In this document: positions 1-64,000 of the stretch, piece after piece
How positions within the stretch are numbered: position 1 is the first letter of the stretch
Layout: each line of letters starts with the position of its first letter
The notes under the pieces: generated by a model
The model's input: only the letters and a program-made list of their open reading frames with translations
Told to the model about the DNA's origin: nothing
Database searches by the model: none
Assembly (NCBI GenBank): GCA_019429445.1
Contig: JAHYIW010000007.1
Location: forward strand, 1-64,000
Direction: 5' to 3'
Source: Desulfuromonadaceae bacterium
Lineage (GTDB): Bacteria; Desulfobacterota; Desulfuromonadia; Desulfuromonadales; JAHYIW01
Length of the DNA stretch: 64,000 nucleotides
Translations under genes and position numbers: made by a program

Positions 1-614
<614 letters not shown>

Positions 615-701
615 ATATTCTGAAAAGATGATCTTTCTCTTTACTTACGTCTTATGACGTTTTTTCTTTTACTCGCAACTTTTTCGTTACGTCTGCTATT
701 T

Positions 702-714
702 AGTTTTCAAAGAC
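702..714 (-). promoter_or_regulatory. boxA-like antitermination element in the rRNA leader
   Basis: On the minus strand GTCTTTGAAAACT lies between the rRNA promoters and the 16S start. It resembles the boxA element (TGCTCTTTAACA type) bound by NusB/S10 in rRNA antitermination. The match is approximate, so this rests mainly on position. Confidence 0.4.
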
Positions 715-758
715 CAAGGTTTTGTCGATCCACATCGCCCTGTCGACGATGGCTTTTC

Positions 759-787
759 AGAGTATCGAAACAGTCACAGACTGTCAA
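759..787 (-). promoter_or_regulatory. rRNA operon promoter P2 (sigma-70 type)
   Basis: Minus strand: TTGACA at 782-787, a 17-base spacer, and TACTCT at 759-764. It lies about 145 bases before the 16S 5' end and 112 bases downstream of a second promoter with the same spacing. Tandem promoters are usual for rRNA operons. Confidence 0.6.
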
Positions 788-876
788 GATGTTTTGTTTG
801 CAATTTCACTTTTTCTGACACTTTCCGTTGCTTACTCATCGCCCCTAGAGTCTGGCGTTTTCTGCAACGGAGGCGA

Positions 877-905
877 ACAATACTGAAAGTCGGGATTGAT
901 GTCAA
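877..905 (-). promoter_or_regulatory. rRNA operon promoter P1 (sigma-70 type)
   Basis: Minus strand: a perfect -35 TTGACA at 900-905, a 17-base spacer and -10 TATTGT at 877-882. It lies in the 374-base space between tyrS and the 16S gene, which holds no protein gene. Confidence 0.7.
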
Positions 906-988
906 GATCTATTCGAAAGTTTTTTTATTCCCCACCGAAAAAAACCCATGTGGCCAGGGCAACCTGCTGATATTACTCTATTTAAAGA

Positions 989-2221
989 TTATCCAAGTTC
1001 TGAAAAAATAATGCGAACAAAGCGTCTTTTTCCCGTTTGTACCACATATTCACCTTGGGGACCAACCGTGTAATCCGGGCTATCAATCTTTTCGCCATCG
1101 ACCTTGACCGCCCCTTGGGTAATCAAACGACGGGCTTCACCGTTTGATTTTGTCAGTCCGGCATCGGCCAGCACCCGGCAGAGCCAGACTGGTTCGTTTT
1201 CAGTGATCCTGATCTCGGGGATGTCGTCCGGAATTTCCTTACGCTTGAATTGCTGAATAAACTCTTCCTCCGCCTGCTGTGCGACAGATTCGTCATAGAA
1301 GCGCGCGACCAGCTCACGTGCCAGCGCGCGCTTGCTTGCCAATGGATGCGCACCACCTTCCTTGCCAGCAACCCCGTCTTCCACCAGTTGCAGGGCAGCA
1401 AGGTCGACATCGGAGAGGAGCTCATAATAACGCACCATCAACGCATCAGAAATGCTCATCACCTTGCCATAGATTTCTTTGGGCGGATCGGTAATACCGA
1501 TGTAATTATGCAGCGACTTGCTCATCTTGTTGACACCATCAAGTCCTTCGAGAAGCGGCATCATCAAAACACACTGCGGTTCCTGGCCATACTGCTTTTG
1601 CAACTCGCGTCCAACCAGCAGATTAAACTTCTGATCGGTGCCCCCAATTTCCACATCGGCTTCAAGGGCGACGGAATCATACCCCTGCACCAAAGGATAG
1701 AGAAATTCATGGATGGCAATCGGCTGTTGGCCGGTATAACGCTTATGAAAATCGTCCCGCTCCAGCATCCTGGCAACAGTATGCCGTGCAGCCAGACCGA
1801 TCAGATCAGCAGCAGACAACTTACCCATCCATTCACTGTTAAAAACGACGGTGGTCTTCTGCGGGTCGAGAATTTTGAAGACCTGTTCTCGATAAGTTTC
1901 TGCGTTTGTCAGGATTTGATCGCGGGTCAGGGCTTTGCGGGTTTCATTCTTGCCGGTGGGGTCACCGATCATCGCGGTAAAATCGCCGATCAGAAACAGG
2001 ATCTGATGGCCGAGATCCTGAAATTGTTTAAGCTTCTGGATCAACACCGTATGACCGACATGCAGGTCGGGGGCAGTGGGGTCAAAACCTGCCTTGATTT
2101 TCAGCGGTCTGCCCGTCTCAAGCGACCGGGTCAGTTTTTTTTCCAGCTCGCTTTCAACCAGTATCTCGACGGCACCGCGTCGCAAAATTTCCATCTGTTC
2201 CGCTACTGACTTCATTCCCAT
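989..2221 (-). CDS. tyrS: Tyrosine--tRNA ligase
   Basis: Charges tRNA-Tyr with tyrosine in the cytoplasm. The 410-residue product has the class I signatures: HVGH (HIGH-type) near residue 53 and KMSKS near residue 230, with the tyrosine-site stretch GGTDQKFN between them. The C-terminal ~65 residues (from about NGEARRLI) form an S4-type RNA-binding domain. The length and motif spacing fit the TyrZ-like bacterial form. The start was chosen because GGAG lies 9 bases upstream; a second ATG is two codons later. It is the last gene before the rRNA operon, which runs in the same direction, with ymdB 26 bases upstream. Confidence 0.96.
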
Positions 2222-2247
2222 CTGTCTTTGCTCCGCACCTGCTTGAA

Positions 2248-3036
2248 TCAGTTATTTTCGACCAGTTCGTTAATCCGCATGATCGTGGTTGCACGACCGT
2301 TCTGTTCATCAATATCGATCACCACCGCATTGATCATCGGATCTTTCTTGGCGACTTCAAAACGCGTCGGCAACTGGGTGAGAAAACGCTCCGTCGCCAG
2401 CTCCTTGCGTATGCCGATGATCGAATCACGACTGCCGGTCATGCCGACATCGGTAATATATGCGGTGCCACCGGTCAGAACCCGTTCATCAGCGGTCTGG
2501 ACATGGGTATGGGTACCGACTACGGCAGAGACCCGCCCAGCGAGATAAAAACCGAGTGCCACTTTTTCGCTGGTTGCTTCAGCATGAAAATCGACCAGAA
2601 TAATCGGTGTCGTTTCACGCAGCTCGGCAATCAGCTGGTCGGCAACCAGAAAGGGGTTATCGAGCGGGCTCATAAACACTCGCCCCTCAAGGTTAAGCAC
2701 GCCGACCGCCGTCCCGCCGTTGGTGTGAAAAATACCGGCGCCACGCCCCGGAACCCCGGCAGGATAGTTGGCTGGGCGGAGCAGTTTCGGCTCACTGTCC
2801 AAAAGCGGATAAATATCCCGTTTATCCCAGATATGATTACCGGAGGTAACCACGTCGACACTCATCTTGAGCAATTCACGTGCGACATCGACGGTCATAC
2901 CGAAACCGGCAGCGGCATTTTCGCCATTGATCACCACCAGATCGATCAGATGGTGATCAATCAAACGATCAAGCTGAGTTGTCAGCGCATGTCGACCACA
3001 ACGACCCACCACATCCCCGACAAAGAGTAATTTCAT
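2248..3036 (-). CDS. ymdB: YmdB-family metallophosphoesterase (TIGR00282)
   Basis: A 262-residue calcineurin-like metallophosphatase. It shows the family blocks LLFVGDVVG (residues 3-11), [10 protein letters not shown] (37-46), TSGNHIWDK (65-73) and [11 protein letters not shown] (~148-158), which supply the di-metal ligands. Family members hydrolyse 2',3'-cyclic phosphates, and YmdB works beside RNase Y in Bacillus. Here rny is the next gene upstream, 61 bases away in the same direction, so a joint role in RNA turnover is a reasonable inference. The physiological substrate cannot be read from the sequence. Confidence 0.92.
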
Positions 3037-3097
3037 ATTGTCATCCCCAGGCGTGACGGTGAAGCTGGCATTCTGCCGAGCTGACGATGGTTATTCA

Positions 3098-4666
3098 TTA
3101 TTTGGCATATTCCGTTGCCCGCGTTTCGCGCACGACATTAACCTTGATCTGTCCGGGATAAGTCATTTCATCCTCCACCTTGCGGGCAATATCTTTGGCC
3201 AGCACATGGGCCTGGGCATCGGAAATTCTGTCGCTGGCAACCATGATCCGTATCTCGCGACCGGCCTGAATCGCGTAGCAGCTGGTAACGCCGTCGAACG
3301 ATGTACCGATCCGCTCCAGATCGCGCAAGCGCTTGACGTAGGTTTCCAACATCTCCCGGCGTGCGCCCGGACGCGCCCCGGAAAGGGCATCTGCGGCCTG
3401 GACCAGCACCGCCATGATCGTCTCGGGTTTTTCATCTTCATGGTGAGCGCCGATGGCATGAACAATCTTCGGAGTCTCACCGTATTTGCGCGCCAGATCG
3501 GCACCGATAACCGCGTGCGAACCTTCAATCTCATGGTCAACAGCTTTGCCGATATCGTGCAGCAACCCGGCCCGTTTTGCCTGTTTTACGTTAACGCCAA
3601 CTTCGGAGGCCAGAATACCACACAGGAAGGCAACTTCGAGGGAATGCTGCAACGCGTTCTGCCCGTAAGACGTTCGGTAGCGCAGGCACCCGATCAGTTT
3701 AAGTATTTCCGGATGAATGCCATGTACACCGACATCAAAGGTCGCCTGCTCCCCCGCCTCGCGGATCGCTTCATCAACGTCCTGCTGTGCCTTGGCGACC
3801 ACCTCTTCAATCCGCGTTGGATGAATCCGTCCATCAGCGATCAAACGCTCCAGCGACAGACGGGCAACTTCCCGCCGTACCGGGTTGAATCCGGAAATAA
3901 TCACCGCCTCCGGCGTATCGTCGATGATCAGGTCGATGCCGGTCGCGGCCTCAATGGCGCGAATATTTCGTCCTTCGCGCCCGATGATCCGCCCTTTCAT
4001 TTCGTCGGCAGGGAGCGGCACCACGCTCACCGTCTTCTCGGCCACATAATCACCGGCATAGCGCTGGATGGCCAGGGAGAGAATCTCTTTTGATTTTTTG
4101 TCAGCAGTCTCGCGAGCTTCATCCTCAATCTGTTTGATCAGTTTGGCAGAATCGTGCCGGGCTTCACTCTCGATCGATGCAAGCAGCTCTTGCTTCGCTT
4201 CTTCGGCACTCATGCCACTGACTCTTTCCAGTTCATGCTGCCGTTCGGCGATCAACAAATTAACCTCGCTTTCACGTTTCTGAACAGCAGCTTCTTTGGC
4301 AAAAAACTCCTTTTCCTGCTGACTGAGCTGTTCTTCCCGCTCATCGGCCTGTGCTAGCTTGCGATCAAGCTGTTCCTCTTTCTGTACCACGCGTTTTTCT
4401 TGTAACTGAATTTCACGGCGTAGCTCCCGTGCTTCTTTTTCCCATTCGGCCTTCCCTTCCAGAACAGCATCCTTGGCCTGAATGACTGCCTCTTTACGGA
4501 TGGTATCGGCTTCTTTTTTGGCATCTTCGACAGTCTTGACGGCCAGCTCTTCGGCACTGGCCAACTTCCCTTCACCAACCTTGCGGCGCAACAACATCCC
4601 GACAAAAACACCTGCGCCGAGTGCGGCAACCGTTGCCAGAATGATATGAATCAGTTCGATTTTCAC
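3098..4666 (-). CDS. rny: Ribonuclease Y
   Basis: Membrane-anchored endoribonuclease that starts mRNA decay. The product is 522 residues, the usual family length. In order: one N-terminal membrane segment (residues ~4-24), a long charged coiled coil (~30-200), a KH RNA-binding domain with [15 protein letters not shown], and an HD domain with the metal-binding GLLHDIGKA. The start is GTG at 4664-4666, because AAGGAGG lies 8 bases upstream. An open frame extends another 50 codons upstream to 4816 but has no ribosome site and would spoil the membrane anchor. It is followed downstream by ymdB. Confidence 0.95.
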
Positions 4667-4709
4667 AACCCAACCTCCTTGCTTGTTATGCCGTGCGGCA
4701 ATAACTATA

Positions 4710-5267
4710 TTAATCCGGGAAACGTTGAATGGTTTCCTCGGTAACCAGCACATTGAGACGCTGATCATGTTCCTCGGCCGACAGCGCATCAACCAGTTGC
4801 ACCCGATAAGCAACACCGACTGCTGTCTGTTTCTTCAACCGGGCCAGGACCCGATCATAATAGCCCTTACCATAACCAAGCCGGTGACCGTTACCATCGA
4901 ATGCAACACCGGGAACCACCAGCAAATCGATCTGTGCAACCGCGACAACCTCACCGGCGAGTGGTTCCGCGACACCGAAGCGTCCCGGATACAACTGCGC
5001 CAGAGAGGTCACGACAAGAAAATCAATTTCGGCATCACGAACACGGGGGAAAACGACTCGCTTCGCGGCGCCGAGTGCTGCGGGCAACAGTTCTGAGATG
5101 TCAACCTCATTACGAATCGGGCTGTACAACGCGACGGTACGCGCCGCCAGGTATTCGGGCAGTTGCGTCAAACGCCGGACAATCAACCGGCTGGCGCGAT
5201 CGCATTCTTCAGGCGATAACGCCTCACGCCGTGCCAGTTGCCGTTGGCGAACAGATATTTTCGGCAC
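4710..5267 (-). CDS. 5-formyltetrahydrofolate cyclo-ligase
   Basis: Converts 5-formyl-THF to 5,10-methenyl-THF with ATP, returning storage folate to one-carbon metabolism. The diagnostic C-terminal motif [13 protein letters not shown] is present, together with an N-terminal basic stretch ([10 protein letters not shown]) and YSPIRNEVD. The GTG start at 5267 is preferred: it has GGAG 6 bases upstream and gives 185 residues, typical for the family. The frame stays open to a TTG at 5318, but that would run into the candidate RNA gene just upstream and lacks a ribosome site. The order zapA, small RNA, 5-FCL gene matches that found in many proteobacteria. Confidence 0.92.
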
Positions 5268-5322
5268 TCGGAGCTCCGTTTCAACAGCGGTCTCCGTATC
5301 GGGGGGATTTCCACGCAAGGAA

Positions 5323-5556
5323 GGCAGGTTCGATTTAGTCGGTCTCGTTCACCACGGTGAACGAATCGTGTCAGGTCGATCTCGTCAACTGTGCTCCGTC
5401 GACGAGCCGTTCGGAAGCAGCAATGCGCACTCCCGAACTACGTAATGAAGGCATATTTTTCAACTATTACCATCATGTCTATCATCGACCAAGCGCGTCG
5501 CGCGGCTGCTGGCCGCCAACGATAACACCCTGTAACGGGCGAATTGAACCTCTGCC
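5323..5556 (-). ncRNA. ssrS: Structured RNA between zapA and the 5-FCL gene, candidate 6S RNA
   Basis: The 289 bases between zapA and the 5-FCL gene hold no protein gene but fold strongly on the minus strand. The ends pair: GGCAG/CTGCC (5552-5556 with 5323-5327), then GTTC/GAAC, then ATT/AAT. An inner 7-bp stem GGTCGAT/ATCGACC lies further in. On the 3' side is the small hairpin CGTTCAC-CGTG-GTGAACG, where 6S RNA commonly has one. Two further hairpins occupy the middle. 6S RNA binds sigma-70 RNA polymerase and often sits in exactly this position. The length (~234) is greater than usual and the middle is not a simple rod, so the identity is only probable. Confidence 0.45.
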
Positions 5557-5607
5557 AATCTATTTGAAAATCTCCGTCGCTACGGAGGAATGAGCTGCCC
5601 GCAAACA

Positions 5608-5922
5608 TCAGCTGTCGAAGAGTCCCGGTTCCGCCGGAGCCGCAACCCTGCTCGCCTCTTCCATTTGCTCCACCAGCGCCGTCAGGCGCTGTTCAGTTTC
5701 GCCATCCAGACATGCGCCAGAATCACGCAGTCGCAAATAGCTCCCGGACACATTAAACAACGCCAGAATCACGGTCCGTAATGAATCTACAGAACTATGC
5801 ACCCGGGCAAGTTCGATGCGTTCATTGACAAACGCGGCAACACGCTGGGCCTCGGCAGGAGAAGCATCGCTCCGGAGCGTAAACTGTTGCCCGCAAATCG
5901 TGACCTGCACGGCGTGCTTCAC
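5608..5922 (-). CDS. zapA: Cell division protein ZapA
   Basis: A 104-residue FtsZ-ring-associated protein that bundles FtsZ filaments at mid-cell. It shows the family N-terminus (VTICGQQFTLRSDASPAEAQRVAAFVN), then a helical region and a C-terminal coiled coil (LTALVEQMEEA). It overlaps the upstream zapB by 4 bases (ATGA), so the two are translationally coupled. The structured RNA follows it. Confidence 0.9.
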   Translation of the reverse strand: MKHAVQVTICGQQFTLRSDASPAEAQRVAAFVNERIELARVHSSVDSLRTVILALFNVSGSYLRLRDSGACLDGETEQRLTALVEQMEEASRVAAPAEPGLFDS

Positions 5923-6110
5923 GACGTCTCCCGTTCAATCGCATTGAGCTTGTCGAGGATTTCGTCCAGTTCGGTTTTCAGTCGTTCACGATCCGCCACC
6001 AGCGCCTGCTTGTCAGCCAGCAACAACCGGTTCTCCTGTTGCAGCCGCTGGTGCCGCGCGAGTAACGCCACGGATTGTTGTTCCAGACGTTCGATCAGTT
6101 TTATCGTCAT
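5919..6110 (-). CDS. zapB: Small coiled-coil cell division protein, ZapB-like
   Basis: A 63-residue product that is almost entirely one charged coiled coil rich in Leu, Gln, Arg and Glu (for example RHQRLQQENRLLLADKQAL). ZapB binds ZapA and stabilises the Z ring. The 4-base overlap with zapA supports a joint role. Short coiled coils are hard to identify by sequence alone, so the name rests on position as well as composition. Confidence 0.75.
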   Translation of the reverse strand: MTIKLIERLEQQSVALLARHQRLQQENRLLLADKQALVADRERLKTELDEILDKLNAIERETS

Positions 6111-6169
6111 AACTCAAAACAACTCATTTGAGTTTACATAGTAAAAAAGCTGTCCGCTAAAGTCAAGAA

Positions 6170-7402
6170 TCATTCCTCCTCGCCGAACAACGCCGCAACA
6201 AATAGTTCCGGGTCAAACGGGCGCAAATCATCAACTTGCTCACCGATCCCGACAAAACGAACCGGGATGCCAAGTTCGGCCCCAATCGCGATGACAATTC
6301 CGCCCTTGGCGGTGCCGTCCAACTTGGTCAACACGAGGCCATTCACCTCGACCATCGCGGCGAAAATCTTCGCCTGCGACAAAGCATTCTGACCGGTGGT
6401 GGCATCAAGAACCAGCAGCGTTTCGTGTGGCGCGCCAGGAATCTCGCGCTCCAGCACTCGCCGGATCTTCTTCAATTCTTCCATCAGATTGACTTTGGTG
6501 TGCAATCGTCCCGCAGTATCCAGAATCAGCACATCAGCCTTGCGCGCAACTGCCGCTTTCGCCGCGTCAAACGCAACGGCGCCCGGATCCGCGCCCTCGC
6601 CGTGACGAACGACGTCAGCCCCGGCCCGCTTGCCCCAAATTGTCAACTGCTCCGCCGCCGCCGCACGAAAGGTGTCCCCGGCACCGATGACCACCTTTTT
6701 CCCTTCAGCAACCAGCCGCGCGGCCAACTTGCCAATCGTTGTCGTCTTGCCAACCCCGTTCACACCAACGACCATGATGACACTCGGCTGCGCTGAATCG
6801 AGATTGAAAGGGCTCGCAGAGGACTTGAGGCGGCTACTTATCTCCTCTCGCAACAGCTTTTTAACCGTCGCAGCTTCTTTCAACTCGCCGCGCTGGGCGC
6901 GTAAACTGACGGCCTGCACCAGTCCCTGCGTCGTCTTCATTCCCAGATCGGCGGTGATCAGGATTTCTTCCAGTTCCTCCAACAGCGCATCGTCAATCGC
7001 CCCCCCCCCCAGCAGGCTATCGATCCGACCAACCAGCACAGCGTTGGTCTTCGCCAGCCCGGAACGCATGCGCCGCAACAAGCCATCTGGCGTCTCCACC
7101 CGCGCAGACAAATCTGGCTCTGCTGCCGTTAAAGGCATATCAACGGCGGCAACCGGGGCGGCATTCGGCTCATCAGCTGCCTTTTCTGCTGCTGCCAAAG
7201 GGGCATTCTCACCTGCCGGAGCTTTGCGTGTCACGCGCAGCAAGGCCAGGACAAGGACGGCAACGAGCAGCGTCGCCGTCAGATAAATCGTCACCAGAGC
7301 CGCCAGTTGACAATACTCCTGCGGAACGCCGATGTGCGCCAACGCCCCTGTCAACACGACCATTAATTGAGAAAAAACTTCCATTATTCCGTTAAACTCC
7401 AA
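6170..7402 (-). CDS. ftsY: Signal recognition particle receptor FtsY, membrane-anchored form
   Basis: GTPase receptor that docks the SRP-ribosome complex at the inner membrane. The 410-residue product has a clear hydrophobic segment at about residues 33-60, then a short Ala/Glu-rich A region, then the NG domain: GVNGVGKTTTIGKLA (P loop), DTFRAAAAEQL, DTAGRLHTKVN and TKLDGTAKGG. The transmembrane N-terminus is a variant; many FtsY proteins bind membranes only peripherally. Codons for the Gly-Gly-Gly near residue 130 form a run of 11 G at 7000-7010, a possible slippage site. It belongs to the smc-roadblock-ftsY group with short gaps. Confidence 0.96.
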   Translation of the reverse strand: MEFNGIMEVFSQLMVVLTGALAHIGVPQEYCQLAALVTIYLTATLLVAVLVLALLRVTRKAPAGENAPLAAAEKAADEPNAAPVAAVDMPLTAAEPDLSARVETPDGLLRRMRSGLAKTNAVLVGRIDSLLGGGAIDDALLEELEEILITADLGMKTTQGLVQAVSLRAQRGELKEAATVKKLLREEISSRLKSSASPFNLDSAQPSVIMVVGVNGVGKTTTIGKLAARLVAEGKKVVIGAGDTFRAAAAEQLTIWGKRAGADVVRHGEGADPGAVAFDAAKAAVARKADVLILDTAGRLHTKVNLMEELKKIRRVLEREIPGAPHETLLVLDATTGQNALSQAKIFAAMVEVNGLVLTKLDGTAKGGIVIAIGAELGIPVRFVGIGEQVDDLRPFDPELFVAALFGEEE

Positions 7403-7409
7403 TCTACGA

Positions 7410-7775
7410 TTAACAAAGAACTTCGGAGCGCAACGCTTTCACACAGCGACGTGCTTCGAAAAGTGCACGTCCCAGCACGGTATCGTTGCGCTCCATGACG
7501 AAGACCATAAAATAATCGGCGGTGATCGGCAGGATCATTGTATGTGCCAGATTGGTGACAACAACGATCTCTTCCAGGTCATTCCCTTCCAGAGCCTTGA
7601 CCACCTGACGAAAATGACTGAGGATCACCCCCTGATGAGCACCGATAATTTTGATTTCAAAATCATCCATACGCGATACCTGATCGACCGCCTCCCCTTC
7701 CCAGTCAGCGACAATGGCCCCTCGTGCCCCGTCAATGCTGTCGATCAAGCGACCCAATAGTTCTTTAAATGGCAT
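7410..7775 (-). CDS. Roadblock/LC7 domain protein
   Basis: A 121-residue single-domain protein with the roadblock pattern: an N-terminal helix, GARGAIVADWEGEAVDQV, a helix with SHFRQVVKAL, a strand pair EEIVVVTN..HTMILPI, and YFMVFVMERNDTVLGRALFEAR. Relatives include MglB, which regulates small GTPases. It lies 7 bases upstream of ftsY and 2 bases downstream of smc, so all three are probably co-transcribed. A role as partner of a GTPase is inference; no MglA-like gene is visible in the window. Confidence 0.85.
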   Translation of the reverse strand: MPFKELLGRLIDSIDGARGAIVADWEGEAVDQVSRMDDFEIKIIGAHQGVILSHFRQVVKALEGNDLEEIVVVTNLAHTMILPITADYFMVFVMERNDTVLGRALFEARRCVKALRSEVLC

Positions 7776-7777
7776 GG

Positions 7778-10700
7778 TTAGCTCGCAAGCGCGTTAATTT
7801 GCACTGAAACCAGTTTCGAGACCCCCGGTTCCTCCATCGTTACTCCATAAAGGGTATCGGCGATCTCCATCGTGCGTTTGTTGTGCGTGATGATAATAAA
7901 TTGCGACAGAGTGGACATCTCGCGCACCATCTCGTTGAAACGCCCGATATTGGCATCATCGAGCGGGGCATCAACCTCATCGAGCATGCAAAACGGCGAG
8001 GGTTTGATGAGAAAGATCGAAAAAATCAGCGCGACCGCAGTCAACGCTTTCTCGCCACCGGATAACAGACCAACACTTTGTAATTTTTTCCCCGGCGGTT
8101 GAGCGACGATCTCGATCCCGGTTTCGAGCAGATCGTTTTCATCGGTCAGTACCAGCTCGGCGCGTCCGCCGCGAAAGAGCTGCGGAAAAACGTCCTTGAA
8201 GTTTTCATTGACCTGCTCGAACATCTCCTTGAAACGTTTGCGAGTCGTGCGATTGATCTTGCCAATCGCCTGCTGGAGACCGTCCATCGATTGACGTAAA
8301 TCATCTTGCTGTTCGGTCAGAAAACCACTGCGCTCTTCAAGCTCACGATATTCTTCGATGGCAGTCAGATTGACCTCCCCCAACAGCTCAATCTGCCGTC
8401 GCAACACGTCCATCCGCCCGGCGGCCAGATCACTGTTAAACTCCGCTGCGGGCAAGACCGCTTCAGCGAGGTCGATGCGGTAGCGCTCCAGAATCGCCTG
8501 ACGTAAATGCTCCGCCTCAATTTCCTGTTCGCGCAACCGCAGCTGCAACGCCGCCAGACTCTCCCGGGTGGCATTGACCTGGGTGCGTAGTTCCTTCAAC
8601 CGCGATTCACAACTTGCGATGGCACGCGCAGCGAGTTCAAAAGCATCCCGCTGGGCATCAAAAGCGGCTTTTTCCGCAAGACGGAGATTGAACCGTTGCG
8701 CCAGTTCAGCGCGCAATCGCTGCTGTTCTTGTTGCAAGCGTGCGCGCTCCTCGCGCCCCTCTTCAGCCTGACTCAGCAGCAGAACTTTCCGCCCCCGCAA
8801 TTCTTCGCGCATCTGTCGCAAACGGGTGACACCCTGCTTCTCGGCTTCTTCGCGTTCCCGCAGCCCGGCAACCGCTACCCTGGCGGTTGTTACCTGCTCT
8901 CGGGTCTGCTCGATAGCACCGCGCAACCCCTGCAACTCGGACTGCAACGCCGCCACCGCTTCTTCGCGAAGAAGTTTATCCCGCTCCTGCTCCAGTCGCC
9001 CGGTTCCGGCGGTCTGCTGACGTCGAACCAGCTCTTCCCGCTCTTCATGCAACTGTCCCTCTTCCAGTTGCAGCACCTCAACCCGCTCCTGAAAACGCGC
9101 CACCTCGGACTGCAACCGTGCCAGTTCACGTTCGTTGTCCACTACCTTCCGTTCTTTGTGGCGCAGCCCGGCATCGATCTCCCCCTGACGCTCTTCCGCC
9201 ACCTTCAGTTCGTTGCGCAGCCCCTGCCGCTCAGATTGCAATTTTTCGACTTCAGCGACCAGCCGGGTCACCTGAGCGGCCAGCTCCTTCATCTCCCGCT
9301 TTTTGTGCAGCACCCCCTGTTGCAACGCCTGTTTGCCACCACCGCTCAACGCCCCAGCGGAGGTCAGCACATCACCTGCTTCAGTCACCAGGATCACCCC
9401 GTCCGGGAGCTGCTGATCGGTCAGATACGGTTGCAGGTCTGCGACCAGGTAGATGTCGGCCAGCAAATTTTCAACCTGCGTCGCCGTTGCATCACGGGGC
9501 TTAACCAGTTCGGAGAGGGGCGTACCGGCGGCAAAAACGCTTCTCCCGGACTTGAAGCCGGGGAGCAGAAAGGTGCAACGCCCTTCCTTGCGCCGCAGAT
9601 AATCAAGCGCCTCAGTCGCCGCCGCGACCTCCTGCGTCAACAATGCCTGCAGACGCTCCCCCAGCACTGCCTCAACCGCCGCTTCATAGCGCGCCGGAAC
9701 TTCCAGCACATCGGCTGCGATGCCATCGAAACGCTGGTTCAGTTCGGTGTCACGCAGCAGCGACTTAACTCCGGCACCGTAACCTTCAAAACTTTTTTCC
9801 AGCTGACGCAGCGATTCCAGCCGCGAATGATAGCGATTATATTCTTCGCGTTTGAGGAGCAGTTCTGCTTCGTTTTCGTCGGAGCTCAGCCGCAGTTGAC
9901 GCATCAGCTCATGCAGTTCATCGCGCTCACGTTGCAGATCACCGCGCCGGATGCGCATCTCGTGCAAACCGGCATCGAGCGACGCCAACTCGGTACTGGC
10001 CGCGTCCCAGCGCTCCCGTACCGCCACCGTTTCATGCCGGTTGCGCGCCTCGCGATCATCCAGGGAGAGCAGCTGTTTTTGCGCCTCTTCATGTTGTGCG
10101 CCAAGCCGCGACAGTTCGTTGAGCATCGCATAGAGGTCGGTGCGCGCCTGATCGAGACGCGCGGACAAGGCAGCTTCCTGCTCCTCAAGGACCGCCGCGT
10201 TGTGGGTGGCTTCTTCAAGGCGGCGGGTCTCGGTAACCAGCCGTTCGCCAAGGTCTTCGCGTCCTGCGGTCAGTGTTTGCGCCTCCACCTCAAGCTCCCC
10301 CAGCCGCCGGTCACAGTCGTTGGCCTCGGCGAGCAGGCGTTCACCGCGCAACGCCAGGCTGTCCGCTTCCTTGCCACTGAATTCGATCCGGTTTTCGTCG
10401 TTTTGAATTTCGGCGGTCAGGGCAAAGAGTTTTTCCTGAACAGCTGAGAGGTTTTTTTCCTGCTCGGTCTGGGTCAGGCGCAGGTTTTCCAGCTCAAGCT
10501 CATGTTGCAGCAGCTGCGCGGACAGACGCTCGTGTTCCGCCTGTTGCATCCCCTCATTGCTCAGTGCCGCAGCACTGGCCTGGCGCAGCTCAAGGAACTT
10601 TTCCAGCGCAAAGCGGGTTTCGATCCCCTTGAGCTCCTCACGCAGCGTCCGGTAACGTTCCGCTTTTTTTGCCTGCCGATTCAAACTGTTAAGCTGACGC

Positions 10701-11305
10701 CGCACCTCGCTGATGATATCACTCAGGCGCAACAGGTTCTGCCGCGTTGCCTCAATCTTGCGCAACGCGGCCTTTTTACGATTCTTGAACTTCACCACCC
10801 CGGCGGCTTCCTCAATCAGCACCCGGCGCTCCTCCGGCTTCGCATTGAGGATCATGCCGATCTTCCCCTGCTCGATAATCGAATAGGAGCGGGCACCGCC
10901 ACCGGTGTCCATAAAGAGTTCCGTGATATCAAGCAGACGACAGGGGGTATTATTGAGCAGATAATCACTTTCACCGTTGCGATGTAAGCGGCGGGTGACG
11001 GAAATTTCAGTATATTCATTGAAGGCGGGGGGGCCGTTGCCGTCGGTATTGTCGAACGTCATGCGTACTTCGGCCATGCCGAGCGGCTTGCGCGACTCAC
11101 TGCCGCCGAAGATGACATCCTCCATCAACTTGCCGCGCAGATTCTTGGCGTTCTGCTCCCCCATCGTCCAACGGATCGCATCGACAATATTGCTCTTGCC
11201 ACAGCCGTTCGGACCGACGACCCCGGTAATGCCGTCGTTGAATTCAAAAGTTGTTTTGTCGACAAATGATTTAAAGCCGACGATGTCAACACGTCTGATT
11301 TTCAT
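7778..11305 (-). CDS. smc: Chromosome segregation protein SMC
   Basis: Condensin ATPase that compacts and segregates the chromosome. The 1175 residues follow the family plan: Walker A GPNGCGKSNIVDAIRW (~residues 32-47), a first coiled coil, a hinge around GYGAGVKSLL (~520) with GGGKQ later, a second coiled coil, then the signature LLSGGEKALTAVALIF and Walker B CMLDEVDAPLDDANIGRF near the end. Full length, no disruption. A 583-codon open frame on the opposite strand is only a shadow of the codon bias. The 189 bases upstream hold no gene and should contain its promoter. Confidence 0.98.
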   Translation of the reverse strand: MKIRRVDIVGFKSFVDKTTFEFNDGITGVVGPNGCGKSNIVDAIRWTMGEQNAKNLRGKLMEDVIFGGSESRKPLGMAEVRMTFDNTDGNGPPAFNEYTEISVTRRLHRNGESDYLLNNTPCRLLDITELFMDTGGGARSYSIIEQGKIGMILNAKPEERRVLIEEAAGVVKFKNRKKAALRKIEATRQNLLRLSDIISEVRRQLNSLNRQAKKAERYRTLREELKGIETRFALEKFLELRQASAAALSNEGMQQAEHERLSAQLLQHELELENLRLTQTEQEKNLSAVQEKLFALTAEIQNDENRIEFSGKEADSLALRGERLLAEANDCDRRLGELEVEAQTLTAGREDLGERLVTETRRLEEATHNAAVLEEQEAALSARLDQARTDLYAMLNELSRLGAQHEEAQKQLLSLDDREARNRHETVAVRERWDAASTELASLDAGLHEMRIRRGDLQRERDELHELMRQLRLSSDENEAELLLKREEYNRYHSRLESLRQLEKSFEGYGAGVKSLLRDTELNQRFDGIAADVLEVPARYEAAVEAVLGERLQALLTQEVAAATEALDYLRRKEGRCTFLLPGFKSGRSVFAAGTPLSELVKPRDATATQVENLLADIYLVADLQPYLTDQQLPDGVILVTEAGDVLTSAGALSGGGKQALQQGVLHKKREMKELAAQVTRLVAEVEKLQSERQGLRNELKVAEERQGEIDAGLRHKERKVVDNERELARLQSEVARFQERVEVLQLEEGQLHEEREELVRRQQTAGTGRLEQERDKLLREEAVAALQSELQGLRGAIEQTREQVTTARVAVAGLREREEAEKQGVTRLRQMREELRGRKVLLLSQAEEGREERARLQQEQQRLRAELAQRFNLRLAEKAAFDAQRDAFELAARAIASCESRLKELRTQVNATRESLAALQLRLREQEIEAEHLRQAILERYRIDLAEAVLPAAEFNSDLAAGRMDVLRRQIELLGEVNLTAIEEYRELEERSGFLTEQQDDLRQSMDGLQQAIGKINRTTRKRFKEMFEQVNENFKDVFPQLFRGGRAELVLTDENDLLETGIEIVAQPPGKKLQSVGLLSGGEKALTAVALIFSIFLIKPSPFCMLDEVDAPLDDANIGRFNEMVREMSTLSQFIIITHNKRTMEIADTLYGVTMEEPGVSKLVSVQINALAS

Positions 11306-11494
11306 AGAATATTAAACTCGCCGCGCACAGCAGTGGGGCTATGAAGATAAGTGGAAATTGAGCAGGGCATAGTAGCAGGGAGGGGTGTTCAAGTAAAGCA
11401 GAGAATCGGCGGATAATGCGGTCAAATTGCGGATAAATCGTTGCCGGGCAGCTTCTTTAATTCCGCAAATATCACTGTGCGGGATGCCGAGGTT

Positions 11495-12499
11495 TTAATG
11501 ACTCAGATAGGGCGCCAGGGATAACAGCCGCCGGTAATCTTCGTAGCTCAACGAACTGGACCAATGTCCACTGACCATGCCGACCCCGATCCCCACCAGA
11601 AAGAGTGATACAACCACGGACGGATAGATCCACACCGGAAGCGGGCGGCGCCAGAAAGCAGGCTGCATGGCAAGGACATTTTTTCCCGGGCAGTGCGCGA
11701 CACAGGTGAGACAGCCGGTACATTCCGGCGTAGACACCGTCGTGCTGGAATGTACCGCAATGGTTGCCGGGCAAGCGGCGCTACAGCGCTGGCACCCTGT
11801 ACAGTTTGACGCATTGCGTCGAATCTTGAACGGGCTGACGAGGCTTGCCAGTCCCAGCAAGGCACCATAGGGACAGAGGTACCGGCACCAGAAATTTTTA
11901 AAGAGCAGCGACAGCAGGGTCAGAATTGCCAGGACAACCATCGTCGTCACGGACATGCGGGTAAAAAAATGGAGCATCTTGATATCACTGGCCGCCCAGT
12001 AAGGAGCATCCAGAAATCCGCCAAGGGCCTCAACCGGCATGTCGAGGAGGATGAGTTTGATGAAAAACACCAGCAGCAGGTATTTTATCCCCCGCAGAAA
12101 AAAGTCTGGCCAGCGCCAGAGCTTAAAGTTCCGCCCGAACAGCCGTTTTCCCAGCTTTGATACCACCTCAGAAAGGGTACCGACCGGGCAAATCCAGGAA
12201 CAGAATGATTTCTTGGCCAGCATACTCATCAGCAGAATCGACAGAAAAATGATCAATGCCGCTGGATGGACCGGGTGAACAGTACCGGAAAAGAGCATAT
12301 ATTTGAGGCTGACCAGGGCACCGACAGGCAGAAACCCTTCAACGCCCGGTGGCCGGGAAACCAGGGGTGCGGCCGCCCCAATTTCCAGAGAATAGACAAA
12401 CAATCCGAAACGCACACCGATACCGACTATCCAGAATAAAAAACACCACTGCACAATCGTGCGGATTGCAATGATCGGTTTTTGACCAAAGATCGTCAT
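11495..12499 (-). CDS. Membrane 4Fe-4S ferredoxin-type protein, NapH/NosR-like
   Basis: A 334-residue polytopic membrane protein with electron-transfer motifs. The first half has about four membrane segments and FCSWICPVG. The second half has FWCRYLCPYG followed by two ferredoxin clusters, CTGCQRCSAACP and CTGCLTCVAHCP, then a final membrane segment. The pattern is that of NapH/NosR/RdxA proteins, which pass electrons to periplasmic enzymes or assist metal-centre maturation. The start at 12499 is chosen for GGAAAG 9 bases upstream; the frame is open 39 codons further. No partner oxidoreductase is adjacent, so its electron acceptor is unknown. Confidence 0.85.
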   Translation of the reverse strand: MTIFGQKPIIAIRTIVQWCFLFWIVGIGVRFGLFVYSLEIGAAAPLVSRPPGVEGFLPVGALVSLKYMLFSGTVHPVHPAALIIFLSILLMSMLAKKSFCSWICPVGTLSEVVSKLGKRLFGRNFKLWRWPDFFLRGIKYLLLVFFIKLILLDMPVEALGGFLDAPYWAASDIKMLHFFTRMSVTTMVVLAILTLLSLLFKNFWCRYLCPYGALLGLASLVSPFKIRRNASNCTGCQRCSAACPATIAVHSSTTVSTPECTGCLTCVAHCPGKNVLAMQPAFWRRPLPVWIYPSVVVSLFLVGIGVGMVSGHWSSSLSYEDYRRLLSLAPYLSH

Positions 12500-12733
12500 A
12501 TGAAACAACTTTCCTGAAAATTTCGGGGGCAGGATAAACTCATCTTGAAGCGCCAGATTATTTACGAAGATATCAACATACCACGTAGCTGCAAAGCGCG
12601 ACAACAGCCGCAGCAAAAATATCCCACATCGCTCCTGGAAATTCCTTGACCATGGTCAAACACGATGACCTCTCGATAAAAATTCAAAAGAACCGCACAA
12701 CGGTCTTGTCTCGCCGGCAGATCCTTGAGCCCC

Positions 12734-13417
12734 TCAAAACGCCCCCTTCTCTTGCTCTGTCCCGGTCATCACTCCGCCCACCCTCATAAACCGCAGGAAC
12801 TCGCGGCGCGTGACGTCCTGCGCACCGAAACGCAGCAGATGCCCGGTGGTCTGTTGACAATCAAGCAGGACAAAATCGCGTTCACGCAAACGTTCAACCA
12901 ACGCCACGAACGCCACTTTTGAAGCATCGGTCTGACGGTGAAACATCGATTCGCCGAAGAAGCAGCGCCCCAGACAGACCCCGTAAATACCACCGGCCAG
13001 CTCGCCATCGGCCCAGCATTCGAGCGAGTGGGCATAACCCAGGCGATGCAGATGAACATAAGCAGCGAGCATCTCGGCGGTAATCCAGGTACCGGCATGT
13101 CCATGACGGGGGGTCCTGGCGCACGCCGTAACAACCTTCCTGAAAGCACGATTGACGGTGACACGAAAACGCCCCTGCCTGATGGTTCGCAACAGCCGCT
13201 GTGATACATGGAGCTGCTCGGGAAACAGCACGCAGCGCGGATCGGGGGACCACCAGAGGATTGGTTCACCTTCGTTATACCAGGGGAAGATGCCGGACGA
13301 ATAGGCCAACAGCAGCCGTTTGGGGGACAGATCGGCGCCGACCGCCAACAGACCGGTCGGCTCGGCATGCTCGGGGGGTGGAAAGCTCAGTTGATGAGAA
13401 AGACGATAGACCGGCAC
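12734..13417 (-). CDS. aat: Leucyl/phenylalanyl-tRNA--protein transferase
   Basis: Adds Leu or Phe to proteins with N-terminal Arg or Lys, marking them for ClpS/ClpAP (N-end rule). The 227 residues show the family core: LLAVGADLSP, YSSGIFPWYN, PILWWSPDPRCVLFP, HAGTWITAEM, SLECWADGELAGGIYG and FFGESMF. It sits 3 bases downstream of clpA, and clpS precedes clpA, so recognition tag, adaptor and unfoldase for the same degradation route form one operon. Confidence 0.96.
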   Translation of the reverse strand: MPVYRLSHQLSFPPPEHAEPTGLLAVGADLSPKRLLLAYSSGIFPWYNEGEPILWWSPDPRCVLFPEQLHVSQRLLRTIRQGRFRVTVNRAFRKVVTACARTPRHGHAGTWITAEMLAAYVHLHRLGYAHSLECWADGELAGGIYGVCLGRCFFGESMFHRQTDASKVAFVALVERLRERDFVLLDCQQTTGHLLRFGAQDVTRREFLRFMRVGGVMTGTEQEKGAF

Positions 13418-13420
13418 CGA

Positions 13421-15700
13421 TTAATGACGGACCGGGGGGGTTATGCGGAATTGCAGCTTGGCATTACGCAAACCGATATTGACCTTGCCACCCTTGCGCA
13501 GCTTGCCGAAGAGCAGCTCGTTGACCAGCGCATCGGCGATTTCGCTTTCGATCAGCCGCGCCAGCGGACGTGCGCCGAAGACCGGATCGTAGCCGCGCCG
13601 GGCCAGAGCGGTTCGCGCCGCAGCCGAGAGGGTCAGGGAGACCTTGCGTTCGCCAAGCCGTTCACACAATTCGCGAACAAATTTCTCGACAACCTTCTCC
13701 ATCACCCCCTGATCAAGATGCTTGAAGGAGATGATGTCGTCGAGGCGGTTGCGGAATTCGGGGGAAAACATCTTTTCCACTTCGCGGTTGGCATTACCCA
13801 ACGCGATATCGCCGAAGCCGATTGGCGTGGCACTCATTTCCCGCGCACCGACATTGCTGGTCATGATCAACACGACATTACGAAAATCAGCTTGCTTGCC
13901 GTTGTTGTCGGTCAGGGTGCCGTGATCCATAATCTGCAACAGGATATTGAACAGATCAGGGTGAGCCTTTTCAATCTCGTCAAGGAGCAACACCGCGTAG
14001 GGCGATTTAACGACCGCGTCAGTCAGCAAACCGCCCTGGTCGAAACCAACATAACCAGGGGGCGCGCCGATCAGCCGCGCAACAGAGTGTTTTTCCATGT
14101 ATTCACTCATGTCGAAGCGAATAAACTCCACCCCGAGCTGACGCGCCAGTTGACGGGCCGCTTCGGTCTTGCCAACACCGGTCGGACCGGTAAAGAGGAA
14201 TGAACCAACTGGCCGTTCCGGATGACCGAGACCGGCCCGTCCGCGCAGTACCGACCGCGCCAACGCTTCCAGCGCAACATCCTGGCCGAAAACCTGGCGC
14301 TTTAAGTCACGATCCAGATACTTCAGTCGGCGGCGATCGGTCAGCGAGACCGTACGTTCCGGAATCCGTGCCATGCCGGCAACGACAGCTTCGATTTCGG
14401 CCACGCCAATCGTTCCACTGCCACCGCTGAGCCGAAACGCCGCACCCGCTTCATCGATCACATCGATGGCTTTGTCCGGCAGATAACGGTAGTTGATGTG
14501 CCGTGACGACAGCTCAGCCGCTGCCCGCAGCGCGGCATCGCTGTAGGTGGCCCCGTGATGCTCGGCGTACTGCGAGCGCAAGCCTTTAAGAATCGCAACC
14601 GTCTCTTCCACCGAAGGTTCCGGCACATCGATCTTCTGGAAACGTCTGGATAAGGCGCGATCTTTTTCGAACAAATTTTTGTATTCTTCGTACGTCGTGG
14701 AACCGATACAGCGCAACTCGCCGTCGGCGAGCAGCGGTTTGAGAATATTGGAGGCATCCAGGGAGCCACCGCTGGTCGCTCCGGCACCGATGATCGTATG
14801 AATCTCGTCAATGAAGAGAATCGCACCTTCCTGTTTACGCAGTGCGTTGACCACCGCCTTGAGTCGTTCCTCGAAATCACCGCGAAATTTTGTTCCGGCC
14901 AGCAGCGCACCGAGATCGAGGGCGTAGATATCGCGTTCCAGCAACAGATCAGGGGCGTCCCCCGCCTGGATCATCAGCGCCAGCCCTTCGGCCAGAGCGG
15001 TCTTTCCCACCCCCGGATCGCCGACAAAGATCGGGTTGTTCTTGCGCCGTCGACAGAGCACCTGGGCGGTACGTTGCAATTCGCGGGTGCGCCCGATCAA
15101 CGGGTCGATCTTGCCCGCCCTGGCCCGTGCCACCAGGTTGACGGTAAATGCCGCCAGCGGATCGCGTTTCGCCCCACCCTTGCCCCCTTCCGGGGCAGGC
15201 CCGGATTCTCCCGGAGGAGCTGCGCTCCCCGGTGCCTCCACCGCGCCGGTCGAAGCTTTCGACACCCGATGAGAAATGTAGTCAAGGACATCCAGCCGGG
15301 TAATCCCCTGCTGGAGCAAAAACCATGCGGCGTGGGAGTTCTTTTCTTCCATGATCGCTGCCAGCACATCACCAAGTCCGACCTCATGCTGACCGGCGGA
15401 GTTCATGTGCAGAATGGTGCGTTGCAGAATCCGCTGCAGAGCGATAGTCTGGTCCGGGATCTCGACCTCATCCTCGTGTTCGGGAAAGGCTTCCAGCTGG
15501 GTGGTAAGAAACTCGTCGAGGAGCGTTCGCAACGACTCAACTTCACCACCGCAGCCGCGAATGATCTCCTGCCCGCTCTCTTCAAAAAGGATGGCATAAA
15601 GCACATGTTCAGCGGTCAGATATTCGTGATGACGCCGCTGAGCTTCACGCACCGCAAGAGAAAAAGCAATCTGCACTGACTGGCTGAACATTTCCGACAT
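13421..15700 (-). CDS. clpA: ATP-dependent Clp protease ATP-binding subunit ClpA
   Basis: Hsp100 unfoldase that feeds substrates to ClpP. The 759-residue protein has the double N-terminal repeat domain (~1-140, the ClpS docking site), a Gly/Pro-rich linker (~145-175), AAA-1 with GDPGVGKTALAEG, and AAA-2 with GPTGVGKTEAARQLA. The sequence TPIGFGD in AAA-2 is the IGF-type loop that contacts ClpP. Starts 3 bases after clpS and ends 3 bases before aat. No clpP is in the window. Confidence 0.97.
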   Translation of the reverse strand: MSEMFSQSVQIAFSLAVREAQRRHHEYLTAEHVLYAILFEESGQEIIRGCGGEVESLRTLLDEFLTTQLEAFPEHEDEVEIPDQTIALQRILQRTILHMNSAGQHEVGLGDVLAAIMEEKNSHAAWFLLQQGITRLDVLDYISHRVSKASTGAVEAPGSAAPPGESGPAPEGGKGGAKRDPLAAFTVNLVARARAGKIDPLIGRTRELQRTAQVLCRRRKNNPIFVGDPGVGKTALAEGLALMIQAGDAPDLLLERDIYALDLGALLAGTKFRGDFEERLKAVVNALRKQEGAILFIDEIHTIIGAGATSGGSLDASNILKPLLADGELRCIGSTTYEEYKNLFEKDRALSRRFQKIDVPEPSVEETVAILKGLRSQYAEHHGATYSDAALRAAAELSSRHINYRYLPDKAIDVIDEAGAAFRLSGGSGTIGVAEIEAVVAGMARIPERTVSLTDRRRLKYLDRDLKRQVFGQDVALEALARSVLRGRAGLGHPERPVGSFLFTGPTGVGKTEAARQLARQLGVEFIRFDMSEYMEKHSVARLIGAPPGYVGFDQGGLLTDAVVKSPYAVLLLDEIEKAHPDLFNILLQIMDHGTLTDNNGKQADFRNVVLIMTSNVGAREMSATPIGFGDIALGNANREVEKMFSPEFRNRLDDIISFKHLDQGVMEKVVEKFVRELCERLGERKVSLTLSAAARTALARRGYDPVFGARPLARLIESEIADALVNELLFGKLRKGGKVNIGLRNAKLQFRITPPVRH

Positions 15701-15703
15701 CGA

Positions 15704-16018
15704 CTAGACCTCTTCGAGACTGCACCGCAAAGGATAACCTTCGGTGCGCGCCAGAGCATGGACCTTGGCGACCTTGGTTTCAGCCACTGCGTAAGGATAA
15801 TGTCCGCAGACCCCCGCCCCCTTGACATGAACATGCAACATGATCCGGTTAGCCTCGGTGGGTGACTTGCGAAAAACGGTCTCCAGCACCGTAACCACAA
15901 ACTCCATGGTGGTGTAGTCGTCGTTGTGCAGCAGCACCTGAAAAAGGGGGGGGGAGCCAACCTTGTTTTGGGACCGGCTATCAACGCCGGTTGCATTGCT
16001 GGGAATTGACTTGCTCAC
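15704..16018 (-). CDS. clpS: ATP-dependent Clp protease adaptor ClpS
   Basis: The 104-residue adaptor binds N-degron residues and delivers them to ClpA. The core motifs are visible: LHNDDYTTMEFVV (contains the N-degron pocket residues), FRKSPTEANRIMLHVHVKGAGVCG and EVAKVHALARTEGYPLRC. The N-terminal ~28 residues are low-complexity and probably the flexible ClpA-binding arm. First gene of clpS-clpA-aat. A run of nine G on the plus strand sits in its early codons. Confidence 0.94.
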   Translation of the reverse strand: MSKSIPSNATGVDSRSQNKVGSPPLFQVLLHNDDYTTMEFVVTVLETVFRKSPTEANRIMLHVHVKGAGVCGHYPYAVAETKVAKVHALARTEGYPLRCSLEEV

Positions 16019-16160
16019 TAACTTATCTCCGTAACGGGCAGCGGTTTAACAACACGTGCAATCTGCCTGAGATGATCCTACCATAACTATAGCGCAATCA
16101 ACAAGGGCTAGCATCCTGCTCGCATCCGGTGCTGGCATCTGAAATCGCACCCGGAATTGC

Positions 16161-16188
16161 TTGCATCACCGGTTGGGTGTGTTATGCT
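16161..16188 (+). promoter_or_regulatory. Possible sigma-70 promoter upstream of hflK
   Basis: TTGCAT at 16161-16166, a 16-base spacer, then TATGCT at 16183-16188. It lies upstream of the 165-bp palindromic element, so transcripts for hflKC would pass through that element. Confidence 0.35.
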
Positions 16189-16219
16189 TGTGTGCGATTA
16201 AAATGTCGCCATTAATGCC

Positions 16220-16384
16220 TAGCACCCTGTAACCCATAATCTTTCGCACCTTGCTTGTTCTTTGCCGCGTCAGCTACGTTCCGATTTCTGCAGCTTAGCG
16301 ACGGCCAGGCAACAGAAATCGCGCCTTGCTGACACGTCAAAGCCCTGCGCAATCTTTCGAAATCTTATGGGTTACAGGGTGCTA
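16220..16384. mobile_element. MITE-like palindromic element with perfect terminal inverted repeats
   Basis: The ends are exact 20-base inverted repeats (16220-16239 and 16365-16384) reading TAGCACCCTGTAACCCATAA and its complement. The outermost TA on each side could be a TA target duplication, as made by IS630/mariner-type transposases. Further in, GATTTCTG pairs with CAGAAATC, and TTGCCGCGTCAG pairs with CTGACACGTCAA at 10 of 12 positions, so most of the 165 bases can form one long hairpin. No coding potential. It lies between clpS and hflK. Confidence 0.75.
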
Positions 16385-16401
16385 AAACGAAAGGGTTATT
16401 C

Positions 16402-17427
16402 ATGAACGACTGGAAATGGGAGCCTCCGGGCGACCAGTTCGAAAAAAAAGTCCGGGAACTTGGTAAACACTTCACCGGCAAAGGACCAGGGCGCAAAACA
16501 TTTGTGCTCATCGGTCTGGTTTTCTTGTTGTTTCTGGTCGGCAATACCAGCTTTTACACTGTCGACACAGAGCAGACTGGCGTTGTCCTGCGTTTCGGAC
16601 GTTTTATCGGTTTCTCAGAGCCGGGCTTGCGCTTCAAGATTCCACTCGGCGTCGACCAGGTCTATCTCGTGAAAACCGGTCGGGTGCTCAAGGAGGAATT
16701 TGGTTTTCGCACCGTCGCTGCAGGGGTGCGCAGCACCTACAGCAAAAATGGCCTTGACGAAGAATCACTGACCCTGACCGGCGATCTCAATGTAAGTGAC
16801 ATTGAATGGATTGTTCAGTATCAGGTATCCGACCCGTACAAATATCTGTTCAAGATCAAATACCCGGAACAGACAATCCGTGACGTCGCCGAGGCGATCG
16901 TCCGCCGCATCATCGGCAATTCAAACGTGACCGAGGTTCTGACCACCGAACGGGCGCAAATCGCCGCCGCAATCGAGAAAAACCTGCAGGTAGTGCTCAA
17001 CAATTACGACATCGGTGTGCGCATCGTTACAGTCAAGTTCCAGGACGTCAACCCGCCTGATCCGGTCAAGGCCGCATTCAACGAAGTCAACGAGGCCGAG
17101 CAACAGAAAGAGAGCCTTATTTTCCAGGCCCGCGAGCAATATAACCGCGAAGTCCCCAAAGCCAAAGGGGTCGCAAAAAACACCATCCTTAACGCCGAGG
17201 GGTACGCCCTGGAACGCATCAATATGGCCAAAGGGGAAGCTGATCGCTTCACCGCGCTGCTGAAAGAGTACCGCAAGGCTCCCGATGTGATGCGCAAACG
17301 CCTTTACCTGGAAACCATGGAGGACGTCCTGCCACAAGTTGAAGAGCTTTACCTGATCGACGAAAAAGGTTCGGGAGCGCTCCCTCTCCTGCCGCTGCGC
17401 GGCGAACTTAAAGGGGGTAAATCATGA
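16402..17427 (+). CDS. hflK: HflK, SPFH-domain regulator of FtsH
   Basis: One half of the HflKC complex, which encloses and modulates the membrane protease FtsH. The 341 residues begin with a Gly/Lys-rich cytoplasmic tail, a single membrane anchor (~residues 34-52), then the SPFH/band-7 domain (TEQTGVVLRFGRFIG, VKTGRVLKEEFG) and a long helical region (FNEVNEAEQQKESLIFQARE) that drives oligomerisation. The hflC start overlaps its end by 4 bases. Length and order match standard hflK-hflC. Confidence 0.95.
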   Translation: MNDWKWEPPGDQFEKKVRELGKHFTGKGPGRKTFVLIGLVFLLFLVGNTSFYTVDTEQTGVVLRFGRFIGFSEPGLRFKIPLGVDQVYLVKTGRVLKEEFGFRTVAAGVRSTYSKNGLDEESLTLTGDLNVSDIEWIVQYQVSDPYKYLFKIKYPEQTIRDVAEAIVRRIIGNSNVTEVLTTERAQIAAAIEKNLQVVLNNYDIGVRIVTVKFQDVNPPDPVKAAFNEVNEAEQQKESLIFQAREQYNREVPKAKGVAKNTILNAEGYALERINMAKGEADRFTALLKEYRKAPDVMRKRLYLETMEDVLPQVEELYLIDEKGSGALPLLPLRGELKGGKS

Positions 17428-18356
17428 AAAAACAACTCCTGATTATTGTGGCCATAATTGTCGTCATGGTCGGTCAAAGCGGTCTTTATGTCGTCAAAGA
17501 GGGGGAACAAGCGCTGGTGACCCAGTTTGGTGATCCGATCAAGGTCGTCACCAACGCCGGCCTGAAATTCAAGCTGCCGCTGGTGCAAGACATCCATCGT
17601 TTTCAGAAACGCATCCTCAAATGGGACGGCGATCCGAACCAGATACCAACCAAAGATAAAAAATACATCTGGGTCGACACCACGGCGCGCTGGAAAATTT
17701 CCGATCCGCTGAAATTTTTCACCACCGTCGCAACCGAAACCGGGGCCCTCAGTCGTCTTGACGATATCATCGACTCGGTGGTTCGCGACGCAGTCTCGGG
17801 CCATTTACTGGTAGAATTGGTACGTGGCCGTGAATACCGGACCAGCGCCGGTGAAATTGAAGAGACCTTCAATGTCGACGGCGATATTATTGCCCTCAAG
17901 GACCTCACCGGACGAGAGGAAATTCTGGCCGGAATCCTTGACAAGGCCCGCGCCAACACCCCCGACTACGGCATCGACCTGATCGATGTCCAGATCAAGC
18001 GGATCAACTATGTTGAACAGGTGCGTCAACGCGTTTACGAACGCATGATTTCGGAACGGAAAAAAGTTGCGGCGCAGTATCGTTCCGAGGGGGAAGGGGA
18101 AAAAGCCGATATCCTCGGGCAGATGCAGAAAGAGCTCAAGCGCATCGAGTCAGAGGCCTATCGCACCGCCGTTGAATTGCGGGGGCAGGCAGATGCCGAA
18201 GCCGCAGCGATCTACGCCGCGGCATACAATCAGGATGCTAAATTCTACGCCCTGACGCGCACGCTGGAAGCCTATCGCAAGGCCATCAAGGGGAATTCAC
18301 GGCTGGTATTATCGACCGATTCAGAGTTCTATCGCTACATCCAGAGCAGCAGATAA
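17424..18356 (+). CDS. hflC: HflC, SPFH-domain regulator of FtsH
   Basis: Partner of HflK. The 310-residue product has an N-terminal membrane anchor (~residues 4-24), an SPFH domain (VKEGEQALVTQFGDPIKV, DTTARWKISDPLKFF) and a C-terminal helix rich in Glu, Ala and Arg that ends with NSRLVLSTDSEFYRYIQ. It overlaps hflK by ATGA, so the two are translationally coupled and probably made in equal amounts. Confidence 0.95.
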   Translation: MKKQLLIIVAIIVVMVGQSGLYVVKEGEQALVTQFGDPIKVVTNAGLKFKLPLVQDIHRFQKRILKWDGDPNQIPTKDKKYIWVDTTARWKISDPLKFFTTVATETGALSRLDDIIDSVVRDAVSGHLLVELVRGREYRTSAGEIEETFNVDGDIIALKDLTGREEILAGILDKARANTPDYGIDLIDVQIKRINYVEQVRQRVYERMISERKKVAAQYRSEGEGEKADILGQMQKELKRIESEAYRTAVELRGQADAEAAAIYAAAYNQDAKFYALTRTLEAYRKAIKGNSRLVLSTDSEFYRYIQSSR

Positions 18357-18360
18357 CCTA

Positions 18361-18395
18361 ACGGGCGGCGGAATCGATCGGGTTCCGTCGCCCGT
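18361..18395 (+). terminator. Strong hairpin after hflC
   Basis: ACGGGCGGCGGA (18361-18372) pairs with TCCGTCGCCCGT (18384-18395) over 12 positions including one G-T. It starts 4 bases after the hflC stop. There is no run of T afterwards, so it may protect the 3' end rather than terminate by itself. Confidence 0.5.
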
Positions 18396-18487
18396 ATAAA
18401 TCTGGTTAACACAAACAAATATTGATTGCATTTGCCTTTTCCTTCTGTCACAGTGGCGCTGCGAACTTCAGTGAGAGGAGAAGTGTA

Positions 18488-18664
18488 ATGGAACTGGCCA
18501 TCGACTACACATGTCCGAAATGCAGCCGCCGGATGGCGGTCGATTTACGCACGATATCACCGGGAAAAATCCGCTATTGCAGCCATTGTGAAACACCCCT
18601 TGTTTTGTCTGAGGAGGCGCTGCACAACTTCTCTCACCGCTTGCAGCAACTTCCTCTGGGCTAA
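18488..18664 (+). CDS. Small zinc-ribbon protein
   Basis: A 58-residue product with two CxxC knuckles, CPKC (residues 8-11) and CSHC (~30-33), the classic zinc-ribbon layout; the rest is a short C-terminal helix. The start is ATG 18488, preceded by GAGAGGAGAAG; an in-frame ATG further up at 18422 has no ribosome site. The function is unknown; such ribbons often bind nucleic acid or act as accessory subunits. It stands alone between hflC and a CheY-like gene. Confidence 0.75.
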   Translation: MELAIDYTCPKCSRRMAVDLRTISPGKIRYCSHCETPLVLSEEALHNFSHRLQQLPLG

Positions 18665-18782
18665 GCCTCATCAGATTTTAATCTATATCTTCTTTTCGCA
18701 TTCATGCTATACATGCTACAGTGTTCGCGCTGAACAAACAGCCTCTTTTGTCCCATATATGAAACAATAAGTACAGGTGATC

Positions 18783-19154
18783 ATGAAAGAAAAAACCATT
18801 CTGATCGTTGATGATTCCCCTTCCGTGCGTGCAATCCTTGGCGACATGCTCAAGAATGAAGGCTACAACGTCGTTGAAGCCACCAACGGACAAGAAGGAT
18901 TTAAACTGGCCGAGTATGTTCAATTCGACATGATCATTACCGATCTGTCGATGCCGGTTATGGACGGTATCGAATTTTTGAAAAAGGCTAAAAATTTATC
19001 CCTGACGAAGTTCGTCCCCATGGTGGTGCTGACTTCCGAAAACGACACGGATAAACTGGCCGAGGCAAAAGCCGCCGGCGCAGCCACCAACCTCAGCAAA
19101 CCATTCCGCGAAAACCAGCTTAAAGCGATGCTTAAATTGATCTTCGGTTGCTGA
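18783..19154 (+). CDS. CheY-like single-domain response regulator
   Basis: A 123-residue receiver domain with no output domain. It has the acidic pair (VDDSPS), the phospho-acceptor Asp in IITDLSMPVMDG, the Thr in VVLTSE and the conserved Lys in LSKPFRE. The start at 18783 has AGGTG 5 bases upstream. Chemotaxis-type CheY proteins share this form, but no kinase gene is adjacent, so the partner is unknown. The nearest histidine kinase gene, at 21656, is on the opposite strand. Confidence 0.92.
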   Translation: MKEKTILIVDDSPSVRAILGDMLKNEGYNVVEATNGQEGFKLAEYVQFDMIITDLSMPVMDGIEFLKKAKNLSLTKFVPMVVLTSENDTDKLAEAKAAGAATNLSKPFRENQLKAMLKLIFGC

Positions 19155-19184
19155 ATTTCCTTTTTCACCATACAACACTCCCCC

Positions 19185-19214
19185 GCCGTGAAGCTTTTCT
19201 TCGCGGCTTTTTTT
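19185..19214 (+). terminator. Rho-independent terminator after the CheY-like gene
   Basis: GCCGTGAAG (19185-19193) pairs with CTTCGCGGC (19199-19207, one T-G pair) and is followed by a run of T at 19208-19214. It lies 30 bases after the stop codon. Confidence 0.9.
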
Positions 19215-19329
19215 GGGGATTTTGCGGCGAACTCCAGGCTGGTCATGGCGCGTAAAGTGATAGCTCTTTTATTTGCAATCGGGCGGCAAGGATTGCTATG
19301 CTGAGCGTCAAATTCACGCGGGAGGATTG

Positions 19330-20748
19330 ATGAATAGCGAACTGTTCACTACGGGGGTGTCCCTCGGCGGCGGGCTGCTGCTCGGCGGCGGACTGGTCTG
19401 GTTATTGCTCAAGAGCAGAGTAACCGCAGCACGCGAAGATGAGCGCCGGGGGCTCGGTATCGAACTGGCAACCCTGCGTGAGCGCCTGAACGGCGCGACA
19501 ACAGAACACCAGCGACTTAATCAACGTCTGGCACAGTACGCACAGCAAGAGGCCGGGTTGCGCCAGGAAAACGGCGACCGTCAGGCGATGATTGCCGAAC
19601 TGACGACCCGCCTTGAGGAAGAACATAAACTGTCGGGGGAAAAACTGCGCCTGCTTGAAAATGCCGAAAGTTCTTTGCAAAACGCTTTCAAGGCCCTTTC
19701 CGCCGAAGCCCTCAAGAGCAACAATCAATCGTTTTTGCAACTGGCACAATCGACACTCGAAAAGTTTCAGGACAGCGCCCGCGTGGATCTCGATTCACGC
19801 CGCCAATCGATCGACCAGCTGGTGAAACCGTTGCAGGAATCATTGATCAAGGTTGACGGCAAAATCCAGCAACTGGAGCAGGTGCGCACCCAGGCTTACA
19901 CCCGCCTAGATGAGCAGATTAAATCATTGCTGACCACACAGGCAAAGCTGGAAGGAGAAACCGCCAACCTGGTCAAGGCATTACGGGCACCGAATGTGCG
20001 CGGTCGCTGGGGCGAAATCCAGCTGCGGCGGGTGGTGGAGATGGCGGGGATGGTCAATTTCTGCGATTTTGTCGAGCAGGCAACCGCCGCCGGAGAAAGT
20101 CGCCTGCGCCCCGACATGATCGTCAAGCTGCCCAATGGCAAAAATATCGTCATCGACTCGAAGGCCCCACTGATGGCCTATCTCGCGGCGCTGGAATGTA
20201 ACGAAGAGGCCCAAAAGATTGGTTTGCTGCGCGATCACGCCCGACAGATCCGCGACCACCTGCACAAATTGTCACAAAAAAACTATTGGGATCAATTCGC
20301 ACCGACCCCCGAGTTCGTCGTCCTGTTCTTGCCGGGGGAAACCTTTTTCTCTGCCGCACTCGAACAGGATCCGGGGTTGATCGAGTTCGGCGTAGAGCGC
20401 AAAGTGCTGCTGGCAACCCCGACCACCCTGATTGCACTCCTCCGCGCGGTCGCCTACGGTTGGCGGCAGGAACAGTTGGCGGAGAATGCGCAGGTGATCA
20501 GTGACCTGGGGAAAGAACTCTACGAGCGGATCGTCGTGGTTGCCGGGCACTTCGGCGGACTCGGGCGCGGTCTCGACCGGGCGGTCGATGCCTACAACAA
20601 AACCGTTGCATCGCTCGAAAGCCGCGTGCTGGTCACGGCGCGCAAATTCCAGGAACTCGGTGCCGCATCGGGCAAACCGATCGAATCCCCGGAAATGATC
20701 GACAAAGCGCCCCGCTTGCCGCAACACACTCCAGAGCAGGAGGGATAG
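19330..20748 (+). CDS. rmuC: DNA recombination protein RmuC
   Basis: A 472-residue RmuC-family protein, thought to have a nuclease-like fold and to limit inversion between short repeats. The order is an N-terminal membrane segment ([19 protein letters not shown]), a long coiled coil (~40-200), then the RmuC domain with [40 protein letters not shown] and [11 protein letters not shown]. The start is ATG 19330, preceded by GGGAGGATTG; the open frame reaches 19273 without a ribosome site. It converges on sfsA, with 10 bases between stops. Confidence 0.93.
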
Positions 20749-20758
20749 TACCTGCCCC

Positions 20759-21469
20759 TCACAGCTGTACCGGCATGCGCTGCTCAAGGCGACATTCCGT
20801 CACACTCACCAGCGTGCGATAAGCCAGCACCTCGACCCCACCAGCCACCGCCTGGCGTAACCGGCGCCCATACTCCGGGTCGATCGAATCGGCCGGTGAA
20901 AAAGCCGTCGCTTCAGCACGTTGAACCAGAAAAAAGATGATCGCCCGATAGCCACCGGTAACTGCCATCAGCAGTTCACGTAAATGTTTCTGTCCGCGCA
21001 CGGTCACCGCATCGGGAAAACACGCGATCGTCGCGTGGCAACATAACGTCACGTTTTTGACCTCGACCAGCGCCTTGCCCTGCTCCCCGCTGAGGAGAAA
21101 ATCGAGACGGCTGTCGCCGAAGGGATACTCAGGAGTCACCTCATAGCCGGTCAGTTCGGGGATCTGGTCGGCGCGTAGCGCCTCTTCGACCACGCGATTA
21201 CTCCGCTGGGTATTGGTATCAACCCAGGAGCCGTTGACGCGGATCAGTTCCAGGGTGAACTTCAGTTTGCGCCGCGGGTTGTCGTTTGCGCAGAGCAGTA
21301 CCTCGTGGCCGGGGATCGCGCATTGCGTCATCGCACCAGTATTTGGCGTGTGCGCGGTCACGATGCGCCCGTCAGCCAGTTCAACATCAGCAAAAAAGCG
21401 TTTGTAACGACGCAATAAACGCCCTGCAATCAGCGGTTGCGGCAGCTTCACAGCAACACCCGTCGGCAT
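20759..21469 (-). CDS. sfsA: DNA/RNA nuclease SfsA (sugar fermentation stimulation family)
   Basis: The 236-residue product shows the SfsA pattern: an N-terminal OB-like part (RRYKRFFADVELADGRIVTAHTPNTG), then a PD-(D/E)XK-like core with GDSRLDFLLSG, ALVEVKNVTL and FPDAVTVRGQKHLREL, and a C-terminal segment with VQRAEATAFSPADSIDPEYG. The family was named from an E. coli maltose phenotype, but the fold is that of a nuclease. The upstream 52 bases lead into a palindromic repeat. Confidence 0.93.
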   Translation of the reverse strand: MPTGVAVKLPQPLIAGRLLRRYKRFFADVELADGRIVTAHTPNTGAMTQCAIPGHEVLLCANDNPRRKLKFTLELIRVNGSWVDTNTQRSNRVVEEALRADQIPELTGYEVTPEYPFGDSRLDFLLSGEQGKALVEVKNVTLCCHATIACFPDAVTVRGQKHLRELLMAVTGGYRAIIFFLVQRAEATAFSPADSIDPEYGRRLRQAVAGGVEVLAYRTLVSVTECRLEQRMPVQL

Positions 21470-21520
21470 ACGATAAACCGGAAAACGTCGGTCATTGCGT
21501 CTCCGGTCGTGTCCGAGGAG

Positions 21521-21674
21521 CCTGTCCGGGAATAAGGGCCGCAGCGAAAATCCAGAAGTTTGAGGGCAGATTTCAGCTCATTTGCAGCCTCATAGCCGTA
21601 GCTATGGGGCAAAAAGGAGCTGAAATATGAGTCAAACAGCTGGGTTTGCAGCCGGTCATTCATTCTCAGACAGG
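21521..21674. repeat. 154-bp near-palindromic element overlapping the end of a histidine kinase gene
   Basis: The outer ends are imperfect inverted repeats (CCTGTCCGGGAAT at 21521-21533 against ATTCTCAGACAGG at 21662-21674, 11 of 13 pairs). Inside, ATTTCAGCTC pairs with GAGCTGAAAT, and CATAGC-CGTA-GCTATG forms the loop at the exact centre (~21598). The whole element can fold into a single long hairpin. Its right end supplies the last codons and the stop of the kinase gene. No coding content of its own. Confidence 0.7.
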
Positions 21675-23437
21675 GTACTAGGCAAACAAACCGTGACCGT
21701 GGTTCCGTGATCGACAGAACTTTCGACGTGAATATCTCCGCCATGGGCATCGATGATTGCCTTGCAGATGTACAATCCCAACCCGGTTCCGGACGGAGCG
21801 GTATTGGCGGTATTGGCACGGTAATACTTTTCAAACAGATGCTTGCGTTGCTCTTCAGTCATGCCGATGCCATGATCCGCGACGGCAATACACACTTTTT
21901 GTTCCTCGGTCACAACGTCGAACGCAACCGGTGTTCCCGGCGGCGAATACTTGACGGCATTGTCAAGCAGATTATCCACCACCTGAATCAGCCGGTCGCG
22001 ATCGGCAGCAACCCTCAATGGCCCGCCGGGGATATTCACGGTCAGTTCGTGATCCGGGCATCCGGCGCGAAAATTCTCCACCGCCTCGACCAGAACCGGT
22101 TGCAGATCAATCTCCTGCGTCTGGACACTGATCGTTCGGCCGGTTTCGATGCAGGTCAAATCGAGCAGCTCATCGACCATACCGGAGAGCCCTTCCGCCT
22201 TGCCGAGAATCGCCTGGCAAGATTCCCGCGTCGTTTTCTCATCGAGTACCCCTTGCAACAACAGCTCGGCGAAACCGATGATCGTCGCCAGCGGCGTCTG
22301 AAATTCGTGAGCAACGGTCGATACGAATTCACGTTGAAACTCTTCCGCCCGCCGTTCTTTGGTGATATCGAGCATCACCCCGACAATCCCGGCCAGAAAA
22401 TTGTCCTGATCAACAAAAGGAGCCTTGTGAAAAACGATCTGCCGACATTGGTTGTCAGCCCCCTTGACCTCCAGTTCATAGCGCACCGGCTCTTGCCCAC
22501 GCAGGACCTCGGCATCTTTGAGCAGATGAACTTTTGCCTCCGCCACGGTGTAGAGATCCACCGCCTCACGATCAATCACATATGCCTTGTCATGCCCCCA
22601 GAAATCACAATAAGCGCGATTGCACCCCAGCATCTTGCCTTGCTGATCTTTATAGAATACCGGCACAGGGATGTCGTCGAGCAACGTCTCCAGAAATTGT
22701 TTCTGATGCACAAGCCGCTGTTCAGCCCGCCCCAGCTCCTCGACCATCATGTTGAACGCAGTGATCAGCTGACCGACCTCATCCTGCACCACCACCGGCA
22801 ATGACAAGCTGCGCGCGCCACCCGCCAACGCCTTGACCGCCTGGGTCAGACGCGTAATCGGTCGCGCTATCTGCCGACTGGCAACGAGAGCAACCCCCAT
22901 GGCGAACACCCCGGTGAGGGCGATTGCCGCCAAAATCTTCACCACCAGACTGTTGACCGCATCGTTCAGCGTGGCGGCGGAGAGCCCCAGATGAATAGTG
23001 CCGGGTCCCCCGTCAAGCACCGGGACCGCAATATCGTAAATCAGCTCCGCTCCACCAAGATCGACCCGCGCCAGACTCTGGGTCTGTCCCTCCGGCAACG
23101 GATTGACTGTCGGCAGATCAACGGGGTAAGTGCCGGCAAAGGAATGGGCCAGGACTTCGCCGTGCGGCCCCAGCATGAGGATATAGTCAATATCTTCTTC
23201 GCCCTGCCGCTGATCCTTTGCCAGATAATCCAGATAGAGGGTGTCGCCTTCGATAAAAGCGTTGGCACTGAGCGTGCTGAGCAGCTGCGCAATCGAAACG
23301 CCGCGTTTGAGCAGCTCCTGCAACAGCTGATCAGCAAAATGTGCCTTGAGATAAACGCCGACGACAATACTGAAACCGGTCAGCAGCGCGAAGGTCAATA
23401 CCACCAGCTTCGCGCGCAATGATAAATATCTGGACAT
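21656..23437 (-). CDS. Membrane sensor histidine kinase (HAMP-PAS-HisKA-HATPase)
   Basis: A 593-residue two-component kinase. The order is: membrane segment (~9-29), periplasmic sensor (~30-165), second membrane segment (~168-190), HAMP (~192-245), PAS (~255-370, LLDDIPVPVFYKDQQGKMLG), the HisKA H-box with TVAHEFQTPLATIIGF, then the ATPase with NLLDNAVKYSPPG, VADHGIGM and GTGLGLYICK. It starts 3 bases after a PhnD-like binding protein, so that lipoprotein may present a ligand to its periplasmic domain. No response regulator follows. The final residues (about TLSENE) are encoded inside a palindromic repeat. Confidence 0.93.
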   Translation of the reverse strand: MSRYLSLRAKLVVLTFALLTGFSIVVGVYLKAHFADQLLQELLKRGVSIAQLLSTLSANAFIEGDTLYLDYLAKDQRQGEEDIDYILMLGPHGEVLAHSFAGTYPVDLPTVNPLPEGQTQSLARVDLGGAELIYDIAVPVLDGGPGTIHLGLSAATLNDAVNSLVVKILAAIALTGVFAMGVALVASRQIARPITRLTQAVKALAGGARSLSLPVVVQDEVGQLITAFNMMVEELGRAEQRLVHQKQFLETLLDDIPVPVFYKDQQGKMLGCNRAYCDFWGHDKAYVIDREAVDLYTVAEAKVHLLKDAEVLRGQEPVRYELEVKGADNQCRQIVFHKAPFVDQDNFLAGIVGVMLDITKERRAEEFQREFVSTVAHEFQTPLATIIGFAELLLQGVLDEKTTRESCQAILGKAEGLSGMVDELLDLTCIETGRTISVQTQEIDLQPVLVEAVENFRAGCPDHELTVNIPGGPLRVAADRDRLIQVVDNLLDNAVKYSPPGTPVAFDVVTEEQKVCIAVADHGIGMTEEQRKHLFEKYYRANTANTAPSGTGLGLYICKAIIDAHGGDIHVESSVDHGTTVTVCLPSTLSENE

Positions 23438-23440
23438 AAA

Positions 23441-24421
23441 TCACTGTTCCCCGGTGCGTGGCCGGGCACCCCGTTCGATCCGCCGGATACCGTCGTAGGC
23501 TGCATCGTTCGACAGCACAAAACGTTTGATCATCATCCCGTCAAGAATGTTCTGCCCTTCCGGGTCATTGTGCATGGTCAGCAGCACATTCCGCAACCGC
23601 GTCTGCACCGTCTCCGCAAGATCCGGTCGCACCACCACCGGTGGAATCCCGTACGGTTCCGATCTGGAAACAATCCTGACCTTATCCACCAGTTCAGGAT
23701 TGGCCACGGCCAGATAATCGTAGATCAGGCTGTCCACCGCAGCCCCGTCAACCACCCCGCTGGCAACCGCCTGAATCGACTTGTCATGCGCATTGGTATA
23801 GACAACCGTGCTGAAAAACTTTTCAGCGGTTTCACCACGCTCGGCCAACATGTAGGTTGGCACCATGCTGCCGGTATGTGATTGCGGATCGGTAAAAGCG
23901 AATTTTTTGCCCCGCAGATCATTGAGCGATGTTGCAAAACTCCCCTGCGGCACAATCAAATATGAAAAGTAAACAGTTTCGCCACCGGGAGTTTCCGGCA
24001 CGACCAGTAATTGCAGATTGAACTTCTCATGGCCCAGCACGTAAGGCCCCCCGCAGACAAAGGCCAGATCAAGCCCCCCACTGGCGAGCAGGTCGTTGAA
24101 CTCCTGATAAGTGCCGCGGTCGATGATTTTGACTGGCTGCCCCAACTTCTTCTCCAGATAATCGGCCAACCGGCGGTAATAGGTGTACCCTTCACGGGGA
24201 GTGATCATCGAACCGATGCCGAGGTTGATAGTCTCGGCGCGGAGGTTGAACTGTCCCGGTTGCGTGGAAACAGTGGCCCGCTTGCTCAAATCAACGGCCA
24301 CCGGTTGCGGTTCATTTTTGCAGCTGGACAACGTGAACACCAGGCAGAGCAAGCAGAAGGCACTGAAAAAAAGACCGGGCAAAGACGACCTTCGGCGATT
24401 AAAAACCGGCGGGGTATCCAT
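23441..24421 (-). CDS. PhnD-like phosphate/phosphonate-type substrate-binding lipoprotein
   Basis: A 326-residue periplasmic binding protein with a lipoprotein signal (a hydrophobic stretch ending TLSSC, Cys near residue 34). The mature part matches PhnD-type proteins: LGIGSMITPREGYTYYRRLA, FNDLLASGGLDLAFVCGGPY, LRGKKFAFTDPQSHTGSMVP and ASGVVDGAAVDSLIYDY. No ABC permease or ATPase is adjacent; instead a histidine kinase follows 3 bases later. That suggests a sensing rather than transport role (inference). The start has AAGGAG 8 bases upstream. Confidence 0.9.
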   Translation of the reverse strand: MDTPPVFNRRRSSLPGLFFSAFCLLCLVFTLSSCKNEPQPVAVDLSKRATVSTQPGQFNLRAETINLGIGSMITPREGYTYYRRLADYLEKKLGQPVKIIDRGTYQEFNDLLASGGLDLAFVCGGPYVLGHEKFNLQLLVVPETPGGETVYFSYLIVPQGSFATSLNDLRGKKFAFTDPQSHTGSMVPTYMLAERGETAEKFFSTVVYTNAHDKSIQAVASGVVDGAAVDSLIYDYLAVANPELVDKVRIVSRSEPYGIPPVVVRPDLAETVQTRLRNVLLTMHNDPEGQNILDGMMIKRFVLSNDAAYDGIRRIERGARPRTGEQ

Positions 24422-24458
24422 GAGTAAACTCCTTCCCCCCTCTCGTCTGTTTTATTGA

Positions 24459-24545
24459 TCAACAAATCGCGAACGCCACCGACCCTGATCCCCAACTCAG
24501 CACCAGGATGATCAGTAGCGCCAACTGCCATTTCCCTTTTTGCAT
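24459..24545 (-). CDS. Candidate 28-residue membrane or signal peptide
   Basis: ATG at 24543-24545 is preceded by an excellent ribosome site (GGAGGAGG, 6 bases away). The product starts MQKGKWQLALLIILVLSW and ends AFAIC: a Lys-containing head and one hydrophobic helix, like a small membrane protein or a bare signal peptide. It precedes the PhnD-like gene by 37 bases on the same strand. The function is unknown. The strong ribosome site and composition argue that it is translated. Confidence 0.5.
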   Translation of the reverse strand: MQKGKWQLALLIILVLSWGSGSVAFAIC

Positions 24546-24569
24546 AGCAATCCTCCTCCAGAAAAAGAC

Positions 24570-24647
24570 TCAGTCAGGAATTTCCAGCCGGGCCATTGCT
24601 CGCGCAACCCCCCTTTCGGGGCAGGATTCATGCGCCTGATTTTCCAT
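24570..24647 (-). CDS. Candidate 25-residue small protein
   Basis: The open frame starts at ATG 24647 (another ATG directly before, at 24650) with GGAGG 5 bases upstream. The product begins MENQAHESCPERGV and ends LEIPD; it is hydrophilic with one Cys. It lies between rubrerythrin and the 28-residue frame on the same strand. It may be a leader or chance; an internal CCCC-GAAA-GGGG hairpin shows the DNA may act as RNA instead. Confidence 0.3.
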   Translation of the reverse strand: MENQAHESCPERGVARAMARLEIPD

Positions 24648-24680
24648 CATCCCCTCCGGTCCAACGATCATCGCTGAAAA

Positions 24681-25256
24681 CTAGTAGTTCACTTCCTTGA
24701 TCTCGAAGTAATTCTGACCGTGCAAACAGGCCGGGCATGCATCCGGAGCGCTCGCCCCTTCATGGACATAGCCGCAGTTACGGCATTTCCAGCGCTCCGT
24801 CCCCCCTTTACGAAAAACCTGCCCGGTCTCAATATTCCTGATCAGGTGCAGATAACGTTCTTCGTGCTCGACTTCAACGGCGGCAATACGCTCAAACGCG
24901 GCGGCAACATCAAGAAAACCCTCTGCGGCGGCAACCCGCGCAAATCCCGGATAAAGCTGAGAATGTTCCTCTTTCTCGCCAGCCGCAGCGGCTTTCAGAT
25001 TCTCAATCGTCGTCGCGATTTTCCCCGCCGGATAGGTCGCCGTGATCTCGGCATCCCCTCCCTCAAGAAACTTGAAAAAGCGCTTCGCATGCTCCCTTTC
25101 ATTATCCGCAGTTTCAAGAAACAGTGCCGAAATCTGCTCGTATCCTTCTTTTTTGGCCACCGAAGCAAAATAGGTATAACGATTGCGCGCCTGCGACTCT
25201 CCGGCAAACGCCTTGAGCAGGTTCTGTTCAGTCAGGGTTCCCTTGATACTCGCCAT
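24681..25256 (-). CDS. rbr: Rubrerythrin
   Basis: Non-haem di-iron peroxidase that reduces hydrogen peroxide in anaerobes. The 191-residue product has the four-helix ferritin-like domain with its carboxylate ligands (GESQARNRY, ADNEREHAKRF, EEHSQLYPGF, AVEVEHEERY) and a C-terminal rubredoxin-like iron site (CRNCGY and CPACLHG). ATG 25256 is preferred over the GTG one codon earlier because AGGAGG is 5 bases upstream. It suggests an anaerobic organism that meets oxygen. It is the last conserved gene before the accessory island. Confidence 0.96.
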   Translation of the reverse strand: MASIKGTLTEQNLLKAFAGESQARNRYTYFASVAKKEGYEQISALFLETADNEREHAKRFFKFLEGGDAEITATYPAGKIATTIENLKAAAAGEKEEHSQLYPGFARVAAAEGFLDVAAAFERIAAVEVEHEERYLHLIRNIETGQVFRKGGTERWKCRNCGYVHEGASAPDACPACLHGQNYFEIKEVNY

Positions 25257-25651
25257 CACTTCCTCCTGTCGTAGAAATAAACCGCTATCGCGGCGAAAAA
25301 ACGTAATTCCTGTCCATAAAAACTTCGGGGGATAACTTCTTGATAGCCCGATGCCGAGCCCCTTTAACTAGAGGAGTTTAACATGGATTATCCGAACAAT
25401 CACGCTTTGTTGATCTGAATTAACGTCACCTGCGCGTGCGGAAGCTTAGCTGGGGCAATGTCCGCTTCGTTGGGGCGGGATCTGCGCCTTGCTCCACGTT
25501 GGAGACGTTTCAGTCAGACTTTGCGGAAGATCCGTATTCCGTTTGCGGTTGCAAATCCCGATTGCCCGAACCGCCGTTCAATTTGCTCAATTCCCGCTGG
25601 ATGGGGTTTTTTTCAATGCAATTTCAGCCCCCCTTGTCCTGATTTTCAAGT
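25257..25651. other. Gene-poor left edge of the accessory island
   Basis: About 395 bases with no convincing gene. A hairpin (CCGC-GATA-GCGG) and the rubrerythrin promoter should lie in the first 100 bases. On the plus strand an 11-codon frame follows AGAGGAG at 25383 and then runs on open past its stop in the same frame up to the neighbouring gene, which could be the remains of a decayed gene, but the product resembles nothing I recognise. This is the likely junction between core genome and island. Confidence 0.4.
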
Positions 25652-26047
25652 TCAGCGTGAAACGAAGTGGGAATTGGCTGCAATCTGCAAGGCGATCATC
25701 TTCTGTGCGGGTTTTTCCGATGGCCAGCCGGTGACATTGGCATGATTCCGGTTGCCTGGAACCGGTGCAGCAACCACAGTCAGTTGATGGCCCTGGTATG
25801 TGGCAGTATGATTTTCTGCTCTGCCGTAAAGAGTCTTTCCGATCTGCCGGGCAACATTTTCGGCAATGTCCCAGAGAGCATTATCGTCAAGACCCAGATG
25901 CCTGGTCACGGAGAGATCCGCATGGGGGTGGGGGATAAATGGATCAGCCTTCAAGGTCTGATCATGGCGGATATGCGATTTGTGCAGCACGAACCGAGAC
26001 AAGAGCTCGTCATCGGCAACCGGCGGCATTGTGTCAGCACCTTTCAT
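25652..26047 (-). CDS. Uncharacterised protein, third gene of a TIGR04255 cassette
   Basis: A 131-residue soluble protein with no domain I can name. Notable stretches are DDELLSRFVLHKSHIR, IPHPHADLSVTRHLGL and VVAAPVPGNRNHANVTGWP, followed by a Lys/Gln helix. The His/Asp-rich N-terminal half could bind metal. I have the impression of conserved hypothetical proteins with this pattern in other proteobacteria, but I cannot check. It overlaps the preceding gene by 4 bases (ATGA), making a three-gene coupled unit. Confidence 0.7.
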   Translation of the reverse strand: MKGADTMPPVADDELLSRFVLHKSHIRHDQTLKADPFIPHPHADLSVTRHLGLDDNALWDIAENVARQIGKTLYGRAENHTATYQGHQLTVVAAPVPGNRNHANVTGWPSEKPAQKMIALQIAANSHFVSR

Positions 26048-26547
26048 CGGGCCATAACGCGATGGATCAGGTTCATGATGGCTTCGGGAATTTCACCAAA
26101 GAAGGGTTCGGTGCCGTAAGCCTTACTGCCGCCGATCAGGGCCGCGTAGTGGAGTTCCCCCTCGGGGCTGATACTGGCCGAGAGGGTTCGGTGTGGAGAC
26201 CGATACCATTCCATCGTCAAGTGGCCATCGGCTTCTGCGCCAAGCTCAGGATTGGGGGCGCCCAGTGGAAGAGCCTTGAGGAACTGCGCCGCAAATTGAT
26301 ATGTCTCCTCGGCCACCGGCTCAGCTCCATGACCATCCCAGTTGCCCTCGCGACACTCCACAAATTGCAGCCAAAGCTCATCATCGGTCTTTTTCCCCAG
26401 ACAACCGAAAGTCAAGGAGCTTTTCAGCAACCTGACGCTTTCTTCTGATTTCTGGCTGATGAAGCGCGAGGTTTCGCTGGACGCTCTCGATGATACGGTC
26501 AAGGTACTGGCGTAACGGTTAGCTGGATATGTCATGGCAAAGCTCAT
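26044..26547 (-). CDS. Uncharacterised protein, second gene of a TIGR04255 cassette
   Basis: A 167-residue protein of unknown function. The first ~45 residues are Ser/Thr-rich and look disordered; the rest has ELWLQFVECREGNWDGHGAEP, then ADGHLTMEWYRSPHRTLSAS and GELHYAALIGGSKAYG, a mixed alpha/beta pattern. It overlaps both neighbours by 4 bases each, so it should be made together with the TIGR04255 protein. I cannot assign a fold. Confidence 0.7.
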   Translation of the reverse strand: MSFAMTYPANRYASTLTVSSRASSETSRFISQKSEESVRLLKSSLTFGCLGKKTDDELWLQFVECREGNWDGHGAEPVAEETYQFAAQFLKALPLGAPNPELGAEADGHLTMEWYRSPHRTLSASISPEGELHYAALIGGSKAYGTEPFFGEIPEAIMNLIHRVMAR

Positions 26548-27338
26548 CGCAAGTTCTCCAAGGTTTTCTCTGTGATTGTGCCAAAAAAGATCTTATTTTT
26601 CAACCAGCGCATTTCTGCGAAGCAGCGAGCGAGTTCATCCGTCGGAAAGGCTACTCCCGTCGTGGTAAAGACATCAATGTCAAGAATCAGCCCCGGTCCT
26701 CTGCCTGTGTCAGGGTCAGCCGGCTGAATCGTGCGAATAAAATTGATGGCGTAAGCGTGGCCAGGTACAGCATAGGTTTCATGGTGCATAAAGCCCATGT
26801 AAGGCAGATTCAGCCCTTCAGGTGGCTGGGGTGGATTCTTCACATAGTCGCTCAACTTTGGGTCATCGATTGGCAACTCGATGCGATTGATATAACGTAA
26901 CCCCAACCGGTTGATTTCGACAGGACGGGCAATGTCGCAAAAAATCCGCCAGAGGTCGAAGCCTTCTTCGGCGAAAGTGGTCCAGTCCGGGTAAGGTTCC
27001 AGACGACTGGCAACAAATCCATCTCGATTGAATTGCACAATCTTCTTTTGATCGTCGGACTGAAAACGCAGACCTTTCCACCCCAGATCGCGTACACATT
27101 GTTCCGGGTTGCTACCCGCCGCAATTCTCAATTCATGCTCGAATTCCCGATGTGAATCCAGAAACCGAAAGTCTGCGAGTCGTGGTTCGAGAGCCTGACG
27201 TACAGTCTCTTCCTCGAAGGGCTGACTAGCGTGCGCCCGAATATCCAAGACCGCCTCGATTACAGGGGCCTGCGACAACTGGGGGAATTGTTCGTCGATA
27301 TTGATGGCGATTTTCTGTGCTGGTTTCATATCTGTCAT
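26544..27338 (-). CDS. TIGR04255 family protein
   Basis: A 264-residue protein with the family's N-terminal motif QAPVIEAVLDIRAH, followed by WKGLRFQSDDQKKIVQFNRDGFVASRLEPYPDW (split motif, residues ~84-117) and RLGLRYINRIELP. The family has no established biochemical function; members recur in accessory regions. First gene of the overlapping three-gene set that sits at the left of the island. Confidence 0.8.
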   Translation of the reverse strand: MTDMKPAQKIAINIDEQFPQLSQAPVIEAVLDIRAHASQPFEEETVRQALEPRLADFRFLDSHREFEHELRIAAGSNPEQCVRDLGWKGLRFQSDDQKKIVQFNRDGFVASRLEPYPDWTTFAEEGFDLWRIFCDIARPVEINRLGLRYINRIELPIDDPKLSDYVKNPPQPPEGLNLPYMGFMHHETYAVPGHAYAINFIRTIQPADPDTGRGPGLILDIDVFTTTGVAFPTDELARCFAEMRWLKNKIFFGTITEKTLENLR

Positions 27339-27382
27339 TTTCCTATCATAGCAGTTGTTTTTTTCTTTGCTTCAAGAAATTA

Positions 27383-28219
27383 TCATTGCTTTGTTTGGGG
27401 TCCCCTGCTCCGTTTGAAGTCGCGGATATCCCGTTCCATGGCCTTTACTTCCTCGGCAAACCATGAGTCGTTGACCAAGCTCGACAAAGCAAATCCTCCC
27501 TGCTCCAGGACTGTCAACATCGTATCGTAGCGGCGCTTGTAAAAATCCCAGGTGGCAAGAGACTTGCTCCTGACTTTTGCGTCTTTGTGAGTACGCATCT
27601 GCTGGTAGATGTCCTTGAGGAAACGAACCTGCCATGGCAAATATGGGAATCCCATCGCCAGAATCGAAGGGTCGAGAACCGGATACTTGCCGCCGCTCAT
27701 TTCGTGGAGTGATTCAAGGGCGCGATTGAGGTAGATGAAAGACAGACCATTCCCGAACGACTCAACCCGGAAGTATTCATTATGGGCGTTGCACGCCGCA
27801 TCAATGAACAGCCCAATTGCCGGGATGTTCTTCTCTTGCAGGTAGGCGTTGACGAGGGCCTGGCCGAAAAAACATTCCACATTCTCAAGCTGATAATGCT
27901 TGAATTTTCCGGACGTAATGATCGCTCTGAAATAGACATCTTGCCCCGTCAGGCGGTGATGCAGATCCTCGGCAAACTCGATGAGATACCAGACCAGGTA
28001 ATTCTTTTTCTCGTCAGTCACCGCAAGCTGATTGTTGTATACCAAAATAGTATCTGAAAACACGATGGTCTTGAATGCCCCATGCAGGTGCACGTTCAAG
28101 CTGTCAATCGTCGCAAAAATCCGTTCGACCTTGCGTGGCTCTTTGATCGCCATCTCCGTGAAGCCAAGAATGTCGATATAGAGCAGGAATTTTTCTGCTG
28201 TCGGATCTTTTTTTTTCAT
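27383..28219 (-). CDS. Class III nucleotide-cyclase-like protein
   Basis: A 278-residue protein whose N-terminal ~170 residues follow the plan of class III nucleotidyl cyclases: a first strand with the metal Asp in FLLYIDILGFTEMA, a second acidic site in IVFSDTILVYN, and RAIITSGKF where cyclases have the VGI-type strand. The C-terminal ~90 residues are helical and basic and match nothing I know. Pycsar-type phage defence uses cyclases of this fold, with an adjacent effector; no obvious TIR or membrane effector is beside this gene. Whether it makes cNMP is unknown. Confidence 0.6.
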   Translation of the reverse strand: MKKKDPTAEKFLLYIDILGFTEMAIKEPRKVERIFATIDSLNVHLHGAFKTIVFSDTILVYNNQLAVTDEKKNYLVWYLIEFAEDLHHRLTGQDVYFRAIITSGKFKHYQLENVECFFGQALVNAYLQEKNIPAIGLFIDAACNAHNEYFRVESFGNGLSFIYLNRALESLHEMSGGKYPVLDPSILAMGFPYLPWQVRFLKDIYQQMRTHKDAKVRSKSLATWDFYKRRYDTMLTVLEQGGFALSSLVNDSWFAEEVKAMERDIRDFKRSRGPQTKQ

Positions 28220-28296
28220 TTAATTGGCCCCCCACACACTCAGCAATAAATCGGTCGATCTGCGCCAGATACCGTTAATTGTGTTGCGCTGTCCTC

Positions 28297-30834
<2,538 letters not shown>

Positions 30835-30836
30835 CC

Positions 30837-32468
30837 TCAGAGGCTCCACTGTAGTTCCATCGGGCGAACAACCTTCTCGATGAACGCAATTTCACTTACT
30901 GAGATGTCATATTTCGCGTAGAGGTCCTCGGCTGTCCATTTCCTGTCCCAATCTTGCGTGGGGACAAAGGTATAGACCTTGCGCGTGGTGTCTTGGGATG
31001 GTTTGTGTAGAAGAATCAGGAGGCGCGTCAACCGGCAAGAAAGGTAGGACAAAGCACTTTCTGCCTCACTCTTCGAGTCGAACGGGCCGATGCAGAGATA
31101 GGTCTCTGAAGAAATGCTGCCCGGTTCCCCGAGGAATGGTGTGCTGATAATTTTGTGCGGATAGGTGTCTTTGTTGCCGGTGCCAGGAGCAGCCCGGCCA
31201 ACGTAAATCTTCCACTTGTCAATGAGGTGCGTGTTAGACGAAATTGTGCTTCTAGCAACGTGTCCCTTACCGCCGTTCTGATAAACCATTACGTCACCGG
31301 CGCTCTTGGCAACCTTGCCCTTGAACGTTGTCTCTAGCCCGAATGGCTTTCGGGAACTGACTAATTGGTCGAAACGCTTGTTTTCTGGTAGCAAAAGCGA
31401 GTGGGTTTCCCCATTTTCGACAGCAGCGACCTTCTTGAGGATCGACAGACCTTCATTGAAGCGGATAAACACGTCCACCCCCTCTTCAAGCAGCTGACGG
31501 CAGGCCGTCGAATCAGGCCAGTCCTTGAAATGAGTGGTGACGCGGCATTGGCCGGGATTGTCCCGATCCCAAAGAAAGTAACAAACTCCCCCCTTGAGAC
31601 CCACCCCTGGAAAAACGTCCGCTGCGCTGAGATAATCGTCAATTGAGCGCAGGCGGTCGTCGCTGAGCATCGACTCTCGAAACTCATCCAGCCCCTTGCC
31701 CCCGGCAAACCAGCGGGCAGGGATAACCATCGACAGGTAGCGTGGCTCTAAAGCCTTTGCTTGCTCTACGAATAATTGATAGATGGGCGCGGCGCTCGTT
31801 CCGTATCCGCCATCGTCCAACTGGTACGGCGGATTGCCGATGATCACGTCAAACTGCATATCGTCTCCAAACAACTCGGCCATCCGAGTCTTGATGTTGT
31901 CAGTGTGAATGAGTGCGTAGGCGTGGGTTTCTAGCCCTTTGCCCCGGTCCAGTTCCGACTGGCTGGCACCGCAGAACGTGCATTTTCCGCTGGCCCATGT
32001 GTGCTCAACGCGCTCAAACCAGATGTTGCCTGTGTCACTCGTAAAGGATCTGGCAATGGAGTGCTGTCCACAGGCGTGCTTCGAGCAGTACAGGCTCCGG
32101 CGTGCCAGCAGGCTGGTGAGATGCGTGATACCGATACCGTACACCTGGTTGGTCAAAATATGTTCAACGCGATCCTCAAGGTCCGGAATTACGACTGCCA
32201 GACCTTTGGTAAGCCGACTGGTGATCTCACGCAAAAACACTCCCGATTTTGTGAACGGGTCGAGGAACCGCACCGAACTGTCCGCCCAGATGTTCGCGCC
32301 ATTATGGGCAGTCGCCCACGCCTCGGCGAGGGTATCGAGCATCCGGTTGGCGAACTCGGGCGGCGTGAACACCTCATCATTTGAGAGGTTCGCAATGCAG
32401 GTCAATACGTCAGGGTTGCGCCCACGAAGGGAAAAACTGACCTGTCTCGGGCCGGCGACGCTGTTCAT
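30837..32468 (-). CDS. Eco57I-type adenine-specific DNA methylase (large subunit)
   Basis: A 543-residue N6-adenine methyltransferase. It has the SAM motif in RFLDPFTKSGVFLREI, the catalytic motif in VIIGNPPYQL, a possible Zn site (CSKHACGQHS with CTFCGASQ), and a C-terminal target-recognition-like half. ATG 32468 is preferred (GGGGAG upstream) and overlaps the stop of the GIY-YIG gene as ATGA. It should modify the host target that the helicase/nuclease subunit attacks when unmodified. The specificity cannot be inferred. Confidence 0.88.
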   Translation of the reverse strand: MNSVAGPRQVSFSLRGRNPDVLTCIANLSNDEVFTPPEFANRMLDTLAEAWATAHNGANIWADSSVRFLDPFTKSGVFLREITSRLTKGLAVVIPDLEDRVEHILTNQVYGIGITHLTSLLARRSLYCSKHACGQHSIARSFTSDTGNIWFERVEHTWASGKCTFCGASQSELDRGKGLETHAYALIHTDNIKTRMAELFGDDMQFDVIIGNPPYQLDDGGYGTSAAPIYQLFVEQAKALEPRYLSMVIPARWFAGGKGLDEFRESMLSDDRLRSIDDYLSAADVFPGVGLKGGVCYFLWDRDNPGQCRVTTHFKDWPDSTACRQLLEEGVDVFIRFNEGLSILKKVAAVENGETHSLLLPENKRFDQLVSSRKPFGLETTFKGKVAKSAGDVMVYQNGGKGHVARSTISSNTHLIDKWKIYVGRAAPGTGNKDTYPHKIISTPFLGEPGSISSETYLCIGPFDSKSEAESALSYLSCRLTRLLILLHKPSQDTTRKVYTFVPTQDWDRKWTAEDLYAKYDISVSEIAFIEKVVRPMELQWSL

Positions 32469-32929
32469 AGGCACTCCCCATCGTCATTACGTGCAATGGA
32501 TTCCGCGACTGCGCGCGGAATGACAGGATGTATTGTGACATCCTGCACGAAGTCAGACTTGTCACCCTGCGCGAAGTCAGACTTGTCACCCTGCGCGAAG
32601 TCAGACTTGTCACCCTGCGCGAAGTCGCAGGGTCCAGAATCGATCCAGTCTGCAGCCAGGTCAACCCAGTCCGGGTTGCTCTTTTCAATCAGGTCAATCT
32701 TCCATTGCCTGTTTCGGTTCTTGATCTTCTTCTCAAGACGTATTGCCGAGGCAATATCATCGCCGTGGGCGAACCAGACCAAACGAGTCACATCATATTT
32801 GCTGGTGAACCCCTCAAGCAGATGATGCTTGTGCTGGTATATGCGCTGCTCCAGATTACTGGTAACGCCAGTGTACAAGGTGCCATTTTTCTTACTGGCA
32901 AGAATATACACAAAAGCCTGTTTCGTCAT
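32465..32929 (-). CDS. Single-domain GIY-YIG nuclease with repeat-encoded tail
   Basis: A 154-residue protein. The first ~90 residues are a complete GIY-YIG domain: FVYILASKKNGTLYTGVTSN, the catalytic Arg in EQRIYQHK, the Glu in AIRLEKKIK, then WKIDLIEKSNPDW. The tail (from ~residue 100) is translated 24-bp repeat DNA, giving DFAQGDKS three times, then VIPRAVAESIARNDD. Its start overlaps the KilA-N gene by ATGA and its stop overlaps the methylase start by ATGA. The nuclease part is bracketed by 34-bp inverted repeats (32608-32641 and 32948-32981), which suggests a mobile cassette. Confidence 0.85.
   Translation of the reverse strand: MTKQAFVYILASKKNGTLYTGVTSNLEQRIYQHKHHLLEGFTSKYDVTRLVWFAHGDDIASAIRLEKKIKNRNRQWKIDLIEKSNPDWVDLAADWIDSGPCDFAQGDKSDFAQGDKSDFAQGDKSDFVQDVTIHPVIPRAVAESIARNDDGECL
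32535..32626. repeat. 24-bp tandem array, left
   Basis: Three full copies of GAAGTCAGACTTGTCACCCTGCGC (24 bases) start at 32549, 32573 and 32597, with partial copies at both ends. Because 24 is a multiple of 3 the array stays open in frame and encodes DFAQGDKS repeats in the GIY-YIG tail. The array extends outward from the left 34-bp inverted-repeat arm. Next to it (32497-32526) is a related palindrome (ATTCCGCG..CGCGCGGAAT). Confidence 0.9.
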
Positions 32930-32981
32930 TGCACACCTGCCAGAATAGATTCTGGATCCTGCGACTTCGCGCAGGATGACA
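32608..32981. mobile_element. Putative mobile unit: GIY-YIG gene between 34-bp inverted repeats
   Basis: The left arm (32608-32641) and right arm (32948-32981) are inverted copies matching at 32 of 34 positions. Each contains the palindrome CCTGCGACTTCGCGCAGG and ends in TGACA. The 306 bases between them hold just the start and catalytic domain of the GIY-YIG gene. The arms lead outward into 24-bp tandem arrays. No transposase is present, so movement by the encoded nuclease is inference. Confidence 0.6.
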
Positions 32982-33387
32982 CGAAATGCTCCGCGCAGGA
33001 TGACACGAAATGCTCCGCGCAGGATGACACGAAATGCTCCGCGCAGGATGACACGAAATGCTTCGCGCAGGATGACACGAAATGCTTCGCGCAGAATGAC
33101 ACGAAATGCTCCGCGCAGAATGACTCAATTGTTTTGTTCCCCTTGCTGCCGGATTGATTTTTAACCGTATCGAATTCGACACGGTTAAAATTCGGATTAT
33201 TCAACATCTTCCAAATACCCAGGAATTCGATGGATGAACGCGTACGCATCCAGTTCTGGATGACAAACCTCGGATCATCGGCATTCTTGAACTTGGCGAT
33301 ATCCGTCAGAGAAATAAAATCATCCTGATCAATCCTCTGGATGCGGATGGTTTCATTTAACACAACAATCTGGCTGTTCTTGCTCAT
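32926..33387 (-). CDS. KilA-N domain protein, C-terminal part replaced by tandem repeats
   Basis: A 153-residue product. Residues 1-~85 match the start of a KilA-N DNA-binding domain (DDFISLTDIAKFKNADDPRF, NWMRTRSSIEFLGIW, NPNFNRVEFDTVKNQSGS). The expected second half of the domain (the region with a Trp-Ile motif and an Ala-rich helix) is absent. From ~residue 92 the protein is eight-residue repeats of the CAEHFVSS type, encoded by the 24-bp array. It is probably a truncated, non-functional gene whose frame is kept open by the repeats. It overlaps the GIY-YIG start by 4 bases. Confidence 0.75.
   Translation of the reverse strand: MSKNSQIVVLNETIRIQRIDQDDFISLTDIAKFKNADDPRFVIQNWMRTRSSIEFLGIWKMLNNPNFNRVEFDTVKNQSGSKGNKTIESFCAEHFVSFCAKHFVSSCAKHFVSSCAEHFVSSCAEHFVSSCAEHFVSSCAKSQDPESILAGVQ
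32969..33124. repeat. 24-bp tandem array, right
   Basis: Units beginning GCGCAGGATGACACGAAATG start at 32969, 32993, 33017, 33041, 33065, 33089 and 33113 (six full, one half). Point differences (CTCC or CTTC, GG or GA) separate the copies. The first 13 bases match the left array unit read on the other strand; the other 11 bases differ. The array extends outward from the right inverted-repeat arm into the KilA-N gene. Confidence 0.95.
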
Positions 33388-33487
33388 CAGAAACCCCCGT
33401 TTCCAACTGTGGCGAATCCGCCATAATTAACCCACCCCTCGACATAAGGCGTCTTGCCGGGGCTTTTGCGTCAATCTTCGTCATACT

Positions 33488-34123
33488 TCACTCTCCCCCC
33501 AGAGCAGCCAGGTCACTCACCGACAGCGGCAGGTAGATTCTGGCTGGCTTGAAAATTTCGTGTTTACCAAGATGCGCGAAGAGCGTACCCTCCTCGCTGA
33601 GAGATGACATCTGGGAGAGGGTGTCCAGACGAAAATCGCGCCGCTGAAACTTGCCCTTGCCGAGGTAGCCCCACTCGGCGAAAGTGATCGGTTGGCCATC
33701 CTGGGTGAGCATCGTCAGGGCGTCACCGTGAATGAGGTTTTGCGAAAGGACAAAGAAGGCAGCTCGATAGAGGTCATCCGACTCATCGATATTCAGGTAG
33801 TCACCGAAGATATCCAACATGTTCGCGCGACACTCGGCAATGTTATCCGCCAAGAGCTCAATGCCGTAAGCGCACATCAGCGCAAGAAGAGCGTAGTGCC
33901 GTTTTTCAAAGTCGGACTTTCCGAATTTGAGTTCGACCGCAGTGAGCTTGCGCTGCAAAACCCGGACAAGGAAGTTTCCGCTCCCGCACGCTGGCTCCAG
34001 AAAGCGCGAATCAATGCGCTCGGACTCGCCTTTGACGAGGTCGAGCATCGCCTCGACCATCCACGCGGGTGTGAACACCTCCCCGTGGTCAGCAACACGT
34101 TTTTTTGACTTGATGAGGCTCAT
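33488..34123 (-). CDS. Small N6-adenine methylase-like subunit of the restriction system
   Basis: A 211-residue protein with HGEVFTPAWMVEAMLDLV and the SAM-binding motif FLEPACGSGNFLVRVL, as in Eco57I-type methylases, then a helical region and GKGKFQRRDF. It lacks an NPPY catalytic motif, so alone it may bind SAM without methylating. I believe similar short subunits accompany a separate large methylase; here that gene is 1 kb downstream, beyond the KilA-N/GIY-YIG insertion. ATG 34123 overlaps the stop of an mrr fragment as ATGA. Confidence 0.82.
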   Translation of the reverse strand: MSLIKSKKRVADHGEVFTPAWMVEAMLDLVKGESERIDSRFLEPACGSGNFLVRVLQRKLTAVELKFGKSDFEKRHYALLALMCAYGIELLADNIAECRANMLDIFGDYLNIDESDDLYRAAFFVLSQNLIHGDALTMLTQDGQPITFAEWGYLGKGKFQRRDFRLDTLSQMSSLSEEGTLFAHLGKHEIFKPARIYLPLSVSDLAALGGE

Positions 34124-34209
34124 GGACAAATTCCTACAGAATGCTCTTCACGATCGGCGGCGAAAGAGAGCAGCGTCAACATCAGGAATTGGTAATTCGG
34201 AATGGCCAT
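34120..34209 (-). pseudogene. Mrr restriction endonuclease, N-terminal remnant (29 codons)
   Basis: The frame begins at ATG 34209 behind AGGGGG. The product starts MAIPNYQFLMLTLLSFAAD, which strongly resembles the first residues of the Mrr N-terminal domain (MAIPDYQ..MLPLL.FA.DG). It stops after 29 codons, whereas Mrr proteins are about 300 residues. The stop TGA overlaps the methylase start. The remnant probably now serves as a leader peptide that couples translation. Confidence 0.6.
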
Positions 34210-34281
34210 AATCCCCCTAAGGATATGAAAAGACAGACAAACTTAGCATCGCAAACAATAACACTTATCTCATGATTCCCC

Positions 34282-34320
34282 AAAAGAAAACAGCCCCTTG
34301 GTATCTATCTGGGGGCTGTT
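34282..34320 (-). terminator. Rho-independent terminator after parDE
   Basis: On the minus strand AACAGCCCC (34312-34320) pairs with GGGGCTGTT (34289-34297) over 9 bp, followed by TTTTCTTTT at 34282-34290. It lies about 100 bases after the parE stop and isolates parDE from the restriction genes. Confidence 0.85.
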
Positions 34321-34416
34321 CCTCCGTGTTGAGAGTTTAGAATGTGTTTCCGGAATCACTGTCCAGTTTCCCCAAAGAGAATAACCACCTCGAAGTAAAT
34401 AGGGACACTTCCCGTA

Positions 34417-34719
34417 TTAAAACTCAGAAAGTTGCGTTTCAATATCCATATGTCTGTGCAGAACACGGACAATCTCAATCGTATCGGCAAGAGTTTGACG
34501 ATAGAAAATCACATGGCTACCAGTATTCAACTTCCGGTAGCCAATTCGAAGCTCACTGCAATCTTTCCCTTTCAGCTGGTTGGCAGCCAACTGCTGGAAT
34601 GAAATGTCCAGCATTTTCAGATAGAGGTCGCGCTGTTCACGCCCCCAACGGGTTTGTGTGAAACGACCGATCTCTTTCAAATCAGCCAGCGCCATGTTCG
34701 TGAGGGTAAAAGAGGACAT
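34417..34719 (-). CDS. parE: ParE-type toxin of a toxin-antitoxin pair
   Basis: A 100-residue RelE/ParE-superfamily protein: LTNMALADLKEIGRFTQTRW (the typical first helix pair), LRIGYRKLNTGSHVIFYR and IEIVRVLHRHMD. ParE toxins poison DNA gyrase. It follows parD with a 1-base stop/start overlap (TGATG), the usual coupled arrangement. The length and motifs look intact. Confidence 0.92.
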   Translation of the reverse strand: MSSFTLTNMALADLKEIGRFTQTRWGREQRDLYLKMLDISFQQLAANQLKGKDCSELRIGYRKLNTGSHVIFYRQTLADTIEIVRVLHRHMDIETQLSEF

Positions 34720-34961
34720 CAGTGGGAGCTGTCATCGTCAAGCTCAGCAAGTACGCTCTTGAGCGAATAATCTGCCGTGCCGCTTTCTTCGCCCTCAATA
34801 AGCGCACGGCGTAGCAAGGACAGTTTGGTCTCCCGTTCTTCCAAAAGCCGCAGGCCGGCACGGATTGTCTCACTTGCTGAACCAAAACGTCCCTGGGCAA
34901 CCTGCTGAGAAATGAAATTTTCGTAGTGTTTGCCAAGCGTAACACTGGTATTTTTTTGCAT
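34719..34961 (-). CDS. parD: ParD-type antitoxin
   Basis: An 80-residue ribbon-helix-helix antitoxin of the CC2985 type: SVTLGKHYENFISQQVAQGR followed by FGSASETIRAGLRLLEE, then an acidic toxin-binding tail (LAELDDDSSH). It binds ParE and represses its own operon. A near-palindromic site lies just upstream over the expected transcription start. Confidence 0.92.
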   Translation of the reverse strand: MQKNTSVTLGKHYENFISQQVAQGRFGSASETIRAGLRLLEERETKLSLLRRALIEGEESGTADYSLKSVLAELDDDSSH

Positions 34962-34979
34962 GAGATGGCCTCCATCAAT

Positions 34980-34993
34980 GCCGTTATAATGGC
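34980..34993. promoter_or_regulatory. Candidate ParD operator
   Basis: GCCGTTATAATGGC is a 12-of-14 palindrome placed directly after the -10 box of the parDE promoter, 19 bases before the parD start. Autorepression at such sites is normal for ParD. Inferred from position and symmetry. Confidence 0.45.
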
Positions 34994-35022
34994 AATTTAT
35001 AATATTTATTGGTATTTATCAA
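34994..35022 (-). promoter_or_regulatory. parDE promoter (sigma-70 type)
   Basis: Minus strand: TTGATA at 35017-35022, a 17-base spacer, TAAATT at 34994-34999, in a very AT-rich stretch. Confidence 0.5.
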
Positions 35023-35094
35023 CAGGTGAGTCGACAGAGAGTCACGTCCCAACTTCTGACAGAGTCTTCATGTTTTTGTCAAGAATTGTGACCC

Positions 35095-36171
35095 TCATGC
35101 CCCGTTATTCCCGTCCAACAGCTTTTTTATTTCCCGGTCAAAATCAGACTCAAAAAGCCGGTCTTGAATAGGTCGGTATTTTTCAAATTCGCTTTCGGCA
35201 AACGATTTGGCTATCTCAGCGGTTACTTTGCCTGCGTCCTGCAAGATTTCTGCGTCATTAAATTTCAAAAAAGCGTTCAACTTATCTGCCCAGTCATTCA
35301 TGGTCATGGGAATACCCCGTTCTGCCTGATTTTCTGCATAATCGAGGTACATAGTGACAATTCTATTTAAAAACTTGATCTCTTTTTCATTCAGATAATT
35401 TTTCGCAATCACAACATCTGATTTTAATATTTTTCCTTCGGGAGCTTTTTCCCATGTCGTAAGACCCATAAAATCTTTTTGATGATTGACACGATTCACA
35501 ATAAGTTCAGCAGCAGTGTGACCGTGGGTGGCAAAATGCATTTTATTTTGGACTGTCGCAAAAAATGTTTTTGTTGTAGGTGAATGCAGATCATAATCGA
35601 GTGCGGTGGCGTATATATCAGTAATCTGCTGATAAAAATTACGCTCGCTTTCCCTGATATCACGAATTTCAAGAATCAAATCCTTGAAATATTGGTTGCT
35701 TAGAAATGCACCATTTTTGAGGCGAATATTATCGAGAACATATCCACGAAGTGTAAAATCTTTTAAAACTTGCCCTGCCCATTTTCTAAAATGAGTAGCT
35801 CGTTCTGAATTGACCCGAAAACCAACGGCAATGATACCCTGCAAACCATAATGTTCGATTTTTCGGGTAACTTCACGGGTCCCTTCGTTTTGAACTATTC
35901 GAAATTTTCGAATAGTTGCCTCAGATTGCAGTTCCCCGGTATTAAATATTTCCTTCAGGTGATAGTTAATCGTATTGACCTCAACGCCAAAGAGCTTGGC
36001 AATGAGCTTTTGAGTAAGCCAGACGTTTTCATCTTCGACACGAACTTCAATATCATCTTCGCCAGCCTGACTGGTGAAAATCAAAAATTCCGCCGTTGAA
36101 TTACGAATACGTAATTGTGGATTATGGTTAAGCTCAGATAAATCGGGCGTTGCCATCTTTAATTTATCCAT
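35095..36171 (-). CDS. rhuM: RhuM family protein
   Basis: A 358-residue protein of the RhuM family. It begins with DIEVRVEDENVWLTQKLIAKLFGVEVNTINYHL (split; a winged-helix-like stretch), then EVTRKIEHYGLQGIIAVGFRV and FRKWAGQVLKDFTLRGYVLD, the family core, and a helical C-terminal half with HFATHGHTAAELIVNRV and YLDYAENQAERGIPMTM. First described on a Salmonella pathogenicity island; a role in virulence is not proven and many members sit in defence islands. Its AT-rich codons suggest recent acquisition. It marks the right edge of the island beside aroK. Confidence 0.88.
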   Translation of the reverse strand: MDKLKMATPDLSELNHNPQLRIRNSTAEFLIFTSQAGEDDIEVRVEDENVWLTQKLIAKLFGVEVNTINYHLKEIFNTGELQSEATIRKFRIVQNEGTREVTRKIEHYGLQGIIAVGFRVNSERATHFRKWAGQVLKDFTLRGYVLDNIRLKNGAFLSNQYFKDLILEIRDIRESERNFYQQITDIYATALDYDLHSPTTKTFFATVQNKMHFATHGHTAAELIVNRVNHQKDFMGLTTWEKAPEGKILKSDVVIAKNYLNEKEIKFLNRIVTMYLDYAENQAERGIPMTMNDWADKLNAFLKFNDAEILQDAGKVTAEIAKSFAESEFEKYRPIQDRLFESDFDREIKKLLDGNNGA

Positions 36172-36248
36172 TTATATCTCTTCTGTAATTCACAGTTCAT
36201 AATTTGCCATTTTCAAACCTGACAAAGGTCACCGACGCCGCAGGCATC

Positions 36249-36764
36249 TCACCGAGACTGATCCTCCAATATGGCGGCGATCCGCGCGGCGACAGCTTCC
36301 GGATTCAGCGTGTCGGTCGCAATTTCATGATGCGCGGCAGCGCGATAGCGGGGGGTTCGCGCGGCCAGCACCTCGGCGATTTCTTCGGTAAAGGTTTTCC
36401 CCTCAACCAGCGCCGGACGTTGATTGTCATCCTGAATCCGTGCCACGATCGTCGCGACATCGGCTGACAACCAGAACACCACTCCGTTGGCGCGCAGAAT
36501 CTCGATATTTTCCGGTCGTTCGATCACGCCACCGCCACAGTCAATCACCCGCTCGTCACACCCCGCCAGCTTGCGTACCTGCGTCGTCTCCAGATCGCGA
36601 AAGGCGGACCAGCCCATTTGCGCCACAAACGCGGGGATCGATTTACCTGCCGCTTTGACTATCTCGGCATCAAGGCTGACCAGTTGCCGCTTGAAGTGTT
36701 TGGCAAGGATCGATCCGACATGGCTTTTGCCGGTGCCGCGATAACCGATGAGGACAATATTCAT
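36249..36764 (-). CDS. aroK: Shikimate kinase
   Basis: Phosphorylates shikimate in aromatic amino acid synthesis. The 171-residue P-loop kinase has Walker A GYRGTGKSHVG (residues 7-17), the substrate-site Asp in SLDAEIVKAAGKSIP, DCGGGVIERPEN with the Gly-Gly-Gly Walker B-like turn, and the lid region RPALVEGKTF. The second acidic residue of the usual DxD is Glu here (DAE). It overlaps aroE by 4 bases. Confidence 0.93.
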   Translation of the reverse strand: MNIVLIGYRGTGKSHVGSILAKHFKRQLVSLDAEIVKAAGKSIPAFVAQMGWSAFRDLETTQVRKLAGCDERVIDCGGGVIERPENIEILRANGVVFWLSADVATIVARIQDDNQRPALVEGKTFTEEIAEVLAARTPRYRAAAHHEIATDTLNPEAVAARIAAILEDQSR

Positions 36765-37630
36765 GCGCGCAACTGCTCCATGACGACCTGGCGCATCACC
36801 GCGCAGGGAGCGTCAACACCGGTGAACAGTTCAAATTGCAACACCGCCTGATTGATAAACATCTCGACGCCGGAGATCGTCTGCACCCCCGCAGCTTTGG
36901 CTTCGCGCAGAAACCTTGTTTCCAGAGGGTTGTAGACAACATCAAAGGCCACCTGACCGGGCCGGAAGAGTTCCGCCGGGACCAGGGACGCATCGACCTT
37001 CGGGTGCATCCCGATCGGGGTGCACTGGATAATGACCTCGGCCCGCGCCATCGCCGCCGCAATCGTTTCGGCGTTCAATGCTGCATGGCTGATTGGGCAG
37101 GCGGTTCCGGCCCGCAGATCGGCGGTCAAATCCTCCAGCAGCGTCTGATTGATGTCGAGCATGATCATCTCTGCCAGTGTGCAGCGTTGCGCCAGCGTAA
37201 AAGCGATCGCCCGGGCCGCCCCCCCGCAACCGAGGATCAGTACCTTTTTTGCGGCAAGATCCACGCCCGCATCGACCAGCGCCTTCAGCGCCCCCGGACC
37301 GTCGGTCCCGGAACCGATCAACTTGCCCTCTTCACAAATCACGGTATTGATCGAACCGATCGCGCGATCTACCGCGGAGACCTCATCGACATATTTCATC
37401 ACTTCTATTTTGTGCGGGATGGTGATACTCATGCCGCGAAAATTACCCAAGGCGCGCATCCCCGCCAAAGCATTGGCGACATCCTCAACCGGACACGCGA
37501 GGTAAACAAAATCTTGTCTGGTCGCCGCAAATGCGGCATTATGAATCGCTGGAGAGAGGCTGTGTCCAACCGGGTTGCCGATAAGCACGCAAAAACGGGT
37601 GCGCGGAGTGATAAAGCCGATGTCTTTCAT
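36761..37630 (-). CDS. aroE: Shikimate dehydrogenase (NADP+)
   Basis: Reduces 3-dehydroshikimate. The 289 residues contain the substrate motif IGNPVGHSLSPAIHNAAF, the catalytic Lys in MSITIPHKIEVMKYVD, the Asp in GSGTDGPGALKAL, and the NADP-binding VLILGCGGAARAIAF. It starts the aroE-aroK operon; a divergent promoter region of 164 bases separates it from yajD. Confidence 0.95.
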   Translation of the reverse strand: MKDIGFITPRTRFCVLIGNPVGHSLSPAIHNAAFAATRQDFVYLACPVEDVANALAGMRALGNFRGMSITIPHKIEVMKYVDEVSAVDRAIGSINTVICEEGKLIGSGTDGPGALKALVDAGVDLAAKKVLILGCGGAARAIAFTLAQRCTLAEMIMLDINQTLLEDLTADLRAGTACPISHAALNAETIAAAMARAEVIIQCTPIGMHPKVDASLVPAELFRPGQVAFDVVYNPLETRFLREAKAAGVQTISGVEMFINQAVLQFELFTGVDAPCAVMRQVVMEQLRA

Positions 37631-37794
37631 GTATTCTCCTTAAAAATTTCAAGTTATGCATCTTAACGCAAAGTCGCTACGGAAGAAAGAAACATCTTTT
37701 GAGAATTGTCCATCTACCCCCACTCCATTTGGACTTCATCCCCTGTCAGGCGGGCACAAGATCGTCATATCTGTAACAGACAAGGACTACCATC

Positions 37795-38169
37795 ATGACT
37801 GAACACACGACTCAACCAGCAGACCATCACCGCCTCATCACCGCCATGCGCAAGGAAGAGCAGCAGCGCCAAAACGGCTATCGCGAGCAGGCAATGAAAC
37901 TCTTTCCCCCGGTCTGTGGCCGTTGCAGCCGCGAATTCAGCGGAAAAGGCCTGCGCGAACTGACCGTCCATCACAAAGATCACAACCATGACAACAACCC
38001 GCCCGATGGCAGCAACTGGGAACTTCTTTGTGTCTACTGTCACGACCACGAGCACACCCGCGGCCTGCAAGAGCGCGAAGCCGGGGGCCCTGACGCCAGC
38101 AACGAACGCCCAACGCTGGTCCATTCACCCTTCGCGGTACTGGCTGCAAAGTTGAAGCAAGCGGACTGA
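37795..38169 (+). CDS. yajD: YajD-like HNH nuclease
   Basis: A 124-residue HNH endonuclease. The zinc knuckles are CGRC (~residues 42-45) and LLCVYCHDHEH (~83-93); the catalytic beta-beta-alpha segment is LTVHHKDHNHDNNP. YajD homologues are short, free-standing HNH proteins of unknown cellular role. A start at 37795 fits the tail-less family form. Monocistronic, divergent from aroE. Confidence 0.88.
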   Translation: MTEHTTQPADHHRLITAMRKEEQQRQNGYREQAMKLFPPVCGRCSREFSGKGLRELTVHHKDHNHDNNPPDGSNWELLCVYCHDHEHTRGLQEREAGGPDASNERPTLVHSPFAVLAAKLKQAD

Positions 38170-38330
38170 TTTTATTGAGAAGACTGGCCAATTTTGACCA
38201 CATAAGGCTAAATACTGCCACGAAATGTCCCCTGTCCCCTGCAATAGCTTTTCCCGCCTCCTTGCATTTTACCGCCTGTCTGCTTTAATTAGAGAGTCAA
38301 GTCGTGCCAAAAAATAACACCATTTTAAAC

Positions 38331-38345
38331 TGGCACCCTCCTTGC
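38331..38345 (+). promoter_or_regulatory. Sigma-54 promoter of the TAXI-TRAP operon
   Basis: TGGCACCCTCCTTGC matches the -24/-12 consensus (TGGCAC-N5-TTGC) exactly, with GG and GC at the required spacing, 78 bases before the binding-protein start. An inverted pair GTGCCA..TGGCAC lies just upstream. A sigma-54 promoter needs an enhancer-binding activator, which is not encoded nearby. Confidence 0.85.
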
Positions 38346-38354
38346 GAGTAGAAC

Positions 38355-38371
38355 GGTTTCAAACTGAAACC
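38355..38371 (+). promoter_or_regulatory. Inverted repeat in the TAXI-TRAP leader
   Basis: GGTTTCA-AAC-TGAAACC is a perfect 7-bp inverted repeat at and just after the expected start of transcription. It could be an operator or a 5' RNA hairpin. Confidence 0.45.
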
Positions 38372-38422
38372 TGTGGCGATTTATGCCATCGCTTTTCAAC
38401 CCACTTTTTTAAGGAGTAAAAC

Positions 38423-39415
38423 ATGCAAATCTCAAAACAAATCACATCTCTGGCGTCCTGTCTGCTGCTGGCCGCAACATTCTGCCTCGTCCCTGCCACT
38501 GGTGACGCGGCCAAAACCCGTCTTGCGTTCTCGGGCGGACCTGATGGAGGTACTTTTCAGTATTTCTCCAACGGCATTGCAACCCGCCTGTCGAAAGATC
38601 TCGCGGGGGTTGAAGTATCTAACATGGCATCTGCCGGTTCGGTTGAAAACGTGCGTCGCGTTAACTCCGGTGATGCCGATTTCGGCATCTCTTACTCGGG
38701 CGATACCTATCTGGCACGCAATGGCCGCCTGACCAATGACGCCAATACCTACCAGAATGTTCAGGCCATTGCCTATCTCTACGGCGCTCCGGCGCACCTG
38801 ATTGTTCTGGCTGACAGCGACATCAATAGCGTTGACGACCTCAAAGGCAAACGTGTTGCCGTTGGTGGCGCCGGTTCCGGGGCCGCAGCTTCGGCGCAGC
38901 GCTACTTCGGTGCGCTTGGTCTGTGGGACAAAATGAACACCGAATTTCTGGGCTACAGCAAAGCCGCTTCCGCCCTCGGCGACGGCCTGATCGACGCCAT
39001 GTGGGTATTTGCCGGATTCCCGAACAGCTCGGTAATTCAGGCGGCAGCAAGTAACAAAATCAAGCTGCTGAACCTCTGGGAAGCTGGCAGCAAAGGGGGC
39101 GCATTCAAGCAGTTCCCGTTCTATGCTCCAGTCTCCATCCCGGCGAACACCTACTCCGGCGTTGATTATCCGGTCGCCACCTTCCAGGATTCCGCACTTT
39201 GGACTGCTGGCAAGCACGTGCCTGCCGAGACCGTCTACAAAGCAGTGGCCGACATCTACACGCAAGAAGGGCTTGCCTATCTGGTCAAAGTCAAAAAAAC
39301 CGCCAAAGCCATGTCTATCGAAAGCGCATTGACCGGTATCGTCACTCCGGTTCATGCTGGTGCCCAGAAGTTCTGGAAAGAAAAAGGGCTCACCCTGACC
39401 GCCGACCAGAAGTAA
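38423..39415 (+). CDS. TAXI family TRAP transporter solute-binding protein
   Basis: A 330-residue periplasmic binding protein with a signal peptide (residues 1-~30, ending around GDAA). The TAXI pattern is clear: FSGGPDGGTFQYFSNGIATRL, MASAGSVENVRRVNSGDADF, DLKGKRVAVGGAGSGAAASA and GLIDAMWVFAGFPNSSV. TAXI proteins commonly bind dicarboxylates or amino acids; the ligand here is unknown. AAGGAG lies 7 bases before the start. A sigma-54 promoter drives it and the fused permease follows. Confidence 0.94.
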   Translation: MQISKQITSLASCLLLAATFCLVPATGDAAKTRLAFSGGPDGGTFQYFSNGIATRLSKDLAGVEVSNMASAGSVENVRRVNSGDADFGISYSGDTYLARNGRLTNDANTYQNVQAIAYLYGAPAHLIVLADSDINSVDDLKGKRVAVGGAGSGAAASAQRYFGALGLWDKMNTEFLGYSKAASALGDGLIDAMWVFAGFPNSSVIQAAASNKIKLLNLWEAGSKGGAFKQFPFYAPVSIPANTYSGVDYPVATFQDSALWTAGKHVPAETVYKAVADIYTQEGLAYLVKVKKTAKAMSIESALTGIVTPVHAGAQKFWKEKGLTLTADQK

Positions 39416-39438
39416 CAATCGGCCCCTATGCAAACCGT

Positions 39439-39467
39439 GAAAGCGGGGCTGTTCAAGCCCCGCTTTC
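39439..39467 (+). promoter_or_regulatory. Intercistronic hairpin between binding protein and permease
   Basis: GAAAGCGGGGCT (39439-39450) and AGCCCCGCTTTC (39456-39467) form a perfect 12-bp stem with a 5-base loop and no following T run. Such hairpins stabilise the upstream mRNA, giving more binding protein than permease. Confidence 0.7.
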
Positions 39468-39520
39468 AAATTAATGATCCATGGTCGCGCTGCCCGGCCT
39501 TTCCCGTTAACAGGTATCTT

Positions 39521-41956
39521 ATGTCTGCAGAACAGAACGAACAAACAGAGAACATTGCCGCTGAAGATCAGAAAAAATTAAAGGCATTGCTCGAAAAGGA
39601 TGAACGATCCTGTCGCAATCCCAGCGGCTTTTTCAAATGGCTGGTTGCCGTGCTGGGTGGCGCAATGGTCATTTTTTATTTCTACTCAGCCGGGATCGCT
39701 CCGGTCGCAACCCAATATCACCGTGGCGTCTACGTTTTTGTCACCTATGTGCTGGTTTTCCTGCTCTATCCGGCGGGTAAAACCAAAGTTCGCCTGCCCT
39801 TGACCTGGGTGATGGGACTGGTAACGGCATGTGCTGTCGGGGGATATTTTTTCTTTGACGATACGGCCGGGTTCCATACCTGGCTGATGAATAACCTTGA
39901 AGGTCAGGACAACGGTAATTTTGTACTTCTCTGGCCGATCATCGCTGGATCGCTGGCGGTAACGGCCTGTTTGCTGATCATCGACCGCTGGTCGATGAAA
40001 AGATGGCCACGAAACCCGACGTTGACCGATGTTTTCTACGCCATCGCCTCGGCAGGCGTTGTCTACTACTGGATCAACGAATTCGAAAAACTCAACTATC
40101 GCGCCGGTGCCGAAAATGATCTGGACGCACTGGTCAGTGTCCTCGGCATCCTTCTGTCACTGGAAGTCTGTCGGCGGGTGTTGGGCTGGGCAATGACTTT
40201 TATCGGCCTGTTCATGATCTGCTACGGCTACTTCGGACCCCACTTCCCGGAAGTCATGGCGCATCGCGGCTTTGGCCTGGAACGCCTGTCGACCTCGCTT
40301 TTTCTGACCACCAACGGCGTCTTCGGTGTCATGGCGAGCGTCCTTGCAACCTACGTTATTCTGTTTATATTTTTCGGCGCATTTCTTCACAAATCCGGGG
40401 CCGGACGCTTCTTTATCGATCTGCCGCTCGCCGTTGCCGGGCGCACCACCGGCGGACCGGCCAAGGTTGCGGTGATCGCCTCGGCGCTTTTCGGGTCGGT
40501 CTCCGGGAGCGCCATCGCCAACACTGTCTCGACCGGGGCCTTTACCATTCCGCTGATGAAACGGGCGGGATTCAAACCGCATGTGGCCGGGGCGATTGAG
40601 CCCGCTTCTTCGATCGGCGGGATGTTCATGCCACCGATCATGGGCGCGGGTGGTTTCCTGATGGCGGAATTGACCAATACCCCTTACGCAACCATCATGC
40701 TGATTGCCATCTTCCCGGCGCTGATGTACTTCTTTTCGGTCTTCTGCATGATTCATTTCGAAGCCAAAAAGATGAGGCTGAAGGGGATCGATGAAAGTGA
40801 GATGAAAGACTGGAAAGTCGTCCTTAAACAGGAATGGTATTTTTCCCTGCCGCTGGTGATCATCACGGCACTGATGATTTTTGGCAAATCTCCCGGCTAT
40901 TCAGCATTCTGGGCAACGATCTCCTGCATCGTGATCAGCTGGTTCAACAAAGAAACCCGCATGGGAGCAAAAGAAATCTGGGAAGCAATCCAGACCGGAG
41001 CCAAGAACACTCTGATGATTGGCGCAACGCTGGGGGTCATCGGGATCATTGTCGGCACCATTTCTCTCACCGGGATCGGTCTGAAGTTTTCCGACATTAT
41101 CATTTCTCTGGCCTCGGGCAACCTGGTCATGGCACTTATTCTGGTTGCGCTGGCCTCGCTGATTCTCGGCATGGGCGTCCCGGTGACCGCCGCCTATCTG
41201 ATTACCGCTGTTCTTGCCGTGCCGCCGCTGGCGGAGATGGGGGTACCGATCCTCGCCGCACACTTTATCGTCTACTGGTTCAGTCAGGACTCGAACATCA
41301 CCCCGCCGGTCTGTGTTGCCGCCTACGCCGGGGCGGCCATCGCCGGTTCCGACCCGTGGAAAACCGGCTGGACCAGTTTCAAGTTCGCCAAACTGCTTTA
41401 CGTCATGCCGATTTTGTTCGCTTTTACCCCGGCGATCCTCTTTCTGGGCAAACCGTTCGATCTGAAGATGGGAGAAATCCCTGACGACATGCCGTTTGCA
41501 AATGTAGTGCAGGTCAACGTCAAGGCGGAACAACCGTTTAAAGCCGGTGACGTGCTGATTGCGGTCGAATCAATGGGGGAGATTATCGAGATCAAGGCAC
41601 CGAAGGATGGTCAGGTGATTGAAGTCAGTCCTTATGTCGGCGGCACGGTCAGTGCAGGTCAACTGCTCATCGAAGCGGAAGTTCCGGCAACCGGAATGGC
41701 GGTTTTCTCGTCGATGTTTTCCTGCTTCCTCGGTACCATCGCCTTCTCGGCTGTGACCATGCTCTTCTGGATCAGAAGGACCACGACCATTGAATGGGTG
41801 CTTCTTGCGGCAGGATCAATTCTGCTCTACTGGCCGACGCTGATTACTGATCTTGTCGGTGTTGCACTGGTCGGGATTGTCTGGTTCAGTCAGGTCGCGC
41901 GCAACAAAAAAGACCAGTCCAAAGGTCCGTTTCAGCCGGTACCAGCCGCCGATTAA
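39521..41956 (+). CDS. TRAP transporter fused permease (4TM/12TM) with lipoyl-like domain
   Basis: An 811-residue inner-membrane permease joining the small and large TRAP subunits. After a charged cytoplasmic head (~1-35) come many membrane segments, with the DctM-type core around GSVSGSAIANTVSTGAFTIP and GMGVPVTAAYLITAVLAVPP. Residues ~660-720 form a lipoyl/biotinyl-like fold (FKAGDVLIAVESMGEIIEIK, GGTVSAGQLLIEAE), but the usual modified Lys is missing (ESMGEI). Two more membrane segments follow. ATG 39521 is chosen; the frame is open to 39428, but that would translate through the hairpin. Confidence 0.9.
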   Translation: MSAEQNEQTENIAAEDQKKLKALLEKDERSCRNPSGFFKWLVAVLGGAMVIFYFYSAGIAPVATQYHRGVYVFVTYVLVFLLYPAGKTKVRLPLTWVMGLVTACAVGGYFFFDDTAGFHTWLMNNLEGQDNGNFVLLWPIIAGSLAVTACLLIIDRWSMKRWPRNPTLTDVFYAIASAGVVYYWINEFEKLNYRAGAENDLDALVSVLGILLSLEVCRRVLGWAMTFIGLFMICYGYFGPHFPEVMAHRGFGLERLSTSLFLTTNGVFGVMASVLATYVILFIFFGAFLHKSGAGRFFIDLPLAVAGRTTGGPAKVAVIASALFGSVSGSAIANTVSTGAFTIPLMKRAGFKPHVAGAIEPASSIGGMFMPPIMGAGGFLMAELTNTPYATIMLIAIFPALMYFFSVFCMIHFEAKKMRLKGIDESEMKDWKVVLKQEWYFSLPLVIITALMIFGKSPGYSAFWATISCIVISWFNKETRMGAKEIWEAIQTGAKNTLMIGATLGVIGIIVGTISLTGIGLKFSDIIISLASGNLVMALILVALASLILGMGVPVTAAYLITAVLAVPPLAEMGVPILAAHFIVYWFSQDSNITPPVCVAAYAGAAIAGSDPWKTGWTSFKFAKLLYVMPILFAFTPAILFLGKPFDLKMGEIPDDMPFANVVQVNVKAEQPFKAGDVLIAVESMGEIIEIKAPKDGQVIEVSPYVGGTVSAGQLLIEAEVPATGMAVFSSMFSCFLGTIAFSAVTMLFWIRRTTTIEWVLLAAGSILLYWPTLITDLVGVALVGIVWFSQVARNKKDQSKGPFQPVPAAD

Positions 41957-41967
41957 CTGACTAACCG

Positions 41968-42020
41968 CTCACACACAAAAAGCGCCGTGGACTGCGGGCT
42001 TTTTGTGTGTGAGTTTTTTT
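41968..42020 (+). terminator. Terminator of the TAXI-TRAP operon
   Basis: CTCACACACAAAAAGC (41968-41983) pairs perfectly over 16 bp with 41998-42013, followed by seven T at 42014-42020, starting 12 bases after the permease stop. Confidence 0.95.
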
Positions 42021-42063
42021 GCGTGTGAGCGATAATGATGCACTCGCAAAAAAGAATGAGATG

Positions 42064-42188
42064 GCTAAGCAAAAATTTCGTCCTCCAAGGCTTGGTGGTT
42101 TTTCAGCGGCGAAGGCCTACATCAGCTAGGTCGAGGTCCTGAAAAATCAGCGTAACGACGGAGGGCGGACTTTTTGCGATGCCATCAA
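42064..42188. repeat. 125-bp repeat, copy A (downstream of the Lon-like gene)
   Basis: It runs from GCTAAGCAAAAATTT to GCCATCAA and matches 44786-44910 at 114 of 125 positions without gaps, in the same orientation. GCAAAAA and TTTTTGC near the ends and TTTTTCAG/CTGAAAAA inside give a hairpin. A related end sequence lies inverted at about 42032-42054. It ends 6 bases before the Lon-like stop codon. Confidence 0.85.
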
Positions 42189-42194
42189 TAATGA

Positions 42195-44630
42195 TCAAGT
42201 ATCTTTATTGCGGTGCGAAAAATCTCGCAACGTCTCGGCCATCTTCCGCAGCCGGTCATCTACCAGCGCATTGATCGAACCTTCCTCCCACCCCCCCTGC
42301 TGATTTCTTCCCCCGGCGGGACGTCCGGTGAGCAGTTCGATCCCCTCGTCGACCGTCTCGATCGCCCAGATATGAAACTCTCCGGCGGTCACTGCCGCGC
42401 GCACATCCTCTTTGAGCATCAGGTGGCGCACATTGGCGCGCGGGATAATCACCCCCTGCTCCCCGCTCAGGCCCCGCGCCTGACAGACAGCGAAAAACCC
42501 CTCGACTTTCTCATTCACACCACCGATGGCCTGTACCTGGCCGTGCTGGTTTACTGAACCGGTCACCCCGATCGACTGTTTGATCGGTACCCCGGAAAGG
42601 GCCGACAACAAGGCGTAAAGTTCCGTCGTTGAAGCGCTGTCGCCATCGATCCCGCCGTACGATTGCTCAAAACAGATCGATGCCGCCAGGGTCAACGGCT
42701 TGTCGTGGGCGTAACGTTCGCCAAAAAAGCCGTTCAGGATCAACAGCCCCTTGTCGTGAATCGGTCCAGACAACTTGACTTCGCGTTCAATATTAACAAC
42801 ACCACTCTTGCCGAGCCAGGTCCGTGCCGTGACCCGCGCCGGACGACCGAAACTGTAATCACCCAGCAAGTAAACGCTGAGACCGTTAATCTGTCCGACA
42901 ACCGCTCCGGACGTCGCAACCATCAACACCTCATCATCGATCTGGCGTTGAATCCGCTCCTCCACTTTGTTCGAACGGTAGTTTGCCGCGTTAATCGCCT
43001 GTTCTACATGCTGCCGGCCAACGACCGGCTCAGCTGCCTGCCCCGCGTAATAAGCCGCTTCACGAATCAGGTCGGTGATATCAATAAAGCGCGACGAGAG
43101 CTGCTCTTTGTCCCCGGTCAAGCGCGCGGAATGTTCAATCACCCGCGCAACCCCTTCGGGACCGAAGGGCGTCAGCTTCTCCTGTTGACACTTGGCGGCA
43201 ACAAAGAGAACATACTGCTGAACATTTTCAGTCGTATTCTCCATCAAATGATCGAAATCCGCCTTGACCTTGAAATACTTGCGAAAATCAACATCCAGCT
43301 GATGCAGCAGATAGTAGAGTACCGGACGACCAATCAGGATAATCTTGCAATCGAGCGGTATCGGTTGCGGTTTCAACGAAACAGTCGCCATCAGACGATA
43401 TTGCTCAGCCATATCCTCGATCTTGACTTCCCGGTTGCGTATTGCGCGTTTGAGCGCTTCATAGGTAAACGGGGTGAGCAGCACTTCGCGACAATCGAGG
43501 ATCAGATATCCGCCGTTGGCCCGATGCAGCGCCCCCGCCTTGATCATGCGGAAATTGGTAACGGCGTTCCCCATCTGGAGAAAATGCTCAATGCGACCGA
43601 AAACGTTAAAATAGGTGGGATTGGCCTCATAGACGACCGGCGCTCCTTGCTGTTCGCTGTTATCAACAAAAAGATTGATCCGATAACGCTCAAAAGAAGG
43701 CTCCTGGCGCGTCGCTTCGAGCAACGGCAGATTGATTTTCACTGTTTCTGGCTGCCGAAACTCATCGATCCGCTCAATAATATTATTTTTACTCGCGACA
43801 AAATGAGCGATCACCGCAGCGTGATCACGGTATTTCTCTTCCAGTTCCTTAAAGAGACGACTGACCACCATAAGGAGCAATTCACGCTCCATCGCCAAGG
43901 TGGCGACGCGCAACTCCTTGTCCAGCTCCCGCGCCTCACGTGTTACTTCGGTCAAACGCTGCTGCAATTCCGCCCCGACCGCTTCAATGCGGTTGCGCTC
44001 GTCTTCGCTTAAGCCCTCGAACTCCTGCTGTAAAACCGGTTCTCCGTTGCGTAACGGGGTAAGAACCAGCCCGTTGACAGAGCGCTGCAACAAATAATCT
44101 TTCTGCTCTGCCTCTTTTTCGAGCCCTTCGTAAAGACGGCGGCTCTTTTCCTGATATTCACTGCCAAGCTGGTTCTTACGCTGGTCATATTCCTTGCCTT
44201 CGAAGACCTGGGGCAGCTCCATGGCCAGGCGTTCCACCAGTTGATCAACATCCTTGCCCAGAGTCTTTGCCGTCCCCGCAGGAAGTCTGATCTCCAGCGA
44301 CTGATGATCATCGGAAAAATCGTAGACATAACACCAATCGTCCGGGACCGGTTCAGCCGCGGCCCGGCTATTGAGAATTTTTTTGATCGTCGAGGAACGC
44401 CCGGTCCCCGGTTCACCGAGGAGGAAGAGATTAAAGCCGCCATTGCGGATACCGAGGCCAAAATCAATCGCCGCCAGTGCACGGTCCTGACCGATAGTCC
44501 CGTCGAGAGAAGGCAGCTCTGCCGTTGTTGTAAAATCAAATAAAGCAGGATCACAGCGCCAGGCAAGCTGCTCGGCGGGCAGTCGAAAGTTTGCGTCAGA
44601 CGTTCCATCTTTTTTGTCAGTTGGTGTCAT
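42195..44630 (-). CDS. Lon-like ATP-dependent protease (AAA_32/LonB type)
   Basis: An 811-residue protease. The N-terminal part carries a P-loop (LFLLGEPGTGRSSTI), then a long coiled coil (~170-290), a second ATPase part with NGGYLILDCREVLL, and a C-terminal Lon peptidase domain. The catalytic Ser is in GIDGDSASTTELYALLSAL and the Lys in GGVNEKVEGFF. ATG 44630 is preferred, with AAAGG upstream; an extra 27 codons upstream lie in repeat-like DNA. Direct repeats flank the gene. Such proteins resemble stress-linked Lon variants rather than classic Lon. Confidence 0.88.
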   Translation of the reverse strand: MTPTDKKDGTSDANFRLPAEQLAWRCDPALFDFTTTAELPSLDGTIGQDRALAAIDFGLGIRNGGFNLFLLGEPGTGRSSTIKKILNSRAAAEPVPDDWCYVYDFSDDHQSLEIRLPAGTAKTLGKDVDQLVERLAMELPQVFEGKEYDQRKNQLGSEYQEKSRRLYEGLEKEAEQKDYLLQRSVNGLVLTPLRNGEPVLQQEFEGLSEDERNRIEAVGAELQQRLTEVTREARELDKELRVATLAMERELLLMVVSRLFKELEEKYRDHAAVIAHFVASKNNIIERIDEFRQPETVKINLPLLEATRQEPSFERYRINLFVDNSEQQGAPVVYEANPTYFNVFGRIEHFLQMGNAVTNFRMIKAGALHRANGGYLILDCREVLLTPFTYEALKRAIRNREVKIEDMAEQYRLMATVSLKPQPIPLDCKIILIGRPVLYYLLHQLDVDFRKYFKVKADFDHLMENTTENVQQYVLFVAAKCQQEKLTPFGPEGVARVIEHSARLTGDKEQLSSRFIDITDLIREAAYYAGQAAEPVVGRQHVEQAINAANYRSNKVEERIQRQIDDEVLMVATSGAVVGQINGLSVYLLGDYSFGRPARVTARTWLGKSGVVNIEREVKLSGPIHDKGLLILNGFFGERYAHDKPLTLAASICFEQSYGGIDGDSASTTELYALLSALSGVPIKQSIGVTGSVNQHGQVQAIGGVNEKVEGFFAVCQARGLSGEQGVIIPRANVRHLMLKEDVRAAVTAGEFHIWAIETVDEGIELLTGRPAGGRNQQGGWEEGSINALVDDRLRKMAETLRDFSHRNKDT

Positions 44631-44699
44631 AAAGAGCCTTTCCCGAAGAGGTCGTACCCCAAGTTTGATGCCCTTGCAAAAAAGAAATAGATGGCTTCT

Positions 44700-44755
44700 G
44701 AGTAACTTCAAGGTAACTATCTGAAATCACATTCTTTAGAAAATTGAAGTTACTC
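44700..44755. promoter_or_regulatory. Perfect 12-bp inverted repeat upstream of the Lon-like gene
   Basis: GAGTAACTTCAA (44700-44711) and TTGAAGTTACTC (44744-44755) are exact inverted copies separated by 32 bases, 70 bases upstream of the preferred start. It could be a two-site operator or a leader hairpin. Confidence 0.45.
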
Positions 44756-44785
44756 TATGAAAATTCGCCCCACGGGGCGTGAGTC

Positions 44786-44910
44786 GCTAAGCAAAAATTT
44801 TGTCCTCCAAGGCTTGGTGGTTTCTCAGGGGCGAAGGCCTACATCAGGTAGGTCGAGATCCTGAAAAACCAGCGTAACGCCAAAGGGCGGACTTGTTGCG
44901 ACGCCATCAA
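44786..44910. repeat. 125-bp repeat, copy B (upstream of the Lon-like gene)
   Basis: Direct repeat of 42064-42188 with 11 substitutions and no gaps. A small palindrome (CGCCCCACGGGGCG) lies just before it. A third, partial relative of the flanking sequence (GATGCCCTTGCAAAAAAG) lies at about 44667-44685. No protein-coding content. Confidence 0.85.
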
Positions 44911-44998
44911 GTTTAGCATCAGCGCCACTGAACGCCGCTGCCCTCCCGTGTCGTCCCAAACAATCAAAAAAAGGCCGGGCAAGTCATTGTTGCGGCCC

Positions 44999-45026
44999 TT
45001 GACAATGATGACTTTTATGGTCTAAT
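44999..45026 (+). promoter_or_regulatory. Promoter of a candidate small RNA
   Basis: A perfect TTGACA at 44999-45004, 16-base spacer, then TCTAAT at 45021-45026. No plus-strand protein gene follows; a terminator does, 47 bases on. Confidence 0.5.
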
Positions 45027-45031
45027 TAAAG

Positions 45032-45110
45032 CAGATGTACAACGGAAGCACGGACGCGCGCTCCCGCATTCGCCCCGGAAGTTATCCCCTCCTGCTTTCG
45101 GGGTTTTTTT
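45032..45110 (+). ncRNA. Candidate small RNA (~79 nt)
   Basis: The stretch between a sigma-70 promoter (44999-45026) and a rho-independent terminator (45073-45110) would give a transcript of about 79 bases. The 5' ~40 bases are unpaired or weakly paired. A short frame starting ATGTACAACGG at 45035 has no ribosome site and runs through the terminator, so a peptide is unlikely. It converges on the HEAT-repeat gene. No known RNA family was recognised. Confidence 0.5.
45073..45110 (+). terminator. Rho-independent terminator of the candidate small RNA
   Basis: CCCCGGAAG (45073-45081) pairs with CTTTCGGGG (45095-45103, one G-T pair), followed by seven T at 45104-45110. Confidence 0.75.
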
Positions 45111-45129
45111 ATGGTTATTTTCTGGCCGG

Positions 45130-45888
45130 TCAAACCTCCCCCAGAGAGCGCAACGCATTGCGGGCGTGCTGGCGCAGTTTTTTTGTCGGCGCATTATCAA
45201 ACACGCGCTGCAATACCGCGACATACGCCGTCTCACCCGACGCCCCCAGCGCCTTGCACAGCCACCCCGTGGAGTCAAGCCGCAACAGCTCTCTTCCCCG
45301 ATTGTTCAAGTTTGCTTCGAGAGCGGCAGCGACCGCCTGATAGAGTACGGCAGGGGTTTCGACGCGACGGCTGATCCGTTTTGCAGCGTTGCGCAACAGG
45401 GCAGGATCGCCGCTGCGCAACATCCGCAGCAGTCGATTATCCTCGAACGAGAGGGTCGGATCACCGGGGATTTCCAGCAGTCGCACATTGCGTACGGCAA
45501 AATCGGGGATTGTTGCCAGCGACTGCTCTGCATACAGGCGAATTTTCTTTACCTTGGAGGCGGCGGCGATATCTTGCAGCGTCGTCGCGTAGGCGGCATC
45601 ACCGGAAGATGCCAGCGCCTTGCATAACCAGCCGATTTCATCGCGTTGTTCCTTTGAATATGTTTCATCCTGCACGCTTTGACGCAAACGTTCGCGCACG
45701 ACAGGAAAAACCGCCGGATCGACCAGAAAGTGCCCCTCGATCAACTTGGCCGCCTCGATCCGGACAAAAACATTGCTGCTTTGCAACATGCGCACAAACC
45801 CGGCACCTTCATCAGCCGCCGCGAAGGTGACGCACAGCTGAAGAAGCGCTATCGTCAGCATGACCGTCTTTTTGAATTTCAGCATCAT
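45130..45888 (-). CDS. Exported HEAT-repeat-like protein
   Basis: A 252-residue protein with a signal peptide (MMLKFKKTVMLTIALLQLC.., cleavage near FAAADEG). The mature part is a series of ~35-residue helical repeats; two copies share the phrase IGWLCKALASSGDAAYATTLQ and TGWLCKALGASGETAYVAVLQ, typical of HEAT/armadillo-type scaffolds. ATG 45888 has AGGAGG 4 bases upstream and overlaps the ispG stop by 4 bases. The function is unknown; a periplasmic binding scaffold is a guess. Confidence 0.8.
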   Translation of the reverse strand: MMLKFKKTVMLTIALLQLCVTFAAADEGAGFVRMLQSSNVFVRIEAAKLIEGHFLVDPAVFPVVRERLRQSVQDETYSKEQRDEIGWLCKALASSGDAAYATTLQDIAAASKVKKIRLYAEQSLATIPDFAVRNVRLLEIPGDPTLSFEDNRLLRMLRSGDPALLRNAAKRISRRVETPAVLYQAVAAALEANLNNRGRELLRLDSTGWLCKALGASGETAYVAVLQRVFDNAPTKKLRQHARNALRSLGEV

Positions 45889-46973
45889 TGATCCTCCTGA
45901 TACGCTCGAACGTCCTGCCGTTCCTCCGCCATCTTCCACGCCTCGGCAACCAGAACATCGGCCAACTCGTTTTGCGGCACCTTGCGAACGATTTCCCCCT
46001 GACGAAACAAAAGGCCCTGCCCTTTGCCTCCGGCAATCCCCAGATCGGCCTCGCGCGCCTCGCCGGGGCCGTTGACCACACACCCCATCACCGCAATTGT
46101 TAACTTGACCGGCAAATCATGCAAGCGGCGTTCAACTTCCTCGGCCGTCGCGATCAGATCGATCTGACAGCGCCCGCAGGTCGGACAGCTGATAAATACC
46201 GGCCCGCGCTCGCGCAGATTCAGCGCCTTGAGGATTTCCCAGCCGACCCGCACTTCCTCGACCGGATCACCCGTCAACGAAACCCGCAGCGTATCGCCAA
46301 GCCCATCATAGAGCAGTGCGCCAAGGCCGATAGCACTCTTGATTGTACCACTCCAGGTGGTTCCCGCCTCGGTAATTCCGATATGCAACGGGTAGTCGAC
46401 CTGACTTGCCAGCAGGCGATAGGCCTCGACCGTACGCCGGATATCGGAGGTCTTGAGACTTATTTTGATTTGTTCAAAATTGAGTTCCTCAAGGAGCCGG
46501 ACATGTCCCAGGGCACTTTCGACCATCGCTGCCGGGGTGGGATGACCATATTTGACCAGCAGGTCTTTTTCCAACGATCCCCCATTGACCCCGATGCGGA
46601 TCGGCGCACCATGCTCCGCACACGACTTGACAACTTCCGCGACCTTCCAGCGGGCGCCGATATTGCCGGGATTGATCCGCAGACCATCGACTCCGGCCTC
46701 CAGTGCCGCCAATGCCAGTTGGTATCCGAAATGGATATCGGCAATCAACGGGATGGAAATCCCTGCCCGAATCGCTCCCAGCGCCTCGGCCGCCGCTTCA
46801 TCCGGCACCGCGCAACGCACAATTTCACAACCGGCGGCGGTCAATCGCTTGATCTGGGCCAGCGTCGTCTGAATGTCTCGGGTGTCGGTAGAGCACATCG
46901 ACTGGACCGAAAGTGGCGCGCCGCCACCTACGGAAACCGTACCGACCTTGATTTGACGAGTAGTTCGGGGCAT
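45885..46973 (-). CDS. ispG: 4-hydroxy-3-methylbut-2-en-1-yl diphosphate synthase (flavodoxin)
   Basis: Penultimate step of the MEP isoprenoid pathway. The 362-residue product has VQSMCSTDTRD, DIHFGYQLAL, INPGNIG in the TIM-barrel part, and the 4Fe-4S ligands in ISCPTCGRCQIDL plus the later Cys and Glu in GCVVNGPGEAREADLG. It is the two-domain bacterial form. ATG 46973 is chosen; a TTG five codons earlier is less likely. It is divergent from ligA. Confidence 0.96.
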   Translation of the reverse strand: MPRTTRQIKVGTVSVGGGAPLSVQSMCSTDTRDIQTTLAQIKRLTAAGCEIVRCAVPDEAAAEALGAIRAGISIPLIADIHFGYQLALAALEAGVDGLRINPGNIGARWKVAEVVKSCAEHGAPIRIGVNGGSLEKDLLVKYGHPTPAAMVESALGHVRLLEELNFEQIKISLKTSDIRRTVEAYRLLASQVDYPLHIGITEAGTTWSGTIKSAIGLGALLYDGLGDTLRVSLTGDPVEEVRVGWEILKALNLRERGPVFISCPTCGRCQIDLIATAEEVERRLHDLPVKLTIAVMGCVVNGPGEAREADLGIAGGKGQGLLFRQGEIVRKVPQNELADVLVAEAWKMAEERQDVRAYQEDQ

Positions 46974-47077
46974 GTATGCTTCTTTCAATGCAGGGTTTTG
47001 TTCAGCTGATTCTAGTCGCTTACGGTGGAAGATTCAAGCTTTGCCGTGGCAACCATTCCCGATTGCCCTCCACCTGA

Positions 47078-49425
<2,348 letters not shown>

Positions 49426-49429
49426 GTGA

Positions 49430-51502
49430 CTAGTACCCGCCGAAATCGCTCAACGCATCAAGACCGCTCAGTTCAAACGTCAGGTATATATTGCGATCAT
49501 CGGGACGGTTGCGCAACGACAGCCGCAACGTCCAGCACTCGCCGCGATACTCGGCGGCAACGAACCGTTCCAGGGTCCGGTTGTTGTCCAGCGCGTAACG
49601 ATGACGATAGGTCAGCAGCAGCGGTTGCAACCAGTCGAACGCCACTTCCCCTCCCACATATTCCAGCGCGTCGCGGGAATAGCGGTATTCGACACTCAAC
49701 CGGTTTTCGCCCGCAGCGTGGAGTTCGCCGCGCAGGTTGAACGCGGCGAATTTTTTGTAAAAACCGCCTTGCTCGGCAGAGTGATCGTAAGCAAGGTCAA
49801 GATCGATAAAACTGAAATCGGTTGGCCGCAGCAGCGCCTCCATCTCCAGCGGCAACCAGGGGCGGCGCTGATCGTTCGCACTTTGCGGCTCACGACGCTT
49901 TTCATTAAGATCAAATTCCTGTGCCAGCCGAAGTTGCAACAGTTCCCGCCAGCTGTTTCCCTGCTCACGACTGAAACGCCCCGCCACCCGGTTGGTAAGA
50001 CTGAACCGCAACCGATTGCGCGGCTCAAGCCGGTCATTAGTGTCGAAATCGGGGAGGTGTGACTGATCATCATCCGGAATAAAGTGATAGCTCAGTTCTG
50101 GTTCTATTTCGTGGCGGAGCAGACCAAGGGACGAGCCGGGACGGGAAAAGTCCCGGAGCAAGCGCGTACTCAGCGCCATGCGCCCGTCAAACACCCCCTG
50201 ATGTTCCGCACCGGGACCGGCTGCCGAGGTCTGATAGACGCGCTCCAGCCAGGCGACCTCGCTCTCGAAGGTAAAAAAACCTCCCGGTCGAACCACTGTC
50301 GCCAGCGCCGGGCGCACCCCCAGACGAAGCCCCTTCATCCCGCTGCGACGCCAGAAGTAGGTTGTCTCTCCGTCAAAACGCCACCACAGCGGTGTCCGCG
50401 CAAGCTGTCGGCGAATGGCGGCCAGCCGCATCTCCGGCAAACGTTGCACAGTCGTGTCGTTATCGTTCTCCAGGTCGCGCAGATAATTGAAACCACCGGA
50501 GAGGTTCAACAGTCCCCAGGTCCGCCCGGCATAAAGGGTTGATTCAAGCTGGGCACGGTTGTAATCGCCCGCCGCCTCACCAAAATCAGCATAAAAATCG
50601 TTTGCGCTGACGTAATGCAGATCAGCGCTTAACCGTACCTGGCCGGGCAATACCCCCTGATGACGCCAGCTCCCGGCGTAACGATTATCGGCGGCGGCGT
50701 TGGTGGCATTGACATGGTAAAGACGCGCTTCGCCGCTGTTGTCACGACCAAGCAGATAACGATATTCCACCCCCTTGCCGTAACCGAGCCGCGAGAAGTA
50801 ATCAACCGAGAAGGTGGCATCAAGATTCCGGCCGATGACCTGGTACCAGGCCAGTGACAACTGATACCCCTTGCGGTCCGAGAAACCAAATCCGGGCAGC
50901 ATAAACCCCGATTCACGTTCACTTTTTACCGGGTAGAACAGATATGGCAGGTAGAGAACCGGAATGTCACGCAGATAGAAAAAACCATGTTTGCCAACCG
51001 CATAGCCACCGACCGTCACATCCAGTTCATCAAGCGAAAATTTCCACGCCGGAGGGTCGCCGGGACAGGCGGTAAAGGTGCCATTCGTTATCAGATAGTT
51101 CGCTTCACCGGTCTTTTCGATCTGATCACCGCTGATCCGCACCCCGCTCCCTAAAAATTTCAGCCGACCGTTCGTTACTGACGCGGTCTTGTCGTTGAGA
51201 CGCAGTGTGACCCGCTCGGCGTTCAGCTCTGTGGTACTGTCTCGCAACGCAACAGCTCCGCGCGCCTGAGCCTCGCGAGTTTCCGCATTCCAGATCATTT
51301 CCCGGGATGTCATCTCCATCCCGGAATATTTCAACTGCACATCACCCCGTGCCTGGTAAACCCCCGCCTCGCGGTCAAAATCGAGGGTATCAGCGGAGAG
51401 GGCAACGGCACCTTCGTCTGCTGCGCTCACCGCTGGCACAATGAAAAGCAGCAGCGCAACACACATCAGCCCACCCATGAAAAGATATTTTTTCAGGCGC
51501 AT
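49430..51502 (-). CDS. lptD: LPS-assembly protein LptD
   Basis: Outer-membrane barrel that inserts LPS. The 690-residue product has a signal peptide (residues 1-27, ending VSAADEG), an N-terminal jellyroll of the OstA type (LSADTLDFDREAGVYQARGD, EMTSREMIWNAETREAQARG), then a long barrel domain with many aromatic strands ending SGLDALSDFGGY. Only a few Cys are present, so the disulfide pattern of the E. coli protein is not conserved. It overlaps folC by 10 bases. Its presence indicates a Gram-negative LPS outer membrane. Confidence 0.92.
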   Translation of the reverse strand: MRLKKYLFMGGLMCVALLLFIVPAVSAADEGAVALSADTLDFDREAGVYQARGDVQLKYSGMEMTSREMIWNAETREAQARGAVALRDSTTELNAERVTLRLNDKTASVTNGRLKFLGSGVRISGDQIEKTGEANYLITNGTFTACPGDPPAWKFSLDELDVTVGGYAVGKHGFFYLRDIPVLYLPYLFYPVKSERESGFMLPGFGFSDRKGYQLSLAWYQVIGRNLDATFSVDYFSRLGYGKGVEYRYLLGRDNSGEARLYHVNATNAAADNRYAGSWRHQGVLPGQVRLSADLHYVSANDFYADFGEAAGDYNRAQLESTLYAGRTWGLLNLSGGFNYLRDLENDNDTTVQRLPEMRLAAIRRQLARTPLWWRFDGETTYFWRRSGMKGLRLGVRPALATVVRPGGFFTFESEVAWLERVYQTSAAGPGAEHQGVFDGRMALSTRLLRDFSRPGSSLGLLRHEIEPELSYHFIPDDDQSHLPDFDTNDRLEPRNRLRFSLTNRVAGRFSREQGNSWRELLQLRLAQEFDLNEKRREPQSANDQRRPWLPLEMEALLRPTDFSFIDLDLAYDHSAEQGGFYKKFAAFNLRGELHAAGENRLSVEYRYSRDALEYVGGEVAFDWLQPLLLTYRHRYALDNNRTLERFVAAEYRGECWTLRLSLRNRPDDRNIYLTFELSGLDALSDFGGY

Positions 51503-52761
51503 CGTGCCTCGGTTCCAATCAAAATTTCACGCGCGGCGGCGGCCAGAAAAAGGGATCCGGCAACCAGAACAATCTCGTTTTCGCAACAGGCTGCCTGGGC
51601 TGCAGCGAGTGCTCCGGCAACATCCAAAGCGGTGTGGGAAGAAGTTCCGTACCCCGTCACTGCGGCGCTCAATGCCTGTGGGTCGATACCGGCTTCGACC
51701 GGCAACGGCGGACAGATCACCGACGCTGCAAAGGGCAAAAGTGGCACGATAATCTCCGCACAGTTCTTGTCCGCCTTGATCGCGGCCACCCAGTGCACCC
51801 TGGCCCCGTGCCGGGCCAGATAGGCCGCCAAAGTCGCGGCACCCCCTGCATTATGGGCACCGTCGATCAACACGCCGGGGGCGCCATCGACCCACTCCAG
51901 ACGTCCCGGCCAGACCGTCTCACTGACCGCGCGGCGCAGCTGCGTAGCGGCGAGGGAAAAACCGCGCTCGCGGAGCAGCGCGGCGAGACACAGGGCCTGC
52001 GCCAGATTGTCCCGCTGATGCGCTCCGGCCAGCCCCGCTGTCAACCCCGCCAGCGTCCCCCCCGGTCCCTGCCAGGTGAAAGTTTCACCCGTGTCGATCA
52101 CGCGATAATCCTCGCCGTAACACAACAGCGGGGCACCTTGCCGCGCCGCCAACACCCTGAGTCGTTGTTCTGCAAGCGGCGGTTGTTTCCCCAGAACCAC
52201 GGGGATTTCGGGCTTGATAATCCCGCCTTTTTCGCCGGCAATCGTGGCCAGATCGTTACCGAGATAGGCCGCATGGTCGAGGCAGATCGGCGTAATCGCA
52301 CACAGCAGCGGGGTAACCGCGTTGGTTGCGTCAAGTCTCCCCCCCATGCCGACTTCGAGGATGGCAATATCGACATTGCACTCGCGAAAGCGGGTCAGCG
52401 CCATGGCGGTGGTCAGCTCAAAGAAGGTGACGGGAAGGTCGCCGACCTGTGCGCGCAAGCGATCGGTCAGACGCACCAGATCGTCTACCGCCAACGGCAC
52501 ACCGTCGACCCGAATACGTTCACCGAAATGATGGAGGTGGGGGGAGGTATAGAGACCGACCCGGTAGCCCGACAGGCGCAGCATTGTCGCCAGCGCCACG
52601 GCAACAGAGCCTTTGCCGTTGCTCCCGGCGATGTGGATGATCGGAAAAGCAGAATCGGGGCGGTCGAGCCGGAGCAGCAGTTGCCGGATATTGTCGAGCC
52701 CCAGCTTGATTCCGAACCGCTGCAGCCCGTACAGATACTCCAGACTCCGCTGACCGGTCAC
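51493..52761 (-). CDS. folC: Bifunctional folylpolyglutamate/dihydrofolate synthase
   Basis: Adds glutamate to folates and makes dihydrofolate. The 422 residues show the Mur-ligase-type P-loop IIHIAGSNGKGSVAVALA, the folate-site GLYTSPHLHHFGERIR, VGMGGRLDATN, ICLDHAAYLG and the C-terminal LIDGAHNAGGAATLA. It lies 3 bases after accD, the usual neighbour, and upstream of lptD. Confidence 0.95.
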   Translation of the reverse strand: MTGQRSLEYLYGLQRFGIKLGLDNIRQLLLRLDRPDSAFPIIHIAGSNGKGSVAVALATMLRLSGYRVGLYTSPHLHHFGERIRVDGVPLAVDDLVRLTDRLRAQVGDLPVTFFELTTAMALTRFRECNVDIAILEVGMGGRLDATNAVTPLLCAITPICLDHAAYLGNDLATIAGEKGGIIKPEIPVVLGKQPPLAEQRLRVLAARQGAPLLCYGEDYRVIDTGETFTWQGPGGTLAGLTAGLAGAHQRDNLAQALCLAALLRERGFSLAATQLRRAVSETVWPGRLEWVDGAPGVLIDGAHNAGGAATLAAYLARHGARVHWVAAIKADKNCAEIIVPLLPFAASVICPPLPVEAGIDPQALSAAVTGYGTSSHTALDVAGALAAAQAACCENEIVLVAGSLFLAAAAREILIGTEARCA

Positions 52762-52764
52762 CGG

Positions 52765-53613
52765 TCAGCTCTTTGTGAAAACACGCAGAATCTGGGCGAG
52801 ACGCTCTTTCATTTCCGCCCGCGGAATGATCATGTCGACCATCCCGTGTTCGAGCAGATATTCGCTGCGCTGGAATCCTTCGGGGAGTTTCTGGCGGATC
52901 GTCTGTTCGATAACCCGCGGGCCGGCAAAACCGATCAACGCACGGGGCTCGGCAATATTCAGATCCCCGAGCATGGCGAAGCTGGCGGTGACCCCACCGG
53001 TGGTGGGATCGGTCAGAATCGACAGAAACGGGATCCCGGCCGCCTTCAATTTGGCCAGCGCCGCACTGGTCTTGGCCATCTGCATCAGCGATAAAATACT
53101 CTCCTGCATCCGCGCCCCGCCGGACGAAGAAAAGATCAGCACCGGGGCGCGATTCGCCAGCCCCCGTTCGATGGCGCGGGTGATTTTCTCGCCAACAACC
53201 GCGCCCATGCTCCCCCCCATGAAACCGAATTCAAAAACGGCCAGAACCGCCGGGACACCGTGAATCATCCCCTCGCCGCAGATCACCGCATCGCCACCAC
53301 CACTTTTTTTAACCGCCGTCTTGATCCGGTCCTTGTATTTTTTTGCATCTTTGAAATTGAGGAAATCGGTCGACTCCATCGCGGCGTCCATCTCGACAAA
53401 CGAGCCTTCATCGACCGTTAATGCAATCCTCTCGCGCGCACTGATGCGAAAATGATAGGTGCACTTCGGGCACACATTGAGATTGCGCTCAATTTCCTTG
53501 CTGTAGATAATCTCATTGCAGTTTTTGCACTTCGTCCAGAGCCCTTCGGGCATCCTGACATTCTTTGCTTCAACCGACTCGATCGGTGCCTTCTTGATAT
53601 GAAACCAGGACAT
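52765..53613 (-). CDS. accD: Acetyl-CoA carboxylase carboxyltransferase subunit beta
   Basis: Beta subunit of the acetyl-CoA carboxylase carboxyltransferase, first step of fatty acid synthesis. The 282 residues begin with a four-Cys zinc ribbon (KCKNCNEI and CPKCTYHF), followed by the crotonase-type core: [56 protein letters not shown] and [20 protein letters not shown]. The alpha subunit gene is not in the window. Confidence 0.97.
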
Positions 53614-53648
53614 ATTCTCTTACCTCATTTTCGAAATCAGGGGCGAGC

Positions 53649-54410
53649 TCATAAAGTGAACTCTTCTCCCCCAGTGAGAATGCTGACTTGCGGCAGACAA
53701 AGCGCGTGTAGTTCACGATGAATCTGCTCACGAAACTGCGGTTTGATGTGTGAAATCAGAACCGGCACTTCGGGTCGATCGAGTTTAGCAAGTTCTTCCT
53801 TGAGCAATGCCGGAGTCAGGTGACCGCTAAGGTTTGCCAATGCCGCCATATCATTGGGAAACGACGTCTCCACAAAGGCCAGTTTCAGGTTGGCCACCGC
53901 ATGCCCCATCCGCCACAATGCCTCTGTCGTTGTCGTATCACCGGAAACCAGAATGGTCGCATGCCCATCGGAAATACAATAACCGGCAGCGTAGACAGTA
54001 TGGTTCATTTCCACCCATGCGATTTTCAGCCCGGCTATTTCCGCGACCGCCCCGGCAACCAGCGGACAAAGCTTGACCGCAGGCTTGCCCGAGGGAATGA
54101 CGGTAAAATCAGGATAAACCTGATTATTGAAAAAATGTTTATGCACCACATCCAGCACCTGCGGGGGTCCCCAAACCCGAATCGGCGTGGAACGCGAAAT
54201 AAAAACATTATCGACCAGAAAGGGTAAATCGGCAACGTGATCGAGATGGGCATGCGTCAACAGCACATCATCAACCCTGACCTGCTGGTCGATCGGCAAC
54301 ATCAGCGCCACCGTTCCGGCATCAACCGCAAACGTGTCGTTGAGTAGCAACGCCGTCGTATAATGCCCCGGCGAACGGGAGCCGAAGTTTCCCAGGACCT
54401 GAACCTTCAT
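53649..54410 (-). CDS. Metallo-beta-lactamase-fold hydrolase, class II cyclic-nucleotide phosphodiesterase-like
   Basis: A 253-residue metallo-hydrolase. The metal site is LTHAHLDHVADLPFLVDNVF (HxHxDH), with further ligands in WVEMNHTVYAAGY, ILVSGDTTTT and LISHIKPQFREQI. The layout, especially DLPFLVDN and SHIKP, fits class II 3',5'-cyclic-nucleotide phosphodiesterases. It lies between trpA and accD, but a link to those pathways is not apparent. The substrate is inferred from family resemblance only. Confidence 0.75.
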   Translation of the reverse strand: MKVQVLGNFGSRSPGHYTTALLLNDTFAVDAGTVALMLPIDQQVRVDDVLLTHAHLDHVADLPFLVDNVFISRSTPIRVWGPPQVLDVVHKHFFNNQVYPDFTVIPSGKPAVKLCPLVAGAVAEIAGLKIAWVEMNHTVYAAGYCISDGHATILVSGDTTTTEALWRMGHAVANLKLAFVETSFPNDMAALANLSGHLTPALLKEELAKLDRPEVPVLISHIKPQFREQIHRELHALCLPQVSILTGGEEFTL

Positions 54411-54473
54411 AACACCCCTGTTAGCGGTACATTCCAGTAAAAAGTGCCTTTGTCCAGCACCGGGATCAGTTGC

Positions 54474-55271
54474 TCAGGCCAGCAAGGCACTTTTCAGTTC
54501 GCGAATAAAATCGGCGACTTGCTTCGTTAATGCCGACGTATCGCCCCCGGCGGCAATAATTTTGACCAACGCACTGCCAACGACCACCGCATCGGCAAAG
54601 GCCCCGACCGCAGCGGCGTCCGCCGGAGTGGTGATACCGAAACCGACAGCAACCGGGGTGGAACAGGAGGCCTTGATCTGCTGCACCTCAGTGGCGATCG
54701 CGGCAGCATCGACCGCTTGTGCTCCGGTCACTCCGGTCATCGACACATAATAAATAAACCCTTCGGCCTGAGACGCAAGTTTCAGCCGTCGTTCCGGCGG
54801 GGTTGTCGGGGCCAGCAGGGTGATCAGCTCAAGCCCGGCGGCGCGCATGTACGGCTGCAACTCCGCCGCTTCCTCCGGGGGCAAATCGACCAGCAACAGC
54901 GCATCGACCCCGGCGGCAACAGCGTCCTTGGCAAAGCGCTCGCCGCCATAGCGAAAGATGGGGTTATAATAGCCCATCAGGATAATCGGCACATTGGTGT
55001 GTTCCCGCGCTGTCCGCACCATCGCCAAAATTTTCGGCAGCGTCGTCCCCACCGCCAGTGCCCGTTCCGAAGCCGCCTGAATCGTCGGCCCATCGGCCAT
55101 CGGATCGGAAAACGGAAACCCGATTTCGATCAGATCAGCTCCCGCCTCAACCAGGACGTGAATCAGCTCGCCGGTCGTCGCCAGGCACGGATCTCCGGCA
55201 GTAATAAACGGAATCAGCGCCGTTTCACCCCGCGCGCGAAGTTCATCAAATGTTGTCGCGATACGACTCAT
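54474..55271 (-). CDS. trpA: Tryptophan synthase alpha chain
   Basis: Cleaves indole-3-glycerol phosphate to indole, which passes to TrpB. The 265-residue TIM barrel has the catalytic Glu in LIEIGFPFSDPMADGP with the Asp in the same motif, GYYNPIFRYG, VDLPPEEA, YYVSMTGVTG, and the phosphate site VGFGITTP. It is separated from trpB1 by a glycosylase and a helicase gene, an unusual split. Confidence 0.96.
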   Translation of the reverse strand: MSRIATTFDELRARGETALIPFITAGDPCLATTGELIHVLVEAGADLIEIGFPFSDPMADGPTIQAASERALAVGTTLPKILAMVRTAREHTNVPIILMGYYNPIFRYGGERFAKDAVAAGVDALLLVDLPPEEAAELQPYMRAAGLELITLLAPTTPPERRLKLASQAEGFIYYVSMTGVTGAQAVDAAAIATEVQQIKASCSTPVAVGFGITTPADAAAVGAFADAVVVGSALVKIIAAGGDTSALTKQVADFIRELKSALLA

Positions 55272-55303
55272 GGTATGACCATTTTCCAGTAAATTTCGTC
55301 AGT

Positions 55304-56017
55304 CTAATTCAATGACAGAGGCTTTTCAACCGTTTTCTCTGCGCCACTTTCCTCGTCGAGTAATTCCCGCACCTGCGCCAGCAATGCGAGAAAAAGCGGA
55401 GCAGTCATTCGCCCCGTCTGGACATTGTAACGGCTGGTGTGATAACTCGCAACCAGCACCGGCCCGCAACGCGGACGATATACGGCACCGTGAGCAAAAG
55501 GGAAATCGGTCAGTCGATCAATTACCCGGTCAGCCTTGAGCATCCGTAAATAACTGGTAAACGCCCCCTGCCCGAGCAAAACAATTACCTTCAACTGCGG
55601 CATGCAGGCGAATTCGGCTTTCAAGAATGATCGACAGGCAGCGAACTCGGCGGCGCTCGGTTTATTCTCCGGCGGCGCACATTTTACCGCATTGGTAATG
55701 TAGAGGTCGTTCAACTGCAATCCGTCGACGGCCGCAATCGCCTCCGGCTGGCTGGCAAACCCGACCTGGTGCAGGAGCGGATACATAAAATCACCCGCGC
55801 CGTCACCGGTAAAGGGCCGCCCCGTGCGGTTCGCACCGTGGGCACCGGGTGCCAAACCAACCAGCCCCACCCGCGCCTGGGAATCGCCGAAACCGGGTAC
55901 CGGCCCGTTCACATAGTCGCCGCGGCTCCAGCCCCGTCTGGCTGGCAGCTTGTCCAGATAAGCGCAGAGCCGTGTGCACACGCGGCACCCGGCCAGTCCG
56001 GTCAGCCGAAGGTCCAT
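55304..56017 (-). CDS. Type 5 uracil-DNA glycosylase
   Basis: Removes uracil and some other deaminated bases from DNA. The 237-residue product has four Cys placed for a 4Fe-4S cluster (AGCRVCTRLC near the N-terminus and a later Cys), the family 5 motif A VGLAPGAHGANRTGRPFTGD, and motif B in VASYHTSRYNVQTGRMT. The Ala in GLAPG in place of a polar catalytic residue is typical of family 5 (UdgB). It lies 6 bases after the helicase gene. Confidence 0.9.
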   Translation of the reverse strand: MDLRLTGLAGCRVCTRLCAYLDKLPARRGWSRGDYVNGPVPGFGDSQARVGLVGLAPGAHGANRTGRPFTGDGAGDFMYPLLHQVGFASQPEAIAAVDGLQLNDLYITNAVKCAPPENKPSAAEFAACRSFLKAEFACMPQLKVIVLLGQGAFTSYLRMLKADRVIDRLTDFPFAHGAVYRPRCGPVLVASYHTSRYNVQTGRMTAPLFLALLAQVRELLDEESGAEKTVEKPLSLN

Positions 56018-56023
56018 CCTCGA

Positions 56024-57334
56024 CTAACTTTTCGGCGGGGGCGTCCCGCCAGTTCTTTTATGTGACGTTCGTCGTCTGCGCGGAGGCTTATCCGCCGGCT
56101 TTGCCACAGCGCCCCGCCCGCCGCGACTGTGACCGCGCGCACCGCCGCGCTCAGGGGGAGCTGTTTTGCGTCGTGGGGTCCGTTTGTAGTCCCAGCAAAG
56201 ATCTTCTTCGGTGGGCATGCAGCTGGGGATTTTGCTGCCAATGTATTCTTCAATCTCCGGCAGGTAATAAACCGTGTCTTCATCGGCGAAGCTGATCGCC
56301 TTGCCGAACGCTCCGGCGCGGGCGGTCCGCCCGATGCGATGCACATAATCATCGGCATTCTCCGGCAGGTCATAGTTGACCACATGGGTCACACCATCGA
56401 TGTGCAGACCGCGCGAAGCTACGTCGGTGGCGACCAGATAATGCAGCCGGTTTTCTTTGAAATCATCGAGTATCTTCATCCGCTTGCGTTGCGGGATATC
56501 ACCGGAAATGACCGCTGCCTTGATCTCGTTCACTTTAAGACGATCGACCAGGTACTCCGCTTCTTTCTTGGTATTGACAAAGAGTAAAACGTGCTCCAGG
56601 CCGTTTTCCTTCTTCATCAACCCGATCAGCAGCGCAAATTTCTCGCGGCGGGAGGCGTGATAGAGTAGCTGTTCAACTCGATCCGCCGTCACCTGCTCCG
56701 GCTTGATACTGACCTTCTCGGCCAGGTCCATGAACTCGTAGGCAAGCTCCATCACCCGTGCCGACAACGTTGCGGAAAAAAGCATCGTCTGGCGCTGATC
56801 GAAGGGGGGCAGCTTACGCAGAATGTAACGCAAGTCTTTGATAAACCCCATGTCAAACATCCGGTCAGCCTCATCGATGACCACCACCTCGACATTTTTA
56901 AAGGAGAAGACCCCCTGTTTGGCATAATCGATCAACCGCCCCGGCGTGGCCACGATCACGTCGACGCCATCTTTGAGAGCCTGGCGCTGCTTATCGTAAT
57001 CGACGCCACCGAAAATCGGCTGCACCTTAAAGGGGCAGAACGCGCCCAGCTTCTCGGCATCGTCGCAAATCTGCACCACCAGTTCACGGGTTGGCGCCAT
57101 AATCAACGCGCGCGGGTGAATCCCGGTCGGCTTGGGCCGCTGGAGGAAGCGGCTGAAGAGTGAAATCAGAAATGCCGCTGTTTTTCCGGTGCCGGTCTGT
57201 GCCTGGGCGGCGACATCCTTGCCGAGCAGCGCCAGCGGGATTGATTCTTCCTGCACCGGGGTCAGGTCAGTAAATCCGGTCTGGGCGATGCCCTGCAATA
57301 CTTCAGTGGGTAAATCAAGTTCGGTAAACTTCAT
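56024..57334 (-). CDS. rhlB: DEAD-box RNA helicase
   Basis: ATP-dependent RNA helicase of 436 residues. Motifs in order: Q motif (TDLTPVQEESIPLAL), AQTGTGKTAAFL, PTRELVVQI, VIDEADRMFDMGF (DEAD), SATLS, ISGDIPQRKRMKILDDF and HRIGRTARAG. The C-terminal ~55 residues are rich in Arg, Lys, Pro and Gly (RGHSRGGRG), a likely RNA-binding tail. ATG 57334 is preferred; a GTG five codons earlier is possible. RhlB and RhlE types are close, so the symbol is tentative. Confidence 0.9.
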   Translation of the reverse strand: MKFTELDLPTEVLQGIAQTGFTDLTPVQEESIPLALLGKDVAAQAQTGTGKTAAFLISLFSRFLQRPKPTGIHPRALIMAPTRELVVQICDDAEKLGAFCPFKVQPIFGGVDYDKQRQALKDGVDVIVATPGRLIDYAKQGVFSFKNVEVVVIDEADRMFDMGFIKDLRYILRKLPPFDQRQTMLFSATLSARVMELAYEFMDLAEKVSIKPEQVTADRVEQLLYHASRREKFALLIGLMKKENGLEHVLLFVNTKKEAEYLVDRLKVNEIKAAVISGDIPQRKRMKILDDFKENRLHYLVATDVASRGLHIDGVTHVVNYDLPENADDYVHRIGRTARAGAFGKAISFADEDTVYYLPEIEEYIGSKIPSCMPTEEDLCWDYKRTPRRKTAPPERGGARGHSRGGRGAVAKPADKPPRRRRTSHKRTGGTPPPKS

Positions 57335-57386
57335 GTGCTGGAGAATCACCCCGCTATGCAGACAGGTTGATTCGCGGTCCTTTCAG

Positions 57387-58580
57387 TTAAAGTTCAAAAT
57401 TCATCGCGTCGGCGACGGTGTGAATATCCTTGTCGCCGCGCCCGGAGAGACAAACGACGATAATCGCGTCGCGGTCAAGTGTCGGTGCCAGTTTCATCAG
57501 GTGCGCAATCGCGTGGGCACTTTCGAGCGCGGGGATGATCCCTTCCAGCTGGGTCAGCAGCTGGAACGCATCAAGCGCCTCCTGGTCGGTAATCGATACA
57601 TATTCGGCGCGACCGCACTCGTGCAGCCAGGCGTGTTCCGGTCCGACTCCGGGGTAATCGAGCCCGGCGGAAATCGAATGCGCGTGATTGATCTGCCCGT
57701 CAGCGTCCTGCAAAAGGAAAGTCTTGTTGCCGTGCAGCACCCCGACCGCACCGGCACCAATACTGGCCGCATGTTTGCCGGTGTCAACACCGAGTCCGGC
57801 CGCCTCGACCCCGATCAACCGCACCGCCTGATCTTTGATGAAGGGGTAAAACATCCCCATGGCGTTCGAGCCACCGCCGATACAAGCCAGCGCGACATCG
57901 GGCAAGCGCCCTTCAGCGGCAAGGATCTGCTGCTTTGTTTCCTCGCCGATCACCGCCTGAAAATCGCGTACCAGTTGCGGATAGGGGTGCGGTCCGGCGA
58001 CCGTGCCGATGACATAAAAGGTGTCGCGCACATGGGTAACCCAGTGCCGCAACGCCTCGTTCATAGCGTCTTTCAGGGTGTTGGTGCCGCTGGTGACGGG
58101 GTTGACTTTCGCCCCCAAAAGTTTCATGCGAAAGACATTCAACGACTGGCGACGGATATCCTCCGTCCCCATAAAAACTTCACACTCCAGATCAAAGAGC
58201 GCCGCCACCGTCGCCGTCGCCACCCCGTGCTGACCGGCCCCGGTTTCGGCGATCACCTTTTTCTTCCCCATGCGCCGCGCCAGCAGCGCCTGCCCCACGG
58301 TATTGTTGATCTTGTGCGCGCCGGTGTGATTCAGGTCTTCGCGTTTGAGATAGATTTTCGCCCCGCCAAGCTTTGCTGTCAACCGCTCCGCAAAATAGAG
58401 CGGACTCGGCCGACCGACATATTCTTTGAGATAATAGGAAAAATCGCGGTGGAATTGCGGGTCGTCCAGCGCCACGCGATAGGCGGCTTCCAGTTCGATC
58501 AGTGCTGGCATCAGCGTCTCGGCGACGTAGCGGCCACCGAATTCGCCAAAATGGCCGCGTTCATCCGGCAAGTTGTACAT
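57387..58580 (-). CDS. trpB: Tryptophan synthase beta chain (TrpB1 type)
   Basis: Condenses indole and serine with PLP. The 397 residues show [14 protein letters not shown], the PLP Lys in [31 protein letters not shown], the phosphate cradle [10 protein letters not shown] and the C-terminal LSGRGDKD. This is the classic TrpB1 that pairs with TrpA. A second, divergent trpB lies in the same cluster. Just upstream is a broken hepT. Confidence 0.96.
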
Positions 58581-58592
58581 AAATTGAATCCT

Positions 58593-58721
58593 TTACTTGA
58601 AAATCACGTTGCCGTACACCAAGTCATCCGCCACATTGATGTCGGAAAAACGTCGTTCAATTCTCCGGCTTGCCTCAAGAATCTGCTGCAATATTTCCCG
58701 CACCAGCGCAACATCAAACAT
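58593..58721 (-). pseudogene. HepT-like toxin (DUF86), truncated after 42 codons
   Basis: The frame begins at ATG 58721, overlapping mntA by 8 bases as usual for this pair. The product starts MFDVALVREILQQILEASRR and continues IERRFSDINVADDLV, the typical HEPN (DUF86) N-terminus of ~110-residue HepT proteins. It then ends after eight unrelated codons. The RNase motif (R-x4-6-H) and the AMPylated Tyr region are missing. The break lies 12 bases before trpB. Confidence 0.65.
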
Positions 58722-59007
58722 AGATCGCCTCACGATCAATATGGCTTTTCAAAAACGCATTCATCCGCTCCCGATAATGGACATGATCAACCCGTTCGTG
58801 CAAAGCCTCCTCCAACTCCTCCTTGACATGCACCAGAGTAAAAAGATTCGGCTCGCGCATCTGCACCACGATATCGATATCACTCGTTGCCGTGGCCTGA
58901 TTGCGCGCAACTGAACCGAAAACCCCCAGAGCCGTCACTCCATAACGGGCTTCCAGCACAACCTTCTGATCACGCAACACGGATAATGTCTCTTCTCGAC
59001 TCTGCAT
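58714..59007 (-). CDS. mntA: MntA-type minimal nucleotidyltransferase antitoxin
   Basis: A 97-residue nucleotidyltransferase with the GSx10DxD signature (GSVARNQATATSDIDIVV) preceded by YGVTALGVF, and a C-terminal helical part. MntA antitoxins AMPylate HepT toxins. Here the toxin gene is truncated, so the antitoxin appears orphaned within the trp cluster between trpF and trpB. The reading frame itself is intact. Confidence 0.85.
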   Translation of the reverse strand: MQSREETLSVLRDQKVVLEARYGVTALGVFGSVARNQATATSDIDIVVQMREPNLFTLVHVKEELEEALHERVDHVHYRERMNAFLKSHIDREAIYV

Positions 59008-59067
59008 GCCGTTTTCTTTATTTTAAGGGGTACGATATTCGCCAACCAAAACCCGGCAGACCCTGGC

Positions 59068-59685
59068 TTACGGTGACACTGCTCTGGCGGCGGCGATAAA
59101 CGCCGCCACCTTCGCTGCATCTTTCTGCCCCGGCGATCGCTCAACGCCGCTGGAAACATCGACCGCGTAGGGGTGCACGGTACGGATCGCCGCCGCGACA
59201 TTTTCAGGGGTCAGGCCGCCGGCGAGGATCACCGGGCGCTGGCCGGCAACCTCGGCGGCCAGCTCCCAATTGAAACTTTTGCCGGTGCCGCCATAACTGT
59301 CCGCACACCAGGCATCGAGCAGCAGCGCGGCGGTGCGGTATTTTTCATGCCCGGCGATACTCGCGGCAGCCGCGACCCGCAGCGCCTTGATCACCCGCAA
59401 CGGCGCATAATCGCACGCAGTCGGCGGCTCGTCACCGTGCAACTGAATCACCTCAAGCCCGCAGACTTTGGCGATCATCCGCACCCGTTCCGGGGTCTCA
59501 TTGACAAACAGACCGACCGGCGTCACCAACGGCGGCAGTGCCGCGATAATCGTGCGCGCCCGCTCCGGCGAAACATGGCGGGGGCTGCCGGGGTAAAACA
59601 CAAAACCGAGGGCGTCGGCACCACAGGCGACTGCGTGGCGGGCATCTTCAAGGTTGGTGATACCGCAGATTTTAACACGCACCAT
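59068..59685 (-). CDS. trpF: Phosphoribosylanthranilate isomerase
   Basis: Third step of tryptophan synthesis. The 205-residue barrel has the catalytic Cys in VKICGITNLED, GFVFYPGSPRHVSPE, LHGDEPP, the catalytic Asp region LLDAWCADSYGGTGKSFNW, LAGGLTPENV and the phosphate site VDVSSGVERSPGQKD. ATG 59685 is preferred over a TTG two codons earlier. Confidence 0.95.
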   Translation of the reverse strand: MVRVKICGITNLEDARHAVACGADALGFVFYPGSPRHVSPERARTIIAALPPLVTPVGLFVNETPERVRMIAKVCGLEVIQLHGDEPPTACDYAPLRVIKALRVAAAASIAGHEKYRTAALLLDAWCADSYGGTGKSFNWELAAEVAGQRPVILAGGLTPENVAAAIRTVHPYAVDVSSGVERSPGQKDAAKVAAFIAAARAVSP

Positions 59686-59718
59686 AAGCAAACCCCGTCA
59701 GGGTGGACTGCTGCAAAA

Positions 59719-61071
59719 CTACCCCACCTTGGGCAGCTGCGCCAGCGATTCCCTGATCGCTTCTTCCGGATAGTCATAATCGGTCAGCTTGCCGGCGAAG
59801 AAATCGTCATAGGCCTGCATGTCGACGTGGCCGTGACCGGACAGATTGAAGAGAATCGTCTTCTCTTTCCCTTCTTCATCGGCCTGCAACGCCTCGTCGA
59901 TGGCGCCACGAATGGCGTGGCTCGATTCCGGGGCGGGGATGATCCCCTCACTGCGGGAAAAAAGGACCGCCGCCTCGAAACAGGCGAGTTGATGAACCGA
60001 CTTCGCCTCGACGACACCTTCGTGCACCAGCTGTGAGACCAGCGCCGAGGCACCGTGATAGCGCAGGCCACCGGCATGAATCCCCGGCGGCATGAAATCG
60101 TGACCGAGGGTGTACATCTTCGCCACCGGTGCCATCTTGGCAGTGTCGCCGTAGTCGAAGGCGTAAACCCCCCGGGTCAGCGTCGGGCAGCTGGCCGGCT
60201 CGACAGCAAGGACACGCACGTTCTTACCCGCCGCCTTGTCCGCGACGAAGGGGAAACTGATGCCGGCGAAGTTGGAGCCGCCACCGTGACAGCCGATGAC
60301 GACATCGGGATAGTCACCGACCAGCGCCATCTGCTCCTTCGCCTCCAGGCCGATGATGGTCTGATGCAGGCAGACATGGTTGAGCACACTGCCCAAAGCA
60401 TAGCGGGTATCCTCGCGCCCAATAGCATCCTCGACCGCCTCGCTGATAGCGATACCGAGCGAGCCGTTGCTGTCGGGATGCGCGGCGAGGATCGCCCGCC
60501 CCGCGTTGGTCTGGTTCGACGGCGAGGGGATGACATTCGCTCCCCACAGTTGCATCATGCTCTTGCGGTACGGTTTCTGGTTGTAGGACACCTTGACCAT
60601 ATAAACCGTGCATTCGAGGCCAAACATCTGGCAGGCGAGCGAGATCGACGAACCCCATTGGCCGGCACCGGTCTCGGTAGCGATGCGTTTGGTGCCGAAA
60701 ATTTTATTGTAGTAGGCCTGCGGGATGGCGCTGTTCGGTTTGTGCGACCCGGCCGGAGAGCCTCCTTCGTATTTGTAATAGATCTTCGATGCGGTGCCGA
60801 GCGCTTTTTCGAGCCGATGGGCACGATACATCGGCGACGGTCGCCAGAGCTGATAGATGTCGAGCACTTCACGGGGGATGTCGATCCAGCGCTGCGTCGA
60901 TACCTCCTGCTCGATCAGCCCCATCGGAAAGAGCGGCAGCAGATCGTCCGGCGATACCGGCTGCATCGTCACCGGGTGAACCACCGGTGCCAGCGTCCCC
61001 GGCAGGTCGGGAATAACATTGTACCACTGTTTCGGGATATGGTCTTCAGGGAGCAGGATCTTGGTCTGCAT
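59719..61071 (-). CDS. TrpB-like pyridoxal-phosphate enzyme (TrpB2 type)
   Basis: A 450-residue tryptophan synthase beta-like protein. TrpB2 marks are the long N-terminal extension ([17 protein letters not shown]), [15 protein letters not shown], the PLP Lys in [45 protein letters not shown] and LSGHGHVD. TrpB2 proteins usually do not pair with TrpA and may use free indole or O-phosphoserine. It lies between trpC and trpF, giving this cluster two beta chains. Confidence 0.92.
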
Positions 61072-61111
61072 TGGTCGACTCCTTTATTTGTTTATGAGAA
61101 AACGATTTTGT

Positions 61112-61244
61112 CACCACAAAGGACGCGAAGAGTACGAAGGGGGATTCAAAATCTTCAATATCACAAAGCATCCACAGCTGGTGATGCGTATTATGATGTG
61201 AACCTCAACCGATTTTCTTCGTGTCCTTCGTGTTCTTCGTGGTG
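61112..61244. repeat. Inverted repeat of the CACCACGAAG..CACGAAG type
   Basis: The arms at 61112-61139 and 61217-61244 are inverted copies matching at 22 of 28 positions, built from CACCACxAAG and xACGAAG units. I recall this motif family as common between genes in related bacteria. The 77 bases between the arms hold no gene. It separates trpC from the TrpB2 gene. Confidence 0.65.
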
Positions 61245-61257
61245 AAGGCTTTTGCCT

Positions 61258-62058
61258 TTACCCGAGCAACTCTTTCAGCTTGGCACCGATATCGGCCTCG
61301 CGCATCAGCGCTTCGCCGATCAGAAAGGCCCCCACCCCGGCGTGCTGCAACCGCTCAACCTCGGCCCGGTGACTGATGCCACTCTCGGTGACCACAAAGC
61401 GTTCTGCCGGAATCAACGGCAGCAAGCGCTCGGTTGTCGTCAGCGCGGTGACAAAGGTTTGCAGATTGCGGTTGTTAATGCCGATCAGCGCACAATCGGT
61501 CTGCAACGCGAGTTCCAGCTCGCGTTCGTCATGAACTTCGAGCAGCACATCGAGGTGCAATTCAGCGGCCAGCGCGGAAAACTCACGCAACTGCGCCAGG
61601 TCAAGCATGGCGGCGATGAGCAAAATCGCATCGGCACCAGCAACGCGGGCCTCAACAATCTGGTAGGGATCACAGATAAAATCTTTCCGCAACAAGGGCA
61701 AATTGACCTGCTCACGAATCAGACGAAGAAAATGCAGCTCCCCCAGGAAGAATTTATGGTCCGTCAATACCGACAAACAGGCGGCGCCGCCCGCCGCGTA
61801 AATCTCGGCAATCGCCAGGGGATCAAAATCGGAACGGATCACCCCCTGCGACGGCGACCCTTTCTTGACTTCGGCAATGATGGCCGTCCTGCCGGACGCG
61901 TGAGTCGCGCGCAGAGCGCGCATGAAGCCGCGCGGTTGATCCTTCAGCTCGGCAAGTTGCGCCCGTAGTTCACCCTCTGGCAGAGTGGCGCGCGCGGCGG
62001 CCACCTCGTCGCGCTTATGGGCGACAATCGTCTTGAGAATTTGAGGGGAAGCGGTCAT
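61258..62058 (-). CDS. trpC: Indole-3-glycerol phosphate synthase
   Basis: Fourth step of tryptophan synthesis. The 266-residue barrel has the catalytic Lys in [51 protein letters not shown], the Glu in [20 protein letters not shown] and [12 protein letters not shown]. It overlaps trpD by 4 bases. Confidence 0.96.
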
Positions 62059-63107
62059 TGGCTGGTCAGCTGCGCCAGTTTTTCAACCTGCGCTAAAGCG
62101 CGTCCGGAATCGATCGCCTCCGCCGCAAGGGTAATCCCGGCACGAACTGACGTCACTTTGCCGGAGGCCAGCAGCGCATAGGCCGCATTGAGCAGAACGA
62201 TATCGCGTTTTGGCCCTTGCTCCCCGGCAAGGATGCCGCGCACGATCAGCGCATTCCCGCGGGCATCGCCACCGCGCAGATCAGCCATGGTGCAGCGGCT
62301 AAAACCGAACTGTTCCGGCGTGATGCGGTCGACACCGACCCCGTCGGCGCTGACGGTCGCCACCGTGGTCGGACCGGTCAGGGTGATCTCATCCATACCG
62401 TCGCTACCGCAGACGACGAAACCGCGCCGACAGCCGAGATTGTGCAGCACTTGCGCCAGCGGTTCAACCAGATCCTCGCGATAGACTCCCATCACCTGGC
62501 AATCGGCCTTGGCCGGGTTGGTCAACGGACCAAGGATATTGAAGATGGTGCGAATACCGATCTCCTTGCGCGGCCCGATAGCGTATTTCATCGCCCCGTG
62601 CAGGGCCGGGGCAAAGAGAAACCCGATGCCGATCTCGTTAATACACTGTTCAACCACCTCGGGGGTGACGTCAAGGTTAACACCCAGCGCTTCGATCACA
62701 TCGGCACTGCCGCACGCCGAGGACACCGAGCGGTTGCCGTGCTTGGCGACCTTGATGCCGCAACTGGAGGCAACAAAGGCAACGGTGGTGGAGATATTGA
62801 AGGTGTTGGTACCGTCGCCACCGGTGCCGACCACATCGAGGATCGTCTCCTGGTCGAGGTTGATCTCGTCGCGGTCGATATCGAGGACATTGCGACCGAC
62901 CCTGATCGGCGTGGCACGCTCGCGCATCACCCTGGCCGCGCCGGTGATCTCGGCAACCGTCTCCCCCTTCATGCGCAACGCGGTGATCAACGCACCAATT
63001 TGCGCCGGCGTCGCTCCGCCGGACATGATCTGATCCATCACTTCGACCATCTCCCCTTCGGAAAGATTCTGCCGTTCCACCACCTTCGCAATCGCCAGCT
63101 TGATCAT
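62055..63107 (-). CDS. trpD: Anthranilate phosphoribosyltransferase
   Basis: Second step of tryptophan synthesis. The 350 residues show the PRPP loop [72 protein letters not shown] and [11 protein letters not shown] 63107 is chosen, with GGAGG 5 bases upstream; the GTG four codons earlier overlaps that ribosome site. Confidence 0.96.
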
Positions 63108-63158
63108 TTTATCCTCCACCGGGCACCATCGACCGCGCCCGCAATAAATCGCGCGCTA

Positions 63159-63725
63159 TCAGGTCAAATTAAGAAAATTCTGCAACAACTGTTTCCCCGC
63201 CCCGGTGAGGATCGATTCGGGATGAAACTGAACGCCCCAGACCGGCAGCTCTTTATGTGCCAGCCCCATGATGGTGCCGTCCTCGGTCCAGGCGGTGATC
63301 TGTACAGTGTCCGGCAGGCTGTCCCGTTCAACAATCAGTGAATGATAGCGTGTCGCCACAAAGGGGTTATCGAGTCCAGCAAAAATATCACTCCCGGCGT
63401 GATGAATCAGACTCGTTTTGCCGTGCATCAGGGTCGCGGCGCGCACCACCTTGCCGCCAAACGCCTGACCGATCGCCTGATGGCCGAGGCACACACCGAA
63501 GATTGGAATCATGCCGGCAAAACGTTCGATGGCAGCCACCGAAATCCCCGCCTCGCCCGGCGTGCAGGGGCCGGGGGAAATCACCAGTTGGCGCGGCTTG
63601 AGCGCGGCAATTTCGTCGAGCGTGATCTTGTCGTTGCGGTAGACGACGACATCGGCACCGAGCTCGCCCAGATATTGAACCAGATTATAGGTAAAGGAGT
63701 CGTAGTTGTCGATCATCAACACCAT
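63159..63725 (-). CDS. trpG: Anthranilate synthase component II (glutamine amidotransferase)
   Basis: Supplies ammonia to TrpE. The 188-residue class I amidotransferase has [31 protein letters not shown], the nucleophile Cys in [17 protein letters not shown], and the His-Glu pair in [14 protein letters not shown] 63725 begins 1 base after the trpE stop; the frame is open ten codons further into trpE. Confidence 0.95.
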
Positions 63726-63726
63726 G

Positions 63727-64000
63727 TCAGTCGAGCCCCCGTCGCGCCATTTCAATCGCTTTCAGTGCGCCGCGCGCTTTGCTCAGCGTCTCCTGATACT
63801 CGCTCTCGGGGTCGGAATCGGCAACAATCCCGGCACCGGCCTGAAGATGGATGCGACCCTGATTGACGATCAGCGTGCGGATCGCGATCGCCATATCCAT
63901 ATTGCCGGAAAAAGACAGGTAACCGACCGCGCCTCCGTAAATTTCGCGGCGGCACGGTTCCAGCTCGTCGATGATCTCCATCGCCCGGATTTTCGGCGCG
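63727..64000 (-). CDS. trpE: Anthranilate synthase component I, C-terminal part (runs off the right edge)
   Basis: The last ~90 codons of trpE; the gene continues beyond base 64000. It shows the chorismate-enzyme C-terminus: [63 protein letters not shown] split over consecutive stretches, and [17 protein letters not shown]. It would be the first trp gene in view; any leader or attenuator lies outside the window. Confidence 0.95.

Follow-up and report, generated by a model that had tools for sequence, protein, structure and literature searches.

The window (the whole stretch of 64,000 nucleotides analysed here) contains a gene for a small GIY-YIG protein that lies between two facing copies of a palindromic repeat. 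We interpret this locus, with a probability of roughly two in three, as the gene of a GIY-YIG nuclease accompanied by its cognate CGTC-tagged REPs, in an arrangement like that of a REPtron in which the GIY-YIG enzyme would replace the HUH tyrosine transposase; nicking of the hairpins and spread driven by repair are its presumed mode of action. Across many phyla, genes of this clade are linked with tagged palindromes.

Features of the locus

The 154-aa ORF (Table 1) matches PF01541 with an E value of 5.4e-16 over residues 5-78 (Pfam), and Y8, Y19, R29, E66 and N85 are invariant in 22 aligned sequences; the Tyr, Arg, Glu and Asn of the GIY-YIG domain are the residues that we take to have catalytic roles. 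By its domain and these invariant residues the predicted protein qualifies as a member of the GIY-YIG nuclease superfamily. Only 1zg2 and 1ywl were found among solved structures related to it by sequence. Judged from the homologs, the conserved core comprises approximately positions 32639-32929 (approximately residues 1-97) and lies between two 28-nt hairpins, as foreseen in the original prediction, according to which the arms enclose the catalytic part of a one-domain GIY-YIG gene. The last ~57 residues of the ORF are a translation through the left repeats and are absent from the homologous core.

Table 1. Features of the GIY-YIG locus and its immediate neighbours in the window
Feature	Position	Strand	Remarks
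Eco57I-type methylase gene	30837..32474	-	start ~20 bp beyond the third palindrome
GIY-YIG nuclease ORF, 154 aa	32465..32929	-	PF01541 and alignment of homologs
Third palindrome GTCATTCCGCGCGCAGTCGCGGAATCCA	32497..32524	-	head-to-head with the left arm; read directly from the sequence
Left tandem array, 24-bp units	32536..32626 (approximate)	+	unit = tag-side palindrome half + 7 nt
Left CGTC-type REP arm GTCACCCTGCGCGAAGTCGCAGGGTCCA	32609..32636	+	tag outwards, tail towards gene; DNA hairpin -8.9 kcal/mol, z -4.4
Right CGTC-type REP arm GTCATCCTGCGCGAAGTCGCAGGATCCA	32953..32980	-	tag outwards, tail towards gene; DNA hairpin -7.9 kcal/mol, z -3.8
Right tandem array, 24-bp units	32965..33132 (outer end approximate)	-	unit = tag-side palindrome half + 7 nt
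KilA-N gene remnant, ~81 aa	33143..33387	-	cut at the edge of the right array; same-genus homolog 275 aa

The 34-base arms at 32608-32641 (plus strand) and 32948-32981 (minus strand) are inverted, face each other and are identical at 32 of 34 positions. The palindrome CCTGCGACTTCGCGCAGG has two exact matches in the window (32614-32631, minus strand; 32958-32975, plus strand); arms and palindrome are as originally described. When three mismatches were allowed, 0.05 occurrences were expected from shuffled sequences, and 0 of 100 shuffles reached two. Within each arm a 28-nt element can be recognized that consists, in the predicted fold, of a GTC tag, an 8-bp stem, a 6-nt loop and a CCA tail. The two mismatches between the arms fall on positions 5 and 24 of this element, which are each other's partners in the predicted hairpin; the pair is C-G in one arm and T-A in the other, a compensatory change within the sequence itself.

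Three copies of the 28-nt element (at most 3 mismatches) were found in the organism's own genome (2.9 Mb, 64 contigs), namely the two arms and one copy on contig 27, and the same search yielded 14 and 17 copies in two genomes of the same order (G173 and G183, respectively) and none in six others. Because the repeat is nearly confined to the window locus, no recent spread is visible in this genome. The copy on contig 27 (L259:686-744) belongs to a tail-to-tail REP pair without the gene, which lies in frame within an ORF; from a reading of the protein, this ORF resembles a type I restriction specificity subunit, with the REP pair between its two halves.

Each arm is the inner end of a tandem array of 24-bp units, which the original prediction had overlooked along with the third palindrome, and both arrays repeat the same half of the palindrome, beginning within the loop. 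For the upstream KilA-N ORF, similarity to the homolog in the same-genus genome G148 breaks off at 33143, where the right array has its outer edge, and similarity to a second KilA-N-like gene in the organism's own genome breaks off at that base too. The 3' part of the window gene is missing, so that the event at this locus was no simple insertion into the restriction operon. It had been proposed that the insertion took place after the operon had formed, with ATGA overlaps kept on both sides; as both overlaps stem from ORFs that run through the repeats, the argument from the operon fails, whereas that for the unit stands. The methylase gene found no DNA match among the genomes of 37 relatives, so that the empty site of the window operon itself is not visible.

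Further observations were made in the surroundings. The KilA-N remnant contains a 19-bp inverted repeat (33156-33193), which is matched, in inverted orientation, in the intact gene of G148. The N-terminus of the helicase gene product (28297-30849) resembles a T5orf172/GIY-YIG-type domain in our own reading, while Pfam gave only ResIII. Upstream of the restriction cluster lie a ParD/ParE toxin-antitoxin pair (34417-34961) and a RhuM-family gene (35095-36171).

Comparison with relatives

A survey for homologs yielded at least 583 stretches matching the pattern, of which 579 were confirmed; the best 80 loci were retained, and 77 of them could be used in the comparison of flanks, the flanks of the other three being too short. 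As the top-scoring hits of an alignment headed by the window protein, these 80 loci are no random draw of the family. According to the record titles of the matches listed, homologs occur in many phyla. Without any assumed motif, an inverted match between the flanks with a score of at least 14 was found at 54 of the 77 best-match loci. The corresponding figures were 2 of 770 for placements elsewhere in these loci and 16 of 863 for control ORFs called mechanically in them. A tagged arm in any orientation was present within 150-180 bp of the gene at 62 of the 77, compared with 50 of the 863 control ORFs. It had been expected that the arms flank genes of this GIY-YIG family more often than chance allows, which is borne out by these figures; the opposite pattern, arms that are common and have no link to GIY-YIG genes, was looked for in the relatives and was not found.

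Within the phylum of the window organism, strong homologs had a tagged arm in 24 of 45 cases and an inverted match in 26 of 45. Among 21 weaker GIY-YIG matches no tagged arm was found (0/21), and the three that had an inverted match of at least 14 had it without the tag. The association has exceptions: 23 of the best 77 loci had no inverted match at the threshold and 15 no tagged arm, the corresponding numbers in the same-phylum set being 19/45 and 21/45. Some loci that lack the strict tag hold related forms, e.g., GTCATTGCGAG..GCAATCTC. Both arms were present in the canonical orientation at 31 of the 80 best-match loci.

REPs might also be passive, forming RNA hairpins or terminators beside any gene. 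CGTC REPs are indeed described as mainly intergenic and in many cases plausibly transcribed by Di Nocera et al. (2013; PMC3733652), but arms occur near so few of the control ORFs, as compared with genes of the best-match clade, that we consider this explanation exceedingly improbable. It also fails to account for orientation: for left-hand arms within 500 bp, the tail of the nearest one faces the gene at 36 of 50 loci, and for right-hand arms at 43 of 61.

Arms of the same locus resemble each other: the mean similarity of the inner arms was 0.848, compared with 0.632 for shuffled pairs (0 of 10000 permutations; 31 loci). When 31 distinct arms were chosen solely by their tag and length, pairing was found in 182 of 186 inner stem cells, compared with a mean of 151 after shuffling. 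Protein similarity and arm similarity were correlated (Mantel r 0.38, 7/10000), a signal that shared descent of gene and repeats would yield as well.

With a cut-off of E ≤1.3e-13 for strong homologs, 35 of 148 genomes of the phylum were positive for the gene. One stem type was present in at least 10 copies in 19 of these 35 genomes and in 16 of the 113 genomes without the gene (Fisher's exact test, P = 4.7e-6, an optimistic value because the genomes are related), and in at least 40 copies in 15/35 and 4/113, respectively. The same stem type was absent from 11 of the 35 genomes with the gene, occurred at least once in 35 of the 113 without it, and reached 240 copies in one genome (G111) in which no gene was detected.

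Repeat dimers and dispersal

A long direct repeat (score of at least 30) is shared by the two flanks of the gene at 22 of the 77 best-match loci, compared with 2 of 292 control placements. At 19 of these 22 loci it contains at least one tag, and at eight it contains tags in both directions and is thus dimer-like. In the complete planctomycete chromosome CP087563.1 the gene occurs once, and the 47-base core of the dimer flanking it occurs 42 times (at most 3 mismatches; reversed control: 0), with one of the 42 copies beside the gene. Among 12 copies inspected, 11 have a tag-to-tag length of exactly 85 bp, and the other one bears a TGTC tag, which lies outside the tag pattern used. The flanks of these dimers are mostly dissimilar, and 10 of the 12 lack a matching inverted stretch outside the tags. 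The remaining two (L310 and L319) lie within an additional inverted stretch, ATTAATCTCC..GGAGATTAAT, outside the tags.

Not every genome has its whole dimers dispersed: in Winogradskyella endarachnes (L193) the full 147-bp dimer is found only twice, both times beside the gene, and it is single arms that are dispersed. In genome G173 gene and dimer together are repeated in tandem, and two contigs of this genome break off within such a copy. When gene copies within one genome were compared, they had mainly the gene itself in common. REPs of the dispersed type flank the gene in the planctomycete and in G173; of the type that flanks it in the window genome there is one further copy only.

In G173 and G183 (L083-L112) the REP dimer is the core of a ~210-bp element that ends in inverted repeats of ~24 bp, i.e., a MITE carrying REPs; about nine copies, inspected by eye, have apparent target duplications of 7-12 bp. 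As many of the repeat copies in these two genomes lie inside this element, some of the spread was probably brought about by another transposase. This would suit an explanation by hitch-hiking, in which DDE transposases spread the repeats as parts of MITEs and the nuclease gene merely accumulates beside them. The planctomycete dimers, with their fixed length and in most cases no inverted stretch outside the tags, speak against it, as do the correlation between arm and gene sequences and the lack of tagged arms at the weaker GIY-YIG genes, and we regard it as improbable. The reading of gene clade and palindromes as a linked unit, put forward in the original prediction, is supported by relatives that are bracketed far above controls, by dimers dispersed in some genomes and by orthologous sites that are free of the gene.

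Occupied and gene-free sites

A site between fnrL and a response-regulator gene is matched in full, in its filled form, by seven plasmid records of Sphingobium, and the four of these that were aligned contain the gene and the arms. At the same site, Sphingobium TYG64 and TYG74 have instead a single double-tagged palindrome composed of the outer halves of both arms. In TYG65 there is one palindrome in degenerate form; TYG72 and S. herbicidovorans have no such palindrome. In TYG73 the gene is frame-broken: the homolog match joins two pieces, and the alignment has a one-base gap. In Shinella, strains HZN7 and WSC3-e have the gene and the repeats; the corresponding stretch in S. oryzae and Shinella sp. 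H4-D48 lacks both the gene and a tagged arm. Judged by their sequences, the Sphingobium and Shinella sites would fit a gain or a loss of the gene alike.

The double-tagged palindrome was considered as a general scar and rejected: tag-tag forms occurred once and tag-tail forms 218 times in 1.28 Mb of loci, and being so rare they are not the usual remnant. Cargo of phages or plasmids was likewise rejected, as the gene was found in 0 of 50,697 phage records and in 33 of 72,556 plasmid records (70 kb to 4.9 Mb). A set of 2.9 million viral contigs held 27 confirmed loci of the gene. Another defence neighbourhood surrounds the homolog on plasmid p1 of Planktothrix agardhii (L223), where the gene has MmeI, encoding a type IIL restriction enzyme, on one side and drmA, the helicase gene of DISARM, on the other.

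In a comparison of four gene pairs, which are few and close, dN was always lower than dS (Shinella, 0.018/0.145; Sphingobium, 0.017/0.098, 0.004/0.047 and 0.022/0.048).

Relation to known systems

According to PMC3733652, CGTC REPs have a tag CGTC or TGTC, a stem of 8-9 bp starting with AT and a tail that is mostly CCA, and they often form dimers; the loop has 4 or 5 nt in most families, some families having other loops, and copies inside genes are also described. The arms of the window match them in the TGTC tag, the 8-bp stem and the CCA tail, which are present in both arms. They differ from them in that the stem of the left arm starts with AC, in that the predicted loop of 6 nt exceeds that of most families, and in that the genome holds 3 copies instead of many dispersed ones. 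In 2013 these REPs were said to be without a dedicated transposase, whereas they are tied here to a GIY-YIG clade. The term GIY-YIG has 0 occurrences in PMC3733652, and our literature search found no paper that links GIY-YIG to CGTC-type repeats.

The closest architecture is that of the RAYT REPtrons. Like the loci of the window type, REPtrons and REPINs combine the gene of a DNA-cutting enzyme with adjacent palindromes whose dimers are dispersed in the genome; they differ in that a HUH tyrosine transposase with GTAG repeats stands where the window locus has a GIY-YIG hydrolase and the CGTC tag (PMC2817692, PMC3116915 and PMC3733652).

GIY-YIG proteins of the UPF0213/YhbQ type belong to the same domain family as the window protein. 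The 21 weaker GIY-YIG genes mentioned above, which are not proven to be UPF0213, differ from the window clade in having no tagged arms. A homing endonuclease was considered as well. Such an enzyme should cut the uninterrupted site, with its element interrupting that target, which we presume would be the palindrome, yet complete palindromes persist on both sides of the window gene and of many of its relatives, and this reading was therefore rejected.

Ssn, a GIY-YIG nuclease of Neisseria, reportedly cuts single-stranded DNA site-specifically at the NTS repeat, according to work of Chenal and colleagues dated 2025; the same study is said to have found many homologs with matching target sequences and a modulation of natural transformation by Ssn. 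Like Ssn, the window protein is a small one-domain GIY-YIG protein. Its homolog in N. gonorrhoeae is 58% identical to it over 91 residues and has repeats of the GTCATTCCC..GGGAAT type on both sides of its gene, of the same tag type as the window arms. The dimer-gene-dimer layout and the tie to CGTC REPs are not known to be part of the Ssn system.

These observations bear on an alternative in which the nuclease serves the host. By cutting single-stranded DNA at the repeats it would tune DNA uptake or recombination, and the repeats would be marks, with nothing selfish or mobile about them. Ssn would reportedly be a precedent for such a role, and both the gonococcal homolog with its repeats and the low dN relative to dS are in keeping with it. 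It leaves unexplained, however, the long direct repeats around the gene, the dispersed dimers of fixed length, the tandem gene copies and the low copy number of the repeat in the genome of the window, and we consider it unlikely.

Proposed mechanism and implications

We return to the reading as a nuclease gene with its cognate REPs. By analogy, the GIY-YIG enzyme is likely to be a single-strand nuclease specific for the hairpins of the REPs with which it lives; that these REPs spread through cutting and repair by the host is plausible. The enzyme would recognize its own hairpin as single-stranded DNA and nick it, as is reportedly the case for Ssn, with cuts arising while DNA is replicated or taken up. 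Through repair by the host and recombination of one dimer with another, repeats, and at times the intervening gene, would then be copied, amplified or deleted. At the window locus, the unit would have come to lie between the truncated KilA-N gene and the methylase gene, with tandem amplification of the half-palindromes at either outer end. The window arrays, which start from the loop, and the double-tagged palindrome of Sphingobium, which is joined near the loop, would fit breakage in the loop; slippage would give the same result. GIY-YIG enzymes hydrolyse DNA, and no strand-transfer activity is known among them, so that DNA transposition by such an enzyme unaided would not be possible.

A wider reading, which we offer as possible if somewhat doubtful, is that the CGTC REPs of several phyla are miniature mobile elements, and that a dedicated hydrolytic GIY-YIG single-strand nuclease spreads the dimers and its own gene via cutting and copying by host repair, the gene being kept between dimers as between LTRs.

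If Ssn acts as reported, recognition of the repeat by the nuclease is already known, and the additions made here are the tie to the CGTC class of REPs, the direct repeats and dimers around the gene together with the dispersed dimers, the clade control and the gene-free sites. The GIY-YIG clade is a good candidate for the missing partner of the CGTC REPs, which were reported in 2013 (PMC3733652) as having no dedicated transposase, and the clade-specific link between these repeats and one nuclease family makes it a directly testable one. If the nuclease drives the spread, a GIY-YIG enzyme that is purely hydrolytic would be carrying out a task for which only HUH transposases are known, and the variants of the repeat found next to each gene would provide a ready list of enzyme-target pairs for site-specific cutting of single strands.
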